The translations under genes were made by a program, and so were the position numbers. From the IMG/VR virus record IMGVR_UViG_3300048091_000143, positions 1 to 48,094 of that record: 48,094 nt of DNA; one strand, written 5' to 3'. This stretch comes from a virus. The notes beneath the pieces were generated by a model that saw only the letters and a program-made list of their open reading frames with translations, was not told the origin of the DNA and searched no databases. Of the stretch, positions 1-48,094 are shown piece by piece. Numbering within the stretch: position 1 is the first letter of the stretch; every line of letters begins with the position of its first letter.

Positions 1-127
1 TACCCTTGTGCTCGTACGGCACCTCGTTCATCGGCGTGTCCTGCCACGGGTAGAACTTCGGGCACTCGGCAACCTGGGCATGCGCTGCCGGTGCCAGCAC
101 GAGGCAAAGTAGGAGTGCCCGCCTCAT
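1..127 (-). CDS. STY0301-like periplasmic protein, cut by the window edge (flank copy)
   Basis: Only the first 42 codons are present; the gene continues left of the window. It begins with a signal peptide (MRRALLLCLVLAPAAHA) followed by an ECPKFYPWQD segment, nearly identical to the start of the prophage gene at 7381. Its ATG overlaps the stop of the upstream amidase-like gene (ATGA), so the two are translationally coupled. I recall the STY0301 family as small secreted Cys-containing proteins next to BPSL0067 genes. A role as periplasmic immunity or inhibitor partner is inference from signal peptide and pairing. The mature part cannot be judged here. Confidence 0.75.
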   Translation of the reverse strand, partial: MRRALLLCLVLAPAAHAQVAECPKFYPWQDTPMNEVPYEHKG

Positions 128-549
128 ACGATCACCACGTAGTATTGGTCCGCGTTGTCGCAGTCCGCGTAGGGGTTGCCCTGCTTGTAGGTCTTGTCTC
201 CCCGTGCATAGATGTCCCTCGACTTCACCATGTTCCTTGGATGGCGCCCGGTAAACTGGTCCATCACCTTGATCGTGCTCGGTCGACCACTGGACATGCC
301 GCGTGGGCCGAACTCCATGAACATCGCGGCGTGGTACCGGCGCCGATTCGGGAAACGCCCGTCCAAGAAATTGGCAATCACCGTCCCGGGGTTGAGGTAG
401 CTGAGGTCCACCACCCGCGGCCCTGGTCTCCACCCGGCTGTCAGCCCTACACTGGTCACAGCCTGGACGAGAGCCACGCATTCCCCGTCCGAAAATGGCT
501 CGTGGCCTTCCAACTGCTCAACGTCACCCGAGTAGATCCTTGCTCCCAT
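124..549 (-). CDS. BPSL0067-family, NlpC/amidase-like protein (flank copy)
   Basis: This 141-residue protein is a clear homologue of the prophage gene at 6947, sharing stretches such as GWRPGPRVVDLSYLNPG. A Cys in GECVALVQ near residue 24 and a His in YHAAMFMEFG near residue 92 fit a papain-like Cys-His pair as in NlpC/CHAP/Tae amidases. The rest of the active site is not provable by eye. There is no signal peptide. GGAGGG lies just upstream of the chosen ATG. Its 3' end overlaps the start of the secreted partner. It could be a murein-cleaving toxin or exported effector; this copy lies outside the prophage. Confidence 0.7.
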   Translation of the reverse strand: MGARIYSGDVEQLEGHEPFSDGECVALVQAVTSVGLTAGWRPGPRVVDLSYLNPGTVIANFLDGRFPNRRRYHAAMFMEFGPRGMSSGRPSTIKVMDQFTGRHPRNMVKSRDIYARGDKTYKQGNPYADCDNADQYYVVIV

Positions 550-587
550 ATGCCCTCCATTGTTGATGGGACATGGTGTCAGGCTTG

Positions 588-614
588 AGTTTACGACAAC
601 TTGGCTGTGGTCAA
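588..614 (-). promoter_or_regulatory. Candidate promoter of the flank amidase-like gene
   Basis: Read on the minus strand there is TTGACC, a 15-base spacer and TAAACT, about 40 bases ahead of the ATG at 549. The same TTGACC-N15-TAAACY arrangement is kept ahead of the prophage copy (6881-6907), which supports function. The spacer is short for sigma-70, so an activator may be needed. Confidence 0.35.
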
Positions 615-626
615 CAAGCCGGGAGA

Positions 627-761
627 TTCTTGGAGCTCTACGACGCCCGGCTCGTCACCATGCACGGCAACAAGATGCTGTTCAAGGGCGAGGAGCGGCC
701 GCAGGGCGATGCCGGGCCGGCTTATGTGCAGGAGTGGTCGGTGCTGGTTACCAGCAGCTGA
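627..761 (+). pseudogene. 3' remnant of the third cassette gene (homologue of the gene at 6545-6835)
   Basis: The frame reads LVTMHGNKMLFKGEERPQ and ends in EWSVLVTSS before a TGA. This aligns with the C-terminal 43 residues of the intact prophage protein (LVVMRVDMMLFRGIER, EWSVKIIGY). The intergenic sequence just before it (about 570-622) also matches the prophage intergenic region. The join near 622-627 therefore marks a deletion of the start codon and roughly 53 codons. The fragment has the same divergent orientation to the amidase-like gene as the intact copy. It has no start signal of its own and is probably not expressed as a functional protein. Confidence 0.65.
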
Positions 762-789
762 GTAGCAGCTAATTAAGAGCTTTCACCAA

Positions 790-1308
790 TCACTTAATAG
801 GTTTCCAGTTCCAAGAGAAGCCATCTTCGAAATTGCGGAGCTCGATTCTCCACTTCTTTGCAAAACGTTTGCGACGCCCAAACAACTTGGCGCTATATTC
901 AAGCACAAGCGTATATGCAAGTTCTGATATTTGGCCAGCCTCTTGAAACCCCATGCCAGGTGTAACGGTCGTCTCAGTGCTCTCTCCACCGGAAAGGCGG
1001 TGAATCATCTGTGATCCAATACCACTGAAATTTCCGTCACCAATCGAAAAGCCGCCAAAACGAATACGCAAGTTGACAACGTTGCACTCGATGTCGTGGG
1101 CAGGTAGCTTCCCAATATTCTTTATTTTGATTCTAGACTCGGTGTTGAACTTTTTACTCTTATCCGTGACCGACTCTATTACGAGCTCAGGAGGAAATGC
1201 GATCCATGCAGTCCAAAATCCTATAATGCTTGCTAACGATGTCGCCCCAAGCCACTTCAATACTGATCCTGCTCCTTCTAGGACTACTTGGCTTATTTCT
1301 TGGGGCAT
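790..1308 (-). CDS. Unknown single-TM protein, AT-rich
   Basis: The protein has 172 residues and I do not recognise a family. A hydrophobic segment around residues 18-38 (LGATSLASIIGFWTAWIAF) is followed by a soluble, beta-rich domain (ITESRIKIKN-type strands), suggesting an N-terminal membrane anchor with the domain outside or inside the cell. I chose the second ATG (1308) because AAGGA lies six bases ahead of it but directly abuts the first ATG (1314). The AT-rich composition differs from typical host genes and suggests transfer. It lies between the broken cassette and attL. Confidence 0.55.
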   Translation of the reverse strand: MPQEISQVVLEGAGSVLKWLGATSLASIIGFWTAWIAFPPELVIESVTDKSKKFNTESRIKIKNIGKLPAHDIECNVVNLRIRFGGFSIGDGNFSGIGSQMIHRLSGGESTETTVTPGMGFQEAGQISELAYTLVLEYSAKLFGRRKRFAKKWRIELRNFEDGFSWNWKPIK

Positions 1309-1398
1309 TCGCATTCCTTCTGTTCGATAGTTCGGAAATTGATCGGTAACTCATTCGAATGACAAACGGGCTCCGCCCTTAGTTGGCGAAACGCACGC

Positions 1399-1432
1399 AA
1401 AAAAGGGCTACAAGCCAAAGCGTGTAACCCTT
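1399..1432 (-). terminator. Intrinsic terminator, leftward
   Basis: On the minus strand AAGGGTTACA pairs with TGTAGCCCTT (one G-U type mismatch position) and is followed by six T residues. It lies downstream of the tRNA remnant in the direction of tRNA transcription, so it could end host transcripts leaving the tRNA-Pro locus, and it sits ahead of the gene at 1308. Confidence 0.55.
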
Positions 1433-1445
1433 CCATGTCGCACCG

Positions 1446-1467
1446 ATATTAGATGAGCATCTAATAT
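1446..1467. repeat. Perfect 22-bp palindrome beside attL
   Basis: ATATTAGATG and its exact complement CATCTAATAT are separated by two bases. It is a perfect 10-2-10 dyad with no U-tract, so a protein binding site is more likely than a terminator. It is on the flank side of attL. Its ligand is unknown. Confidence 0.5.
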
Positions 1468-1482
1468 ACAGTGCTGTTGATC

Positions 1483-1498
1483 CTTACAGCTTTTGCTG

Positions 1499-1502
<4 letters not shown>
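1483..1502. repeat. Stem-loop abutting attL
   Basis: CTTACAGC, four T residues, then GCTGTAAG form a perfect 8-bp stem that ends inside the first bases of the attL repeat. It lacks a clear T-run on either strand. It takes the place that a GC-rich terminator occupies at attR, so the two ends differ immediately outside the common repeat. Confidence 0.45.
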
Positions 1503-1563
<61 letters not shown>

Positions 1564-1610
1564 ATTTCTTAATCGTCCCAAGAAATTTCAGAAGCGACCA
1601 AGAGAAAAAT

Positions 1611-1648
1611 TTTACACTTTCCGATCAATGACTTACAAAACGTCATTG
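1611..1648 (+). promoter_or_regulatory. int: Candidate integrase promoter with overlapping inverted repeat
   Basis: TTTACA (1611-1616) and TACAAA (1634-1639) are 17 bases apart, about 105 bases ahead of the integrase ATG. An inverted repeat, CAATGAC at 1626-1632 and GTCATTG at 1642-1648, brackets the possible -10, as a repressor or excisionase site would. It would allow integrase expression from within the prophage. The -10 match is modest. Confidence 0.35.
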
Positions 1649-1690
1649 TCCCAAGGAATCCTAGGTAGTACCATGTGAGCCAAGGAAACT

Positions 1691-1712
1691 GTAGGGGTAA
1701 TTGTAGGGGTAA
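1691..1712 (+). repeat. Integrase arm-type sites, left arm (two copies of GTAGGGGTAA)
   Basis: GTAGGGGTAA occurs at 1691-1700 and 1703-1712, 12 bases apart. The same decamer, in the same orientation, occurs twice with the same spacing at the far end of the prophage (47892, 47904), plus two variants. Paired direct repeats flanking both att sites on the phage side are what arm-type binding sites for a tyrosine integrase look like. Confidence 0.7.
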
Positions 1713-1744
1713 AAATTTTCAGCCCCGACCCCTTGCACGCCAAA

Positions 1745-3181
1745 ATGGCAAAACTGACACAGCGAACTCTTGAGGCCATCCGGCCAGATCAGGCGGGGTC
1801 GACGGTGCGCGACGAAGGCGGCCTACTCGGTCGCGTGCGCGTCAAATCGGACGGCTCGGTAACGGTCTCATTTTACTATCGCTACCGCTTTGGCGGGAAG
1901 TCGAAGGACTATTCCTGCGGCACCTGGCCGGCTGACGGCTTGTCGGCGATCCGGGCTGTACGGGACGGTGCGCGGGTAAAGGTCGCGGACGGCGTCGACC
2001 CGGGCGCGGACAAGAAGCTAGCGCGCCACGAGAAACAAGAGGCGGTCGCCGCTAAGCTCGCCGAGATTGAAGCCAAGCGCGTCGAAGACCTGACCGTGCA
2101 GGACATGTTCGACGCCTGGATGACGGACGGCGTGCGCCGGAAGGATGGTAACGCGGAGCTCAGGCGCATGTTTGTCGCCGACGTCCTGCCCGGACTGGGC
2201 GGCCGGGCGGTGAAGGCTGTGACCGAACACGATGTTCGCGCGGTCTTGCGCGCCTTAGTCGACCGCGGCGTCAACCGGACGGCGGTCGTTGTGCGCAACA
2301 GCCTGACGCAGATGTTCGCCTGGGCCCAGAAGCGCCAGCCGTGGCGCAAGCTCATGGTCGACGGTAACCCCATGGACCTGATTGAGATCGACAAAATCGT
2401 CTCACCTGATTACGACTTGGACAATCAGAGCGACCGGGTGCTGTCGCCGGAAGAGATTATCGAACTGCGCGATCTGCTGCAGCAGGCTGAGGATGAGTAC
2501 GCAAACGCCGCCGACAAGCGCCGCGCGCGCCGGCCTTTAGAGAAGACGACGCAGCGCGGAATCTGGATCATGCTATCAACCTTGTGCCGAGTCGGCGAGC
2601 TAAGCATGGCCAGATGGGAAGACGTTGACCTGGCCACCGGCGAGTGGTTCATACCGAAGGAAAACGTGAAGGGGAGCTTGGCCGATATGCGCATCTACCT
2701 GTCGCCCTTCGCCCTAGCGCAGTTCCAGCAACTGCACACGCTTACCGGGCACTCGGACTGGTGCTTCCCATCGTACGGCGGTAAGGATCATATCGACACC
2801 AAGTCGATGACCAAGCAAATCGGTGATCGGCAAGCCATGTTCAAGAAGGAAAAGGACGGCAAGCCGCGAGCGCCATTGAAGAACCGCCGCAGCGACAACA
2901 CACTCGTCCTGGGCAGTGGCAAAAATGGCACCTGGACGCCCCACGACCTGCGCCGGACCGGCGCGACCATGATGCAAGCACTTGGCGTTCCGCTCGACAC
3001 CATTGATCGATGCCAAAACCACGTCCTAGGCGGTAGCAAGGTGCGTCGGCACTACCTGCATCACGACTATGCAGACGAGAAGCGCACGGCTTGGTGTCTA
3101 TTAGGCCGGAAGCTTTCCGAACTTCTTGACGCCAACGGCCAATCTCTAAATGTTTTACAAATTAAACGCAAGGTCGCTTGA
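1745..3181 (+). CDS. int: P4-type tyrosine integrase
   Basis: The 478-residue protein has an N-terminal arm-binding domain of DUF4102 type (residues 1-90, LTQRTLEAIRPDQAG), a core-binding domain (about 115-215) and a catalytic domain with R282 (STLCRVGEL), H400 and R403 (TPHDLRRTG), H426 (CQNH) and nucleophile candidate Y437 (VRRHYLHHDY). All catalytic residues are present. I used ATG 1745 rather than TTG 1733 because the family normally begins right before KLT. It recombines phage attP with the tRNA-Pro 3' end. In the circular phage the early operon ending at 47867 would read into it across attP. Confidence 0.93.
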   Translation: MAKLTQRTLEAIRPDQAGSTVRDEGGLLGRVRVKSDGSVTVSFYYRYRFGGKSKDYSCGTWPADGLSAIRAVRDGARVKVADGVDPGADKKLARHEKQEAVAAKLAEIEAKRVEDLTVQDMFDAWMTDGVRRKDGNAELRRMFVADVLPGLGGRAVKAVTEHDVRAVLRALVDRGVNRTAVVVRNSLTQMFAWAQKRQPWRKLMVDGNPMDLIEIDKIVSPDYDLDNQSDRVLSPEEIIELRDLLQQAEDEYANAADKRRARRPLEKTTQRGIWIMLSTLCRVGELSMARWEDVDLATGEWFIPKENVKGSLADMRIYLSPFALAQFQQLHTLTGHSDWCFPSYGGKDHIDTKSMTKQIGDRQAMFKKEKDGKPRAPLKNRRSDNTLVLGSGKNGTWTPHDLRRTGATMMQALGVPLDTIDRCQNHVLGGSKVRRHYLHHDYADEKRTAWCLLGRKLSELLDANGQSLNVLQIKRKVA

Positions 3182-3260
3182 TAGATGGCTCATAGCACGA
3201 GACGTTGTTGATTAACTTTTGCAGTCATTTTATCCGGCCACTTAATTTCGTCATTTAATA

Positions 3261-4103
3261 ATGAGTTTAGACCTACTAAAGCCCGACGAGAGATTACCGC
3301 CCATCTTATATAAGTTCTCGCCAGTCCGAGAATGGCTTCCATTGATGCTTTCCGGGCAATCCTTGAGATTCTCAAGTCGCCTTGATTTTAATGACCCATT
3401 TGACTGTCGCCCATACTTTCAAGTGGATTCAAGCAAAGATGCAAAGCGCAAACTCCATGAAACTCTTCGCGCTCATAAAGTTTCGCCTGCAAAACGTCTA
3501 GGGATCGTAAATAGCCTCACAAATTCCGGAAAAGATTTTATTAAATTTGAGGCAACACATACCCATTTAGATAAGACGGGAGTTCTATGCTTGACACCCT
3601 ACTGGGATAGCGCGCTGATGTGGTCCCATTACGCAGACCACCACAAAGGCATCTGTGTTGGCTTTCATAGCGATACAGACGTTTTCATTAGTGCAAACAA
3701 GGTTGTCTATGCTGACGAACTTCCGACGGTTACTACACCCGTTACTCTTAACAGAAAGTTTTATGACAACGTTTTCTTAACCAAGGCAAAGTGTTGGGAA
3801 TACGAGCAAGAATGGAGAGTAATAAAATCGAATATGAAAGAGGTTGATCGAGACGATCAATTTAGGGAATTTTGCTGCCATACTAGCGTTGAGCAGGCCA
3901 GATCGTTATCGGATCAAAAAGGCCCGGGAAATTACAACTTTTCAAAATCGTCAATCGAGAGTATTTGTCTTGGAATGCGTATTTCGAAACATAATGAGAA
4001 ATTAGTCTTAGAATCCATCGAGAAAGCTAGCCTAAAAATTAAAGTCTACAAGATATTAAACCCATCCACGACATACGAATTAACGAGATCGCCTATACGA
4101 TAG
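3261..4103 (+). CDS. DUF2971 family protein, AT-rich cargo
   Basis: This 280-residue protein shows hallmarks of DUF2971: a LYKF(SP) start region, FNDPFDC near residues 43-49 and the core LMWSHYADHHKGICVGFH near residue 120, then YEQEWR near 180. The biochemical role of the family is not established; members are often seen in mobile and defence neighbourhoods. The gene is much more AT-rich than the phage structural genes and follows the integrase, a classic cargo position. No good ribosome-binding site precedes the ATG. It is followed 57 bases later by a membrane protein on the same strand, probably one unit. Function as defence or exclusion is inference. Confidence 0.7.
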   Translation: MSLDLLKPDERLPPILYKFSPVREWLPLMLSGQSLRFSSRLDFNDPFDCRPYFQVDSSKDAKRKLHETLRAHKVSPAKRLGIVNSLTNSGKDFIKFEATHTHLDKTGVLCLTPYWDSALMWSHYADHHKGICVGFHSDTDVFISANKVVYADELPTVTTPVTLNRKFYDNVFLTKAKCWEYEQEWRVIKSNMKEVDRDDQFREFCCHTSVEQARSLSDQKGPGNYNFSKSSIESICLGMRISKHNEKLVLESIEKASLKIKVYKILNPSTTYELTRSPIR

Positions 4104-4160
4104 CAAAAAGTTTTCACATACTTAATAACACCCACGAAGCCAATAAGATATTAATAATAT

Positions 4161-5039
4161 ATGAAGTTTCACCCAGAAAAAAGCCTTTTTGATCTTTCCA
4201 TCGTCCGCTGGACCTTTTTAATTACCGTTATTTTCGCCACCAGCACGACTGCAATCATCTTATGGAACTCTAATTTATATTTCAAGCCTGACTATGATGG
4301 CCTGAATAAATCAATAGAGATATTCAAGGTTCCCCTAGGCATGTTAGCAGTAGGTCTTTCCCTTATTGGTATCTGCGGCGCCAATCATCGATCTGAACAA
4401 ACAAAGCGACAGATTGAAAGAACTGGAACGCAGATTGCACTAACTCAGAGCCAGAACAATTTTGCCAACTATTACAAGCATATTGAAGAGTTCGACAAAT
4501 ATTGCGCAAAAATCTCGAGCGAAAAAGTTTCCGTGCACTCTACTCGAGAGGCGCACCGAAAGCTGTTCCCCAACTCCCGCGGAGGAGAATATGAAGTAAG
4601 CAACGACGCATCCACCATTCTTGACGACTCAATCAGCTCTTTTCTTATTGAAATTTTCAATTTCCAGGATTCTGCAGAGTTTCCTCCAGCACTTAAGAGG
4701 GCTCTGCAACTTCGGCAAGACTTATTGAAAAATTTTAGCGTCCAGCAGAGCGTTGGGAACACCAGCTCCGAATTCAAGATAGATAATGTAAATTACAAAA
4801 TATTTGATACGAGTTATGCAAACTTCATATCGGCATATGTTGAACTATTCACCTTCATAGACAAGGTTTTGAGTTTCGACGTAAACCATAAACCACCTGC
4901 AAACATGCTTTTCTTAAAGAACGTTGATGTTGCTGGATATAGAGGCCGCAGAATAAATCCATATAAGCCAGAGCCTCTAGAATTTGCAGAGATATTTGGA
5001 CATGATGCGTTTTCTTTTGTAATCAAGACACAAGCTTAA
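4161..5039 (+). CDS. Two-TM membrane protein, possible phage-exclusion effector
   Basis: The 292-residue protein has two N-terminal membrane segments (about 15-35 and 56-73) and a long cytoplasmic part with a Q-rich helix leading into NNFANYYKHIEEFDKY near residue 110. Short two-TM proteins with this NNF-YYKH-EEF motif are, as I recall, frequent in prophage and defence loci, some annotated as putative abortive-infection proteins; the exact family is uncertain. It is AT-rich like its upstream DUF2971 neighbour and lies in the same orientation. A membrane-acting defence or superinfection-exclusion role is inference. Confidence 0.55.
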   Translation: MKFHPEKSLFDLSIVRWTFLITVIFATSTTAIILWNSNLYFKPDYDGLNKSIEIFKVPLGMLAVGLSLIGICGANHRSEQTKRQIERTGTQIALTQSQNNFANYYKHIEEFDKYCAKISSEKVSVHSTREAHRKLFPNSRGGEYEVSNDASTILDDSISSFLIEIFNFQDSAEFPPALKRALQLRQDLLKNFSVQQSVGNTSSEFKIDNVNYKIFDTSYANFISAYVELFTFIDKVLSFDVNHKPPANMLFLKNVDVAGYRGRRINPYKPEPLEFAEIFGHDAFSFVIKTQA

Positions 5040-5117
5040 AGATGGATCATTTCCTTGCATAGCTTATGGTGTTGATCATGCGATTCCCTCTCAATTACTG
5101 AACGTCGGCCGCTGCCT

Positions 5118-6446
5118 TCACGGCGTCGTAGGCTGCGATGCGGACGCTAAATCGAATGATGAAGACACCTCTCTCCCTGGTACGCCTAGAAGCCGCCCGG
5201 ATGTCGGGTCAAGCTTCTCGGCTACCAAAGCTGCCCAATCCAGCCACCTCTGAAGCTCCAGACTGATTGAAGTGCCGCTGATTGTGGCGGCGCCTTCAAG
5301 GTGCCGTATGTAATCCCGAATCGCCTGCGCTTCGCGCCAAGTGGTGGCCTCGCTGATGAGCGCGCGTTCACGCTCGATTTCTTGGGCGCGGATCGCGTCC
5401 TTCGCTGCTTGCGCGGCCCGCTGCCGCTGCAACTCCTCCTCGCGCAACCTAGCCGCCTCCGCCTCCGCAGCACGCTCCTCCTCCCGGGCCCGTGCGGCTG
5501 CTTCGTCGCGCCGCAGCTTCTCCGCCTCTTCGATGCGCCGGACGCGCTGCAAAGCCATGCAGCGGTAGATTCGCATCAGGATATCGTTCAACTGCGCCTC
5601 AAGCGGGCGCTCTGTGCTGTCGTTGAACCTGGTCTCGCTCCGATCAACCACGACCATCCGCAGGCGGCCGGCTGCCTTCCGCACCGTGGCGGGTACCATT
5701 CCGGGTACAACAGCACGCTTTGTGAGGTCGACTTGCTCGGAAATCCGAAGCCCGACATAGTCTCGGCCCAAGCTGATCTTTACTACGAGGTGTTCGGCCG
5801 AGGCGCGCATGCTCCTCGCCTCACAGGCCTTGATGATCGCGTCCCAGATTCGAAGCGCGCGATCAGCCGTCTCGATCGATACGCGCATTGGGGCAGAACA
5901 CGCTGAAAGGTCCATGATCCCGCCGCGGTCCTCGTAGTCGCGCCAGCTCGGGCTTGAAAATGCCTCCCAGTCCGGCTCCCATCGCTGACCCGGTTTTAGC
6001 TTGGGCGGATTTTCCAGCCGCTCGCGGGATCGCCGTAGCGCGGCGCATTCGGCGGACACTGCTTTCGCGGTGGATGCGACCAACCGATGCGGATTAGTCA
6101 ACTCGGCCTGCACCAGCACGGCGTTCTCCGGGGCAGTCTCGAAGGCGAGCCGCTCCTGCAACCAATTGTCGGGCTGCGGCGCAGGAGCGCTGTTACTAGC
6201 GTCTTCGGCCCGGGACGGGCGGGAGACAACGAAGGTCCGGCCATCGGTTGGCGGCAACGCAGGGATCGTCAGCTGGTGACCGGCCGCAGCCTTCGCCCAG
6301 TATCCGCGCGCGGGAAGCGGAATCGCCAGCGCTACGCACACCTTCCGCAGCCCGTTGTCGGACAATCCGTATTTTTTTGCGAGGGTGCTGATTGGGGATG
6401 ACCAAACCTCCCGGTACAGGGACTCCCGCTCAAATTCCACATCCAT
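5118..6446 (-). CDS. Unknown protein with N-terminal HTH and C-terminal coiled coil
   Basis: The 442-residue protein begins MDVEFERESLYREVWSSP and carries an HTH-like segment, LAKKYGLSDNGLRKVCVAL, followed by IPLPARGYWAK (to residue 52), a conserved head seen in many uncharacterised bacterial proteins. The middle is an alpha/beta region; residues about 290-375 are rich in E, R and A and predicted as coiled coil. GGAG lies eight bases ahead of the ATG at 6446; longer in-frame starts reach 6584 but would overlap the next gene. I do not know its function. Its place between cargo genes and the amidase cassette suggests it is cargo too. Confidence 0.6.
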   Translation of the reverse strand: MDVEFERESLYREVWSSPISTLAKKYGLSDNGLRKVCVALAIPLPARGYWAKAAAGHQLTIPALPPTDGRTFVVSRPSRAEDASNSAPAPQPDNWLQERLAFETAPENAVLVQAELTNPHRLVASTAKAVSAECAALRRSRERLENPPKLKPGQRWEPDWEAFSSPSWRDYEDRGGIMDLSACSAPMRVSIETADRALRIWDAIIKACEARSMRASAEHLVVKISLGRDYVGLRISEQVDLTKRAVVPGMVPATVRKAAGRLRMVVVDRSETRFNDSTERPLEAQLNDILMRIYRCMALQRVRRIEEAEKLRRDEAAARAREEERAAEAEAARLREEELQRQRAAQAAKDAIRAQEIERERALISEATTWREAQAIRDYIRHLEGAATISGTSISLELQRWLDWAALVAEKLDPTSGRLLGVPGREVSSSFDLASASQPTTP

Positions 6447-6544
6447 AAGCAACTCCGTACCCTTGCAATTTGCCGCGCTCGCGCAGTCGTCCGACCATCT
6501 TGCGTTGGCTGAGTATATCCCCGCAAGCCCACGCCAGCAGCGGC

Positions 6545-6835
6545 CTAGTATCCGATGATCTTGACCGACCACTCCTGCTCGCACCCTGCCCCGTTGTTGC
6601 CGCGCTCGATACCTCGGAAAAGCATCATATCGACTCGCATCACGACCAGCTGAGCGTGCTCCAACGCCGGAATGATCAGGCGCATATGCTCGTCCTCGGG
6701 CTCGGTCAACGTCGCCCTATATACGGAGCCAGTCGGCTCGAAACGCAGCTCGCCTTCGTGGCCGGGATCGTCCGTTACTTCAATCCGAGGCCGGCTGATG
6801 CCGTTATTTCGGAGGAGTTTGACTATGCTGTACAT
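6545..6835 (-). CDS. Small unknown protein of the amidase cassette (intact copy)
   Basis: This 96-residue protein starts MYSIVKLLRNNGISRP and ends EWSVKIIGY; it has no signal peptide or membrane segment. GGAG-type spacing ahead of the ATG is not obvious. It is divergent from the amidase-like gene at 6947, and a truncated homologue sits in the same divergent position in the flank copy (627-761), so it travels with the cassette. The C-terminal half with LVVMRVDMMLFRGIERG looks like a beta-strand domain of the kind found in small phage or immunity proteins. Function unknown; a cytoplasmic regulator or immunity factor is possible. Confidence 0.6.
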   Translation of the reverse strand: MYSIVKLLRNNGISRPRIEVTDDPGHEGELRFEPTGSVYRATLTEPEDEHMRLIIPALEHAQLVVMRVDMMLFRGIERGNNGAGCEQEWSVKIIGY

Positions 6836-6880
6836 CCGTCCAGTATAGCAGCGCGGCCTTGCTCTTCCTCTCTGCCGCGG

Positions 6881-6907
6881 TTGACCGCCGCCAAGTTGGT
6901 GTAAACC
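6881..6907 (+). promoter_or_regulatory. Candidate promoter of the prophage amidase-like gene
   Basis: TTGACC and TAAACC are 15 bases apart, 40 bases ahead of the ATG at 6947. The element and its spacing are conserved in the inverted flank copy (588-614), while much of the surrounding sequence has changed. AGGAGG-like sequence (ACAGGAGG) precedes the ATG. Confidence 0.35.
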
Positions 6908-6946
6908 CAACCTTGAGACCATGTCCGTTTCGAGACAGGAGGTCGC

Positions 6947-7384
6947 ATGGGAAATCGGATTTACAGTGGCGAAGTCGAGGAGCTTGAGGGGAGAATGCCA
7001 CTCGGAGATGGTGAGTGCGTCGCGCTGGTCCAGCAGTTGACGTCGGTCGGGCCGACGATTGGGTGGCGGCCCGGACCGCGGGTCGTCGACCTCAGCTACC
7101 TCAACCCGGGCGCGGTGATCGCGAACTTCGTGTTCGACAGCAAGGGCGCCGGGCGTTTCCCGAATAGGCACGGCTACCATGCCGCGCTGTTTGTCGAGTT
7201 CGGACCTCGCGGCCAGTCAACGGGCCGGCCGTCGCAGCTCTGGATCATGGACCAGTGGCGCGACCGGGACAAGAACACCATCCATAAGCGCAACGTCGAG
7301 GCGAGGGGCGAGCGCAGTCATGCGCAAGGCAACCCGTACAACGATGCCGACAATGCGGACCAGTACTACGTGGTGATGGTATGA
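6947..7384 (+). CDS. BPSL0067-family, NlpC/amidase-like protein (prophage copy)
   Basis: The 145-residue protein has GECVALVQ with a candidate catalytic Cys near residue 24 and HGYHAALFVEFG with a candidate His near residue 97, then LWIMDQW, a pattern of papain-like peptidoglycan amidases. There is no signal peptide, so it would need the phage lysis system or a secretion system to reach murein. CAGGAGG lies seven bases ahead of the start. Its stop overlaps the start of the secreted partner. Compared with the flank copy it has a four-residue insertion before GRFPNR. I regard enzyme activity as likely but unproven; the family name is from memory. Confidence 0.72.
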   Translation: MGNRIYSGEVEELEGRMPLGDGECVALVQQLTSVGPTIGWRPGPRVVDLSYLNPGAVIANFVFDSKGAGRFPNRHGYHAALFVEFGPRGQSTGRPSQLWIMDQWRDRDKNTIHKRNVEARGERSHAQGNPYNDADNADQYYVVMV

Positions 7385-7782
7385 GGCGCGCGCTCCTGCT
7401 CTGCCTCTTCCTGGCGCCGGCGGCGCAAGCCCAGGTTATCGAGTGCCCGAAGTTTTACCCCTGGCAGGACGCGCCTCTGGCCGAGACTCCGCACGAGCAC
7501 AAGGGAAAGGGATTTGTTGCCAAGGCGAGACTCACGGGAGCCGGTATGTACGCTGGAGAGCTGAACGGCCGGGGCGAACTGCAGGGTGATCGCCAGAAGG
7601 TCAAGGGTGGCTGGGACATCCGTCACGGCTTTGCCGCCGGCGACCCCAAGTGGCTGGTCTGCTCGTATGGGGGCGGGGGCATCGCCTGGTGGGAGCAGCT
7701 GGACCCGAAGGTGAGGAGTTGCACGCTGCAGACGCGCGAGGGCGGGCGCGACCCAATGGACGCCAGGGCGACATGCAAATGA
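7381..7782 (+). CDS. STY0301-like periplasmic partner of the amidase-like protein
   Basis: The 133-residue protein has a signal peptide (MRRALLLCLFLAPAAQA), then a compact domain with four Cys (ECPKFYP, LVCSYGGG, SCTLQT, TCK) that could form two periplasmic disulfides. It starts inside the stop of the amidase-like gene (ATGA), implying coupled synthesis. The pairing of a cytoplasmic amidase-like protein with an exported small protein recalls Tae/Tai effector-immunity pairs, and the pair is conserved as a unit in the flank copy. That it neutralises its neighbour in the periplasm is inference. Confidence 0.7.
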   Translation: MRRALLLCLFLAPAAQAQVIECPKFYPWQDAPLAETPHEHKGKGFVAKARLTGAGMYAGELNGRGELQGDRQKVKGGWDIRHGFAAGDPKWLVCSYGGGGIAWWEQLDPKVRSCTLQTREGGRDPMDARATCK

Positions 7783-8003
7783 CGCCACCCGCTTGCGCCC
7801 GGACTGATCTGGTCACCGCGAGCCGGGTCGACCTGGTCCTAATCCTGCTGCCGATTATCAGTTGGCTGGAGGCGACCTGCTCGCTTGCCGCCAGCGGCGT
7901 GCCGGCGGAGGTGGCGGCGCGGGTGCTGGCCCTGCCTGAGGCGCGGCGGGCGCCGACTTGCCAAATTGGTCAAGTTGATGGGTTGGCGCCGCCGGCGGAA
8001 TGA
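7779..8003 (+). CDS. Possible small protein coupled to the STY0301-like gene
   Basis: The frame starts with ATG overlapping the previous stop (ATGA) and gives 74 residues with one hydrophobic stretch (VDLVLILLPIISWLEA, about residues 17-32). Codon use in its middle looks coding. It overlaps the convergent ORF 8070-7858 by 146 bases, so one of the two may be spurious. No family recognised. If real it would be the third gene of the amidase operon, possibly membrane-bound. Confidence 0.35.
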   Translation: MTPPACARTDLVTASRVDLVLILLPIISWLEATCSLAASGVPAEVAARVLALPEARRAPTCQIGQVDGLAPPAE

Positions 8004-8070
8004 TCACCTTGCCGTCGACCAAGCTCACGATGTGGACGGCGCCGGCCGGCGTGATGGCGTGCAAGTCCAT
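7858..8070 (-). CDS. Possible small protein coupled to Rz
   Basis: The ATG overlaps the stop of Rz (TGATG), which favours translation by coupling. The first half (MDLHAITPAGAVHIVSLVDG) has codon use typical of the phage late genes; the second half is proline- and alanine-rich and may be an unstructured tail. It is 70 residues and convergent with the ORF at 7779-8003, with overlapping 3' ends. No family recognised. It would be the last gene of the leftward late operon. Confidence 0.4.
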   Translation of the reverse strand: MDLHAITPAGAVHIVSLVDGKVIIPPAAPTHQLDQFGKSAPAAPQAGPAPAPPPPPARRWRQASRSPPAN

Positions 8071-8600
8071 CACGGCACCAAGCTATCGGATGCAACTTTC
8101 ACGGCACCGTAGGAGGCGATGCAGGCCTGCAGGCCTGCGATGGCGTCGTCCCTGGTCTGCCGCATCCATTCAAGATCTGCTGCAGCTCGTCCGTCGAGAT
8201 CGGCTGCGACACCGAGTCCCGGATCCACTGCGGCAGCGGCGGCACCTGCACCCTGTTCGGTTGGACCAGGCGCTCGCGCACGGGTGAGGACTGACAGCCG
8301 GCGACGGCCAGCAGCAAGATCAGACTGCAGCGCAGCCGAAGTGGCTTGTTCATAGGAGAGCTCCGTTTGAAGTTTTGACAGGCCGGCCATGGCGCCGTCG
8401 AGGTTGGCCTGGGCGACGAGCACGCGGGCGTTTGCGTCCGCCAGCGCGGCGCGGGCCCGGCGGTCGTTCTCCGCGTCGATGGCGTCCCGGCGCGCGGCTT
8501 CCTGGCCCACGCCGAGGCCGAACACGTGGGCGCGGTACTGAGCGGCGCCTCCGATTAGTGCCCCAGCCAGCAGCAAGTAGATGATCGGTCGCGAAATCAT
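8070..8600 (-). CDS. Rz: Rz-like i-spanin (inner-membrane spanin subunit)
   Basis: The 176-residue protein begins with a hydrophobic anchor (IIYLLLAGALIGGAAQYRA) followed by a long Ala/Arg/Asp-rich helical region (about 35-105), typical of periplasmic spanin coiled coils, and a C-terminal part with Cys (LQACIASYG). It would bridge to the lipoprotein o-spanin encoded inside it in another frame (8353-8099) and fuse the membranes in the last step of lysis. It follows DUF6527 with a four-base overlap. Assignment rests on architecture and position more than on sequence identity. Confidence 0.75.
   Translation of the reverse strand: MISRPIIYLLLAGALIGGAAQYRAHVFGLGVGQEAARRDAIDAENDRRARAALADANARVLVAQANLDGAMAGLSKLQTELSYEQATSAALQSDLAAGRRRLSVLTRARAPGPTEQGAGAAAAAVDPGLGVAADLDGRAAADLEWMRQTRDDAIAGLQACIASYGAVKVASDSLVP
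8099..8353 (-). CDS. Rz1: Rz1-like o-spanin lipoprotein nested within Rz
   Basis: The 84-residue ORF lies wholly inside Rz in a different frame. It has a lipoprotein signal with lipobox LAVAGC (Cys near residue 20) and a proline-containing mature region (QVPPLPQWIRD). This embedded arrangement is the classical lambda Rz/Rz1 layout. GGAG lies ahead of the ATG (ATAGGAGAGC region read on the plus strand as its complement is weaker, so initiation strength is uncertain). The mature part is longer than lambda Rz1. Confidence 0.75.
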   Translation of the reverse strand: MNKPLRLRCSLILLLAVAGCQSSPVRERLVQPNRVQVPPLPQWIRDSVSQPISTDELQQILNGCGRPGTTPSQACRPASPPTVP

Positions 8601-8908
8601 GTGACGCTCCAGTGCTCGGGCCAGGCGGGCAAGTCGACGGTCTGACCGGCCAGCGAGTGGTCGCTGTCCGAGAGGAACTGGATTCGACCATCAGTCACGA
8701 ACGAGTGGCAGCGCGGCAGTTGTGGCGCCCACCGATCTAGATTGACGCCGACCGATGGCGTAAAGGTCGGGCGCTCCGGGTTGTCGTTGTAGCCCCAGGC
8801 CCCAGGGCCTTTCACGCCAACGGCGTGCGGGCGCTCGCAGCCAGGGCAGAAAAACAGTGTGTAGCCGGTGCCCTCGTTCATCCACAGTTTCGTGCTGACG
8901 CGTTTCAT
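8597..8908 (-). CDS. DUF6527 family phage protein
   Basis: The 103-residue protein contains CPGCERPHAVGV, RPTFTPSVGVN, CHSFVTDGRIQFLSDSDH and LAGQTVDLPAWP, the ordered motifs I associate with DUF6527. The CxxC...H...C...H residues suggest a small zinc-binding fold. I chose the ATG at 8908, which overlaps the stop of the endolysin (ATGA), over the upstream start at 8926. It sits within the lysis cassette between endolysin and spanin. Its molecular function is unknown. Confidence 0.75.
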   Translation of the reverse strand: MKRVSTKLWMNEGTGYTLFFCPGCERPHAVGVKGPGAWGYNDNPERPTFTPSVGVNLDRWAPQLPRCHSFVTDGRIQFLSDSDHSLAGQTVDLPAWPEHWSVT

Positions 8909-9396
8909 CGCATTCCTTTCAGGCATAGTTCGCGCTCGCGCTGGCGGCGCTTCGTCAGGCCGGCCACCTCGCGGCCGCCGACCTTATTCCACAGCAGCAG
9001 CGCGTCGCACGCGCCAGGCATGTCGCCGGCGTTCGCCCGGCGCGCCATGCTGGAGCCGCAGAAGGCAGGTACGCCGATATTGAAAGCCGCGTCGACGAAG
9101 GCGATCTTCTGGCCATCCGTCAAGCGCTCCATCGGAACGCACTTGGCGATGCCCGCCGCGTGCCGCTCCAGGTCGCGATCCAACTGCGCGTCGCACTCGG
9201 CCGGCGTGTAGGTCCGGCCAGCCTGAGCGTTCTCGGTGGCGCCATCGCAGTAGGTCAGCACGCCGCCCAGGTCACGGTAGGTTTTGAGGACCCTCCCCTC
9301 CTGCACCGGTGTGAACGCGAGCAGCGCGGCCGCGGCGGCAGTGCCGACGATGGCGGCGAGTGCGCGCCGGCTCGGCTTCTTGGTCTGATCAGCCAT
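8905..9396 (-). CDS. SAR endolysin, GH24 (T4-type) lysozyme
   Basis: The 163-residue protein has an N-terminal signal-arrest-release-like segment rich in Ala/Gly (LAAIVGTAAAAALLAF) followed by the GH24 catalytic triad: E in VQEGRVLKTYRD, D nine residues later and T in GGVLTYCDG (E-8x-D-5x-T). It hydrolyses peptidoglycan after release from the inner membrane. Cys residues near the active site could take part in disulfide control, as in P1 or P21 enzymes. It begins before the stop of the holin-like gene and is followed by DUF6527 with overlapping codons. Confidence 0.88.
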   Translation of the reverse strand: MADQTKKPSRRALAAIVGTAAAAALLAFTPVQEGRVLKTYRDLGGVLTYCDGATENAQAGRTYTPAECDAQLDRDLERHAAGIAKCVPMERLTDGQKIAFVDAAFNIGVPAFCGSSMARRANAGDMPGACDALLLWNKVGGREVAGLTKRRQRERELCLKGMR

Positions 9397-9634
9397 TCGT
9401 CACCGCCTTCGCCTGCGCGGCCGCGTGCGCACGCCGCATCGACTGGATCATGTTGAACACGACGATAGCCACGCCGACGGCCTTGTACACGTTCGGCGGC
9501 AGGTACGGCGCCAGGGCCGGCAGGTTGTCGGTGATCGCCTGTATGATCTGGTCGGTGAACGGGAATGCGGTCAGCAGCGCGGCGTTGAACCAGACGCCGG
9601 CCGAGCGCACCCAAGCCTTGAGCCGGGCCATCAT
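9389..9634 (-). CDS. Small membrane protein, second holin or antiholin candidate
   Basis: The 81-residue protein has hydrophobic stretches around residues 13-27 (AGVWFNAALLTAFPF) and 50-63 (AVGVAIVVFNMIQ), with a basic C-terminus. Its ATG overlaps the stop of the upstream holin (ATGA, with a second ATG right after), and its end overlaps the endolysin start, so it belongs to the lysis operon. No family is certain; small two-segment membrane proteins in this position often pair with the holin. Confidence 0.6.
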   Translation of the reverse strand: MMARLKAWVRSAGVWFNAALLTAFPFTDQIIQAITDNLPALAPYLPPNVYKAVGVAIVVFNMIQSMRRAHAAAQAKAVTNG

Positions 9635-9834
9635 GGCTTGACTCCCAGGCGCGCGTCACTCTCACGCTGCTCGCGCTGATCGCGCCGGCGCATGTAAAAC
9701 GCGTTGAGCACGAAGGTCGCCAGCGCGGTGAAGATGCCGACGATGATCCCCCATTGCGTCAGGGTCAGTGATGCGACGATCGCCACGACGGCGCCGGCGT
9801 AGCTCCCGGCTTCTGCAGGGGTTACTTGGTTCAT
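9631..9834 (-). CDS. Class II holin (HP1-type)
   Basis: The 67-residue protein has two membrane helices (about 12-26 and 30-48, IIVGIFTALATFVLNAFYM) joined by a short turn, and a strongly charged tail (RRRDQREQRESD). Size, topology and tail match HP1/P2-type holins. It is the first gene of the lysis cassette and follows an intrinsic terminator (9854-9876) that separates it from the spike gene. It forms inner-membrane lesions that depolarise the cell and let the SAR endolysin act. Confidence 0.78.
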   Translation of the reverse strand: MNQVTPAEAGSYAGAVVAIVASLTLTQWGIIVGIFTALATFVLNAFYMRRRDQREQRESDARLGVKP

Positions 9835-9853
9835 GCTTGCCTTTCGATGGGCG

Positions 9854-9876
9854 TAAAAAAACCCGCCGAGCGGGTT
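9854..9876 (-). terminator. Intrinsic terminator between spike and lysis genes
   Basis: On the minus strand AACCCGC and GCGGGTT pair around a 3-base loop and are followed by seven T residues. It lies just after the spike gene and before the holin, so lysis genes downstream need antitermination, leakage or their own promoter. Confidence 0.75.
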
Positions 9877-9896
9877 AGTTGAGAAATGGACTTCCC

Positions 9897-11813
9897 TTAG
9901 TATTTCCAGGCGATGTCGTCGACACTGACGTAGTCGCCCGTAGATGGGGCGGTGCCATCATTGAGCTCAACCCCCGTTGCATCGCTACCTATGCCGATCA
10001 ATACAAAGCCGCCGTTATTCACGTAGCCAGGAAGCCGCCGGCTCTCAGGAGGACGAAGATAGACGGGAAGTGAAACCATCGACGCCGTTGCGCCGGCTGC
10101 GGCTTTAATCAGCCCCTTGAGCTCGACTTTGTAGTTGCTCAAAATCACATCGAATGTGGAGTTTCCCCCGCCGTAGTTTGCCCATTTGGCCACGAGTGAG
10201 GGAGGGGTGCGCGCCCACTTGGTAGTTACGTTGGCCAGTTCTTCCGTTCCGACATAGATTCGTGCAGTGTCATCGCAGTAGTAGGCGGACCCGCAAGTAG
10301 TGAACTTGACGGAGCCAACTCGGACTCGGCCATTGCCAATCGCCATGACCCCGTAGTTCGCTATCTGCGTAGCACGCAAGTTGCCGATTTCAAGTGTGTC
10401 CGCACCTTCCCAGTACACGGCCTGATTGGCATTATTGGCGATGACCTGCCCGATCTGGACCCGCTCGAATGTGGCATGCTGTCCGATGACGGCGTAGTCC
10501 ATCGTACCGGTGTAGCCATCGCACAGCACTGAGCCGATTTGAATGTCGGCGCCCGTCATGCCAACAGTTCCGTCGAAGTTCAAACCCCGGTTCGTGCCAA
10601 AGCTCTTGACCTGGCCAATCTGGATTTGCCCAAGCGCGTTGCTGTACGGGTTGATAAAAACCCCGCCATTGGATGGGATCGGCGCCGCCGACCAGAGTGT
10701 GACGCCAGGCGGGTTGCGACTGCCCTCAACGCTGGCAAGCATGATCTTTTCGCATGAGGCGATGGTGTCTGACTTGAACAGTACGCCCTGGCCGGACTGG
10801 GCATAACCAGCGACGCGGGTGCCGCGGATGTTCTTCGACTTGAACACGATGCCATGGCCACCGTATATAGCCACCAGATTATCGACATCGCCACCGTCGA
10901 TCCCTTCCATCAGCATCGCGTGGCCCAAGGTCGAACTGTCGCGGCACAAGGCGATCACGTTGCGGGCGTAGAAGCCGTAGCGAACGCCGATCGGCACCGG
11001 CGGCTGGCCGAAGGCAAACGCATCCCATGTGCCGCCCAGCGGGTGGTTGGCGCTGTGGGTGTCGTAGCCTGGATAGCGCGTGTCGCAAACGGTCTTGCCC
11101 ATGTCATAGCCGACATTTTCATGGCCAAAGCCATGCGCGAATGCATTGAACCGGCCTTCGATGACCGTGCCGCCCTCCAGCTTCTTTCCATCGGCTGACA
11201 AGCGCGGCATGCGTGTGCCCAGAAGGAGAACGTTGGGCTTGGCCATGTAGTCGGTACTGTAGTTCCAGTCGCCGGCGTAATAGTTTTTAGCGCCCATGAG
11301 CACGATGCCCCCCGTCGACGGCAGGGCCGCGACCGCCGCCTTGATCGTCGGGTAGCGGTCGGCAAATACGAAGTCTCGGCGTAGGGTCGACAACCACTGG
11401 GCAACATTAGAACCATCTTCGGTGCCTACCATTGAGGCGCCGGCAGGACCCGCAACAGAGCCCGAATAGGCCGGCAGTTGAGACGCCAGGTCATTGACAT
11501 CTTCGGCAGTGAGGACAATCGCGATCTGAGCCAATAGGCTCGAGAGGAAAACGCGGCTCCCTCCGTTGCTGGACACCTGGACGGTTGTGCGCGCAATCGT
11601 GTTTACGCCGACGTATGTCCCGATGCCCGCCTCGAATTCTCCGGTTGGGTTGCCCAGCAGATCGAATCCACGCAGTGAATACGAAAAGGTATCGCCGATG
11701 CTGCACACGTCCGAAAACGGACGGCTCCCCACGGTCGCTCCTGTCGTGATGATATTGCCGGCACCCTTGGTGAAAGTGGTCTCTTTGACGAGATCCGCGC
11801 GAATGTTTGCCAT
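9897..11813 (-). CDS. Tailspike / receptor-binding protein
   Basis: The 638-residue protein has an N-terminal virion-adaptor module (about 1-95: VKETTFTKGAGNIITTG, GVNTIARTTVQVSSNGG) common to phage tail fibres. It continues into a region with repeated short strands, GG and N turns and IQIGQV/LEIGNL/VRVGSV repeats (about 360-500), the signature of a right-handed beta-helix. The C-terminus is a separate small beta domain. Such spikes bind and often cleave surface polysaccharide; no catalytic residues can be fixed by eye. It has terminators on both sides, so it may be separately controlled or exchanged as a module. Confidence 0.8.
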   Translation of the reverse strand: MANIRADLVKETTFTKGAGNIITTGATVGSRPFSDVCSIGDTFSYSLRGFDLLGNPTGEFEAGIGTYVGVNTIARTTVQVSSNGGSRVFLSSLLAQIAIVLTAEDVNDLASQLPAYSGSVAGPAGASMVGTEDGSNVAQWLSTLRRDFVFADRYPTIKAAVAALPSTGGIVLMGAKNYYAGDWNYSTDYMAKPNVLLLGTRMPRLSADGKKLEGGTVIEGRFNAFAHGFGHENVGYDMGKTVCDTRYPGYDTHSANHPLGGTWDAFAFGQPPVPIGVRYGFYARNVIALCRDSSTLGHAMLMEGIDGGDVDNLVAIYGGHGIVFKSKNIRGTRVAGYAQSGQGVLFKSDTIASCEKIMLASVEGSRNPPGVTLWSAAPIPSNGGVFINPYSNALGQIQIGQVKSFGTNRGLNFDGTVGMTGADIQIGSVLCDGYTGTMDYAVIGQHATFERVQIGQVIANNANQAVYWEGADTLEIGNLRATQIANYGVMAIGNGRVRVGSVKFTTCGSAYYCDDTARIYVGTEELANVTTKWARTPPSLVAKWANYGGGNSTFDVILSNYKVELKGLIKAAAGATASMVSLPVYLRPPESRRLPGYVNNGGFVLIGIGSDATGVELNDGTAPSTGDYVSVDDIAWKY

Positions 11814-11822
11814 GTCTTAGCC

Positions 11823-11850
11823 AAAAAAAAATCCGCCATCAAGGCGGATT
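11823..11850 (-). terminator. Intrinsic terminator upstream of the tailspike gene
   Basis: On the minus strand AATCCGCC pairs perfectly with GGCGGATT around a 5-base loop and is followed by about nine T residues. It separates the tail-fibre assembly gene from the spike gene. Confidence 0.8.
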
Positions 11851-11873
11851 CTGGTGGTTCGGGGAGGTAGTTT

Positions 11874-12200
11874 TCAGGCGAGCGATGCGCGCAACAATGC
11901 TATCTGGTCGTCCACAGCCTTGAGCCAGCCGTTATCGATGCCAAGCGCCGCTTCGCGCATGCGACGCGGGGTGACGGTACGCTCCAGGTCGGCGATCTGG
12001 GCAAGCGCTTGTTCGCTCGCGCTTGCCGGTGCTGGTGCAGCCACCGAAAGGGTCCCGCCGATCACCTCAATCGTGTATCCGGTAGGCCGAGTCATTGCCG
12101 CGGCGTACTCCTCGTCCTTCACCGTGACGAGGTCGGGCGGCATGGATGAGTAATTGATGTCGTCCGGGTAGAAGCATCCCGTGGTTTGCGAATAGCGCAT
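11874..12200 (-). CDS. Putative tail-fibre assembly protein
   Basis: The 108-residue protein opens with a compact YSQTTGCFYPDDINY segment and ends with REAALGIDNGWLKAVDDQI, a pattern seen in short tail-fibre assembly/chaperone proteins and their DUF4376-like tails (TPRRMREAALG). A Pro/Ala linker separates the halves. It starts two bases after the fibre gene (12729-12202) stop and ends before a strong terminator, consistent with a fibre-plus-chaperone pair. Family assignment is moderate. Confidence 0.6.
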   Translation of the reverse strand: MRYSQTTGCFYPDDINYSSMPPDLVTVKDEEYAAAMTRPTGYTIEVIGGTLSVAAPAPASASEQALAQIADLERTVTPRRMREAALGIDNGWLKAVDDQIALLRASLA

Positions 12201-12201
12201 G

Positions 12202-12729
12202 TTATTGCCCCAGTGCGAAGTAGTTGACGGTCGAGGAAATCGGCGAGCCGCCGGCAGTCGTCTTGACCAGCAAGGTCGTCATGATGCTCGCGCCGCCTGA
12301 GTTGTATACGTTGGTGATCACAGTCCCTGCGCTGCTGGAGGCCGAAGCGACTACGCCGTACAGGTTGAGAGGAAACGCGATCGGGAAGGAAGTGGTCGCG
12401 TTGCCGGAGGCATCCGTCACTACAGTACCCCACTGCAGGATCAGCCCTCCCGGGAACTTCCGGTACCCGTTCCCGGCCAGCGTCTGGCCTGGGGTCATCA
12501 GGGCCGTGATCGCGGCCAGCACCTGCGTATAGCTGGTCTTCGAAGGCGCCAGCCCAGCAGCAACCACAATCGCACGCAGCTCTTCCTGAATGCGGTTGAG
12601 CCAGGATGCGCGCACCTGAGTTGCCGGTACGCCCGTCGCTGGATCGCCTTCCGTGAAATAACCTTCGGTCCCGGCATCTTCCGGTGTTGGCAGGGAGCTT
12701 ACCGCCGAGGTGTCATCAATGCGAAACAT
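12202..12729 (-). CDS. Tail fibre protein with gp53-like C-terminal domain
   Basis: The 175-residue protein begins with a phage fibre N-terminal segment (TPGYFTEGDP-like TEGYFTEGDPATGVPAT, then SWLNRIQEELRAIV) and ends in a YRKFPGGLILQWG domain with a beta-rich tail (TTSFPIAFPLNLYGVVAS), resembling the gp53-like C-terminal domain of prophage tail fibres. It is short, so it may form a stub fibre or adaptor that works with the large spike encoded next. Position after gp48 matches Mu-like phages, where fibre genes follow the baseplate. Confidence 0.72.
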   Translation of the reverse strand: MFRIDDTSAVSSLPTPEDAGTEGYFTEGDPATGVPATQVRASWLNRIQEELRAIVVAAGLAPSKTSYTQVLAAITALMTPGQTLAGNGYRKFPGGLILQWGTVVTDASGNATTSFPIAFPLNLYGVVASASSSAGTVITNVYNSGGASIMTTLLVKTTAGGSPISSTVNYFALGQ

Positions 12730-12738
12730 GGGGGTCCT

Positions 12739-13419
12739 TTACGTGAAATTGAAAAGCAGGGTCGTATGCGCTGGCGCGATGGATTCGAGTTCACACCTGA
12801 GCACGTCATTCCCCCAGGACGCCAGCGGTTCGCCGGCAAACGATGACCCGGCACGGAAATTCGTCACCGTGAAGTTGGGTGCGTTGACAGACCATGCGTG
12901 CGCCCAGTCGCTACCGCGTACTGGCTGACCAGCGCGCAGCATTCCAGCCCGCGCTGGGGCGTACTGCGTGATGGTGATGAAGTAGCCGAGACTCTTGGCG
13001 AACGCAATCATGTATTCAACGGATTGCCCGCCACTGCCCGAGAACCGCGCCAGCACCTGGGCGCGGCGCTGTTGCACGGTGGGCGATGTCCCGGCGCAGG
13101 GATCCGGCAACCCGAGCGTTGCCTCCCATTCGGGCAGCATCTGGAAAGTGGTCGTTGGGAACGATTCTGCGATGACGTCGTTGGCGCGTGCGTTGGTCCG
13201 CGCGTAAATCTGGGTCAGACCCGATGCGACAGAGGTCAACGTTGCGTCCGCATCACGCGGCCAGACGCGCCCGCGGGGCAGCAGCGCCTGGAAGGCGGCC
13301 AGGTAGTCGGATGCAGTATACACATAGGCCGGCTGCTCAACATACTTGACGATCCGGCCAGGGATCCCGTACTGGACGTGCGCGATCTGCTGGGCGGCGA
13401 TTTGGTCACTGCCGTACAT
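12739..13419 (-). CDS. Mu gp48/YmfQ-like baseplate protein
   Basis: The 226-residue protein contains YLAAFQALLPRGRVWPRD and LPEWEATLGLPDP, motifs of the YmfQ/DUF2313 family (Mu gp48, T4 gp53-type baseplate wedge role). It follows gp47 by two bases in the same direction. It is thought to join the baseplate to the tail fibres. The length agrees with the family. Confidence 0.85.
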   Translation of the reverse strand: MYGSDQIAAQQIAHVQYGIPGRIVKYVEQPAYVYTASDYLAAFQALLPRGRVWPRDADATLTSVASGLTQIYARTNARANDVIAESFPTTTFQMLPEWEATLGLPDPCAGTSPTVQQRRAQVLARFSGSGGQSVEYMIAFAKSLGYFITITQYAPARAGMLRAGQPVRGSDWAHAWSVNAPNFTVTNFRAGSSFAGEPLASWGNDVLRCELESIAPAHTTLLFNFT

Positions 13420-13421
13420 GG

Positions 13422-14543
13422 CTATCCTTGTGTGTAGACGATGGCGCCGACAGTCGGCAGCTCGCCGGTCCCGTTTGCGATGTCGGTCGTCGGCGACGTG
13501 ATGACGAAATCATCGACGCCGGACACTGCGGCGATCGCCGACCACACATGCGCCAGCGGGATCGTCTTGCCGGGCGCACCGTCTGTCTGGAACACCCCGT
13601 TGATGGCGCCGGCGATGGAGCCTTGCGCCGCCGTCGGAATGCCGTTGATCGTGAAATCGATCGGATTGGCGACCGGGGAAACCGCATACACCAGCGCGGT
13701 CACCGGCTGGACCGGCAGGATGTGGCCCGCCACCAGCAGCTGGTCGCCGGCGGCGACCGTGCCGCGCGTCTCGTCCGCCGCCACACCATCCTGCCCTTGG
13801 GGGAAGCCGCCCTGCCCCGCGCGCACGGTGTCGAGCATGACGTAAACGACGACGGTGCCGGCGCCGAAACCATTGCCGACCGCCCACGCCCGCGTCACGC
13901 CCGGGACCTCGAGCGCCCAGCGCACGTAATCGGCCCCGGCGCCGCCCTGCGGCTGGCTCTGGTAGGCCGACAGCATGCGCGTGCGCAGCGAGTCGTCGGA
14001 CTCGATGTCCGCGCCGCCAACGAAGGCAGTGGACACGGAACCGGTCGACTGGATGCCGGCGATCGCCTGCGACAGCGTCATCAACGCGCCGGCCGCGCAG
14101 TTGCCGAATGCGCCTGTTGCGCCCGTTGAATCGGCATCGGCCGTCGCGCTGACGTCGACCGCACCGCCGAGGCCGACCGTTGCGGCGATCTGCACGGTGA
14201 ACGTGACGCCATCGCCGCGCACCAGCTGCTGGCCGACCGGGATCACAGCGCCGGCCGCACCAGTGAAGGTGACTACGCCGGATGCCGACGTGGCCGGCAG
14301 CCGGGTAATTCCGATCAGGCCGGCCCACCCTTCCAGGAACTCGTCGGTAGCCGTGAACGGAACGGACTGCCTGGCGATCCAGTCCAGGTAGCCGTAGTGC
14401 AGGTTCGCCAGCCCGGCCTGCGCGACGCCCATGGTGTTCAGGTTGGAAAAGCGCAGCAGCGGATCGGTGCCGGGCAGCGCTGACGCGATGTCCTGCGCGA
14501 CCTGCGCGCGCAGGTCGGTCAATGTAGGGCGGATGAATGGCAT
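13422..14543 (-). CDS. Mu gp47 / P2 J-like baseplate wedge protein
   Basis: The 373-residue protein begins MPFIRPTLTDLRAQVAQDI and has the baseplate-J core (LEVPGVTRAWAVGNGFGAGTVVVYV, about 215-240). I moved the start from 14690 to ATG 14543, the conserved start of the family, 12 bases after the gp46 stop. It is a wedge component of the contractile-tail baseplate. Neighbours gp46 and gp48 are in canonical order. Confidence 0.9.
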   Translation of the reverse strand: MPFIRPTLTDLRAQVAQDIASALPGTDPLLRFSNLNTMGVAQAGLANLHYGYLDWIARQSVPFTATDEFLEGWAGLIGITRLPATSASGVVTFTGAAGAVIPVGQQLVRGDGVTFTVQIAATVGLGGAVDVSATADADSTGATGAFGNCAAGALMTLSQAIAGIQSTGSVSTAFVGGADIESDDSLRTRMLSAYQSQPQGGAGADYVRWALEVPGVTRAWAVGNGFGAGTVVVYVMLDTVRAGQGGFPQGQDGVAADETRGTVAAGDQLLVAGHILPVQPVTALVYAVSPVANPIDFTINGIPTAAQGSIAGAINGVFQTDGAPGKTIPLAHVWSAIAAVSGVDDFVITSPTTDIANGTGELPTVGAIVYTQG

Positions 14544-14554
14544 GTGTGAGATTC

Positions 14555-15031
14555 TTAAAAGGTGACGACCAGGCCTTGCGCGGAGCTGGCGCTCGTGGAT
14601 CCCCATACGGACTTGGAATTCAGCGCGATGATGCCGCCGCTCGCCTCGTAGGCGATGATGCGCGCGCCGAGCATGCCGGATCGGGTCCATTCGGTCAGGA
14701 TATCGAAGCGGGCAACCACACCGTCATCGATCAGCCACTGCAGCGCCTCGGTAATGTAGTCCTGCGCTCGTGAGAGCGTATCCGTTACCTGCTTGGCGCG
14801 GCCCAGCAGCCACAGGCGAGATCCGATCGGATTGGCGGGATCATCGCCCCACCATCCTCGCGAATCGCTCGAACCGTCCGGAATCACATCGTCGGCCGCT
14901 GCCACGCGATCGGTGAACAGGCTGATCAAGATGGCCGTCACCAGGTCGTTGCCGCTGGCCAGCTGCGCGCCGTTCTGAAGCCAGTCGCCGCGGCCGATCT
15001 CTGGCAACCAGACAGTCGAAATATCGCTCAT
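14555..15031 (-). CDS. Mu gp46-like baseplate protein
   Basis: The 158-residue protein has [36 protein letters not shown] and [16 protein letters not shown], the ordered features of GP46-family baseplate wedge proteins (related to gp25/gpW lysozyme-like fold). Its start overlaps the end of gp45 by four bases. Role: early wedge component nucleating sheath assembly. Confidence 0.88.
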
Positions 15032-15618
15032 TGGGTTTGTCCCGTCGTGCTGGAAGTTACTGTTGCAGAGCCCGTCGAAACGCCCGAAACCGGGTGTTTG
15101 TGGCCGTTGTAAATCTCGCGCATCTGCGCCAGGTTGTGCGTGTTCGACCCGGCGTTGTCGATGATGTCGCCCGTCACTTCCAGCAGCGGCGTCACCATGC
15201 GTACCTTATCGCTGGCATTGATGATCACGGTGGTAGCGTTGTTCACCGTCACATCCTGGCCTTTCGCCTCGACGACCACGCCGCCACTGGCGGTCAAATA
15301 AATCGATTTGCCGTCCTGGCAATACAGCATCGTCTCCCCGACCTGCAGCCCTTTCGGGCGCGAGGCCTGGTGGCCGGTGGCGACGATGGCGCCGTTGGAA
15401 CGGTCGCCGCCCAGGAACAGGACAACGACGTCCGAGCCGACAGGCGGCATCGACGTCAGCCCGAATTCGGCCAGGCGCGGGATGTCGTCCTTGATTTCGT
15501 CCGGGCCCAGCTTCACCTGGTGCATCTGCACGCTGGCGGCGTCGTTGCCGGTGGTGATACGGCCGCGCCCGATCACGTGCAGGACGCGCTGGTGCAGACG
15601 CTGGATGGCGTCGATCAT
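15028..15618 (-). CDS. Mu gp45-like baseplate spike (V-type) protein
   Basis: The 196-residue protein starts with an OB-fold region ([16 protein letters not shown]) and continues through [25 protein letters not shown] to a repetitive beta region and an [11 protein letters not shown] segment near the C-terminus. The terminal HxH pattern is typical of Mu gp45, where it binds iron in the membrane-piercing tip. It starts inside the end of gene P (ATGA-type overlap). Confidence 0.9.
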
Positions 15619-16715
15619 TTCGGCTCCACAGGTTTGACATCGGCGAAGCCAGGCAGAAGCACGACCGGCTGCGGCAGGAACGATTCTTTCGGCATCAGCA
15701 TCAGGTCCGCCGTGGTGCCGGAATGCATGTTGCGGCTATAGGTCACCTCGCTGACAAGCCACTTCACGCCGTCGACCTTCAGGGCCGGCAGCGCGATCGG
15801 GACGAGCGTATTCGGCGTCCACAGCGCGCCAGCCGCATCGCGCCAGCTGTCGACGGTCACACGCAGCGCCTGCGAGCGGCCCAAGCGGCGCGCCACCTCC
15901 CACTTGACGCGCTTCTGGAGGACCGGAAATCCGAGGCTGTCGCCCGCTTCCGCGATCACGATCATGCGGCGGTGCCGGCGCACATTCGGATCCTGCTCCG
16001 AGACCTGCAGGTTGCCCACGTCGCCCAGGTCCTTGAACGTGTCGAACGACTGGATATAGCCCTGCACCTCGGAATACCGCTGGTCCATCCCGTACTCGAC
16101 GCGTGCCCGCTGCACATTCCTGCCCTGCGCAATGCCGCTGGCCGCCTCGATACCGCCCACCCGTGTCAGAAACAGGTCGCCGGCCTCGTCCTCGTAGGCC
16201 AGCAGCGCGGCGAACCGGCAGAGCCGTTCGATGATGGTGTATGGCGTCTCGCCGAGGATCAGGTTTTGCACCGGGATCTTCGGTCCGACGTCGGTCACGT
16301 CGGTATACACCGTGATCGGCCGGCTGACGCCGCCGTCCGCGAACACTCCATACGGGCGCGCCAGCTTCTGTGCGATTTCTTCCACCGTCGAGCCGCTGAT
16401 CTGGCCGCCGGGCCATTCGGCGGAGCAGTCCACCAGGTCCGCGCACTTGCCGCGGCCGACGACGCGAATCGAATGCATGCCGGCGTCGATCATCGGGGCG
16501 AAGCGGTCGACGTACCCGGTCAGCACCACGTCTCCCCCCAGCTTCACCACGCAGGCGGCGCCCGGCGTCACCGTGAAGACCTTCTCTTCGCCCGGGTACA
16601 GGTCGGTCATCTCGATCTCAAAATCCGACGGCACACGCTCGATGCCGCGCGTGACGCGCACGCTGGTCCAGCCGGACAGCGCGCGCCCGCCGACCTCCAG
16701 TGTCAAATCGTCCAT
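15615..16715 (-). CDS. Mu gpP (gp44)-like baseplate hub protein
   Basis: The 366-residue protein begins [16 protein letters not shown] and contains [35 protein letters not shown] and [22 protein letters not shown], matching the Mu P/gp44 hub family. I shortened the ORF from its apparent 17528 start, because residues upstream are an out-of-frame shadow of gene N, to ATG 16715, five bases after the N stop. The hub anchors the spike below the tail tube. Confidence 0.9.
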
Positions 16716-16720
16716 ATGTA

Positions 16721-18178
16721 TCAGCCCGAGAGCGCCTTGAAATTCGTCGGCATGAATGCCGGATGGATGCAGCCCGACTGCGTCACCAGCTCGTCGGCGC
16801 GCGCGCTGTCGCGATACAGGCGCTGCGCCAGCGCCAGGGCTGGCAAGGGCTGCGCACTGCCGACGAAAACGGTCGTCGGCAGGCCGGCGCCGCGCTCGGC
16901 CAGATCTTTCGACACAGCGGCGCGCAGTGCCCGAAGCGTGTTGTACACGTCGTCCGCGCCCTGGTCGCCGGCGACCACGATCTCCGCATCCAGGCTTTCG
17001 CATACCTTCGCGCGCAGCGCGGCGGCATCGTCGGCCGAGGCCGGCTGGTATGCAGCCGATGCGCGCGCCATCGCCACCACGGCCGCGCGGCGGAACATGC
17101 TGCTGGTCGCGACCTGCACCGCCTGCTGGGACACGCCGATGGGTGACTTCGACACATCCGTTCCCGGCACGCCCTGCGCCATCTGGCCCAGGATCCGCAC
17201 CGCGTCGGCCGGGTCCTTCGCCGAGGAGGAAACGGTCGATGCCAACGCCTGGGCGGAGGACGCGAAGCTGCCTGTCGTGCCGGCGCTCAACCCGGACGCC
17301 GAGGACGACATGCTGGAGATCGCAGTGGACACTGCGGCGCGCGCCGCCGATCCCAGCGCCACCAGGTCGGCGACGGTCTGCGTGCTGCCGCTGGTAGCGG
17401 ACTGCTTCGAGCTCAGCCCGCCCACATTCCGGCCGTTGGCGAACCGCCCTACCGCGCCGCCGATGGTCGATACCATATTGACCAGGTTGGTCGCGTCGTT
17501 CGACAGGCGCCGTGCTGTCGCCGTCCATGTTGCGGTCGCATTGACCGCCTTTTGCACGACGGATGCGCCCGACTTCAAGGCCGCGGCAGCCCTGGTCTTG
17601 AAATCACCCGCAGCTGCGATGTCAGCCTCCTGCGCCTTCGTGCTGACGTCGGGGCCGGCGGCCGTGCCCGTCTCCGGGAATTCGCGCTTACCGGACTCGA
17701 TGAACGAGAACGACAGCTCGAACATGCGCCCCTTGTCCCAGCGTTCGGTGACGCGCAGCCTGCCGACCAGGGTAACCGTCAGTTCGCCGTAGGTCGGGTG
17801 CACCAGCTTCGAGTCGGCTTCATCCTTGCGCTCGCAGACGGCGATCATCGCCTCGCGTTGTGCGATGCAGTCGTCGCCCACCAGGAAGCCCTGCACCTCG
17901 AAGCGGCGCGCGGCGCGGCCCAGGTCCTCGACCCAGACCGAATCGCGGAACGGGTATTCGTGGGCCACCGATCGCCGACCGAAGCTGGAATCGCCTGACA
18001 ACACCGCGAACGGCACGCCCCGGAATGACGCCTTCCGCAGGCGCGCCATCCAGGCGACGCTCGTGCCGGTGATCGAAGTCAGTCCGACGTCGGCACCCGC
18101 GCGTGTGACCGTGCCGAGGCCGGTCTGGACCTGATTCGTCAGGGACGTCACGCCTCCCAACAAGCTGTCAATACTCAT
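16721..18178 (-). CDS. Mu gpN-like DNA circularisation / tail protein
   Basis: The 485-residue protein has the N-family head WMARLRKASFRGVPFAVLSGD, FEVQGFLVGDDCIAQREAM and HPTYGELTV-like HPTYGELTVTLVG, followed by a long Ser/Ala-rich helical region and a C-terminal FKALSG end. In Mu and relatives this protein joins hub and tape measure and is annotated as DNA circulation protein. Its ATG overlaps the stop of the tape-measure gene. Confidence 0.88.
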   Translation of the reverse strand: MSIDSLLGGVTSLTNQVQTGLGTVTRAGADVGLTSITGTSVAWMARLRKASFRGVPFAVLSGDSSFGRRSVAHEYPFRDSVWVEDLGRAARRFEVQGFLVGDDCIAQREAMIAVCERKDEADSKLVHPTYGELTVTLVGRLRVTERWDKGRMFELSFSFIESGKREFPETGTAAGPDVSTKAQEADIAAAGDFKTRAAAALKSGASVVQKAVNATATWTATARRLSNDATNLVNMVSTIGGAVGRFANGRNVGGLSSKQSATSGSTQTVADLVALGSAARAAVSTAISSMSSSASGLSAGTTGSFASSAQALASTVSSSAKDPADAVRILGQMAQGVPGTDVSKSPIGVSQQAVQVATSSMFRRAAVVAMARASAAYQPASADDAAALRAKVCESLDAEIVVAGDQGADDVYNTLRALRAAVSKDLAERGAGLPTTVFVGSAQPLPALALAQRLYRDSARADELVTQSGCIHPAFMPTNFKALSG

Positions 18179-19668
18179 GGTGTTCCCATTGCAGGCATGG
18201 CGGTGGCCACGCGCACCGGGACCGTCGCCCCGCTGGCGGTGCGTGCGGTGGCGGTCGTGCCGGCCGGTGCATTCTTGAACTCGATCACGACGTGCTGGAT
18301 CGCCTGATCCATCTTCGTCGCGTCATAGGTGCCGGCGCCATTCTCCTGGCGAGCCATTGCCGACAGCAGCTTCGCCATCGTCGCCGGGTCGTTCGGGTCC
18401 AGGTGGCCAGTTCCGACTTCTTGCTGGACAGCCGAGATGTAGTTCGCCGTCTTCTCCGGGCTGTTGCCGGGCGCGTTGGCGGGCGACCATTTGCTGATGA
18501 TGCCGGCCGCCGTGTCGTTGCCGCCGCCGAAATACCGCCTGGTCATCAGGTTGCGCATTGCGGCGCCGATGCCGGCTTCCATGGTCGGGTAGACGGCCTC
18601 GCGGCCGCCCGGCATCAGGTTCAGCGGGTTGTTACTCCGAATGCCGAGCGGGGGCTGGTTGCCGGTCGACGTGATCAGCGGCTTGATCTTGCCGCTTGCG
18701 CTCTGCTGCCCAGGTGCGGCGCCCACCATACCAAAACCCGACAGGTAGTCTACGACCGGAGCAAGTCCGAGCGGGATCATCAACTGCTTGACAAGATTCG
18801 TGCCGAGCTTGGTTGCCAGAGTCGTATGACCGCTGACAAGGTCAGCGGCCTTGTCGATGCCTGGCTGCGTGAACTGCTGGATATTCGCTGCGATATCGCG
18901 TCCGACTCCATTGGCTGCGATCTTCATCCGCTCGATGGACTTGGCGAATTTTTCGTTTTGCTGAATCTGCGCGTCGCTTGGAGTGCCGTTCAGCTTTTCA
19001 ATTTCCCTCTGATAGTCCTCGATGGCCTGGCGGCCCTTGTTTAGCAGAGTGAAGAGGGAATCGACGCCGAACGTCTGTGCAATCGTATGCTTGGCCCCCA
19101 CGTCCTTTTGCGCCGCCATCATGTCGGCGATATCCTTCATGCTGGCGATAGCGTCGATCGATCCGTCCTTGGTGTAACGGAACTGCATGTTCAGGCGGCT
19201 CATCAAAGCTACGAGTGGTTGATTCCGACCCCATCGCGCATCCTGCATGTTCTGGCGTAGCGATTCCAGACTGCCATCCATGCTTTCAGCTGACAGTCCG
19301 GCCAATTGCGCCGCCCCGCGCATCGTCGTCAGGCCTCGCGAGGACACGCCGAGCGAGGTGCTGGTATTAGCGACCTCGCGGCCCATCCTCGCCCAATGTG
19401 CGGTGAGCTCAGCCAGGCCGGCAATCGTACCGATGCCGGTGATGCCGAGCATACCGCCAGAGATTTTGGACAGCCCATTTGCAACTGTCGCGGCGGCGCC
19501 GGCCATGTTCTTGAGACCACGCACTGCAGGATTTTTGGCGATCTCGTTACCGACTTTTTGGACGCCATTCAGCGGCGCCATCATGCGGTTCATCGAGGCG
19601 TTGATCTTGTTGATCGCCGCAGTCGCCTTATCGGTCGCGGTGATCGTGACCTTAAGATTATTTGCCAT
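18175..19668 (-). CDS. Tail tape-measure protein with transglycosylase-like domain
   Basis: The 497-residue protein starts MANNLKVTITATDKATAAI, is Ala/Met/Gln-rich and helical through about residue 330, then carries GIRSNNPLNLMPGG (342-355), YPTMEAGIGAAMRNLM and a WSPANAPGNSPEKTANYI segment. This is the RxNNPxNL-type module of virion-associated murein hydrolases (structural protein P5-like). It would measure a short tail and help DNA cross murein during entry. The gene starts 10 bases before the end of the frameshifted chaperone extension. Confidence 0.85.
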   Translation of the reverse strand: MANNLKVTITATDKATAAINKINASMNRMMAPLNGVQKVGNEIAKNPAVRGLKNMAGAAATVANGLSKISGGMLGITGIGTIAGLAELTAHWARMGREVANTSTSLGVSSRGLTTMRGAAQLAGLSAESMDGSLESLRQNMQDARWGRNQPLVALMSRLNMQFRYTKDGSIDAIASMKDIADMMAAQKDVGAKHTIAQTFGVDSLFTLLNKGRQAIEDYQREIEKLNGTPSDAQIQQNEKFAKSIERMKIAANGVGRDIAANIQQFTQPGIDKAADLVSGHTTLATKLGTNLVKQLMIPLGLAPVVDYLSGFGMVGAAPGQQSASGKIKPLITSTGNQPPLGIRSNNPLNLMPGGREAVYPTMEAGIGAAMRNLMTRRYFGGGNDTAAGIISKWSPANAPGNSPEKTANYISAVQQEVGTGHLDPNDPATMAKLLSAMARQENGAGTYDATKMDQAIQHVVIEFKNAPAGTTATARTASGATVPVRVATAMPAMGTP

Positions 19669-19831
19669 GTGCCGCCTTCTTCATTCGGTGCGCCTGTTCG
19701 TTCCACCATTCCAGCCCGCCGTCACCGCCCCACGGCAGGGACCACGCATCGCGCGGGGCCCAGTGATAGAACAGGGTCAGCTCGGCAACGACATCTCGCC
19801 AGTTTCCGGGCCACTGGCCCCGAACCCGGAC
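19658..19831 (-). CDS. GpE'-type extension of the tail assembly chaperone, made by -1 frameshift
   Basis: This -1-frame segment has no start of its own. After the TTTTTTG slip site (19837-19831) it reads GQWPGNWRDVVAELTLFYHW, AWSLPWGG and EWWNEQAHRMKKAAHG and ends with TAA at 19658. The FYHW...L..WW..QA pattern resembles the P2 GpE tail domain (DIAxxFHWP...WRERA). The fused product would be 134 residues against 94 for the short form. The extension overlaps the tape-measure start by 11 bases. Recognition is by pattern and position; no frameshift has been measured. Confidence 0.75.
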   Translation of the reverse strand, partial: VRVRGQWPGNWRDVVAELTLFYHWAPRDAWSLPWGGDGGLEWWNEQAHRMKKAAHGK

Positions 19832-20061
19832 AAAAAATCGTTCGCCTCCGTGAAATCGCGCTGGCCTAGCTGGTTTGCGACCGCCATTGGCACGCCAGCC
19901 ACCTGGGAGATCAGGGAGATCGCGACCGCCACATTGTTGTTGCCGCCATAGGCGACGGCCTTGGATAGTTCCAGCGCGAACGGCTCGCGCAAGGGCAGTT
20001 CTGCGAACGTCCTGTCAGCGATCACGATCGGCTTGCGCAGCACGACAATTTTTTCTTCCAC
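19777..20061 (-). CDS. Tail assembly chaperone (P2 gpE / Mu gp41-like)
   Basis: The 94-residue protein starts at GTG with GAGGAGG ahead of it and contains REPFALELSKAVAYGG and LISQVAGVPMAVANQLGQRDF, features of the E/41/14 tail assembly chaperone family. It lies between tube and tape-measure genes, where such chaperones always occur. The final 17 codons are bypassed when ribosomes slip at 19837-19831 to make the long form. The chaperones coat the tape measure during tail assembly. Confidence 0.82.
   Translation of the reverse strand: MEEKIVVLRKPIVIADRTFAELPLREPFALELSKAVAYGGNNNVAVAISLISQVAGVPMAVANQLGQRDFTEANDFLSGFGASGPETGEMSLPS
19831..19837 (-). other. Slippery heptamer T TTT TTG for -1 programmed frameshift
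   Basis: In frame the codons are GAT TTT TTG, giving X XXY YYZ-type T TTT TTG, the same heptamer I recall for P2 gene E/E+E'. It lies at codons 76-77 of the 94-codon chaperone gene, and the -1 frame stays open for 57 more residues up to the tape-measure start. Confidence 0.75.
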
Positions 20062-20430
20062 TTATGCCTCCTCGACCGACGGGCCTTCGAACTTCACTTC
20101 GAAGGTGGCCTCGGAATTTTTGACTTCCTGGGAATCGACGGTCCACATGTTGCGGCCGACGATCATCTTGCCGTTCGCCAGCTCGAGCATGACGCTGACG
20201 TTGGTCATGGCGTTGAAATCGGCGACGGTCAGGTTGCCGGCGTCGCGGAACGTGCCCGCGATCGAGCCCGGAATCGGCTCTTCGCTGTAGCCCTGCACGC
20301 CGCTTGGGCCAGACAAGGTGGTGCGCTTTACGTGCGAGACGCTGTACGAGACATCCCCCGCCAGCATGTAGTTCCGCCCGTCGACCGTGATGTAGGCAAC
20401 TCCCGCCAGGCGGTTCGTGGTATCGGCCAT
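20062..20430 (-). CDS. Mu gpM-like tail tube protein
   Basis: The 122-residue protein has RLAGVAYITVDGRNYMLAGD, the conserved N-terminal signature of Mu-type tubes, and FRDAGNLTVADFNAMTNVSV. AGGAG precedes ATG 20430, so I prefer this to the TTG one codon upstream. It polymerises inside the contractile sheath. It lies directly after the sheath gene, separated by a weak terminator-like hairpin. Confidence 0.9.
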   Translation of the reverse strand: MADTTNRLAGVAYITVDGRNYMLAGDVSYSVSHVKRTTLSGPSGVQGYSEEPIPGSIAGTFRDAGNLTVADFNAMTNVSVMLELANGKMIVGRNMWTVDSQEVKNSEATFEVKFEGPSVEEA

Positions 20431-20446
20431 CAATGGCTCCTAAATG

Positions 20447-20466
20447 AAAAGCCGCCCGGAAGCGGC
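20447..20466 (-). terminator. Weak terminator-like hairpin between sheath and tube genes
   Basis: On the minus strand GCCGC and GCGGC pair around a 6-base loop, followed by TTTTCATTT. It could tune the sheath:tube ratio rather than stop transcription fully. The stem is short. Confidence 0.45.
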
Positions 20467-20479
20467 CTGATTGACTGGA

Positions 20480-21970
20480 TTACTGCAGACGGAACTGTGC
20501 CAGCAGCGCAAACACGCGCAGCTGTGCGATGAGGGTCGCCGGGTACAGCACGTCCACGCGGTTCGGGTTGGTCGTGTTCTGCTGCACGACCAGCTCCTGT
20601 TTGAAGGCGTCGCCGTTCTGCACCAGGCCCTGCGATTCCAGCGTTCGGTACTGGGCGATCAGGTCGGCGCGGATCACGTTCGGCGTGACCACGTTCGAGC
20701 CCGCCGCGAAGCGTGTGCCGTTCGCTGCCAGCTTGACGCGGGCGTATTTACTGGTCACGACCGTTTTCAGGGCGCGCAGCACGTAGGCCAGGGTGAACAT
20801 CGTCTCAACCTCGAGGTAGCTGTTGTCCGGCGCGCCGAAGGCATTCTTCTGGTACGTGGTGATCAGGTTCTCGATGTACACCGTGCCGTCGTCGCCAACG
20901 TTGAAGGTGCTGATGCCGTCGTACAGCAGCGTGTTCCGGTCGGTCAGCAGGTAGCGGGACTGCAGCGGCGGCGCCAGCACGCCCTGCAGGGCCAGGGTCT
21001 GGAGCGGCGTGGCCGGGTCGGCGCGCAGGCTCACCGCCGCGGCGCCGGCCAGGGCTGCGGCCCAGATCCAGCTCGGCGTCGGCGAGTCGTTGAAACCCAT
21101 GATGGTGCCGTGCTGGTCGTTGCGGGCGGTGCCGAGCGTGGTCATCGCGCCCACGGTGCCGCGCGCGGCCGCGAAGTAGTGACCATAGATCTGCGTGCTC
21201 CACGCCCAGCGGCCAGAGACGTCGTTGAGCAGGGCCTTGAGTGCGTCCAGGCTGGCGGTGTCGGTGTACGGCGACACGATGAAGTCGAACGGCAGGTTCG
21301 ACAGGTTGGCCAGCGCGCTGGCCAGGGCCGGCGGCACGGCGCCCGACGCCATGGCACTGATGCTCACACCCATCCCGGCCGGCAGTACTTCGCCGCCGCG
21401 CGTGCCCAGGTAGTTCAGGCGCAGGTCGATGTCGTTGCCGGCCGGGCCCTTGTTGATCGCGGTCAGGGTGACCACGCTGGCCGCGGCCGACGCGGTGACC
21501 GGCAGGCCCGAGGTGGCGTTGATCGTCGAGGCCAGGGCCGTTGCGATCTGCGCCGTGGTCTGCGTCGGCAGCGCCGGCTGCGACACGCGCACGCCGCCGA
21601 TGTACAGCGACAGCGTGCCGGCAGCGCTCGGGGCCGTGGAAATCGTCACCGATCCGGTGGCCGCGGTCGCGCTGGCGTCGTCGGCCAGCGGCAGGTACCA
21701 GACTTCGCCAAACGTGTCGTTCAGGCGATAGGCCTGCGTCATCAGGTGCAGCATCGAGCCGACACCGCCGACGGACGCAGCGTCCGACACGCCCTGCGAG
21801 AGGATCGGCACGTTCGGCACGGTGCCGGCGGCGATCGCGGCGGCGGTGACCTGGCCGATGATCAGCGCGCGCTGGTTTTCGACGGCCGTGTTGGCCTGGG
21901 AATTGTCGACCTCGGCGTAAAACAGCGGCACGCGCAAGTTCGATGGGACGTTTTTGAAAGGGATCGTCAT
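20480..21970 (-). CDS. Mu gpL-like contractile tail sheath protein
   Basis: The 496-residue protein begins MTIPFKNVPSNLRVPLFYAE, carries NTAVENQRALIIGQV and the C-terminal NPNRVDVLYPATLIAQLRVFA strand region, all typical of Mu L sheaths. The middle (about 100-200) is an inserted Ala/Thr-rich beta domain (ATALASTINATSGLPVTAS) exposed on the sheath. Length agrees with Mu L (495). It makes the phage a myovirus despite its lambda-like head. Confidence 0.95.
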   Translation of the reverse strand: MTIPFKNVPSNLRVPLFYAEVDNSQANTAVENQRALIIGQVTAAAIAAGTVPNVPILSQGVSDAASVGGVGSMLHLMTQAYRLNDTFGEVWYLPLADDASATAATGSVTISTAPSAAGTLSLYIGGVRVSQPALPTQTTAQIATALASTINATSGLPVTASAAASVVTLTAINKGPAGNDIDLRLNYLGTRGGEVLPAGMGVSISAMASGAVPPALASALANLSNLPFDFIVSPYTDTASLDALKALLNDVSGRWAWSTQIYGHYFAAARGTVGAMTTLGTARNDQHGTIMGFNDSPTPSWIWAAALAGAAAVSLRADPATPLQTLALQGVLAPPLQSRYLLTDRNTLLYDGISTFNVGDDGTVYIENLITTYQKNAFGAPDNSYLEVETMFTLAYVLRALKTVVTSKYARVKLAANGTRFAAGSNVVTPNVIRADLIAQYRTLESQGLVQNGDAFKQELVVQQNTTNPNRVDVLYPATLIAQLRVFALLAQFRLQ

Positions 21971-21973
21971 CTA

Positions 21974-22135
21974 TCACGCTCCAGGGTTTTGTTGGGGTTT
22001 CGCCAGCACCACGTCACCATCGCGCAGGCGGCGGTTCCAGTAGTCGCTGGAGGGGACTTCGCGGCCTTCAGGCGGCAGATGGTCGCGCAGGTCCGGGTCC
22101 CGGATCACGAGGCCCGGGGCTGGTTGTACATACAT
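21974..22135 (-). CDS. DUF2635 family protein
   Basis: The 53-residue protein begins MYVQPAPGLVIRDPDLRDHL and ends RRLRDGDVVL, matching DUF2635 (Mu gp38-like), which sits just before the sheath gene in Mu-like phages. I use ATG 22135 with AAGGA upstream rather than the longer ORF start. Function unknown. Confidence 0.82.
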   Translation of the reverse strand: MYVQPAPGLVIRDPDLRDHLPPEGREVPSSDYWNRRLRDGDVVLAKPQQNPGA

Positions 22136-22145
22136 TTGGCATTCC

Positions 22146-22682
22146 TTATTGCGGCGGCGTGATGGCGATGCCGACCAGTCCATCGATGTCGGAGCGCACT
22201 TCGGTCAGCGGCACGGCCACTGGCTGATTCGGCGATTGTGCGAATGGATCGAACGCTTCGAACACCTCGAAAGTGAAGTTCATCAGCACGCCGGCCAGGT
22301 GCTGCCGGCCGCCAGCGCTGATCTCGATCGTCGAATCCACCGACGGCACGCTCTGCACGATGCGCAGCAGTTCGTAGTTGGTCAGGATTGCGCACTCGAT
22401 CCGGTACGACAGGCCTTCGATCGCGTCTTGCGCCGCCTCGGCAGTGCCCGCCTCCAGCCGGGCTTCCAGCTGGATGCCGACCGAGGTATTGAACTCGGGC
22501 TGGCCGGGCATGACGCCGGTCTTGCGGTCGGACGTTGCGCGCAGCAGGATCGCCGGCATGTTTTCCGGCGCCGTTTCCCAATCCCCGGGCGAGTAAATCG
22601 TGCACCCGAGGCGCGCGCCCTGCAGGGCGGCGAGCACGGCAAGTCTTACCTGCCGGCGCGCGGTCATTTGAGCATCTGCCAT
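22146..22682 (-). CDS. Tail completion / terminator-like protein
   Basis: The 178-residue protein has RRQVRLAVLAALQGARLG, a beta-rich middle (FNTSVGIQLEARLEAG) and LMNFTFEVFEAFDPF near the end. The position between head-tail joining proteins and the sheath and the general layout fit tail-terminator proteins (lambda gpU-like fold). The ATG at 22682 overlaps the previous stop (TGATG); a GTG one codon upstream is possible. The family is inferred from position. Confidence 0.6.
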   Translation of the reverse strand: MADAQMTARRQVRLAVLAALQGARLGCTIYSPGDWETAPENMPAILLRATSDRKTGVMPGQPEFNTSVGIQLEARLEAGTAEAAQDAIEGLSYRIECAILTNYELLRIVQSVPSVDSTIEISAGGRQHLAGVLMNFTFEVFEAFDPFAQSPNQPVAVPLTEVRSDIDGLVGIAITPPQ

Positions 22683-22999
22683 CACGGTTCCAGGTTGAGC
22701 ATCAGCAGCACCCAGCCGTGCCCATCGGGCCGCACTTCCTTGACCCTGAAGGTCTCGGCGGTACGGACGATGGTCAGGCGGTCACCCTGCAGTGGTGGGT
22801 TCGGGAACTGGGACAGCTGCACGCCCAGCACCGGCCGCGCACTGGTGACGCCCATCCCGCCGGCCAGGTCGACCTCGACGTACGCGGAGTTGTACATGCC
22901 GTTGATGTCGAATGGCCGGGTGGTGGCCGGCATGAATCGCGCCGGCTCGCCGAAGATGCGCGTGCATGGGCCACTGACGGCTTTGTCCCAGTCGATCAT
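22682..22999 (-). CDS. Head-tail joining protein (gpFII-like)
   Basis: The 105-residue protein begins MIDWDKAVSGPCTRIFGEPA and ends with a beta-strand pair (FRVKEVRPDGHGWVLLMLNL). This resembles the small neck proteins of the lambda gpFII/phage head-tail joining type that follow capsid genes. It starts three bases after the previous gene and is coupled to the next one. Role: attaching the tail to the filled head. Confidence 0.68.
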   Translation of the reverse strand: MIDWDKAVSGPCTRIFGEPARFMPATTRPFDINGMYNSAYVEVDLAGGMGVTSARPVLGVQLSQFPNPPLQGDRLTIVRTAETFRVKEVRPDGHGWVLLMLNLEP

Positions 23000-23002
23000 G
23001 GA

Positions 23003-23230
23003 TCAGCTCTCGGCGACGGTGGTCGCGTTCGGATCGGCGCTGTCGAAGGTCGGACCGTCGGTGACGGTCGGCGCATCCGGCGCCGCCGGGTCGACCAGGA
23101 ACCCGCTCGAGCGCAGCTGCGCGACCTCATCGGCCGGCAGCGAGACCTCGGCGCCCGGGCCGTAGGGCTTGTTGTCGAGCCAGATGGTCCGGCGTGGCGC
23201 GACGACCGCTTTCATGGTTTTCGCGGCCAT
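23003..23230 (-). CDS. Small neck protein, DUF7210-like
   Basis: The 75-residue protein has a basic start (MKAVVAPRRTIWLDNKPYGPG) followed by ADEVAQLRSSGFLVDP and an acidic, Thr-rich tail. This small beta/loop layout is common immediately downstream of lambda-type capsid genes and resembles DUF7210 in my memory. Two bases separate it from the capsid stop. Function unknown; probably structural. Confidence 0.55.
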   Translation of the reverse strand: MAAKTMKAVVAPRRTIWLDNKPYGPGAEVSLPADEVAQLRSSGFLVDPAAPDAPTVTDGPTFDSADPNATTVAES

Positions 23231-23232
23231 GA

Positions 23233-24309
23233 TCAGCTCACCACCGGAGTGCAGACGGTCGCGGCCAGGCTCGCGTTCACGCGCGAGGGGATGATGATCG
23301 GCGACGACTGCATCAGGATGAAGCGCTGCGCCGGGTCTTCATTCAGCCAGGTCTTCGGCGCGTACGGCAGGGCCGTGTAGTTGAATGCCGGGTCCAGGAT
23401 CTGGCCGAAGGCACGCGTGCCCATCAGGTCCTGGCCGCTCATCAGCACGGTACCGTCGGCCAGCATCGGCTGCTCGACGTTGTTGTCGTCGACGTACCAG
23501 TCGTTGTAGACCCACAGGTCGTACTGGCCCCACTTGCCCTTGTACTGGGCGCCGCGCTGGATCTGGGAACCCATGTTGATGTTGTTGCTCTCGCCGGCGC
23601 GCGGGTAGAAGATCGACTTCTGCACGTTGGTGTCGGCCATGAACAGGGTCCACGACGTGGTGGTGAACACCAGGTCGGTGGCCACGGCACCGGACTTCTT
23701 GAGCATCTGGTGCGACCACTGCTCGATGTGGGTCGACGGCACGGTGAAGATGCCGTTCGTGCCCACGGCGGCGAACGCGGTGTCCCACTTGCTGGCGCCG
23801 GACAGGGCCAGGGTCAGGGTCGAATCGCGGCCGAAGTCCACCAGCACGGTCGGGAATCCCTCGCCGGTGATGGTGACGGTACCGTTCGCCAGCGCGGACG
23901 CGGCCATCCACTCGAGGCGGCGATCGATCATGTCGATCTGGTCGGTCATCTCGGCTTCCAGGTTGGCGGCCTCGCGTTCGGCGCCCACCAGCTCGCCGCC
24001 GATCTTCTCGCCGATCATGCGGCGCACAGGCTTGCGCAGGTCGGGCGCGCGCTTGTCCTTGATGTAGGCCGGCTTGAACTGGTTGGTCTGGTAGCGGCGC
24101 TGCTCGACCAGCTTGCCCTCGACCAGCGGCGAAACGAAGGGCGACATGCGGCGCTTGCCGACGTCGACGTCGATCGACACGAATTCGGTGTCGCTCATGA
24201 CGATATTCGGGAAGAAGCGGTCCAGCAGGAACTTCTGCGGGCGCTTCAGGTTGGGAACGACCTGGATCAGGGCGTTGGTGTCGTACACGAAGGTGTTGTT
24301 GACGGGCAT
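23233..24309 (-). CDS. Major capsid protein, lambda gpE family
   Basis: The 358-residue protein shows family motifs FLLDRFFPNIVMSDTEFVSIDV, RRMSPFVSPLVEG, LRKPVRRMIGEKIGG and LMGTRAFGQILDPAFNY, and ends with a beta-rich domain. Length fits the lambda E family (341). It forms the HK97-fold shell with the decoration protein encoded upstream. GGAGCAACC lies ahead of the ATG. Confidence 0.93.
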   Translation of the reverse strand: MPVNNTFVYDTNALIQVVPNLKRPQKFLLDRFFPNIVMSDTEFVSIDVDVGKRRMSPFVSPLVEGKLVEQRRYQTNQFKPAYIKDKRAPDLRKPVRRMIGEKIGGELVGAEREAANLEAEMTDQIDMIDRRLEWMAASALANGTVTITGEGFPTVLVDFGRDSTLTLALSGASKWDTAFAAVGTNGIFTVPSTHIEQWSHQMLKKSGAVATDLVFTTTSWTLFMADTNVQKSIFYPRAGESNNINMGSQIQRGAQYKGKWGQYDLWVYNDWYVDDNNVEQPMLADGTVLMSGQDLMGTRAFGQILDPAFNYTALPYAPKTWLNEDPAQRFILMQSSPIIIPSRVNASLAATVCTPVVS

Positions 24310-24333
24310 CGGTTGCTCCTGGGGGAATGGGTA

Positions 24334-24750
24334 TTAGGTCGGGTCCGCTGCGGACACGGCGGTCTTGACGTAGATCGACAGCGGCCGGAATGCGGTCTTG
24401 GCCGCGGCCAGGGTGATGCCGGTACCGAGCGTCAAGGCATTGCCGTTGAACTCGCCCGCCAGGTAGACGCCGCCCAGCGCGTCGCCGGCGGAGGCGTCGA
24501 TATTGTCGGCGGCGATGGCCGACGGATTCTGCGAGCCGTCGGCCGAAGCGCTCAGCGCGAGCACGTACTTGCCCGAGGCGGTGATCTGCCCCAGCACGGC
24601 GCCGCGCGCGATCACCTGGCCGGAAGCGATGGTGACGGTGTCGGTGACGATCTGGTGCGGGCCGGCGATCAGCTGGTCCGGGATGAAGGCATCTGCGGCG
24701 ATGCTGGGAACCTGCGGATTGCCGCCGATCGAGGTAACAGTGAGGGACAT
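24334..24750 (-). CDS. Head decoration protein, lambda gpD family
   Basis: The 138-residue protein contains LIAGPHQIVTDTVTIASGQ, ARGAVLGQITASGKYVLALS and NIDASAGDALGGVYLAGEFN, the typical strands of gpD-type capsid-stabilising trimers. It lies between scaffold and major capsid genes exactly as in lambda. It stabilises the expanded head. Confidence 0.9.
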   Translation of the reverse strand: MSLTVTSIGGNPQVPSIAADAFIPDQLIAGPHQIVTDTVTIASGQVIARGAVLGQITASGKYVLALSASADGSQNPSAIAADNIDASAGDALGGVYLAGEFNGNALTLGTGITLAAAKTAFRPLSIYVKTAVSAADPT

Positions 24751-24776
24751 GCTTTACTCCTGAAGAATTGGATGGA

Positions 24777-25361
24777 TTACGCTTCGCCGCGGCGTTTCTT
24801 GCCCGCCTCGATGATCATCGAGGCCGCGCTGGTCGCGCCGGTGCCCTGCTTGCCGGCCGGAGCGGAGGCTCCGACGTTGGGGATGGTGACGCCGGACATC
24901 CGGGTGGCCAGGCCGCGCGGCTGGGATGCGCCGCCGGCGGCGATGACGCCCAGCATCTCGACTGCCGCTTTCGCGCCCATGCCGGTGTTGAACGCCAGGT
25001 GCGCGGCCATGTCCGGGCGGCCGCCGGCGGCCGGCGAGGCGAAGATGGCGGCGCAGCGTGCGCGCTCGGATTGGCGCGCGGCCTTTTCCTTGTCGCTCTC
25101 GCCGTCTTCCGCCGTGGCGTCGTCCTCGTCGTCTTCCGCTTTGGTGTCGTCCTTGTCGTCTTCGTCCTGGTCGCCGCCGGCGGCCTTGGCGTCCTTCTTG
25201 TCGTCCTTGTCTTCTTCGTCCGGATCGCCGCCCTCGCCTGCCTTGGCGTCCTTCTTGTCCTTCTTGTCGTCCTTGTCGTCGTCGACGCTGGCTGCGGCCG
25301 CCGCCGGCAGGCCCAGCAGGTGCGCGAAGCCGAGCGCAGCGGTAATTTTTGCGAGTTTCAT
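24777..25361 (-). CDS. Putative capsid scaffold protein with acidic linker
   Basis: The 194-residue protein begins MKLAKITAALGFAHLLGL and has a low-complexity Asp/Lys/Glu stretch (about residues 26-95) before ERARCAAIFASPAAGG and a helical C-terminus. An internal Nu3-like scaffold encoded after the protease fits its place, charge and length. I chose ATG 25361 (CTGGAG upstream) instead of the longer ORF start inside the protease gene. The signal-peptide-like start is probably fortuitous. Confidence 0.6.
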   Translation of the reverse strand: MKLAKITAALGFAHLLGLPAAAAASVDDDKDDKKDKKDAKAGEGGDPDEEDKDDKKDAKAAGGDQDEDDKDDTKAEDDEDDATAEDGESDKEKAARQSERARCAAIFASPAAGGRPDMAAHLAFNTGMGAKAAVEMLGVIAAGGASQPRGLATRMSGVTIPNVGASAPAGKQGTGATSAASMIIEAGKKRRGEA

Positions 25362-25374
25362 AGATTCTCCAGGG

Positions 25375-26241
25375 TTAATTGATTTCGGCGAGCAGTGCCC
25401 GAAACGCTGCATCAGGGGCCATGACTTCGTCCGCAAGCCCCTGGCTGACGCCAGCGGCCCCCAAATACGTTGCGGCCTGCGTATCCCGGACTGCTTTTGC
25501 CGAGATATTCCTGTTGCGGGCTACCGTCGAAACGAACAGTTCGCCCATCGTGGTGATGTCGTCCTGGAAGCGCTTGCGCGCGTCCTCGGACAGGGGAATT
25601 TCCGGATGGCCGTCCGCCTTCAGGTCGCCGTAGGTGATGAAGGTGACCTTGAAGCCGGCCGAGGTCAGCGCCTTGGACCAGTCCATGTGCATCCAGATCA
25701 CGCCGACCGAGCCGACGCCGCCGGTGCGCGGCACGACAATCCGGTCCGCGGCGCTGGCGATGGCGTAGGCCGCCGAGTAGGCCGATTCATTCAGGATCGA
25801 CCAGATCGGCTTGGTACCGCGCGCCTTGTAGATGGCGTCGACCAGGTCGAAACAGCCGCTGACCTCGCCGCCCGGGCTGTCGATGTCGAGCATGATCGCC
25901 TTCACGTCCGGATCGGCCATCGCCATCATGAAGTTCTGGCGGATGCCGTCGTAGCCGGTCATGCCGGAATACGGGCGCAGGGTGCCGAGCTTCTGCACCA
26001 GGGTGCCGCAGACCTGGACGATGGCCACGCCGCCGACCACCTCGTAGCCGTGACGCGGATTGCGGCCTGGCGCGCTGTGGTCGTCCCAGTCATCGTCATA
26101 GGCCATCGGCCCGCGCACTGACCGCTCGATCTGGCCGACGCCCAGGCGCTCGGCCAGGGCCGCCATCACGACCTCGGCCTTGCCGGGCGTGATCGCCAGC
26201 GGCACATTGAACAGGCGCTGTGCAAGAAATTCGAATCTCAT
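25375..26241 (-). CDS. S49 family head maturation protease (lambda gpC-like)
   Basis: The 288-residue protein has an SppA-type serine site in ILNESAYSAAYAIAS and the Lys of GDLKADGHP, with VKAIMLDIDSPGGEVSG upstream. It cleaves portal and scaffold in the procapsid. I cut the long ORF to ATG 26241, which overlaps the portal stop (ATGA); the upstream residues are an Arg-rich shadow of the portal. Length is shorter than lambda C because the scaffold is a separate gene. Confidence 0.88.
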   Translation of the reverse strand: MRFEFLAQRLFNVPLAITPGKAEVVMAALAERLGVGQIERSVRGPMAYDDDWDDHSAPGRNPRHGYEVVGGVAIVQVCGTLVQKLGTLRPYSGMTGYDGIRQNFMMAMADPDVKAIMLDIDSPGGEVSGCFDLVDAIYKARGTKPIWSILNESAYSAAYAIASAADRIVVPRTGGVGSVGVIWMHMDWSKALTSAGFKVTFITYGDLKADGHPEIPLSEDARKRFQDDITTMGELFVSTVARNRNISAKAVRDTQAATYLGAAGVSQGLADEVMAPDAAFRALLAEIN

Positions 26242-27875
26242 CAGGTTGCTTCCTCTACTTGTGTGGCCTGGGCCGCGTCGTCGCCGGCGGCCCATTTCGG
26301 CAGCGGCAAGCCCAGTTCCTTGAACCTGGCCACCTCGACCGCGCGCTGGTCCAGGTTGTCGCGCCAGTCCTCGCCGGCCAGCTCCGCGGCTTCCGCCTCG
26401 AGCGTCGACAGGCCAGCATCCATGCCCAGGATCGAGCCCTGCTTCTCCTTGACCGGATCGGTGTAGCCGCGGCCTGGTCCCATCCACTTCGCCCGGGCGT
26501 ATGCCGCGCGACAATCCATGAACGGCGGCGCGCCGGCGGGCAGCGGCAGGTTGTCCACCTCCATCGATTCCTCGACGAAGGCGTTGAAGATCTGCTGGCC
26601 GAAGCCAATCGCATAGTCGATGCGGCGCCGGTCGAAGGTCTTCCAGGCCTCGAGCATTGCTGCGCGGTAGGAGCTGTAGTTCACGTCCGACCAGTTCTGG
26701 GAGATCTGCTGCGTCGACGTGCCGGTGCCGGCTGCGACGTTGCGCAGCATGGCGGCCTCGAACTCGGCAAAATTGCTGTTCGGGCGCGCCGCGGTGACCG
26801 TGTTGATCTTCTCGCCCGGGAACAGGATCGGCATGCGCACGCCGCCGAGCTTGATCTTCGACTGGTCGTGGAAATCTGCCCGCTCGCCCTGGTAGCGGCC
26901 CAGCTCCTCGCCCTCGCCCATGGCGTCTTCGACCATCGACGGATCGAAGGGCGATTCGATGTAGGCGCCGAAGATCGCATTGATGATCGCGGCGTCCAGC
27001 TCGGTGCCGTCGTACTTGATCAGCATCTTCAGGCGCTGCAGCACCGGCGTCAGGATGCCGGCGCCGCCGCGGTGCTGGCCGGCGCGGTCCGCGTCGAAGT
27101 CGTGCACGACGATCGGGCGGCCCCACTCGGTTTCCCGGGCGATCCGGTCCCAGGTCATCGCCTTGGCGGCGCTGAAGTAGTCGCCCTGGTGCGCGCGGCG
27201 GATGTGGTACCAGGCGGCGGCGCCGAATTCGTCGATCTCGACGCCGCCGCGCATGGTGGCCTGGTCGAACTGCAGTTGCGGGTTCGACAGCCGGTCCGGG
27301 TCGATCATCTGCAACGCGGTGGCGTAGCGCGCGCGGCCGGGCGCGACCCGCTGCGGCAGCCATTGCAGGATGCCCAGGGCATCGCCGTCGACGATCTTGT
27401 GGCGAAAGCCCAGGCGCATCATCTGCGGGACGGTCTGGCTGCGCTGGGTGTCGCAATACCGGCCAGGGTCGTAGGCCCACGACCGGTAATGCGCCTCCAG
27501 CGCCTGGCCGAATTCATCGGCCCAGACGTGGTCGAAGGCCTTGATACCGGTCTGCGCGCGCAGCGACTGGTAGTCGGGCTTCGACATCGGCCGGAAATCG
27601 GCGCCGATGACGTTGTCCAGCGTGCGCGTGACGGCGGCGCTGGCCCAGCCATCGTTGCGCACCAGGTCCCGGACACGCGACACGATCGTGTCGCGGTACA
27701 TGTTGAGCTCGCCGTCGGGCGAGGCCAGGTAGGGCGACCAGCTGGCCATATGGTCGCTCGAGCGGTCGGCCGCGTCGTAGGGCGCGCTGCCGCCGCTGAC
27801 CAGCATGGACGCGCGCGACTGGCGGGGCGGCAGCGGCCGGCCGTCCGCGCCGAGGATGGAGACGGGGCTTTCCAT
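26241..27875 (-). CDS. Portal protein, lambda gpB family
   Basis: The 544-residue protein shows SDHMASWSPYLASPDGELN, TLDNVIGADFRPMSKPD, WADEFGQALEAHYRSW and NYSSYRAAMLEAWKTFDRRR, motifs of lambda-type portals. It forms the dodecameric DNA gate and binds terminase. Its ATG overlaps the gpW stop (TGATG). Confidence 0.93.
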   Translation of the reverse strand: MESPVSILGADGRPLPPRQSRASMLVSGGSAPYDAADRSSDHMASWSPYLASPDGELNMYRDTIVSRVRDLVRNDGWASAAVTRTLDNVIGADFRPMSKPDYQSLRAQTGIKAFDHVWADEFGQALEAHYRSWAYDPGRYCDTQRSQTVPQMMRLGFRHKIVDGDALGILQWLPQRVAPGRARYATALQMIDPDRLSNPQLQFDQATMRGGVEIDEFGAAAWYHIRRAHQGDYFSAAKAMTWDRIARETEWGRPIVVHDFDADRAGQHRGGAGILTPVLQRLKMLIKYDGTELDAAIINAIFGAYIESPFDPSMVEDAMGEGEELGRYQGERADFHDQSKIKLGGVRMPILFPGEKINTVTAARPNSNFAEFEAAMLRNVAAGTGTSTQQISQNWSDVNYSSYRAAMLEAWKTFDRRRIDYAIGFGQQIFNAFVEESMEVDNLPLPAGAPPFMDCRAAYARAKWMGPGRGYTDPVKEKQGSILGMDAGLSTLEAEAAELAGEDWRDNLDQRAVEVARFKELGLPLPKWAAGDDAAQATQVEEAT

Positions 27876-28138
27876 CACATGCGGAACCGGAGAGGACGGC
27901 GGGTCCGGCTGATCAGGCCGAGCTGCGCCTGCAGCTGGCGGATCAGCGCGGTCAGCTGCGCAATATTGGTCTGGGTGTAGGTGACGGACTTCGAGCCGTC
28001 GCCCTGGGTATACGAGTACGATGCGCCCTTCGCCCCGGTCGACAGGTCGAGATAGGCCTGCTGCGCTTCCGCGAGCGATGCGCGCAGCTTATCCGTCGAC
28101 ATCCCGGTGAACAGGCTAGTGTTTTGGTTGCTCGACAA
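27875..28138 (-). CDS. gpW-family head-tail connector
   Basis: The 87-residue protein contains LRASLAEAQQAYLDLSTGAKG and SYTQGDGSKSVTYTQTNIAQL, the gpW helix-hairpin-helix pattern, plus a basic tail. The start is probably TTG 28138, two bases after the terminase stop with AGGA nine bases upstream; ATG 28102 is an alternative that would remove 12 residues. gpW seals the portal before tail joining. Confidence 0.85.
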   Translation of the reverse strand: MSSNQNTSLFTGMSTDKLRASLAEAQQAYLDLSTGAKGASYSYTQGDGSKSVTYTQTNIAQLTALIRQLQAQLGLISRTRRPLRFRM

Positions 28139-28140
28139 AA

Positions 28141-30120
28141 TTAGATCCTCGCTAGCCGGCTGGCCAAAGTTCTCTTCTTCGGCGCCTCCGCTGGGGGCGG
28201 CGCCACGTTATTCTCAATTCCCACCCCTACCGCGCCCGTCGGCGCCGCCGCTGGCGTGGCGTCTGGCAGCGGCTCGGCCGGCACATACGGCTGCGCCACC
28301 ACCTCGGCCCGCTTGTTGAGCTTCAGGCCGAAATGCATCAGTCCGCAAAGCGCGCCGTAGGCGTACACGCGGCAGTCGAGCGCCTCGTTGGCCCGGCCGC
28401 CCGGCAGCTCCCAGACCCGATAGGCCTGGCCGCCGGACACCTTGCGCACCGAGCGCTCGGATGTCAGCTGCGCGTAGTAATTGATGTCGCGATCGGCCGG
28501 GAAGTGCATGTAGCCAGGGCCCGGCTTGTCGATATGCAGCCGTGACCGGACCGAGTCCTTGGCCGCGTTGACGCCCAGGATGACCGGCCGGAACGAGGCC
28601 TTGGTGCGCCGCGTCGGCTTCTTCGTCGGCCAGACCGGCGACCGCTTGCCGCCGATCGCCGATTCGCCCTTGATTGCCCACACGCGCCGGCCCAGGCGCT
28701 CCTTCGCGAAGTCGTAGACCTTTTGCGTGTGGTGACCGCCCGAGTCCTGGCATGCGGCCATGATCTCGAACCCGCGCCCGTCGGCCCGGCGCCAGACCCG
28801 CTTGAGGAAGGCATCGAGCCGATTCCATGGATCCGGCGTTTCCATATCGCCTTCGATCACCTCGTAGGCGATCGACCAGGATTCCTCGTTGGCGCCCCAG
28901 CCGACCACCTCGAGCTCGAACCGGTCGTCCTGGGTGTCGACGCCGACGGTCAGCACCGCCACGCCGTCGGGCACTTCGGCCGCCCAGTTCTCGCCGCGCG
29001 CGGCCAGTTTCGTTTCGTTGAGCGCCTTGTCGCCGCGGTCCTCGTACGGCTCGCCCAGCACCAGGTTGATGAACGTCTGGCGCAGCAGCGGATCGTCCTT
29101 CACCCGCAGCCACTCGGCCACCAGGTTGCGCCAGGACGCATTCGGGAACAGCGAATAGCCGGCCCAGATGTGGAAGCTGGCATGCCCCTTGAACGGCCTG
29201 GCGGCGATCCAGCGGCCGGCGGTGACCATATCCGGCTTGTCCTCGTCCTTGATGACGCAGCCGGTGACCTTGCAGACGTAGTAGACCGACTCGGGGATGC
29301 CGACGCCGTTCTCGTCCTTGTCCCACTTCATCCCGTACGGGGTGTCCGGGCCGCCCCACTCCAGCACCTGCAGCTCGCCGCAGTGCGGGCAAGGCACGTG
29401 GTAGCGCCGCTGATCGCCCTCAAGGAACGCTTTCTCGATGCGCGAATAGCCCTTCACGGTCGGCGTGCTGCCGATGACGATCTTGCGATTCCAGAAAGAC
29501 TCCGAGCGCTTCACGCCCAGCGAGATCTGGTCGCCTTCCGCGCCGGCGCCGCCGGTCGGGTAACCGTCCACCTCGTCGAACAGGATGACGCGCGCGGTGA
29601 TGCGGCGGAAGCCGCCCGGGCTGTTCGCGCCCACGAAGGTGATGCTCGAGCCGTTCCTGAGCACCTTCTTCAGGATGGTCTGGTTGCTATCCTTGGCCTT
29701 GCTGTCTCCGGCCAGGTCCGCCAGCACCGGGGTATCGCGCAGCATCGGCACGATCTCGGTCTTGCTGTAATCCTCCGCGTCCTCCACCCGAGGCTGCACG
29801 ACCAGGATCGGCGCCGGATCCTGGTGCAGGTAGAAGCCGACCACGTGGTCGAGGATTTTCGTGTAGCCGACCCGGGCCGACTTGATGACCGACACCATCT
29901 CGACCGTCGGGTCGGTGATGGCGTCCATGATCCCGTTCTGGTACGGGAAGGCCCGGAACCGGCCGGTCTGGGCGCTCGTTTCCTTCGAGAGCACGGCATA
30001 GCGTTCAGCCCACTGGCTCAGCGTCAGCTTGGGCGGGGGCTGCAGGTTCTTGAGCCGGGCGTTCGCCAGCTCGCGACGGAAGATGGACAGACCGTGCGCA
30101 TATCGGCTAGCTGTCTCCAT
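28141..30120 (-). CDS. terL: Terminase large subunit, lambda gpA family
   Basis: The 659-residue protein has the adaptin-like ATPase motif VSVIKSARVGYTKIL (about residue 78-92), Walker B RVILFDEVDGYP, a zinc-like CPHCGELQVLEWGG motif and the nuclease start VLTVGVDTQDDRFELEVVGWG. It drives DNA packaging and makes the end cuts. The gpA family is usually a cos cutter, so cohesive ends are expected. The start overlaps the small-subunit gene by 14 bases. Confidence 0.95.
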   Translation of the reverse strand: METASRYAHGLSIFRRELANARLKNLQPPPKLTLSQWAERYAVLSKETSAQTGRFRAFPYQNGIMDAITDPTVEMVSVIKSARVGYTKILDHVVGFYLHQDPAPILVVQPRVEDAEDYSKTEIVPMLRDTPVLADLAGDSKAKDSNQTILKKVLRNGSSITFVGANSPGGFRRITARVILFDEVDGYPTGGAGAEGDQISLGVKRSESFWNRKIVIGSTPTVKGYSRIEKAFLEGDQRRYHVPCPHCGELQVLEWGGPDTPYGMKWDKDENGVGIPESVYYVCKVTGCVIKDEDKPDMVTAGRWIAARPFKGHASFHIWAGYSLFPNASWRNLVAEWLRVKDDPLLRQTFINLVLGEPYEDRGDKALNETKLAARGENWAAEVPDGVAVLTVGVDTQDDRFELEVVGWGANEESWSIAYEVIEGDMETPDPWNRLDAFLKRVWRRADGRGFEIMAACQDSGGHHTQKVYDFAKERLGRRVWAIKGESAIGGKRSPVWPTKKPTRRTKASFRPVILGVNAAKDSVRSRLHIDKPGPGYMHFPADRDINYYAQLTSERSVRKVSGGQAYRVWELPGGRANEALDCRVYAYGALCGLMHFGLKLNKRAEVVAQPYVPAEPLPDATPAAAPTGAVGVGIENNVAPPPAEAPKKRTLASRLARI

Positions 30121-30658
30121 CTTTGGTCAGTTCCTCGAGCGCTTCCGTGATCAGCTCCTGCAGCACGTCCTGCACCTCGGTGACCGTCTTGAGCCGGTGG
30201 ACGCGCGGCGCGTGCTCGGCCGGGATCGACAGCAGGCGGGTTCGCACCTTGGCATACTCCTCCCCGACCGCGGCGGCAACCACCGCTGCTTCGACCACCA
30301 GGCCCGCATCCTTGTCGTAATTGAGCTGGGCAGCCAGGGCGAGGTAGTTTTCCTTGACGCGCCTCGCTTCCTCGAGCGTCATGTCGGCGCCGGTGGCCAT
30401 CATGATCCGGGTGACGGCCTGCTCGGTCGTCTCGCCGGCGCGCGTCGCGGGTAACGCAGGTAACGCGTTACCCTCGTTACCCTGATCGTTACCCCCCTTG
30501 AGGCCGGCGGCGCGGTATTTCTGGAGGTAGGCATCGGACGCCTCGACGTCGACGCCACCCTCGGCCAGGACCAGTTTTCCCTCTTGCTTCCACTGCGTTA
30601 CGGTCTTTTTGCTGACGCCGCGAAGGCGCGCGTATTCGGCCTGCGAGACGATCGTCAT
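30107..30658 (-). CDS. terS: Terminase small subunit, Nu1-like
   Basis: The 183-residue protein opens with an HTH (MTIVSQAEYARLRGVSKKTV, TQWKQEGKLV) as in Nu1, followed by a linker GNDQGNEGNALPALPA and helices that contact the large subunit. The linker codons are themselves copies of GGTAACG, part of the CGTTACCC cluster at 30449-30674. The HTH probably reads a site near the gene, as Nu1 does at cosB. No normal ribosome site is seen; the repeats lie directly ahead of the ATG. Confidence 0.88.
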   Translation of the reverse strand: MTIVSQAEYARLRGVSKKTVTQWKQEGKLVLAEGGVDVEASDAYLQKYRAAGLKGGNDQGNEGNALPALPATRAGETTEQAVTRIMMATGADMTLEEARRVKENYLALAAQLNYDKDAGLVVEAAVVAAAVGEEYAKVRTRLLSIPAEHAPRVHRLKTVTEVQDVLQELITEALEELTKDGDS

Positions 30659-30674
30659 GCGTTACCCGTTACCC
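30449..30674. repeat. Cluster of CGTTACCC octamers in and ahead of terS (candidate packaging site)
   Basis: Five copies of CGTTACCC (30466, 30475, 30487, 30660, 30667) and one inverted GGGTAACG (30449) occur within 226 bases; a seventh near copy at 30459 makes the perfect palindrome GGTAACGCGTTACC (30459-30472). Chance would give far less than one. Position at the small terminase gene resembles lambda cosB R sites or pac sites. Confidence 0.6.
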
Positions 30675-30811
30675 AAATTTGAAAATTTTTTAGCTAGTCG
30701 GAGCCCGGGGCGCGCAATCCCCACGATGCAGGAAGGCCCAGGAGGGACCCGCTCGTAGCGTTGCACGAAAGCAACATGTCGGCAGGCCCGACCCGGACCG
30801 CATACCCAGCG

Positions 30812-30976
30812 TCACCGCGCCGGTGAAAGGCCATCGATCAGCTCCTGCGCATCCGTTATCGGCCCGCCCTCGTGGCTGAAGCTGATGAGGCAGGCGTCTT
30901 GACCATTCCACTGATAGACCGCGACTTCTAAGCGGCTGTCTGCGATGTCCACGCCCGCAGTGATGATCCGGTCCAT
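30812..30976 (-). CDS. Unknown 54-residue phage protein
   Basis: The frame begins MDRIITAGVDIADSRLEVAV with GAGGA seven bases ahead and ends ELIDGLSPAR. It follows the NinX-like gene by seven bases. The sequence looks like a small alpha/beta protein (VYQWNGQDACLISFSHEGG). No family recognised. A 150-bp non-coding stretch follows before the small terminase. Confidence 0.5.
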   Translation of the reverse strand: MDRIITAGVDIADSRLEVAVYQWNGQDACLISFSHEGGPITDAQELIDGLSPAR

Positions 30977-30983
30977 GCATTCC

Positions 30984-31346
30984 TCACTTGTAATCATTGA
31001 CCTCAAAGCCGAACTTGCTGGCCACGTAGGCGCGCATGGCAGCGACCAACGCTGTCTCGCCGCTTTGTGCATCGCTGACAATCGAGCCATCGTCCCAGCC
31101 GTGGATGCCGCCCAGTGCTGCAAACCAGACGGTGGCGTCGTCCGGGGAGTGGCCATCGTGGCGCCAGATACTGATCTGCTCGCGATCAATGATCGGACCG
31201 CCACATGCCCAGCTCTTCGAAGGCTCATAATGGCGGGCTCCGTCCCACCTGTTGGCGGCAATGGAGCATCGACCATAGCCACTGATCATCGCGGTGCCCC
31301 AAACGCCAGGCTGAATGGTGTAGCACTTGCCCTCTGCGCGCGCCAC
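30984..31346 (-). CDS. NinX-like (DUF2591) protein, 5' end cut off by a TGA
   Basis: The ORF from GTG 31346 gives 120 residues with WDGARHYEPSKSWACGGPIIDREQ and ISIWRHDGH, typical of phage NinX/DUF2591 proteins. Upstream in the same frame the expected N-terminus is still readable (KVADLSGAELDL from TTG 31388 with AGGAG), but TGA at 31349-31347 stands where the family usually has Trp. Either the GTG right after the TGA restarts translation or the protein is lost. The role of NinX in phages is not well defined. Confidence 0.7.
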   Translation of the reverse strand: MARAEGKCYTIQPGVWGTAMISGYGRCSIAANRWDGARHYEPSKSWACGGPIIDREQISIWRHDGHSPDDATVWFAALGGIHGWDDGSIVSDAQSGETALVAAMRAYVASKFGFEVNDYK

Positions 31347-31388
31347 TCACAGATCCAGCTCCGCGCCGGATAAGTCTGCAACTTTCAA
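31347..31388 (-). pseudogene. Disconnected 5' end of the NinX-like gene
   Basis: AGGAG, a TTG start and 13 codons (LKVADLSGAELDL) precede an in-frame TGA. Changing this TGA to TGG would restore LDLWVARAEG, a familiar DUF2591 motif. It is a single-base nonsense change by inspection, assuming no sequencing error. Confidence 0.6.
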
Positions 31389-31397
31389 ATCGATCTC

Positions 31398-32069
31398 CTA
31401 TCGCGCCGTCGCCAGCGCCTTTTCCAACGCCGCCTCGAACTCGGGCACCAGGCGCCGGCTGACGACCTTCTCCGCGATCTCGGCGAAGTGCAGCCGTGTG
31501 TTGACGGGTAGTGCGTCACCGAATCGGATCAGCAGCTTGAGGCGCGCCTGCGGTCCTTTGTTCAGGCCTCGCAATCTCTTCCCGTTTGCAGCCAGCAGCG
31601 TGACCTTGCTCGGATCGACCACGCGTTGCCACACTCCGTTGACCGGGCCGGCCTTGGTCCTGACCGTGCCGATGAAGACATCGGGCCGCGCTTTGAGCCT
31701 GGCCAGCGTGTTGCGCGGCAGCTGGCCGTACGGATCCAGCCTGATATCCTTCGGGTTCAGCAGCGCTTTGCTGTTCAGGAAGTGCTTGCCGCCGGTCTCG
31801 TAGGGTTCGAGGTATTTCGCGCTGGCGTCCTTGATGAACACCATGACCGACTGCTCAGCCTTGGTAGCGCGCGTCATCCCGACTGACTTCTGCGTGAACG
31901 GGCGGGGATTCCGGAAGGTCGCCTTTATGTTCGCTTCTTCACTGGCCTTGATGCGCTTGCCCACGGCATTCAATGCCTGCGCGGTGGCGAACGGCACTTG
32001 CTTGCGCGCGATCGCATCCAGCTCGCGGGTCAGGGCCTTGATGTTCGAGCTGACGTCGATCTTAAACAT
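31398..32069 (-). CDS. Phage neck/virion-assembly-like protein
   Basis: The 223-residue protein begins MFKIDVSSNIKALTRELDAI and contains VPFATAQALNAVGKRIK, FTQKSVGMTRATKAEQSVMVFIKD and KYLEPYETGGKH. This is the layout of phage virion-morphogenesis/gp10-like neck proteins. It is unusual that it lies ahead of the terminase rather than after the capsid. It starts three bases after the repeat protein. Family assignment is moderate; role probably structural. Confidence 0.55.
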   Translation of the reverse strand: MFKIDVSSNIKALTRELDAIARKQVPFATAQALNAVGKRIKASEEANIKATFRNPRPFTQKSVGMTRATKAEQSVMVFIKDASAKYLEPYETGGKHFLNSKALLNPKDIRLDPYGQLPRNTLARLKARPDVFIGTVRTKAGPVNGVWQRVVDPSKVTLLAANGKRLRGLNKGPQARLKLLIRFGDALPVNTRLHFAEIAEKVVSRRLVPEFEAALEKALATAR

Positions 32070-32072
32070 GGG

Positions 32073-32765
32073 TCAGGATGGAACGTAAAGGTGGCCCGAG
32101 CCGTCATCCGGCAGAACGAGCGTTTCTTGTCGGCTGGTTTGGGCGATGCAAATAGGTGCGTAAGTGACGCCTCCGACCCCGCCCCCGATCACCTGACTTA
32201 CCAGCGCACCATCAATGTCCGCCGCACCGTGGATCATGGTTGCTGCGCTCTCATCCGTGCCGTCAACCGCAACGATCTGCCACTCGGCGAACACGATGGT
32301 ATCCCCATCAGGCAGCGCACCAGTGAAATCGACCGTGAACACCTCGCGCTCGATGCTTCTCTTTGGACTGAAATTCTTGAGCGAGCCCGCGGCATAGTAT
32401 CGGTTACGCGCTAAGCCCGGGTAGATCATCGGGGCCGGGATGAGATCGACCAGTTGCACCCCTTCGATCTGATACGAGCACACCAGGTCGCGCGAAACTG
32501 CGGCGCGGATGCTGTAGGCGCAGTCCAGCGAAGCGGAGACCGGCGTCATGGTCACCGGGCCAGCTATCGCATAGCTGCATGCCAGATCGGCTGAAACCTG
32601 GGACCGGACCGCATACGCTGCCGAGAGATCAGCCGAAACCGAAGCCCGGACGGCGTAGCTGCAGACCAGGTCGGCGGATACCGATGTCAGTGCCGCGGGC
32701 GCATCCAGCGGCGCCAGGTAGACGGCGCCATCGATCAATGCGGGGTGTAGGTAGACGGTCGTCAT
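32073..32765 (-). CDS. Unknown late protein with VSADL-type tandem repeats
   Basis: The 230-residue protein has five near-repeats of about 13-19 residues between residues 27 and 104 (VSADLVCSYAVRA, VSADLSAAYAVRS, VSADLACSYAIAG, VSASLDCAYSIRA, VSRDLVCSYQIEG), each with alternating strand pattern and often Cys. A C-terminal domain (FTVDFTGALPDGDTIVFAEW onward) resembles phage structural beta domains. It directly follows the LamG/SGNH gene (one-base gap) and is likely its virion partner. No family recognised. Confidence 0.6.
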   Translation of the reverse strand: MTTVYLHPALIDGAVYLAPLDAPAALTSVSADLVCSYAVRASVSADLSAAYAVRSQVSADLACSYAIAGPVTMTPVSASLDCAYSIRAAVSRDLVCSYQIEGVQLVDLIPAPMIYPGLARNRYYAAGSLKNFSPKRSIEREVFTVDFTGALPDGDTIVFAEWQIVAVDGTDESAATMIHGAADIDGALVSQVIGGGVGGVTYAPICIAQTSRQETLVLPDDGSGHLYVPS

Positions 32766-35240
32766 TTACACCACCGGCACTTGAACGTCGAAATTATCAC
32801 CGTTCGGCATTTGTACCGACACTCCGCACTTTGCCCCGGACGCCAGCGTGGACATCATCACGAAGCTCATCACGGCGCTGCTGTCCGTGGTTTCCGATGC
32901 AGAGTTGAAGCGCGCCACGGTACGCAGTTCTGGCGATGCTTCGTCGTATGCCGCCACCTTGATCCCGGAGAGGTTCGCGGCCGGGGCGTCCTTGGCGCTG
33001 TTGATGGTGAGCGTCACGGTACGCGCGACCAGTGCGGCCGTCGATGCGAGCGCCGATTTGATAGCGGCTGCCGCCAGCGGTGCGATGTGGGTGATGTTCT
33101 CGATACCGTACGGGTGCAGGCTGTCCGATGAGTTCGCGGTCGTGAACCATCCGGCGGTATCCACGTAGGTGACGCGTGACGGCGCCGAGCATGCCGCAAT
33201 TGCTGCTTGCAGCTGGCTCGCGTGCGCCGTGCCGTTGAACGGACGCAGCACAATGATCTTCGAGGTGGTCGTCGCGGCCAGCAGGCCGTTAAGTACCGTG
33301 GTCGCTGCGCTGGTGACATCGCTACCATCATTCGTGCCTTCCATCAGCACGATGAAATCAGGCTGCGATGCAAGCGAGCGTGCCACGCCTGAATACAAGT
33401 AATTGTAGGAGCTTGGCAGAGCCGGGACACTCCCCGATCCCGACACGTTGAATCCGGTCGCCCCGAATCCGACATTGCCGACTTCCGCGCCCAGGATGCG
33501 CCCCACTTCGAGCGACCAGCCCTGCCCCGCGTCGTTGCGGTCAGTGTCGTTCGTCGCGGTCATGTTCACCGTGCGTACGCCCTCGGTGATGCTGTCGCCG
33601 TAGAAGATCGCTTTCAAAGGCAGTGCGGGCGGCGCACCCAAGGTCTTGCCGGCGTCGAGTACGATGCCGGTCAGCTTGACGGCGGTCGCTTGCGTACTCC
33701 ATCGCGCCTGGGTCTCGGTCATGCTCTTGACCAGCACCTCCAGCAGATGCCCGCCCTTGTTCGCATAGTCAGCCGTGTCGCTCGGGATCGTGATGACCAC
33801 CGTTGCTGCGATAGGTACGCTGATCCAGGCGCCGAAGCGGTCCACGCGATACGAAATCTGAGGCAGCGGCGACGCGATGCCGGTCATGTCGAAATTCAGC
33901 GTGCAAGTCGTTCCGCCAAAGATCGCCTTGAAGTAGGCGCCGGCGTTGATGGTCTTCGCGCTCGATGCCTGAATGTCCCAGTTGTAGGGCGAGAACAGGA
34001 CGTTTGCGGTGCCATTGGACAGCGCATTGTTCGCTGTCGCAGCGACGTTGTTCGTAACCGACGACGGCCCGAAGCTGGCGGTTGCATTCCCCGCAGCATC
34101 CTGCAAACGCGGATTGCTCCCCGGCTGCGTGTAGGTGACAGTGATCGTGTCGCCGTACACATAAGGTGAGCTGACGGTAAGCGCAATGGTCTGGCCGGAA
34201 GGCGCTGCCACGCTGGTGACGGTTTTCCCGCCGGGTACCGCGAATGCCGATGCAGGTGGCGTGCTCGCGGCCAGCGCCTCATTCATCGTGATAGTGATGA
34301 TCGACGGCGATGCGTTCGTAACAACCGCGCTCTGGAACGCCGGGGCGGTCGTGTCAGTTGCCGCCGCCGTGTAGGTGATGCTTGACGGATTCGACAATGC
34401 CCCATCGTTCGCAACGCTGATGGTCTTGCCCCCCGCGCTGCTGGCAGTATAGGTGAACGTGGCCGTTGGCGTGCCGCTCGAAATGCTCACGCTCGTCGGT
34501 GCGAACGTGCCACCCGCGCCACCGTCCGATGGCGTCAGCACGACCGTTCCGGTAATCGTGCCGTTCGCGCCGACGGTAAATGCAGACGATGCCACACCTA
34601 CAGTGCCCGAGGTGGGCCCAGTCAGCGTGACGGCCGTTGCTCCAGTTGCCGCCGCCGCACTGTCGTTCGCATCATTGTCGAAGTGATACAGGGCCAGCAG
34701 ACCTGCACTGTTGTTAGCAATCGCCGCCGTGCGCGGCGTGAACGCGGCGGTGTGTTGGACGCTCGACCAGACCGCCAGTTCATCGACTTCACCGGCATAG
34801 GAGAATGAGCCGGACGCGAAGGTACGAACTTCAAAATTATTAGTGTAGATTGCCCCTGCGGCAGCCATCAGCGTGGCGCTCGACCCTACCAGCGCACCAT
34901 CCACATAGAACTTTGAGCCGGTCGTCGGATCGTAATCCCATTCGACATGGTGCTGCAAATTGTCGTTCAGCGCGATATTGCTGTTGAGCGTGATTTCCGT
35001 CCCGCCCGAGCCGTAATGAAGGACGATTTTGTACGCGCTGTCATGCCCAATCCAGAAGCAATTGAGCTGGCCGACCGCTACGTTGGTATTGCTGCCGTAG
35101 CCCTTGAGCCATACCTCAACAGTGAACGCGCCGGATGATGGGATAAGCGCCGAGCCAGTGGCCTTGCCACCATTGAGTGATGCGCCGAACTTGCCGGAGC
35201 TGTTATATGTCGCGGAGGTGGGAGTCAAATTGAACGACAT
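32766..35240 (-). CDS. Large LamG + Ig-like + SGNH-hydrolase virion protein
   Basis: The 824-residue protein has a LamG/concanavalin-like domain (about 10-190: FTVEVWLKGYGS, HHVEWDYDPTTGSKFYVDG), beta-sandwich repeats with a SwmB-like part (TTAPAFQSAVVTNASPSIIT, about 290-400) and an SGNH/GDSL hydrolase (about 540-735) with IFYGDSITEG, MEGTNDGSD and DSLHP as blocks I, III and V. It has no signal peptide, so a virion-borne esterase or deacetylase acting on surface polysaccharide is likely. It lies in the late operon upstream of terminase rather than near the spike. Confidence 0.75.
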   Translation of the reverse strand: MSFNLTPTSATYNSSGKFGASLNGGKATGSALIPSSGAFTVEVWLKGYGSNTNVAVGQLNCFWIGHDSAYKIVLHYGSGGTEITLNSNIALNDNLQHHVEWDYDPTTGSKFYVDGALVGSSATLMAAAGAIYTNNFEVRTFASGSFSYAGEVDELAVWSSVQHTAAFTPRTAAIANNSAGLLALYHFDNDANDSAAAATGATAVTLTGPTSGTVGVASSAFTVGANGTITGTVVLTPSDGGAGGTFAPTSVSISSGTPTATFTYTASSAGGKTISVANDGALSNPSSITYTAAATDTTAPAFQSAVVTNASPSIITITMNEALAASTPPASAFAVPGGKTVTSVAAPSGQTIALTVSSPYVYGDTITVTYTQPGSNPRLQDAAGNATASFGPSSVTNNVAATANNALSNGTANVLFSPYNWDIQASSAKTINAGAYFKAIFGGTTCTLNFDMTGIASPLPQISYRVDRFGAWISVPIAATVVITIPSDTADYANKGGHLLEVLVKSMTETQARWSTQATAVKLTGIVLDAGKTLGAPPALPLKAIFYGDSITEGVRTVNMTATNDTDRNDAGQGWSLEVGRILGAEVGNVGFGATGFNVSGSGSVPALPSSYNYLYSGVARSLASQPDFIVLMEGTNDGSDVTSAATTVLNGLLAATTTSKIIVLRPFNGTAHASQLQAAIAACSAPSRVTYVDTAGWFTTANSSDSLHPYGIENITHIAPLAAAAIKSALASTAALVARTVTLTINSAKDAPAANLSGIKVAAYDEASPELRTVARFNSASETTDSSAVMSFVMMSTLASGAKCGVSVQMPNGDNFDVQVPVV

Positions 35241-35295
35241 ACGAGCGCACCTTTAGATTTGTGTATTATCTTTATGTTTACAACAAGGAGATACA

Positions 35296-35442
35296 GTGAA
35301 TCGATCCGCAGCCTACAAACTTGGGTACGACGCCTACCTTGGCCCCATGAAGGGGAAGAAAAATCCCCACCCCGAGGGCACCGAAGCTCATGCCGACTGG
35401 TGGCGTGGCTTCAACGACGCCCAGGCCGACTACTCTGTGTAG
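35296..35442 (+). CDS. Tiny RMF/CrpP-like protein, antisense moron
   Basis: The 48-codon frame starts at GTG with AAGGAG seven bases ahead. It encodes AYKLGYDAYLGPMKGKKNPH followed by GTEAHADWWRGFNDAQ, which fits the A-x-x-x-G-x-x-A...NP...W-x-x-G-F/W pattern of ribosome-modulation-factor/CrpP-like proteins. It lies on the opposite strand between two late genes, with an AT-rich leader (TGTATTATCTTTATG) that could hold its own promoter. Ribosome binding is inference; the short length limits certainty. Confidence 0.55.
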   Translation: MNRSAAYKLGYDAYLGPMKGKKNPHPEGTEAHADWWRGFNDAQADYSV

Positions 35443-35469
35443 CGAGCTATCGCCGTCGACCTGCCTGCA

Positions 35470-35964
35470 TTAAGCTGCGGTATCTCCGATGGCACGAAGG
35501 GTGAAGGCGTCATTCACAGCTGCGGCGCCAGCCGAGACGGTACGACGCAGCCACACAAAGCGGCTCTGGCCGGCCGGGATATCGCCCAGCGCAACGCCCG
35601 CACCCTGCGAAGCGGCAGCGGCGAACGTGACGCCGCTGGGCGCTGTCGCCTCATCGGCAATGGTCTGTTCGACGCCATTCACGGCAGAAGTGCCGACGCC
35701 GACATCCACGGTGGTCGAGGCGGAAGGCGTATTCGCAGCGAGCCACAGCACGGCTCCCACCAGCGTCAGGCTCGCGTGCGCGTTGTGCACATAGACGCCG
35801 CGATACTCGATGCGACCCGCCGCAGCTTCCGCCGACGAAACGTCGTCAAACAGGCCGGCAGGTGCGTCGACGCTCGATTTAGCGCCGCCCAGCGATGCCG
35901 CCGGCAGGGCATTTGATGCACCGCCCGAGAGGCGGAAATGAATGTCGGTCGGTTGGATCGCCAT
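35470..35964 (-). CDS. Phage structural protein of unknown family
   Basis: The 164-residue protein has DIHFRLSGGASNALPAASLG, AAAGRIEYRGVYVHNAHASL and DIPAGQSRFVWLRRTVSAGA, a beta-sandwich-like pattern I associate with small virion proteins in several phage groups. It ends ahead of the moron gene and starts 12 bases after the preceding gene. No enzymatic motif. Probably a decoration or fibre-adaptor protein. Confidence 0.6.
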   Translation of the reverse strand: MAIQPTDIHFRLSGGASNALPAASLGGAKSSVDAPAGLFDDVSSAEAAAGRIEYRGVYVHNAHASLTLVGAVLWLAANTPSASTTVDVGVGTSAVNGVEQTIADEATAPSGVTFAAAASQGAGVALGDIPAGQSRFVWLRRTVSAGAAAVNDAFTLRAIGDTAA

Positions 35965-35976
35965 GGCGGCCTTTCA

Positions 35977-36261
35977 TTATTCAGTGAGCCGGTCGGCGAC
36001 AACCGCCGGCAGTTTTAGGGTCTTCATGCGCCCACGGCGCTCAAGCATCACCGTGGTGACGCCCTGCTCACGAAGCATCTCGAGCGCTTTCGCTCGGGTC
36101 TCGCGGTCGATCTTTCCGACAGCACCGTGCAGGTAGACGGTCGTATCGTTGAGATGGGTGACCGTCACAATTCCGAGGTAAGGCAAGCGCTTTTCGTAGC
36201 CGCCTGGCTGGTCGTAGACGCGAATGGTCGAGACCTCGGTGGTCATCGTCAGGTGGATCAT
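35977..36261 (-). CDS. Unknown 94-residue late protein
   Basis: The protein begins MIHLTMTTEVSTIRVYDQPG, has YLHGAVGKIDRETRAKALEM and ends in VMLERRGRMKTLKLP. Strand-loop-helix layout and the ERHGK/ERRGRMK end suggest a small alpha/beta phage protein of a family that I have seen unnamed in betaproteobacterial phages. GGGAGG lies ahead of the ATG. It sits between structural genes; function unknown. Confidence 0.6.
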   Translation of the reverse strand: MIHLTMTTEVSTIRVYDQPGGYEKRLPYLGIVTVTHLNDTTVYLHGAVGKIDRETRAKALEMLREQGVTTVMLERRGRMKTLKLPAVVADRLTE

Positions 36262-36288
36262 TGCGACCTCCCCTCATTCACCCGCGGC

Positions 36289-36513
36289 TCATGGAATAGG
36301 TGGCGGTAACGCCTTGATCATGTCGAGGATGCCCATGCCGCGCGTGCCGTATCCCATCGCACGCAGCAGCTCGGTCGCCATCTCGGTTTCAGCCAGGCGC
36401 TGAGCCATGCTGTCGAGCGCCGCGGTGTTGGCCTCCTTGGCCAGAATCGCCGGACGCGTGCCCAGCACTGCGCGGATCATCTGGTCGCGGTAAACAGTGC
36501 GCAGGTCGATCAT
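36289..36513 (-). CDS. Unknown 74-residue late protein
   Basis: The frame starts MIDLRTVYRDQMIRAVLGTR and is mostly helical. Its ATG overlaps the stop of the upstream gene (ATGA), which fixes the start. No family recognised. It is the second gene of the late operon. Confidence 0.55.
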   Translation of the reverse strand: MIDLRTVYRDQMIRAVLGTRPAILAKEANTAALDSMAQRLAETEMATELLRAMGYGTRGMGILDMIKALPPPIP

Positions 36514-36701
36514 GTGCCCTCCCGGATAACGGTCGGAATCTGGCCGGCGCGCTCGCACAGGATCTCGCCGGCCAGCAGTTGGGGGCGCATGTGCGAGACG
36601 ACGGGCTGGCCGTCGGCGTCGCGCTGGAGCACGTGAAGCTCGCCAGGGCGGCGCACGATCTGGCCGTCCACTTCGACATTCATCATCGGCGGGACGCGCA
36701 T
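36510..36701 (-). CDS. Unknown 63-residue protein, first gene of the late operon
   Basis: The frame begins MRVPPMMNVEVDGQIVRRPG and ends TVIREGT, with AGGTG six bases ahead of ATG 36701; an ATG at 36713 is possible. It is a small beta-rich protein without recognised family. It lies immediately after the strong terminator at 36716-36752, so it marks the start of antitermination-dependent late transcription. Confidence 0.55.
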   Translation of the reverse strand: MRVPPMMNVEVDGQIVRRPGELHVLQRDADGQPVVSHMRPQLLAGEILCERAGQIPTVIREGT

Positions 36702-36715
36702 CGCACACCTCATAT

Positions 36716-36752
36716 AAAAAAAGCCGCCGGCGCATTGCTGCGGCAGGCGGCT
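36716..36752 (-). terminator. Intrinsic terminator at the head of the late operon (tR'-like)
   Basis: On the minus strand AGCCGCC pairs with GGCGGCT around a 17-base loop and is followed by seven T residues. It lies just before the first late gene, which is where lambdoid phages place the terminator that the Q antiterminator overrides. Confidence 0.7.
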
Positions 36753-36757
36753 GACTT

Positions 36758-36793
36758 GGTAATATAGTTACCTCAAAACAACTCTAGAGGTAA
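36758..36793. promoter_or_regulatory. Overlapping inverted repeats between the late operon and a rightward gene
   Basis: GGTAA-N5-TTACC (36758-36772) and TTACCTC...GAGGTAA (36768-36774, 36787-36793) share the TTACC half-site. The rightmost half covers the AGAGGT ribosome site of the gene at 36797, so a bound protein or RNA hairpin could block its translation. It may be an operator for either direction. Confidence 0.45.
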
Positions 36794-36796
36794 ATC

Positions 36797-37003
36797 ATGA
36801 CAGATATCATTTCCTTGGCGCTGGAACAGCAGGAAGATCAGCCAGGCCATATGGAGAAGACTTGGTTTGTCGCGTTCGATAACAACGAGACAAGGCGCGG
36901 AAAGATTGGCATCCTCGGCGATGGGAACTACGTGCTCATGAACGATGGCACACCATATTTTTTCCATGTGAGCAAGGTCATCTATTTGTATCCCCGTACT
37001 TGA
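36797..37003 (+). CDS. Unknown 68-residue protein
   Basis: The protein begins MTDIISLALEQQEDQPGHME and has a beta-rich core (FVAFDNNETRRGKIGILGDG). The first codons follow AGAGGT. The gene is AT-richer than the late genes, runs against them, and sits between the Q-like gene and the late operon, a usual moron site. No family recognised. Confidence 0.5.
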   Translation: MTDIISLALEQQEDQPGHMEKTWFVAFDNNETRRGKIGILGDGNYVLMNDGTPYFFHVSKVIYLYPRT

Positions 37004-37038
37004 ACATCTACTGTCGCATTTTCGATAGATAACAACCA

Positions 37039-37395
37039 ATGACCTTTGACTCAACAGTTCTCGTGTTTTTACTCGGCTTAATTGCTACTTTGATTGGAGT
37101 AAGCTATCAAAAACCAGAAGTTCATCGAGACATTATCTCACCAACAATCGGGCGACTTTTTCTTCCATCAATAGTTGTTGGCGTTATAGCGACAATATCG
37201 AGCACACTCATCTATTCCCAACTCAAACCGCTTTTAAACCCAACGAAGCTCGCAGAGGCGCAGAAAATCGCGGATGCCTACGTATGGTACGGAAGCATGA
37301 TTTGGGCAATTGGAATGCTGCTAATGCTTTTTGACTTCGCGCTTATGTACGTTGCAATGAAAGCCCGAGAACATGCCCGAGATCGGCAGTCTTAG
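37039..37395 (+). CDS. Small three-TM membrane protein
   Basis: The 118-residue protein has three hydrophobic helices (about 5-22, 42-61, 88-107) and a basic tail. It is AT-rich and follows the gene at 36797 by 35 bases; a strong rightward terminator lies 30 bases after it. It is a moron by position. Superinfection exclusion is possible but unsupported beyond location and topology. Confidence 0.55.
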   Translation: MTFDSTVLVFLLGLIATLIGVSYQKPEVHRDIISPTIGRLFLPSIVVGVIATISSTLIYSQLKPLLNPTKLAEAQKIADAYVWYGSMIWAIGMLLMLFDFALMYVAMKAREHARDRQS

Positions 37396-37425
37396 AGTTT
37401 AATCATCACTGTTAGTACTGCCTGC

Positions 37426-37460
37426 AAAGCCCGACCGTTTAACGGATCGGGCTTTTCTTT
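37426..37460 (+). terminator. Intrinsic terminator after the membrane-protein gene
   Basis: AAAGCCCGA pairs with TCGGGCTTT, extended by CCG/CGG in the loop, and is followed by TTCTTT. It ends the two-gene rightward moron unit and would also weaken leftward transcription from the Q-like gene. Confidence 0.8.
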
Positions 37461-37604
37461 GGGCGAGCGACAACACTCAAGGCTGGGTACTGTCGCGAGT
37501 TCCGGTTATCGGTGGCGGTTGCCCGCGCATTACGAGGCCGGAAGAATGTAGGTCTACAGTTTACACGAATTGCTGTACGTTTACACAGCAATATGACGAT
37601 GTTG

Positions 37605-38150
37605 TCAGGCCGCCGGCCGTAACTTCGACGCCGCCCTGGCCGCGTGGCTGTCGGCAATGTTGTGCAGCTCGCTCACCATGTTCAGGGCGTGCTCACGAAC
37701 GAAGCCAGCGGCCATCGTCAGCTCGGCATTCCCCGACCCGCTGCAGCACCTGCAGGCGCGCGCCTCTTTCACGCCGGAGCCACCGCACGGCTCGCACTTC
37801 CCATCCAGCCAGTAGGCCAGCGAATGCTCGGCCACGCTTCGATACAGCTTCGCGGCCGCATCGGTATCCCATGCCGTGTTCTCCGGCACCCAGCGCCGCG
37901 CGCGTCCGCGCTTCACGACCTCCGCAGTCCACAGGCGCAGCAGCTGCGCCAGGTTGCCCGGATTGCCTTCGAACGTCGTGCGGGCTGCCGTGTCCGTGAA
38001 TTTCACACGGTGCAGAAGCGGCCCCAGATCGCCGGTCAGGTTCGCAGCAGCGAAGGCCGCAGCGATGAGCGGCTCGGCCTGGTGGTGACGCTCATCGTCC
38101 TTGAGGTTCGATGCGTTCAGTGCGTGGATGTAGCGATCTGCGAACCCCAT
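37605..38150 (-). CDS. Zinc-finger protein, likely Q-type late antiterminator
   Basis: The 181-residue protein carries CEPCGGSG (119-126) and CRCCSGSG (133-140), the DnaJ-like zinc motif found in one group of phage antitermination Q proteins, with basic flanks (VKRGRARRW). It is the last gene ahead of the late operon in the same direction, as Q is in lambdoid phages, and a terminator at 36716 awaits override. I use ATG 38150 rather than the ORF start at 38201. An alternative is a general DNA-binding regulator. Confidence 0.65.
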   Translation of the reverse strand: MGFADRYIHALNASNLKDDERHHQAEPLIAAAFAAANLTGDLGPLLHRVKFTDTAARTTFEGNPGNLAQLLRLWTAEVVKRGRARRWVPENTAWDTDAAAKLYRSVAEHSLAYWLDGKCEPCGGSGVKEARACRCCSGSGNAELTMAAGFVREHALNMVSELHNIADSHAARAASKLRPAA

Positions 38151-38219
38151 GATGTAACGCTCTCCAAAAGACGACTCTCCCAGCGTACCACATTCCACCA
38201 AGAAAGTTGCCTGCCCGAT

Positions 38220-38247
38220 AGTTTATTTTTTACATTGTCGTTGGCAA
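38220..38247 (-). promoter_or_regulatory. Candidate promoter of the Q-like gene
   Basis: On the minus strand TTGCCA (38247-38242) and TAAACT (38225-38220) are 16 bases apart. The start point would be about 60 bases ahead of ATG 38150. The perfect palindrome at 38268-38289 lies just upstream, where an activator would bind. Confidence 0.45.
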
Positions 38248-38267
38248 CCTCGGCGGCGCTATCTCGT

Positions 38268-38289
38268 CCTTTGCAATTGATTGCAAAGG
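38268..38289. repeat. Perfect 22-bp palindrome upstream of the Q-like gene
   Basis: CCTTTGCAAT and ATTGCAAAGG are exact complements separated by TG. The centre is about 65 bases ahead of the predicted start point of the Q-like promoter. No T-run follows, so a dimeric protein site is likely; the binder is unknown. Confidence 0.6.
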
Positions 38290-38585
38290 CCTGACGATAG
38301 GCAAAGTGCGTTGATCTAGTCGAGCGCACAGTAGCTGCCTGGGAGTCAACAACGCCTCGTTTGTAGCTTTGGAGATACTTTTACTTAAGCAAATGCATCA
38401 ATTTTGATGTAGACTTGCTTCGTGCTTCAGGCCATCCCCACCATGAGGGAGGCGTTAAGAGGAAGCTCCTACACAATTTGGCAAAGTTATCCACAGCGAC
38501 ATCCAAGTCGCTTTGTTGCTTTTCGCCTACGCTCTTGTAAGTTGGTACATTGATCCCATCTGATCGATACTATGAAAGTAATGCC
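38290..38585. other. Gene-poor stretch between the Q-like gene and small membrane genes
   Basis: No convincing gene is seen. A short dyad CATCAATTTTGATG lies near 38396-38409, and a single DnaA-box-like TTATCCACA at 38487-38495. A rightward frame from ATG 38443 runs only 36 codons. The region may hold promoters for both directions. Confidence 0.4.
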
Positions 38586-38783
38586 ATGAAAGACCGCCGC
38601 GTAGCACAAAACAAAAAAGGCAACAAGCAGATCCATCAAGTGAAGTTCGTGGTCGGCTGCATGCTTATTGGGTCTGTTATTGCCGGGGCTTTTTTCGGTT
38701 GGATTGGCACTCCTTTTGACGTCCGAATCATTGGCGCGAGTATTGGAGCAACAGCGGGCCTTGTGGCGAACCACCTCGCTTAA
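38586..38783 (+). CDS. Small two-helix membrane protein with Gly/Ala zipper
   Basis: The 65-residue protein has a basic start (MKDRRVAQNKKGNKQIHQ) followed by two hydrophobic segments rich in Gly/Ala (VVGCMLIGSVIAGAFFGWIG and IIGASIGATAGLVAN). Spaced glycines are usual in membrane-perturbing or oligomeric small proteins. ATG 38586 avoids an unlikely longer start at 38550. No family recognised. Confidence 0.5.
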   Translation: MKDRRVAQNKKGNKQIHQVKFVVGCMLIGSVIAGAFFGWIGTPFDVRIIGASIGATAGLVANHLA

Positions 38784-38794
38784 GGTAACTCATC

Positions 38795-39079
38795 TTGCTG
38801 TTGCCAGACCTCCCCTTTGACGGTAATTGGGTTGACGTTGGGTCAATGATTACTGGCCTGCTTTACGTGCCGATTCAGATGTATCGGAGGCCAGTTGCCG
38901 TCAGATTGATATCCAAGGCAACAGGCCTCGACTTTGCAAACGGAATGACATTGTTCCCGTTGCTCATCATGGCCGTGTGCCCCATATCCTCTGGCTTGGT
39001 AAAAGGCTTGCTTGAAGCAAGCAAGGCAACCCTTACGATTGCGGGTGTATTTGCCCTTCTGGCCATTCTTGAAGAATAG
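38795..39079 (+). CDS. Small membrane protein of unknown function
   Basis: The 94-residue frame begins at TTG 38795, 11 bases after the preceding stop, with GGTAA as a weak ribosome site. Hydrophobic stretches lie near residues 48-66 (MTLFPLLIMAVCPISSG) and 76-92 (KATLTIAGVFALLAIL). It probably forms a unit with the gene at 38586. The start is uncertain because no ATG is available near the 5' end. Confidence 0.4.
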   Translation: MLLPDLPFDGNWVDVGSMITGLLYVPIQMYRRPVAVRLISKATGLDFANGMTLFPLLIMAVCPISSGLVKGLLEASKATLTIAGVFALLAILEE

Positions 39080-39116
39080 CCTGCTCTAGCGCGCCCTTCT
39101 CTTTCTATCGCCCGAT

Positions 39117-39545
39117 TTAGCACTCGCGTCGTGCCAGCCTCTGGCAGTGCTCGTAGTCTGCAATCATTAAGTTAACGGCAGCATGATCTCGGAAAACGGT
39201 CTTTTCCTTAAGCATCCGAAGAAATTCTAAGCGTCCGCTAATTTCGTGCGCAGGGATGGTCAGCTCGACGCGCTGCCCACTTCTAATCTCTTCGAGAGCG
39301 ACCTCAAGCCGGACCTCAGAAATCTGCCGCATGTTGAGGCTGTACCAGTAGCCAGAGCGGCCGCCTAAATTCTTCCGCGTACGCTCGATCTCTCCCGCCT
39401 CGACTAATGCCGCCGCGCGCCGATTAAACTCTCTTGTCGTGATGCCAGCCCGGGCCGCAACCTTGTACCCCGGCATCGGCTCGGCAGCCTGGTCCAGGAC
39501 CGCTCGAATTCGCCTGGCAAGGCTCATGGAAGTCGCGCGCGTCAT
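39117..39545 (-). CDS. Winged-helix-type DNA-binding phage protein
   Basis: The 142-residue protein has an HTH-like segment, PGYKVAARAGITTREFNRRA, followed by EIERTRKNLGGRSGYWYSLN, the wing-like strand pair. The rest is helical. Its ATG overlaps the stop of the replication gene upstream (ATGA), so it belongs to the leftward replication operon. It may regulate that operon or take part in replication. Confidence 0.6.
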   Translation of the reverse strand: MTRATSMSLARRIRAVLDQAAEPMPGYKVAARAGITTREFNRRAAALVEAGEIERTRKNLGGRSGYWYSLNMRQISEVRLEVALEEIRSGQRVELTIPAHEISGRLEFLRMLKEKTVFRDHAAVNLMIADYEHCQRLARREC

Positions 39546-40315
39546 TCTCCAACCCTTTGGCTCAATAGTTGGCCGTAGCGGGCCTCAGGATGCTCTCGCA
39601 GGTATGCTTGCACCTTCCGGTCGAGTGCTTGGCGGCGCGCACGCTCCGCCTCATCCTCGGCGACCAGGCGCGCAGCGCTCAGGCGCTTGGCTTTCTCGAG
39701 TGGGTCTTCCAGCTGTGCTAAGGCCTCCATGACGCGCTTCAGGCCCTCTGGCTTTGCGGCGACCATCCCGGACTCGTTCGGCAAGGCCAAGGGCTGCTTC
39801 GGGCCCTCCAGCAGCCCGGCGTTGACCGCGTCCTGAGCGGCGAGTTGGTGGCGACCTGCGTCCCACCCAGCGGATACCGTCCATTGCGCAGGCCTGTTGA
39901 GCGATCGAGCCTCATTCACCAGTCGCTTGTACGCGTCCTTGAAGGCCATGCGCGCGCCGATCTCGTCACCCACCGATAGCAGTGGTCGGGCCAGATCGAA
40001 TGCCTCAGCCATCTCACTCGTCCACGTGACGCTTTCGCGCTCATCACGACTGGTTAAGGCTACGGCCCAGGCCTCGCTCTCGTCCGGCCGGCCGTCGAGT
40101 AGCTTGCACCTGGCAGCGATCCCGTTCGGCGCCGGCGCGAAGTCGGGGCGCTCCAGGCAGTACGCTTCGAAGGCCTGCTTGATCGTCGACGGCAGGAACG
40201 GCGCCAGTTGGTTGTACCAGATGTCGATCTCGGCCGCCGCCGGCAAGGGTTTTCCGTACCCAGCCAGCACGTGGGCCAGCAACTTGCCGAACTGCGGCTT
40301 GTCCTTAGGCTGCAT
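39542..40315 (-). CDS. Replication protein, possible helicase loader (P-like)
   Basis: The 257-residue protein begins MQPKDKPQFGKLLAHVLAGY and has LPAAAEIDIWYNQLAPFLPS then AFEAYCLERPDFAPAPNGIA, a pattern seen in P-like proteins next to O-like initiators. The C-terminal half is charged and helical (ERARRQALDRKVQAYLREHP). It starts 11 bases before the initiator stop. Identity of the function is by position and general pattern. Confidence 0.55.
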   Translation of the reverse strand: MQPKDKPQFGKLLAHVLAGYGKPLPAAAEIDIWYNQLAPFLPSTIKQAFEAYCLERPDFAPAPNGIAARCKLLDGRPDESEAWAVALTSRDERESVTWTSEMAEAFDLARPLLSVGDEIGARMAFKDAYKRLVNEARSLNRPAQWTVSAGWDAGRHQLAAQDAVNAGLLEGPKQPLALPNESGMVAAKPEGLKRVMEALAQLEDPLEKAKRLSAARLVAEDEAERARRQALDRKVQAYLREHPEARYGQLLSQRVGE

Positions 40316-41144
40316 CGATCACCTCCTCCATCTCAACGTCGATCACGTCGGGGCTTGCCGAGGCATCGCCGGCCATCCATTCGGCCAGGATCCTGGCGTT
40401 GCGCTCCTCGATGGTTTCTGGCCCGGTCGTGTGCTTGCTCGCCATCTCGATGAACTTGTCGATGTGGTCGGCGGAGCGCAGGATCAGGTTGAGGCCGTTG
40501 TACTTCTGCCCTCGGTCGTTTTGGCCCATGTGCCAGGCGCTACGAGAGCAGCCCAGGATGGCCTCACAGACTTGGCGAGGCTCGTACAGCTTCAACGCGG
40601 TCTTGATCGACTTGGCGCGCTTGTCGTCGAGCTGGGCACGAGGTGCGTCCATGACTTTTTGCCAGTAGGCGAAAACTTCGGCGACGACATCGCGGTCGGG
40701 CGACGCACCGCGGCGCTCGACAAGTTGATCCTCTCCCTTCCCTTCCTCTCCTTGATCCTTGATCCCTTCCTCCGACGACACTTCGAGAGGCTTCGCGAGG
40801 ATTCGAGAGGACCCATCGAATGGCGGGATTTTCGACTTGCTTGGCTTGTCGATCTTCTGATGAATCAACCAGTTACAGAGCTGTATGTAGCTTTGGGCGC
40901 CTGACTTGTAGCGGACGATGCAGCCCTCTTCTTCGAGCTCCTTCAGCCAGCCATCGATCAGGCCCGGCGCGTCGTCGTCGTACGGGAAAAGAAGGCTCGC
41001 GAGCATTCGCGAATTTCCGCGAAGCCTCCCCTCATCATCGGCGATGGTCCAGAGCTGGATGAATGTCAGGCGCGCATCGCGCGAGACGTTGCCCATGCTC
41101 TCAGACTGCGGGAACTCGGGTTTGATAGAACGGATCCTGGCCAT
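40305..41144 (-). CDS. Phage replication initiator (O-like)
   Basis: The 279-residue protein begins MARIRSIKPEFPQSESMGNV, the well-known start of phage replication O-type winged-helix proteins, with DARLTFIQLWTIADDEGRLR following. The middle is charged and low in order (about 115-145); the C-terminal part is helical. It probably binds an origin within its own gene or nearby. AAGGA lies 9 bases ahead of the ATG. Confidence 0.8.
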   Translation of the reverse strand: MARIRSIKPEFPQSESMGNVSRDARLTFIQLWTIADDEGRLRGNSRMLASLLFPYDDDAPGLIDGWLKELEEEGCIVRYKSGAQSYIQLCNWLIHQKIDKPSKSKIPPFDGSSRILAKPLEVSSEEGIKDQGEEGKGEDQLVERRGASPDRDVVAEVFAYWQKVMDAPRAQLDDKRAKSIKTALKLYEPRQVCEAILGCSRSAWHMGQNDRGQKYNGLNLILRSADHIDKFIEMASKHTTGPETIEERNARILAEWMAGDASASPDVIDVEMEEVIDAA

Positions 41145-41168
41145 GCTGAATGTTCCTTGCTTGGTTGC

Positions 41169-41969
41169 TTACGAAGGTGCGCGTTCGATGACGCGCGCGC
41201 CAGATGCATCGTGCAGCACCAGTGATGGCGCCTTGCGTTTCATGGTGCCGTCAGGCTGGCGGTAGTAGGTCGGCGCGCCGTGGAAGATCCCGCCAGGCGC
41301 GAAGGCCGCGTCGAAGATCTGCTCCGATGCCGCGCGCCCTTCCGGCGTCTTGAACATCACGCGCATGATCTCGGCGTTCACCGCCGCGTGGAGTGGCCGG
41401 TCGTTGAACTCGTCGCCGCGGTGAGCGGCCGAGTCCTCGACGCAGTACACGCCGATGAGCTCGACCAGGCCAATGTCCGGTTCGGGCAGCTCGGCCCTGT
41501 CGGACGGATTGCAGTTCAGGAGCTCCAGGCGCTGTTCCATCGTGGTAACGGCGTCGATCCGCGGAGCCATGTCGATGATGATGCGTCCAAGTGTTTGCTG
41601 GCATGCTCGCCCTGATCGCCAGCACGCTTCCAGCGACTCGATGTGCTTGCTCATCGCATCCAGGCGGTGTCGGTTGAATGGCGAGTCGCCTAGCCTCTTC
41701 GCATCACGGCGAGCGCGCCTAAGCTGGGTCCATCGCTGGGCGGTAGTCTCATAGTTGTCGCGAACGAAGTGGCGCACGAGCGCAAACGAGACAAGCACGC
41801 TCCCGTCATCGCAAAAGGCTCCGTTGTCAATCGCCTGCTTTACCCGTGCAGCCATCCCTACAGTGGCGCTCATCGTCTGCATACTTCTGTCCTGTGGTTT
41901 CGTCAAAATTTGGGCGTAAAGAGTCCCTGCGCCGGCCGGGTTAGCGGCGGCGCTATTCATTGGCTTCAT
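41169..41969 (-). CDS. Unknown 266-residue early protein
   Basis: The protein has helical segments (TTAQRWTQLRRARRDAKRLG) and a C-terminal beta region (YYRQPDGTMKRKAPSLVLHD). I do not recognise a family. It is first after Cro in the leftward early operon, where lambda has cII, but no HTH is seen. ATG 41969 has poor spacing; ATG 41885 with AGGA upstream is an alternative start that would remove 28 residues. Confidence 0.55.
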   Translation of the reverse strand: MKPMNSAAANPAGAGTLYAQILTKPQDRSMQTMSATVGMAARVKQAIDNGAFCDDGSVLVSFALVRHFVRDNYETTAQRWTQLRRARRDAKRLGDSPFNRHRLDAMSKHIESLEACWRSGRACQQTLGRIIIDMAPRIDAVTTMEQRLELLNCNPSDRAELPEPDIGLVELIGVYCVEDSAAHRGDEFNDRPLHAAVNAEIMRVMFKTPEGRAASEQIFDAAFAPGGIFHGAPTYYRQPDGTMKRKAPSLVLHDASGARVIERAPS

Positions 41970-41984
41970 AATCGCGCGCTTAGT

Positions 41985-42224
41985 CTAGACTGGCAGGCTG
42001 TCCGCAGTTACCAGATCGATGATCCGAGGATTGACGAGACGGACGCGCGGTATAGAGAACTTCTGCTCAATCTGCTCGACCCGCCTGAGAGGCACCCACC
42101 CTTGATCTACCCACAGGCTGACCGCCTGCTGGCTGACACCAAGCGTTTTTGCGAGCTTCCGTTGGCTTCCGGCCTGCTTAACAGCCAGCGCAATGCCTGT
42201 AGAGGATTGTCGTTCTTGCATCAT
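41985..42224 (-). CDS. Cro-like repressor (YdaS/Cro type)
   Basis: The 79-residue protein has an HTH, SQRKLAKTLGVSQQAVSLWV, then DQGWVPLRRVEQIEQKFSIP, the pattern of YdaS/Cro regulators. It is divergent from the CI-like gene across a 136-bp operator region. GGAG lies two to five bases ahead of the paired ATGs. It would favour lytic growth by shutting off repressor synthesis. Confidence 0.85.
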   Translation of the reverse strand: MMQERQSSTGIALAVKQAGSQRKLAKTLGVSQQAVSLWVDQGWVPLRRVEQIEQKFSIPRVRLVNPRIIDLVTADSLPV

Positions 42225-42241
42225 TGCTCCTTTAAGTCACT

Positions 42242-42351
42242 CAAATAGTACAAGTAATTGCTAGTTTGAGCAAGGCCAATAATAGTTTGTGTGTGGTAGC
42301 CATCCGGCGGGTGCTGCTCTATACTTGCGACTCCTACAATTAAATAGTTGT
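42242..42351. promoter_or_regulatory. Operator region between cro and the CI-like gene
   Basis: A leftward promoter has TTGCTC (42273-42268) and TACTAT (42250-42245) with a 17-base spacer. Half-site-like copies of ACAAACTA occur at 42260-42268 (CAAACTAGC), 42281-42290 (ACAAACTATT) and 42342-42351 (ACAACTATTT), read on the minus strand. Similar CAAA-ACTA words recur at the early promoter 43231-43293. A rightward -10 (TATACT, 42320-42325) has no clear -35. Confidence 0.55.
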
Positions 42352-42360
42352 CTCCACAAT

Positions 42361-43161
42361 ATGAGTTCAAACCTTGGCTCCCTGATTCGTGTTTATCGTA
42401 TTCGTAAAGGTCTAAGCCAAGCAGACTTGGCCGCGAAGATCGGCGTATCGCAAGGCGCAATTGGCCAGTGGGAGCGAGGGGAATTCAGGCCGCGGGGTAA
42501 GCACATTAATGGTCTACAGGAGATCCTGGGGCTTACGGCCGAAGCTATAGAGAGGGAGGCTGCAAGGGACGACGGTACTGGCCAAATAGCTAGCGGAGCC
42601 CCTGATGAAGCGGTGGGCAGTGAGGAATCCGAAAGTAAAATACCGCACCTAGGCGAGGACCCGCGTAAATGGGCAATGGCGGAGGAGTCACTGGAACGTC
42701 TGCGGGCTGCCGAGCATCACACAAAGAGTGGCGAGTTCGAGATCGCATTGTTTTCCTTGCTCTCGCACATTGATGGCGATATTCGCAGCCATGTGAGTAT
42801 CGCAGGGCCAGCCTCCAGACATTGGATTGTCGACTGCATTACGCATCGAAGTGTGGTTGAAGTAAAGCATCCTCGCTCATACGTTCACATAGAGAGTTTG
42901 ATAGCACAAACGTGTTGGAGGCTCGCGGTACTCAGGGCGCTCATGGGGGACGAAAAAAAGTACGTTGCCGTCATTAGGCGGCCGCCACTAGAGCCACTTC
43001 CTGAGCATGCCCTACCTTTCTACGAAAAGAAACTAGCGGCCTTAGCGATAGAGGCTGACCTAGTAGGAATAAGCTTGGTGGTCGCAGACACGCCAGAACA
43101 GGTAGCCAAAGCCATAGAGGACTTGGAAAATTCTCTCGGCCTGGGCCGCTCCCTCGACTGA
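42361..43161 (+). CDS. CI-like repressor with PD-(D/E)XK nuclease-like C-terminal domain
   Basis: The 266-residue protein has an HTH_3 domain (1-60: LIRVYRIRKGLSQADLAAKI, GVSQGAIGQWERGEF) and an acidic linker (61-100). There is no S24/LexA Ala-Gly cleavage site or Ser-Lys dyad. Instead residues about 125-205 give GEFEIALFSLL, HWIVDCITHRSVVEVK (D158, E167, K169) and a helix with Q183, the order of PD-(D/E)XK nucleases. It lies divergent from cro, so it is the probable prophage repressor. Whether the domain cuts, or only senses, DNA is unknown. Confidence 0.7.
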   Translation: MSSNLGSLIRVYRIRKGLSQADLAAKIGVSQGAIGQWERGEFRPRGKHINGLQEILGLTAEAIEREAARDDGTGQIASGAPDEAVGSEESESKIPHLGEDPRKWAMAEESLERLRAAEHHTKSGEFEIALFSLLSHIDGDIRSHVSIAGPASRHWIVDCITHRSVVEVKHPRSYVHIESLIAQTCWRLAVLRALMGDEKKYVAVIRRPPLEPLPEHALPFYEKKLAALAIEADLVGISLVVADTPEQVAKAIEDLENSLGLGRSLD

Positions 43162-43180
43162 GATTCACAGATTCTGAGTG

Positions 43181-43206
43181 AAGCGCACTGATGTGCGCTT
43201 TTTTTT
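43181..43206 (+). terminator. Intrinsic terminator after the repressor gene
   Basis: AAGCGCAC and GTGCGCTT form a perfect 8-bp stem with a TGAT loop followed by six T residues. It insulates the repressor transcript from the early operon. Confidence 0.85.
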
Positions 43207-43230
43207 CAGCCGAGAGCTATAGAGGCACGC

Positions 43231-43293
43231 CAAAACACTACAAAAACTATTTGACAAGCAGTTTCTTGTCCCGCTAAACTGTGCAAACACTAT
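43231..43293 (+). promoter_or_regulatory. Strong rightward early promoter with repressor-like sites (PL-like)
   Basis: TTGACA (43251-43256) and TAAACT (43275-43280) are 18 bases apart. CAAAACACTA (43231), CAAAAACTAT (43241) and CAAACACTAT (43284) flank the promoter and resemble the words in the cI/cro region. It should drive the genes from 43353 to 47867. The first gene has CAGAGGTAACC before its ATG. Confidence 0.7.
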
Positions 43294-43352
43294 ACATGAG
43301 GCACAGTTTGGCTGATTCTCTGGCTCGCCTCAGTAACTGACCAGAGGTAACC

Positions 43353-43667
43353 ATGACCGCACTACAGCAAGCAGCACCCAGCATCCAGGCGATCAAGCTG
43401 CCGCTCGCCTACAGCTCCCATCGCCAGATCATGGACGCAGATCGCAACCTGGCCATCGAGGTATTTTCGGGCGGACCTGGGATTGAAGCGGCAGACCAGT
43501 TGCAAGAGCTCGTTGTCGTTGCCTGCAATTCCTTTGCGCTGATGGTGAAGGCTCTGAAGGCCGCCGAGGACCTGTCGCGCACCGGACTGCTTAACGCCCC
43601 TGATGGCGAAATCGCTCGCGTGAACGAACTGCGTCGCATCGCCCTTGCCGCAGCAGGTGCAGCATGA
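43353..43667 (+). CDS. Unknown 104-residue early protein
   Basis: The protein begins MTALQQAAPSIQAIKLPLAY and is helical (LQELVVVACNSFALMVKALK). It is the first gene of the rightward early operon and its stop overlaps the start of the antirepressor gene (ATGA). No family recognised; position suggests a host-takeover or regulatory role. Confidence 0.55.
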   Translation: MTALQQAAPSIQAIKLPLAYSSHRQIMDADRNLAIEVFSGGPGIEAADQLQELVVVACNSFALMVKALKAAEDLSRTGLLNAPDGEIARVNELRRIALAAAGAA

Positions 43668-44473
43668 GTGACCTGGTCATTATCCGCGGTGACGAACTCG
43701 TGACGACCACGCTGGCGATTTCCGCCGGGACCGCTAACACGCACGAGAGCGTTATCAAGCTGGTGCGCGCCTACCAGGAAGACTTGGAAGAGTTCGGAGG
43801 GGTCCGATTTGAAATCGAACCCTTTGAGACCGCCGGTGGACAACAGAAACGTGAGATCGCGCTGCTCAACGAGGACCAGGCGACGCTGCTGATCACCTAC
43901 ATGCGCAACAACGTAATCGTGCGAAAGTTCAAGATTGCGCTCGTCCGCAGCTTTGCCGACATGCGCCGGCGCCTCGCCTCCCAAACTGCCCCGGCGGTTC
44001 CGAATTTCGCTGACGAGATCGAGGCTGCTTATGCCTGGATCGCTGCCAAGAAAGAAGCACGCGAAGAAGCGGCGCGCGCCAACCATGAGGCCGCGAAGGC
44101 TGCGCAGCTGGAGCATCAGGTCGCGGAACTGGCGCCGGCCGCAGCCGGCCTTGAGCTGATCGCCGGCGCCGATGGCACGATGTGCATCACCGACGCAGCC
44201 AAAACACTGCAGATGCAGCCGCATAAGCTGCGCGACGCCCTGCTTGAGATGAAGTGGATGTACCGCCGCCAGGGCAAGGCTGGATACGTCGCATACCAGC
44301 CGACGATCCACGCCGGCCACCTGGTGCACAAGGTGGCGAACTATCAGGATCCAGAAACGGGCGAACAAAAGAGCAATGCCCAGGTGCTCGTTACGAGGAA
44401 AGGCTTGGCCAAGCTGGCTAAGCTGCTCAGCATCCCGGGCGCGCCGCCCAGTCCGGGCCCGCGCCTGAATTAA
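43664..44473 (+). CDS. rha: Rha-family regulator with KilAC-type C-terminus (antirepressor)
   Basis: The 269-residue protein has a Rha-like N-terminal domain (TNTHESVIKLVRAYQEDLEE is close to the THESVIKLVR signature, then ALLNEDQATLLITYMRNN) and a KilAC/ANT-like C-terminal domain (DGTMCITDAAKTLQMQPHKL, WMYRRQGKAGYVAYQ). Such proteins act as antirepressors or lytic regulators. The Ala-rich coiled region (115-165) links the domains. It is the second gene in the early operon and may counter the repressor at 42361. Confidence 0.85.
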   Translation: MSDLVIIRGDELVTTTLAISAGTANTHESVIKLVRAYQEDLEEFGGVRFEIEPFETAGGQQKREIALLNEDQATLLITYMRNNVIVRKFKIALVRSFADMRRRLASQTAPAVPNFADEIEAAYAWIAAKKEAREEAARANHEAAKAAQLEHQVAELAPAAAGLELIAGADGTMCITDAAKTLQMQPHKLRDALLEMKWMYRRQGKAGYVAYQPTIHAGHLVHKVANYQDPETGEQKSNAQVLVTRKGLAKLAKLLSIPGAPPSPGPRLN

Positions 44474-44560
44474 CCCAGCACTACCCCTGAAACAACGAAG
44501 CCACCCGGTGTTACCAGCACCGGATGGCCCCTTACGCCCCTAACTATTTGGAGATAGACG

Positions 44561-44929
44561 ATGGCGAATCATGAGAGTAGCACAAAGGCAACGTCCAGAG
44601 CAATGCCGCCGAAAGGGCTTGATCCATGTCATAAGCGGTTTTCGTGGCTGGAAGGAACGGCGAAGCACGAAGCGGCCGCTGAGTTTGCGGCCAAGGTTGT
44701 GGATATCAGCCGCGGCACCAGGGTGATCGCAACGATCCTGCGCCAACACCTGATCGACTTGAATGCGATCGCAGACGGCGCCGGCGCTTCGGTGGAGCCG
44801 CTCCTGAACGAAAACGACACTCTGGACTTGGCGGCCCTGATGGAGGTTTCGCTCGACACTCTTTGCGAGATGGCCGATGCGGAAGTCGGGCACTTCAACG
44901 ATCAAGCACAGAACGGAGCTCGAGCATGA
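44561..44929 (+). CDS. Unknown 122-residue early protein
   Basis: The protein has SRAMPPKGLDPCHKRFSWLE and two helices (ISRGTRVIATILRQHLIDLN, LALMEV-like ALMEVSLDTLCEMADAEVGH). GGAG lies ten bases ahead of the ATG. A 87-bp gap before it contains a hairpin (CCGGTG/CACCGG) without T-run. No family recognised. Confidence 0.5.
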   Translation: MANHESSTKATSRAMPPKGLDPCHKRFSWLEGTAKHEAAAEFAAKVVDISRGTRVIATILRQHLIDLNAIADGAGASVEPLLNENDTLDLAALMEVSLDTLCEMADAEVGHFNDQAQNGARA

Positions 44930-45321
44930 GCGCGAAGAATCCTGTATTCAATCACGCCGGCCGGGCTGCATATGAACTGCCCAAGCTGCTGGCGAACCTT
45001 GGCAACGTGGACAGCGGCAAGCCGCTTACCGAGGTGCAGCGCAACACCATCGATGCGATCGAGTCGCATGCGTTCAACGCGACTGAGTTCATCACCAGTG
45101 GCATGGAATCGGTTGGTCGCCTTATGGCCATCGTTGGCCATGGCGAAGTTCAGGTAGACGCATCAGTCCTCGCGAACCTGGGCGACTTGATGATGCACCT
45201 GGCTGTCGAGGTACAACACCTCCATGAGGTCGAGTCGGACATGCGTGCCATTCTGCGTTCCTCGGAGATCGCCCAGACAAATGCTACACCGGCAGCGCCA
45301 GGCCCAGAGGTGCGGACATGA
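44926..45321 (+). CDS. Unknown 131-residue early protein
   Basis: The frame begins MSAKNPVFNHAGRAAYELPK at an ATGA overlap, which fixes the start (the longer ORF start at 44863 lies within the previous gene). It is mostly helical with LMAIVGHGEVQVDASVLANL in the middle. No family recognised. Coupled to both neighbours. Confidence 0.5.
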   Translation: MSAKNPVFNHAGRAAYELPKLLANLGNVDSGKPLTEVQRNTIDAIESHAFNATEFITSGMESVGRLMAIVGHGEVQVDASVLANLGDLMMHLAVEVQHLHEVESDMRAILRSSEIAQTNATPAAPGPEVRT

Positions 45322-45509
45322 ACATGAGTGATCCCGACCTGGTTGGATGCGTCAGCAATACCGACCTGCAGCTGACCGACCTCGAGCGCCAGCTCATCAC
45401 CAACTTTAGGGCTATGAAGACAAGCAGCAGGCGCGACATGGTCGCGATGTCTGCAGAGATGGCACGCCTCCTGCCGGCCGTGCCGGTGAAACTGACCCTG
45501 GTGCGCTGA
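45318..45509 (+). CDS. Unknown 63-residue early protein
   Basis: The frame begins MNMSDPDLVGCVSNTDLQLT at an ATGA overlap with the previous gene and ends in VKLTLVR. Short and helical, no recognised family. Coupling supports expression. Confidence 0.5.
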   Translation: MNMSDPDLVGCVSNTDLQLTDLERQLITNFRAMKTSSRRDMVAMSAEMARLLPAVPVKLTLVR

Positions 45510-45539
45510 TTACGCGCCGCCCGAACAGAAAGAATTAAC

Positions 45540-46214
45540 ATGAAAAAGAGCGAATTGAGCCCGGCCACGAACAGCGGCTTCCAGCACCACGATAGTCAAT
45601 TGGATCAAGGACTTACCGCAGAAATTGGGCGGCCACCCCAGCCGATGGCCAGCACCATGCCGGCCCTGTATCCGCTTGAGGTTTACGCCGGCATCATCCA
45701 GTACCATGGCGCACCTGTGCACCTGATCCTGCTCCCAGGTGACGTCCAGGTCACCGGACTCGAGGTGGCCGAAGAGTTCATCGCCAGCATCGACGGCGAG
45801 TTCCCGACCTATGCCGAGTTGAAGCACCTGCGCGAGTGCATGGGGCATCGGTTCAAACCCAGCCTCTACTACACGTGCGACCAAGAGCCCTACGATGGCG
45901 ACATGGCGACAGTACTTTTCGACTTTGCGACGGACGCCGATCGCAGGGCGCAAAAGGGACCTCGAAACGTTCGGGTCCGGGGTGTTCGCCGCGTACCCGC
46001 TCAAGCGGGGACGGTCCCCGGGCTCACCGAAGACCAGGTCGCGGGCATCGCAGGCCAGCTGATCGATCAGGAATCGCTCGACGACGACTCGGATGTAACA
46101 GACGACGAGCGCCTGGTTAGCGCCGGCATCAAGATCGGCATCGGCAAGATGGCCATGGCAGTGCAGCAGGTGTTGGCTGCTCACAAGCGCCATCAGGGAA
46201 GTGCAGATGCTTAA
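45540..46214 (+). CDS. DUF1566-like early protein
   Basis: The 224-residue protein contains LILLPGDVQVTGLEVAEEFI, GEFPTYAELKHLREC, FKPSLYYTCDQE and RNVRVRGVRRV, which follow the order of DUF1566/Lcl-fold proteins found in phages (LP-T-E-L-L...YW.S.Q...VR). A 65-residue helical tail follows. The start follows AGAAAGAATTAAC. Function unknown; the fold is often in surface proteins but here it is cytoplasmic. Confidence 0.5.
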   Translation: MKKSELSPATNSGFQHHDSQLDQGLTAEIGRPPQPMASTMPALYPLEVYAGIIQYHGAPVHLILLPGDVQVTGLEVAEEFIASIDGEFPTYAELKHLRECMGHRFKPSLYYTCDQEPYDGDMATVLFDFATDADRRAQKGPRNVRVRGVRRVPAQAGTVPGLTEDQVAGIAGQLIDQESLDDDSDVTDDERLVSAGIKIGIGKMAMAVQQVLAAHKRHQGSADA

Positions 46215-46431
46215 TCCAGCAATCTCCGGAAAAGCGAGCACAGGGGATGCCGGAAAACTTTCCGGCATCGAGATGCCCGCGCGCGTCGACGGCATCGACG
46301 TGGCCCAGCTGCTGCACGACATCGGTGAAGCCAGCGCCAGGCAGAGTAGCGTCGAGCTGTTCCGCCTGTGCCTGGGTGCGCAGCACGTGCTCCACAGCGT
46401 GTTCCAGCACCAGGATGGAGCTCCGCGATGA
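46207..46431 (+). CDS. Unknown 74-residue early protein
   Basis: The frame starts at ATG 46207, eight bases inside the end of the previous gene, and contains GIEMPARVDGIDVAQLLHDI. Helical, no recognised family. Its stop overlaps the start of the next gene. Confidence 0.45.
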   Translation: MLNPAISGKASTGDAGKLSGIEMPARVDGIDVAQLLHDIGEASARQSSVELFRLCLGAQHVLHSVFQHQDGAPR

Positions 46432-47234
46432 GCCAAGCTGCCAGCGTAAGCGACGCCGCGTTCACGAAGGAGATCTGGCGCCACGAGGAGCAAGGCAACG
46501 TCAAGGTCGCCGCCGAGACGCGGGAGCTGTGGCAACACGCCCGCGTAGGCCAGGGTTACCGCGACAATGTCGGACCGCTCACCACGCACGAGATCGGCGG
46601 CTTCGCTGAAAAGTACCTGCACGGCGATGACGGTGACGCGGTCGCCTTTGCCCGCGCCGTTGAGCGCGCCGCACTGATCAAGGCATTCACCCTGCTGCCG
46701 GAGCTTCGTCAGGCGCAAGCGCAAAAGTCGTACAGCAAAGCCTACAGCAACGGAATGAATATGGGCTTGGTCACCTACAGTGGGGCGATCAGGGCTCTGG
46801 CCATGGGACAGGCGCAGGGCGAAGGTGACGATGCCAAGCCCGTAAGGTCGCGCAAGGGTAGCGAGATCGCCCAACTCGAGAAGACGGTAGACGCGAGCGC
46901 CATCCGACCAAAGTTCGAGGCTTGGGCCGGGTCGCGGCAATTTGACCTACGCCAGCAGAGTGGCGACTACACCAACACGGTAACGGCTTATGTCTGGATG
47001 GGTTGGCTTGCTGCTGGCATGGCCCAGGCGCAGGACTATCCTAAAACCGCTGGAGCGCCACAAACCTGCAGGAGTAGCGAAAAGGTGCAGGTCGACCAGT
47101 TGGAGTTTGGGTTGCCCGCCGGTCAGCCGGCTATCCGCGATATCGGCGCCGCGACTGGCGTGGCAGCTACCGGGGCCGCGGCGCACAGTATCGTCGGCGC
47201 GAACATGCCAGCGAAGCAGAACCCGGGAGGGTAA
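46428..47234 (+). CDS. Unknown 268-residue early protein
   Basis: The frame begins MSQAASVSDAAFTKEIWRHE at ATG 46428 (ATGA overlap; the longer ORF start at 46368 lies in the previous gene). It is helical in the first half (RAVERAALIKAFTLLPELRQ) and Ala/Gly-rich at the end. No family recognised. It is the largest unknown of the operon and directly precedes the excisionase-like genes. Confidence 0.5.
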   Translation: MSQAASVSDAAFTKEIWRHEEQGNVKVAAETRELWQHARVGQGYRDNVGPLTTHEIGGFAEKYLHGDDGDAVAFARAVERAALIKAFTLLPELRQAQAQKSYSKAYSNGMNMGLVTYSGAIRALAMGQAQGEGDDAKPVRSRKGSEIAQLEKTVDASAIRPKFEAWAGSRQFDLRQQSGDYTNTVTAYVWMGWLAAGMAQAQDYPKTAGAPQTCRSSEKVQVDQLEFGLPAGQPAIRDIGAATGVAATGAAAHSIVGANMPAKQNPGG

Positions 47235-47299
47235 TCGCGGTCCATGCCTCCGCGCCACGCTCCGGACCGCGTGAATTGACGAGCAGACGAGGGGGTGAA

Positions 47300-47659
47300 A
47301 TGGAAGATGCTCTTTACAGGGTTAGCCGTGCCATGAAGATGCTGGACGTTTGTCGCGCCACCATCTACCGCATGGTTCGCCGTGGCGAGCTCGAATCGGT
47401 GAAATTTGGACGGGCAACGCGCATAACTGGCGCGAGCATCGCCAAGATAATCAACGCTCGCGAGCCGCTGTCGATGCCTAAGGACGGCGTGGCGCCACCT
47501 GCGGCCCGCCCCTACGGAACGCTTGCAGCACAGGTCGCAGTGCCAGTACGTGCGGCCGAACGCAATCTCGAAAAAAGAGTTGCCGCACTTGAACGAGAAG
47601 TCGCGACACTTAAAAAGTTGATATCGAAATTAAAAGAGGCAATAAATGAATGCACCTAA
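47300..47659 (+). CDS. MerR/excisionase-type HTH protein with coiled-coil tail
   Basis: The 119-residue protein has an excisionase-like winged HTH (RVSRAMKMLDVCRATIYRMV, RRGELESVKFGR; residues 6-45) and a C-terminal leucine-heptad coiled coil (RVAALEREVATLKKLISKLK). GAGGGGGTG lies ahead of ATG 47300, so I prefer this to TTG 47276. It lies next to a second HTH protein and attR, so it may help excision or control int. Confidence 0.7.
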   Translation: MEDALYRVSRAMKMLDVCRATIYRMVRRGELESVKFGRATRITGASIAKIINAREPLSMPKDGVAPPAARPYGTLAAQVAVPVRAAERNLEKRVAALEREVATLKKLISKLKEAINECT

Positions 47660-47867
47660 ACGCTTCCTGCGCCTGCCGACCGTCATCGAGATGGTGGGCA
47701 AGTCGCGCACCGCGATCTACCGCGACATTCAGGGCGGGACATTCCCGGCTCCGGTCCGCATCGGAGCCCGCGCAGTGGCATGGGATTCCACTGACATCGA
47801 CCGGTGGCAGCAGGACCGGATCAACGCCTCGACCCCGGCCGGAACGGCGCCAGCGAGTGGCCTGTAG
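47646..47867 (+). CDS. AlpA-family excisionase-like regulator
   Basis: The 73-residue protein carries FLRLPTVIEMVGKSRTAIYR and GGTFPAPVRIGARAVAWDST, the AlpA signature, followed by DIDRWQQDR. It starts 14 bases before the end of the preceding gene. Its stop codon lies in the first arm-type repeat (47863-47872). AlpA proteins activate int or act as directionality factors; placement beside attR supports an Xis role. Confidence 0.85.
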   Translation: MNAPKRFLRLPTVIEMVGKSRTAIYRDIQGGTFPAPVRIGARAVAWDSTDIDRWQQDRINASTPAGTAPASGL

Positions 47868-47913
47868 GGGCAATTTGTGGGGGTAAAAACTGTAGGGGTA
47901 ATTGTAGGGGTAA
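47863..47913 (+). repeat. Integrase arm-type sites, right arm (four GTAGGGGTAA-like copies)
   Basis: GTAGGGGCAA (47863), GTGGGGGTAA (47877), GTAGGGGTAA (47892) and GTAGGGGTAA (47904) stand in direct orientation with 14, 15 and 12 bases between starts. The last two match the left-arm pair at 1691 and 1703 in sequence and spacing. They fill the space between alpA and attR. Confidence 0.7.
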
Positions 47914-47932
47914 TGCCGCCAGAAAAGAAAAA

Positions 47933-47952
47933 GGCCAGCTCTGCGGCTGGCC
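47933..47952 (-). terminator. Phage-borne terminator for the rebuilt tRNA-Pro
   Basis: On the minus strand GGCCAGC and GCTGGCC pair around a 6-base loop and are followed by TTTTTCTTTTCT. It lies just beyond the attR repeat on the phage side, so it ends transcription of tRNA-Pro within the prophage and shields the early operon end from readthrough. Confidence 0.75.
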
Positions 47953-48046
<94 letters not shown>

Positions 48047-48058
48047 ACTCAGCCTGCA

Positions 48059-48087
48059 ATTATATCAGAGCATGCCGAGAACGTTAA
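48059..48087 (-). promoter_or_regulatory. tRNA-Pro promoter
   Basis: On the minus strand TTAACG (48087-48082) and a consensus TATAAT (48064-48059) are 17 bases apart, placing the start a few bases ahead of the mature tRNA 5' end. Confidence 0.75.
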
Positions 48088-48094
48088 GTTTTTG

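Follow-up and report, generated by a model that had tools for sequence, protein, structure and literature searches.

The gene at 42361-43161 of the window, a virus record of 48,094 bp analysed over its whole length, probably encodes a lysogeny repressor that lacks an S24 domain, was brought in by cassette exchange, and carries a C-terminal domain most likely of the PD-(D/E)XK type. What is unusual in this prophage repressor is its effector domain; no earlier fusion of a repressor with a PD-(D/E)XK domain was found described in the open-access literature searched.

The window contains a complete integrated prophage of roughly 46.5 kb, which also encodes a gpA-type terminase and a Mu-like baseplate. 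Its boundaries and integrase are as follows.

1499-1563 and 47953-48017: attL and attR, directly repeated over about 65 bp; the right-hand one overlaps tRNA-Pro(GGG)
1733-3181: integrase

Two accessory genes adjoin the integrase (3261-4103 and 4161-5039) and may be cargo or defence genes; one has a DUF2971 match (7.4e-8) and the other has no Pfam match. A GDSL lipase/acylhydrolase domain (1.3e-10) was also seen in a large tail-region protein (32766-35240).

Within the prophage, the gene order around the repressor is a divergent Cro/YdaS-like gene, the repressor, a gene for a 104-aa protein, and a Rha-KilAC gene, with a conserved early gene on the far side.

41169..41969, minus strand: conserved early gene flanking the opposite end of the cassette; its protein and the L018 counterpart share 75% identity
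41985..42224, minus strand: divergent Cro/YdaS-like gene (Pfam YdaS_toxin 1.1e-11, P22_Cro 3.1e-8)
42361..43161, plus strand: repressor gene in the cI position, 266 aa, with a helix-turn-helix (HTH) and a nuclease-like C-terminal domain (open reading frame, translation and coding pattern)
42385..42540, plus strand: N-terminal XRE/cI-type HTH, residues 9-60
43353..43667, plus strand: opening gene of the rha operon, encoding a 104-aa protein without assigned function; its start codon is exactly where homology to L018 restarts
43664..44473, plus strand: Rha (pRha) plus KilAC (ANT) protein of the regulatory or antirepressor type (Pfam ANT 3.2e-25, Phage_pRha 2.8e-15)

The repressor reading frame runs from an ATG at 42361 to a stop at 43161. 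Codon-position GC in its C-terminal half is 0.63/0.42/0.57, and 20 and 14 stops interrupt the two remaining frames of that strand; the gene is thus coding over its full length. No obvious ribosome-binding site precedes the ATG. GC3 is 0.52-0.57, against 0.64-0.76 in the neighbouring genes, which fits a recent acquisition or import. The HTH is a normal one, as the first-pass annotation had described: residues 9-60 match HTH_3 (Pfam, 6.7e-12), the PHROG match is to transcriptional repressors, and AlphaFold pLDDT over the HTH is about 70-91. Peptidase_S24 was absent from the Pfam matches even at E<=10, in agreement with that annotation's report of a missing LexA/S24 cleavage domain. Its further proposal, that RecA-driven self-cleavage is improbable, gains support from the same result: because an S24 domain went undetected in the repressor, RecA-stimulated self-cleavage of the 42361-43161 protein would be unlikely.

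Comparison with related phages points to an exchange at this locus. S24 repressors occupy the same slot in L018 (4.4e-13), L003 (1.6e-12) and L019 (4.6e-7), and the L020 repressor has a borderline S24 match (5.7e-5, just under the Pfam cut-off). These LexA/cI-type proteins resemble the window repressor in their slot, their neighbours and their divergence from a Cro-type gene, but they carry Peptidase_S24, whereas the window repressor lacks it and has an unrelated C-terminal domain. L018 is the most syntenic relative, with flanking genes 77-81% identical, and its DNA homology covers 41154-41947 and 43353-43667 at 77.6 and 80.6% identity. Between these segments cro, the operators, cI and the rha-operon promoter all differ and have been replaced as one cassette. 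Since S24 repressors fill the same slot in L018, L003 and L019, the window phage appears to have traded a cleavable S24 repressor for one without S24. The gene has the setting of a cI/XRE-type repressor, being divergent from a Cro-type gene, flanked by conserved early genes and situated within an integrated prophage; this divergent Cro and the swap against S24 repressors uphold its original placement as a prophage repressor in the cI position, and its assignment as the repressor of the immunity cassette is supported by the sequence comparison. A comparable arrangement is known from the Rac prophage of E. coli, in which RacR represses the divergent ydaS (PMC5700373). There too a repressor stands divergent from a YdaS-type Cro gene, but RacR is 158 aa by annotation, too short to hold a domain of the size that follows the HTH in the window repressor. 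In L003, a second HTH protein (5549-6004) takes the place of the 104-aa gene ahead of rha.

The nuclease-like assignment concerns the part of the protein beyond the HTH.

42664..43158, plus strand: C-terminal domain, residues 102-266 (full-length AlphaFold model, low confidence)
42832..42834, plus strand: D158, candidate metal ligand ending the second strand (HWIVD), from the sequence
42859..42867, plus strand: E167-V-K169, candidate ExK motif on the third strand (VVEVK), from the sequence
42907..42909, plus strand: Q183, in the next predicted helix, from the sequence

Residues E125, E127, D158, E167, K169 and Q183 are all present, in the E...D158...E167-x-K169...Q183 order that had been read from the C-terminal half at first pass, and they follow the PD-(D/E)XK residue order with its hydrophobic strand context. 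Composition shuffles of the domain show the motif in such a context in 0.35% of cases, and background ORF windows in 4 of 419 (about 1%), which is above chance, yet weak for one gene picked from the whole window. Run on the full-length repressor as a single sequence, AlphaFold predicts the order helix 125-135, strands 143-148, 154-159, 166-170 and (173-177), helix 180-195, strand 201-206, helix 215-223, strand 237-242 and helix 245-259. This is the order of elements of a PD-(D/E)XK domain, with D158 on the second strand and E167-x-K169 on the third. The alpha-beta-beta-beta-alpha-beta order comes at very low pLDDT, with block means of about 28-60 over the C-terminal domain, and is absent when the domain is modelled alone, which yields an all-helical structure unlike the full-length model. 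Structure prediction therefore divides on the proposed domain, favouring it in the whole protein, together with the motif, and going against it in the isolated domain and in model confidence.

Sequence and profile comparisons gave the proposal no further backing. The C-terminal domain has zero matches in Pfam, PHROG, NCBIfam or PDB sequences at E<=10, and hhalign against Mrr, Shedu SduA, NERD and PDDEXK_1 scored no better than shuffles in what is a low-power test; a GNAT control profile outscored the nuclease profiles. Because known nuclease families mostly missed each other in the same test, this null result does not count against the fold. Mrr_cat, Shedu SduA_C, NERD and PDDEXK_1 share with the window domain the order and type of conserved residues and the predicted order of helices and strands, and differ from it in that sequence or profile similarity went undetected by that low-power test. 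When the full-length model was searched by fold against PDB and BFVD, the HTH dominated the matches; the best structural match beyond it, A0A6J5P0W0 (231 columns, E 6e-7, TM 0.25), is uninterpretable because the model is so poor. A PD-(D/E)XK fold is plausible and fairly probable.

The competing reading that survives best, possible though clearly the less probable of the two, accepts a non-S24 cassette repressor but takes the motif as coincidental, the C-terminal domain then being of another alpha/beta kind, unrelated to PD-(D/E)XK, that oligomerises or binds an antirepressor. The background rate of the motif, for a gene chosen from the whole window, would suit coincidence, and the lack of family matches, the isolated-domain model and the GNAT score would all suit an unrelated domain, as would the non-cleavable repressors known in Gifsy phages (PMC3121763). 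Against coincidence stands the full-length model, whose order puts E, D, ExK and Q where a PD-(D/E)XK domain needs them.

Searches for homologues returned the HTH or nothing. Matches to the C-terminal domain by tblastn at E<=10, across 50,697 phage and 72,556 plasmid records, were HTH-only or due to chance; eight plasmid or phage matches were inspected, and none of the four of their proteins examined has a comparable domain. A genome scan gave matches to the HTH alone; across one phylum, 392 genomes held zero homologues of the repressor. Peptide-pattern scans of IMG/VR also returned zero homologues, but these scans are insensitive: a scan with the 104-aa gene missed the known relative of that gene in L018. 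The lack of matches therefore does not show that the protein is rare.

How such a repressor would act on DNA was considered from its two flanking intergenic regions.

42225..42360, no strand assigned: cI-cro intergenic region with three AATAGT-core candidate operators at 42244, 42281 and 42343 (plus strand), suggestive
42297..42325, plus strand: promoter-like site of the repressor gene, TAGCCA-17-TATACT (consensus scan)
43180..43201, plus strand: terminator-like hairpin 3' of the repressor gene
43246..43280, plus strand: promoter-like site of the 104-aa/rha operon, TTGACA-18-TAAACT at 43251-43280
L003 4628-4706 and 5405-5548: regions of a 40-bp operator-like block in that relative

The heptamer AAATAGT has four copies in 48 kb, three of them within the two intergenic regions, and zero copies in L018; its reverse-strand copy at 43246 overlaps the promoter-like site of the rha operon, over the -35. 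Because unbiased statistics are weak (the best shared pair was matched in 17 of 100 shuffles, and some hexamer occurred at least four times in 251 of 2000), the AATAGT-core sites rank as candidate operators only. The relatives give a clearer pattern. In L003, one 40-bp operator-like block occurs both between cI and cro and at the promoter that follows, which 0 of 100 shuffles reproduced; L018 has related palindromes, TTAAGCTGGCTTAA / TTAAGTGCGCTTAA, in the two corresponding regions. These shared elements suggest that the rha operon is probably under cI control in this phage group, and that operators travel with their repressor. At the rha-operon promoter, an inverted repeat, GCTAAACTGTGC / GCACAGTTTGGC, with 12-nt arms (92%) at 43273-43312 overlaps the -10 and the start region.

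The question of what would relieve a repressor that is not cleaved leads to the antirepressor genes. GfoR/GtgR, lysogenic repressors of Gifsy prophages, stay uncleaved during induction, when small antirepressors inactivate them (PMC3121763); they are non-cleaved repressors of the kind proposed for the window. The Gifsy antirepressors are LexA-controlled and lie outside the immunity region, whereas such a pair was not identified in the window. There, exact CTGT-N8-ACAG sites number two, at 1474 and 37573, a count not above chance, and no clear antirepressor gene follows either of them. The perfect, LexA-box-like site at 37573-37588, extended as TGCTGTGTAAACGTACAGCA on the minus strand, lies just downstream of the gene at 37605-38201.

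That the Rha/KilAC antirepressor drives induction in place of RecA cleavage, one of the routes raised at first pass, now looks doubtful. The gene is found directly downstream and has a promoter-like site of its own, over which a candidate operator lies, and the inactivation of non-cleavable Gifsy repressors by antirepressors (PMC3121763) offers a parallel. However, rha adjoins S24 repressors in L003 and in L005/L018, and the rha-operon promoter has no LexA-type box. Since phages with S24 repressors have rha too, Rha/KilAC, although it could serve the window phage as antirepressor, would not be a special substitute for cleavage, which weakens the original suggestion.

Two further readings give the C-terminal domain catalytic activity. 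The first has a PD-(D/E)XK nuclease capable of catalysis as the switching domain, which would tie immunity to DNA recognition or cleavage in place of the RecA/S24 switch; it is unlikely on present evidence. The second, somewhat less likely again, is a bifunctional repressor-nuclease, combining lysogen immunity with a putative DNase that might attack incoming DNA or be switched by DNA ends; its putative catalytic residues are complete, but PADLOC defence models match only the shared HTH and the PD-(D/E)XK fold is itself no more than plausible. Last, it is very improbable that 42361-43161 has an accessory regulatory role and that the true repressor is a different gene: although its repressor role follows from position and HTH only, the conserved flanks enclose no other cI-type gene and it sits exactly where the relatives have their S24 repressors.

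We therefore return to the non-S24, cassette-exchanged repressor as the favoured reading. Its XRE HTH would bind the candidate operators in the cI-cro region and keep lytic genes off, probably binding also at the promoter of the 104-aa/rha operon; cro, operators, repressor and rha-operon promoter have been swapped as a unit against the S24, RecA-cleavable version of the relatives. The C-terminal domain, most likely of PD-(D/E)XK type with its E/D/ExK/Q residues, would supply oligomerisation and the switching input. It may act in oligomerisation, protein-partner binding or DNA-structure recognition; we infer an induction outside the SOS response, and our preference is for a non-cleavable repressor whose hold is lifted by a partner protein, or by a DNA structure to which this domain binds.

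In this phage group the immunity cassette is exchanged and its flanking early genes stay in place, and a self-cleaving repressor that senses DNA damage has apparently given way to one whose effector domain is entirely different. If the nuclease fold is true, the repressor may sense the state of DNA in an unusual way, or couple repression to DNA cleavage, and these otherwise similar phages would permit a simple comparison of SOS-independent induction.
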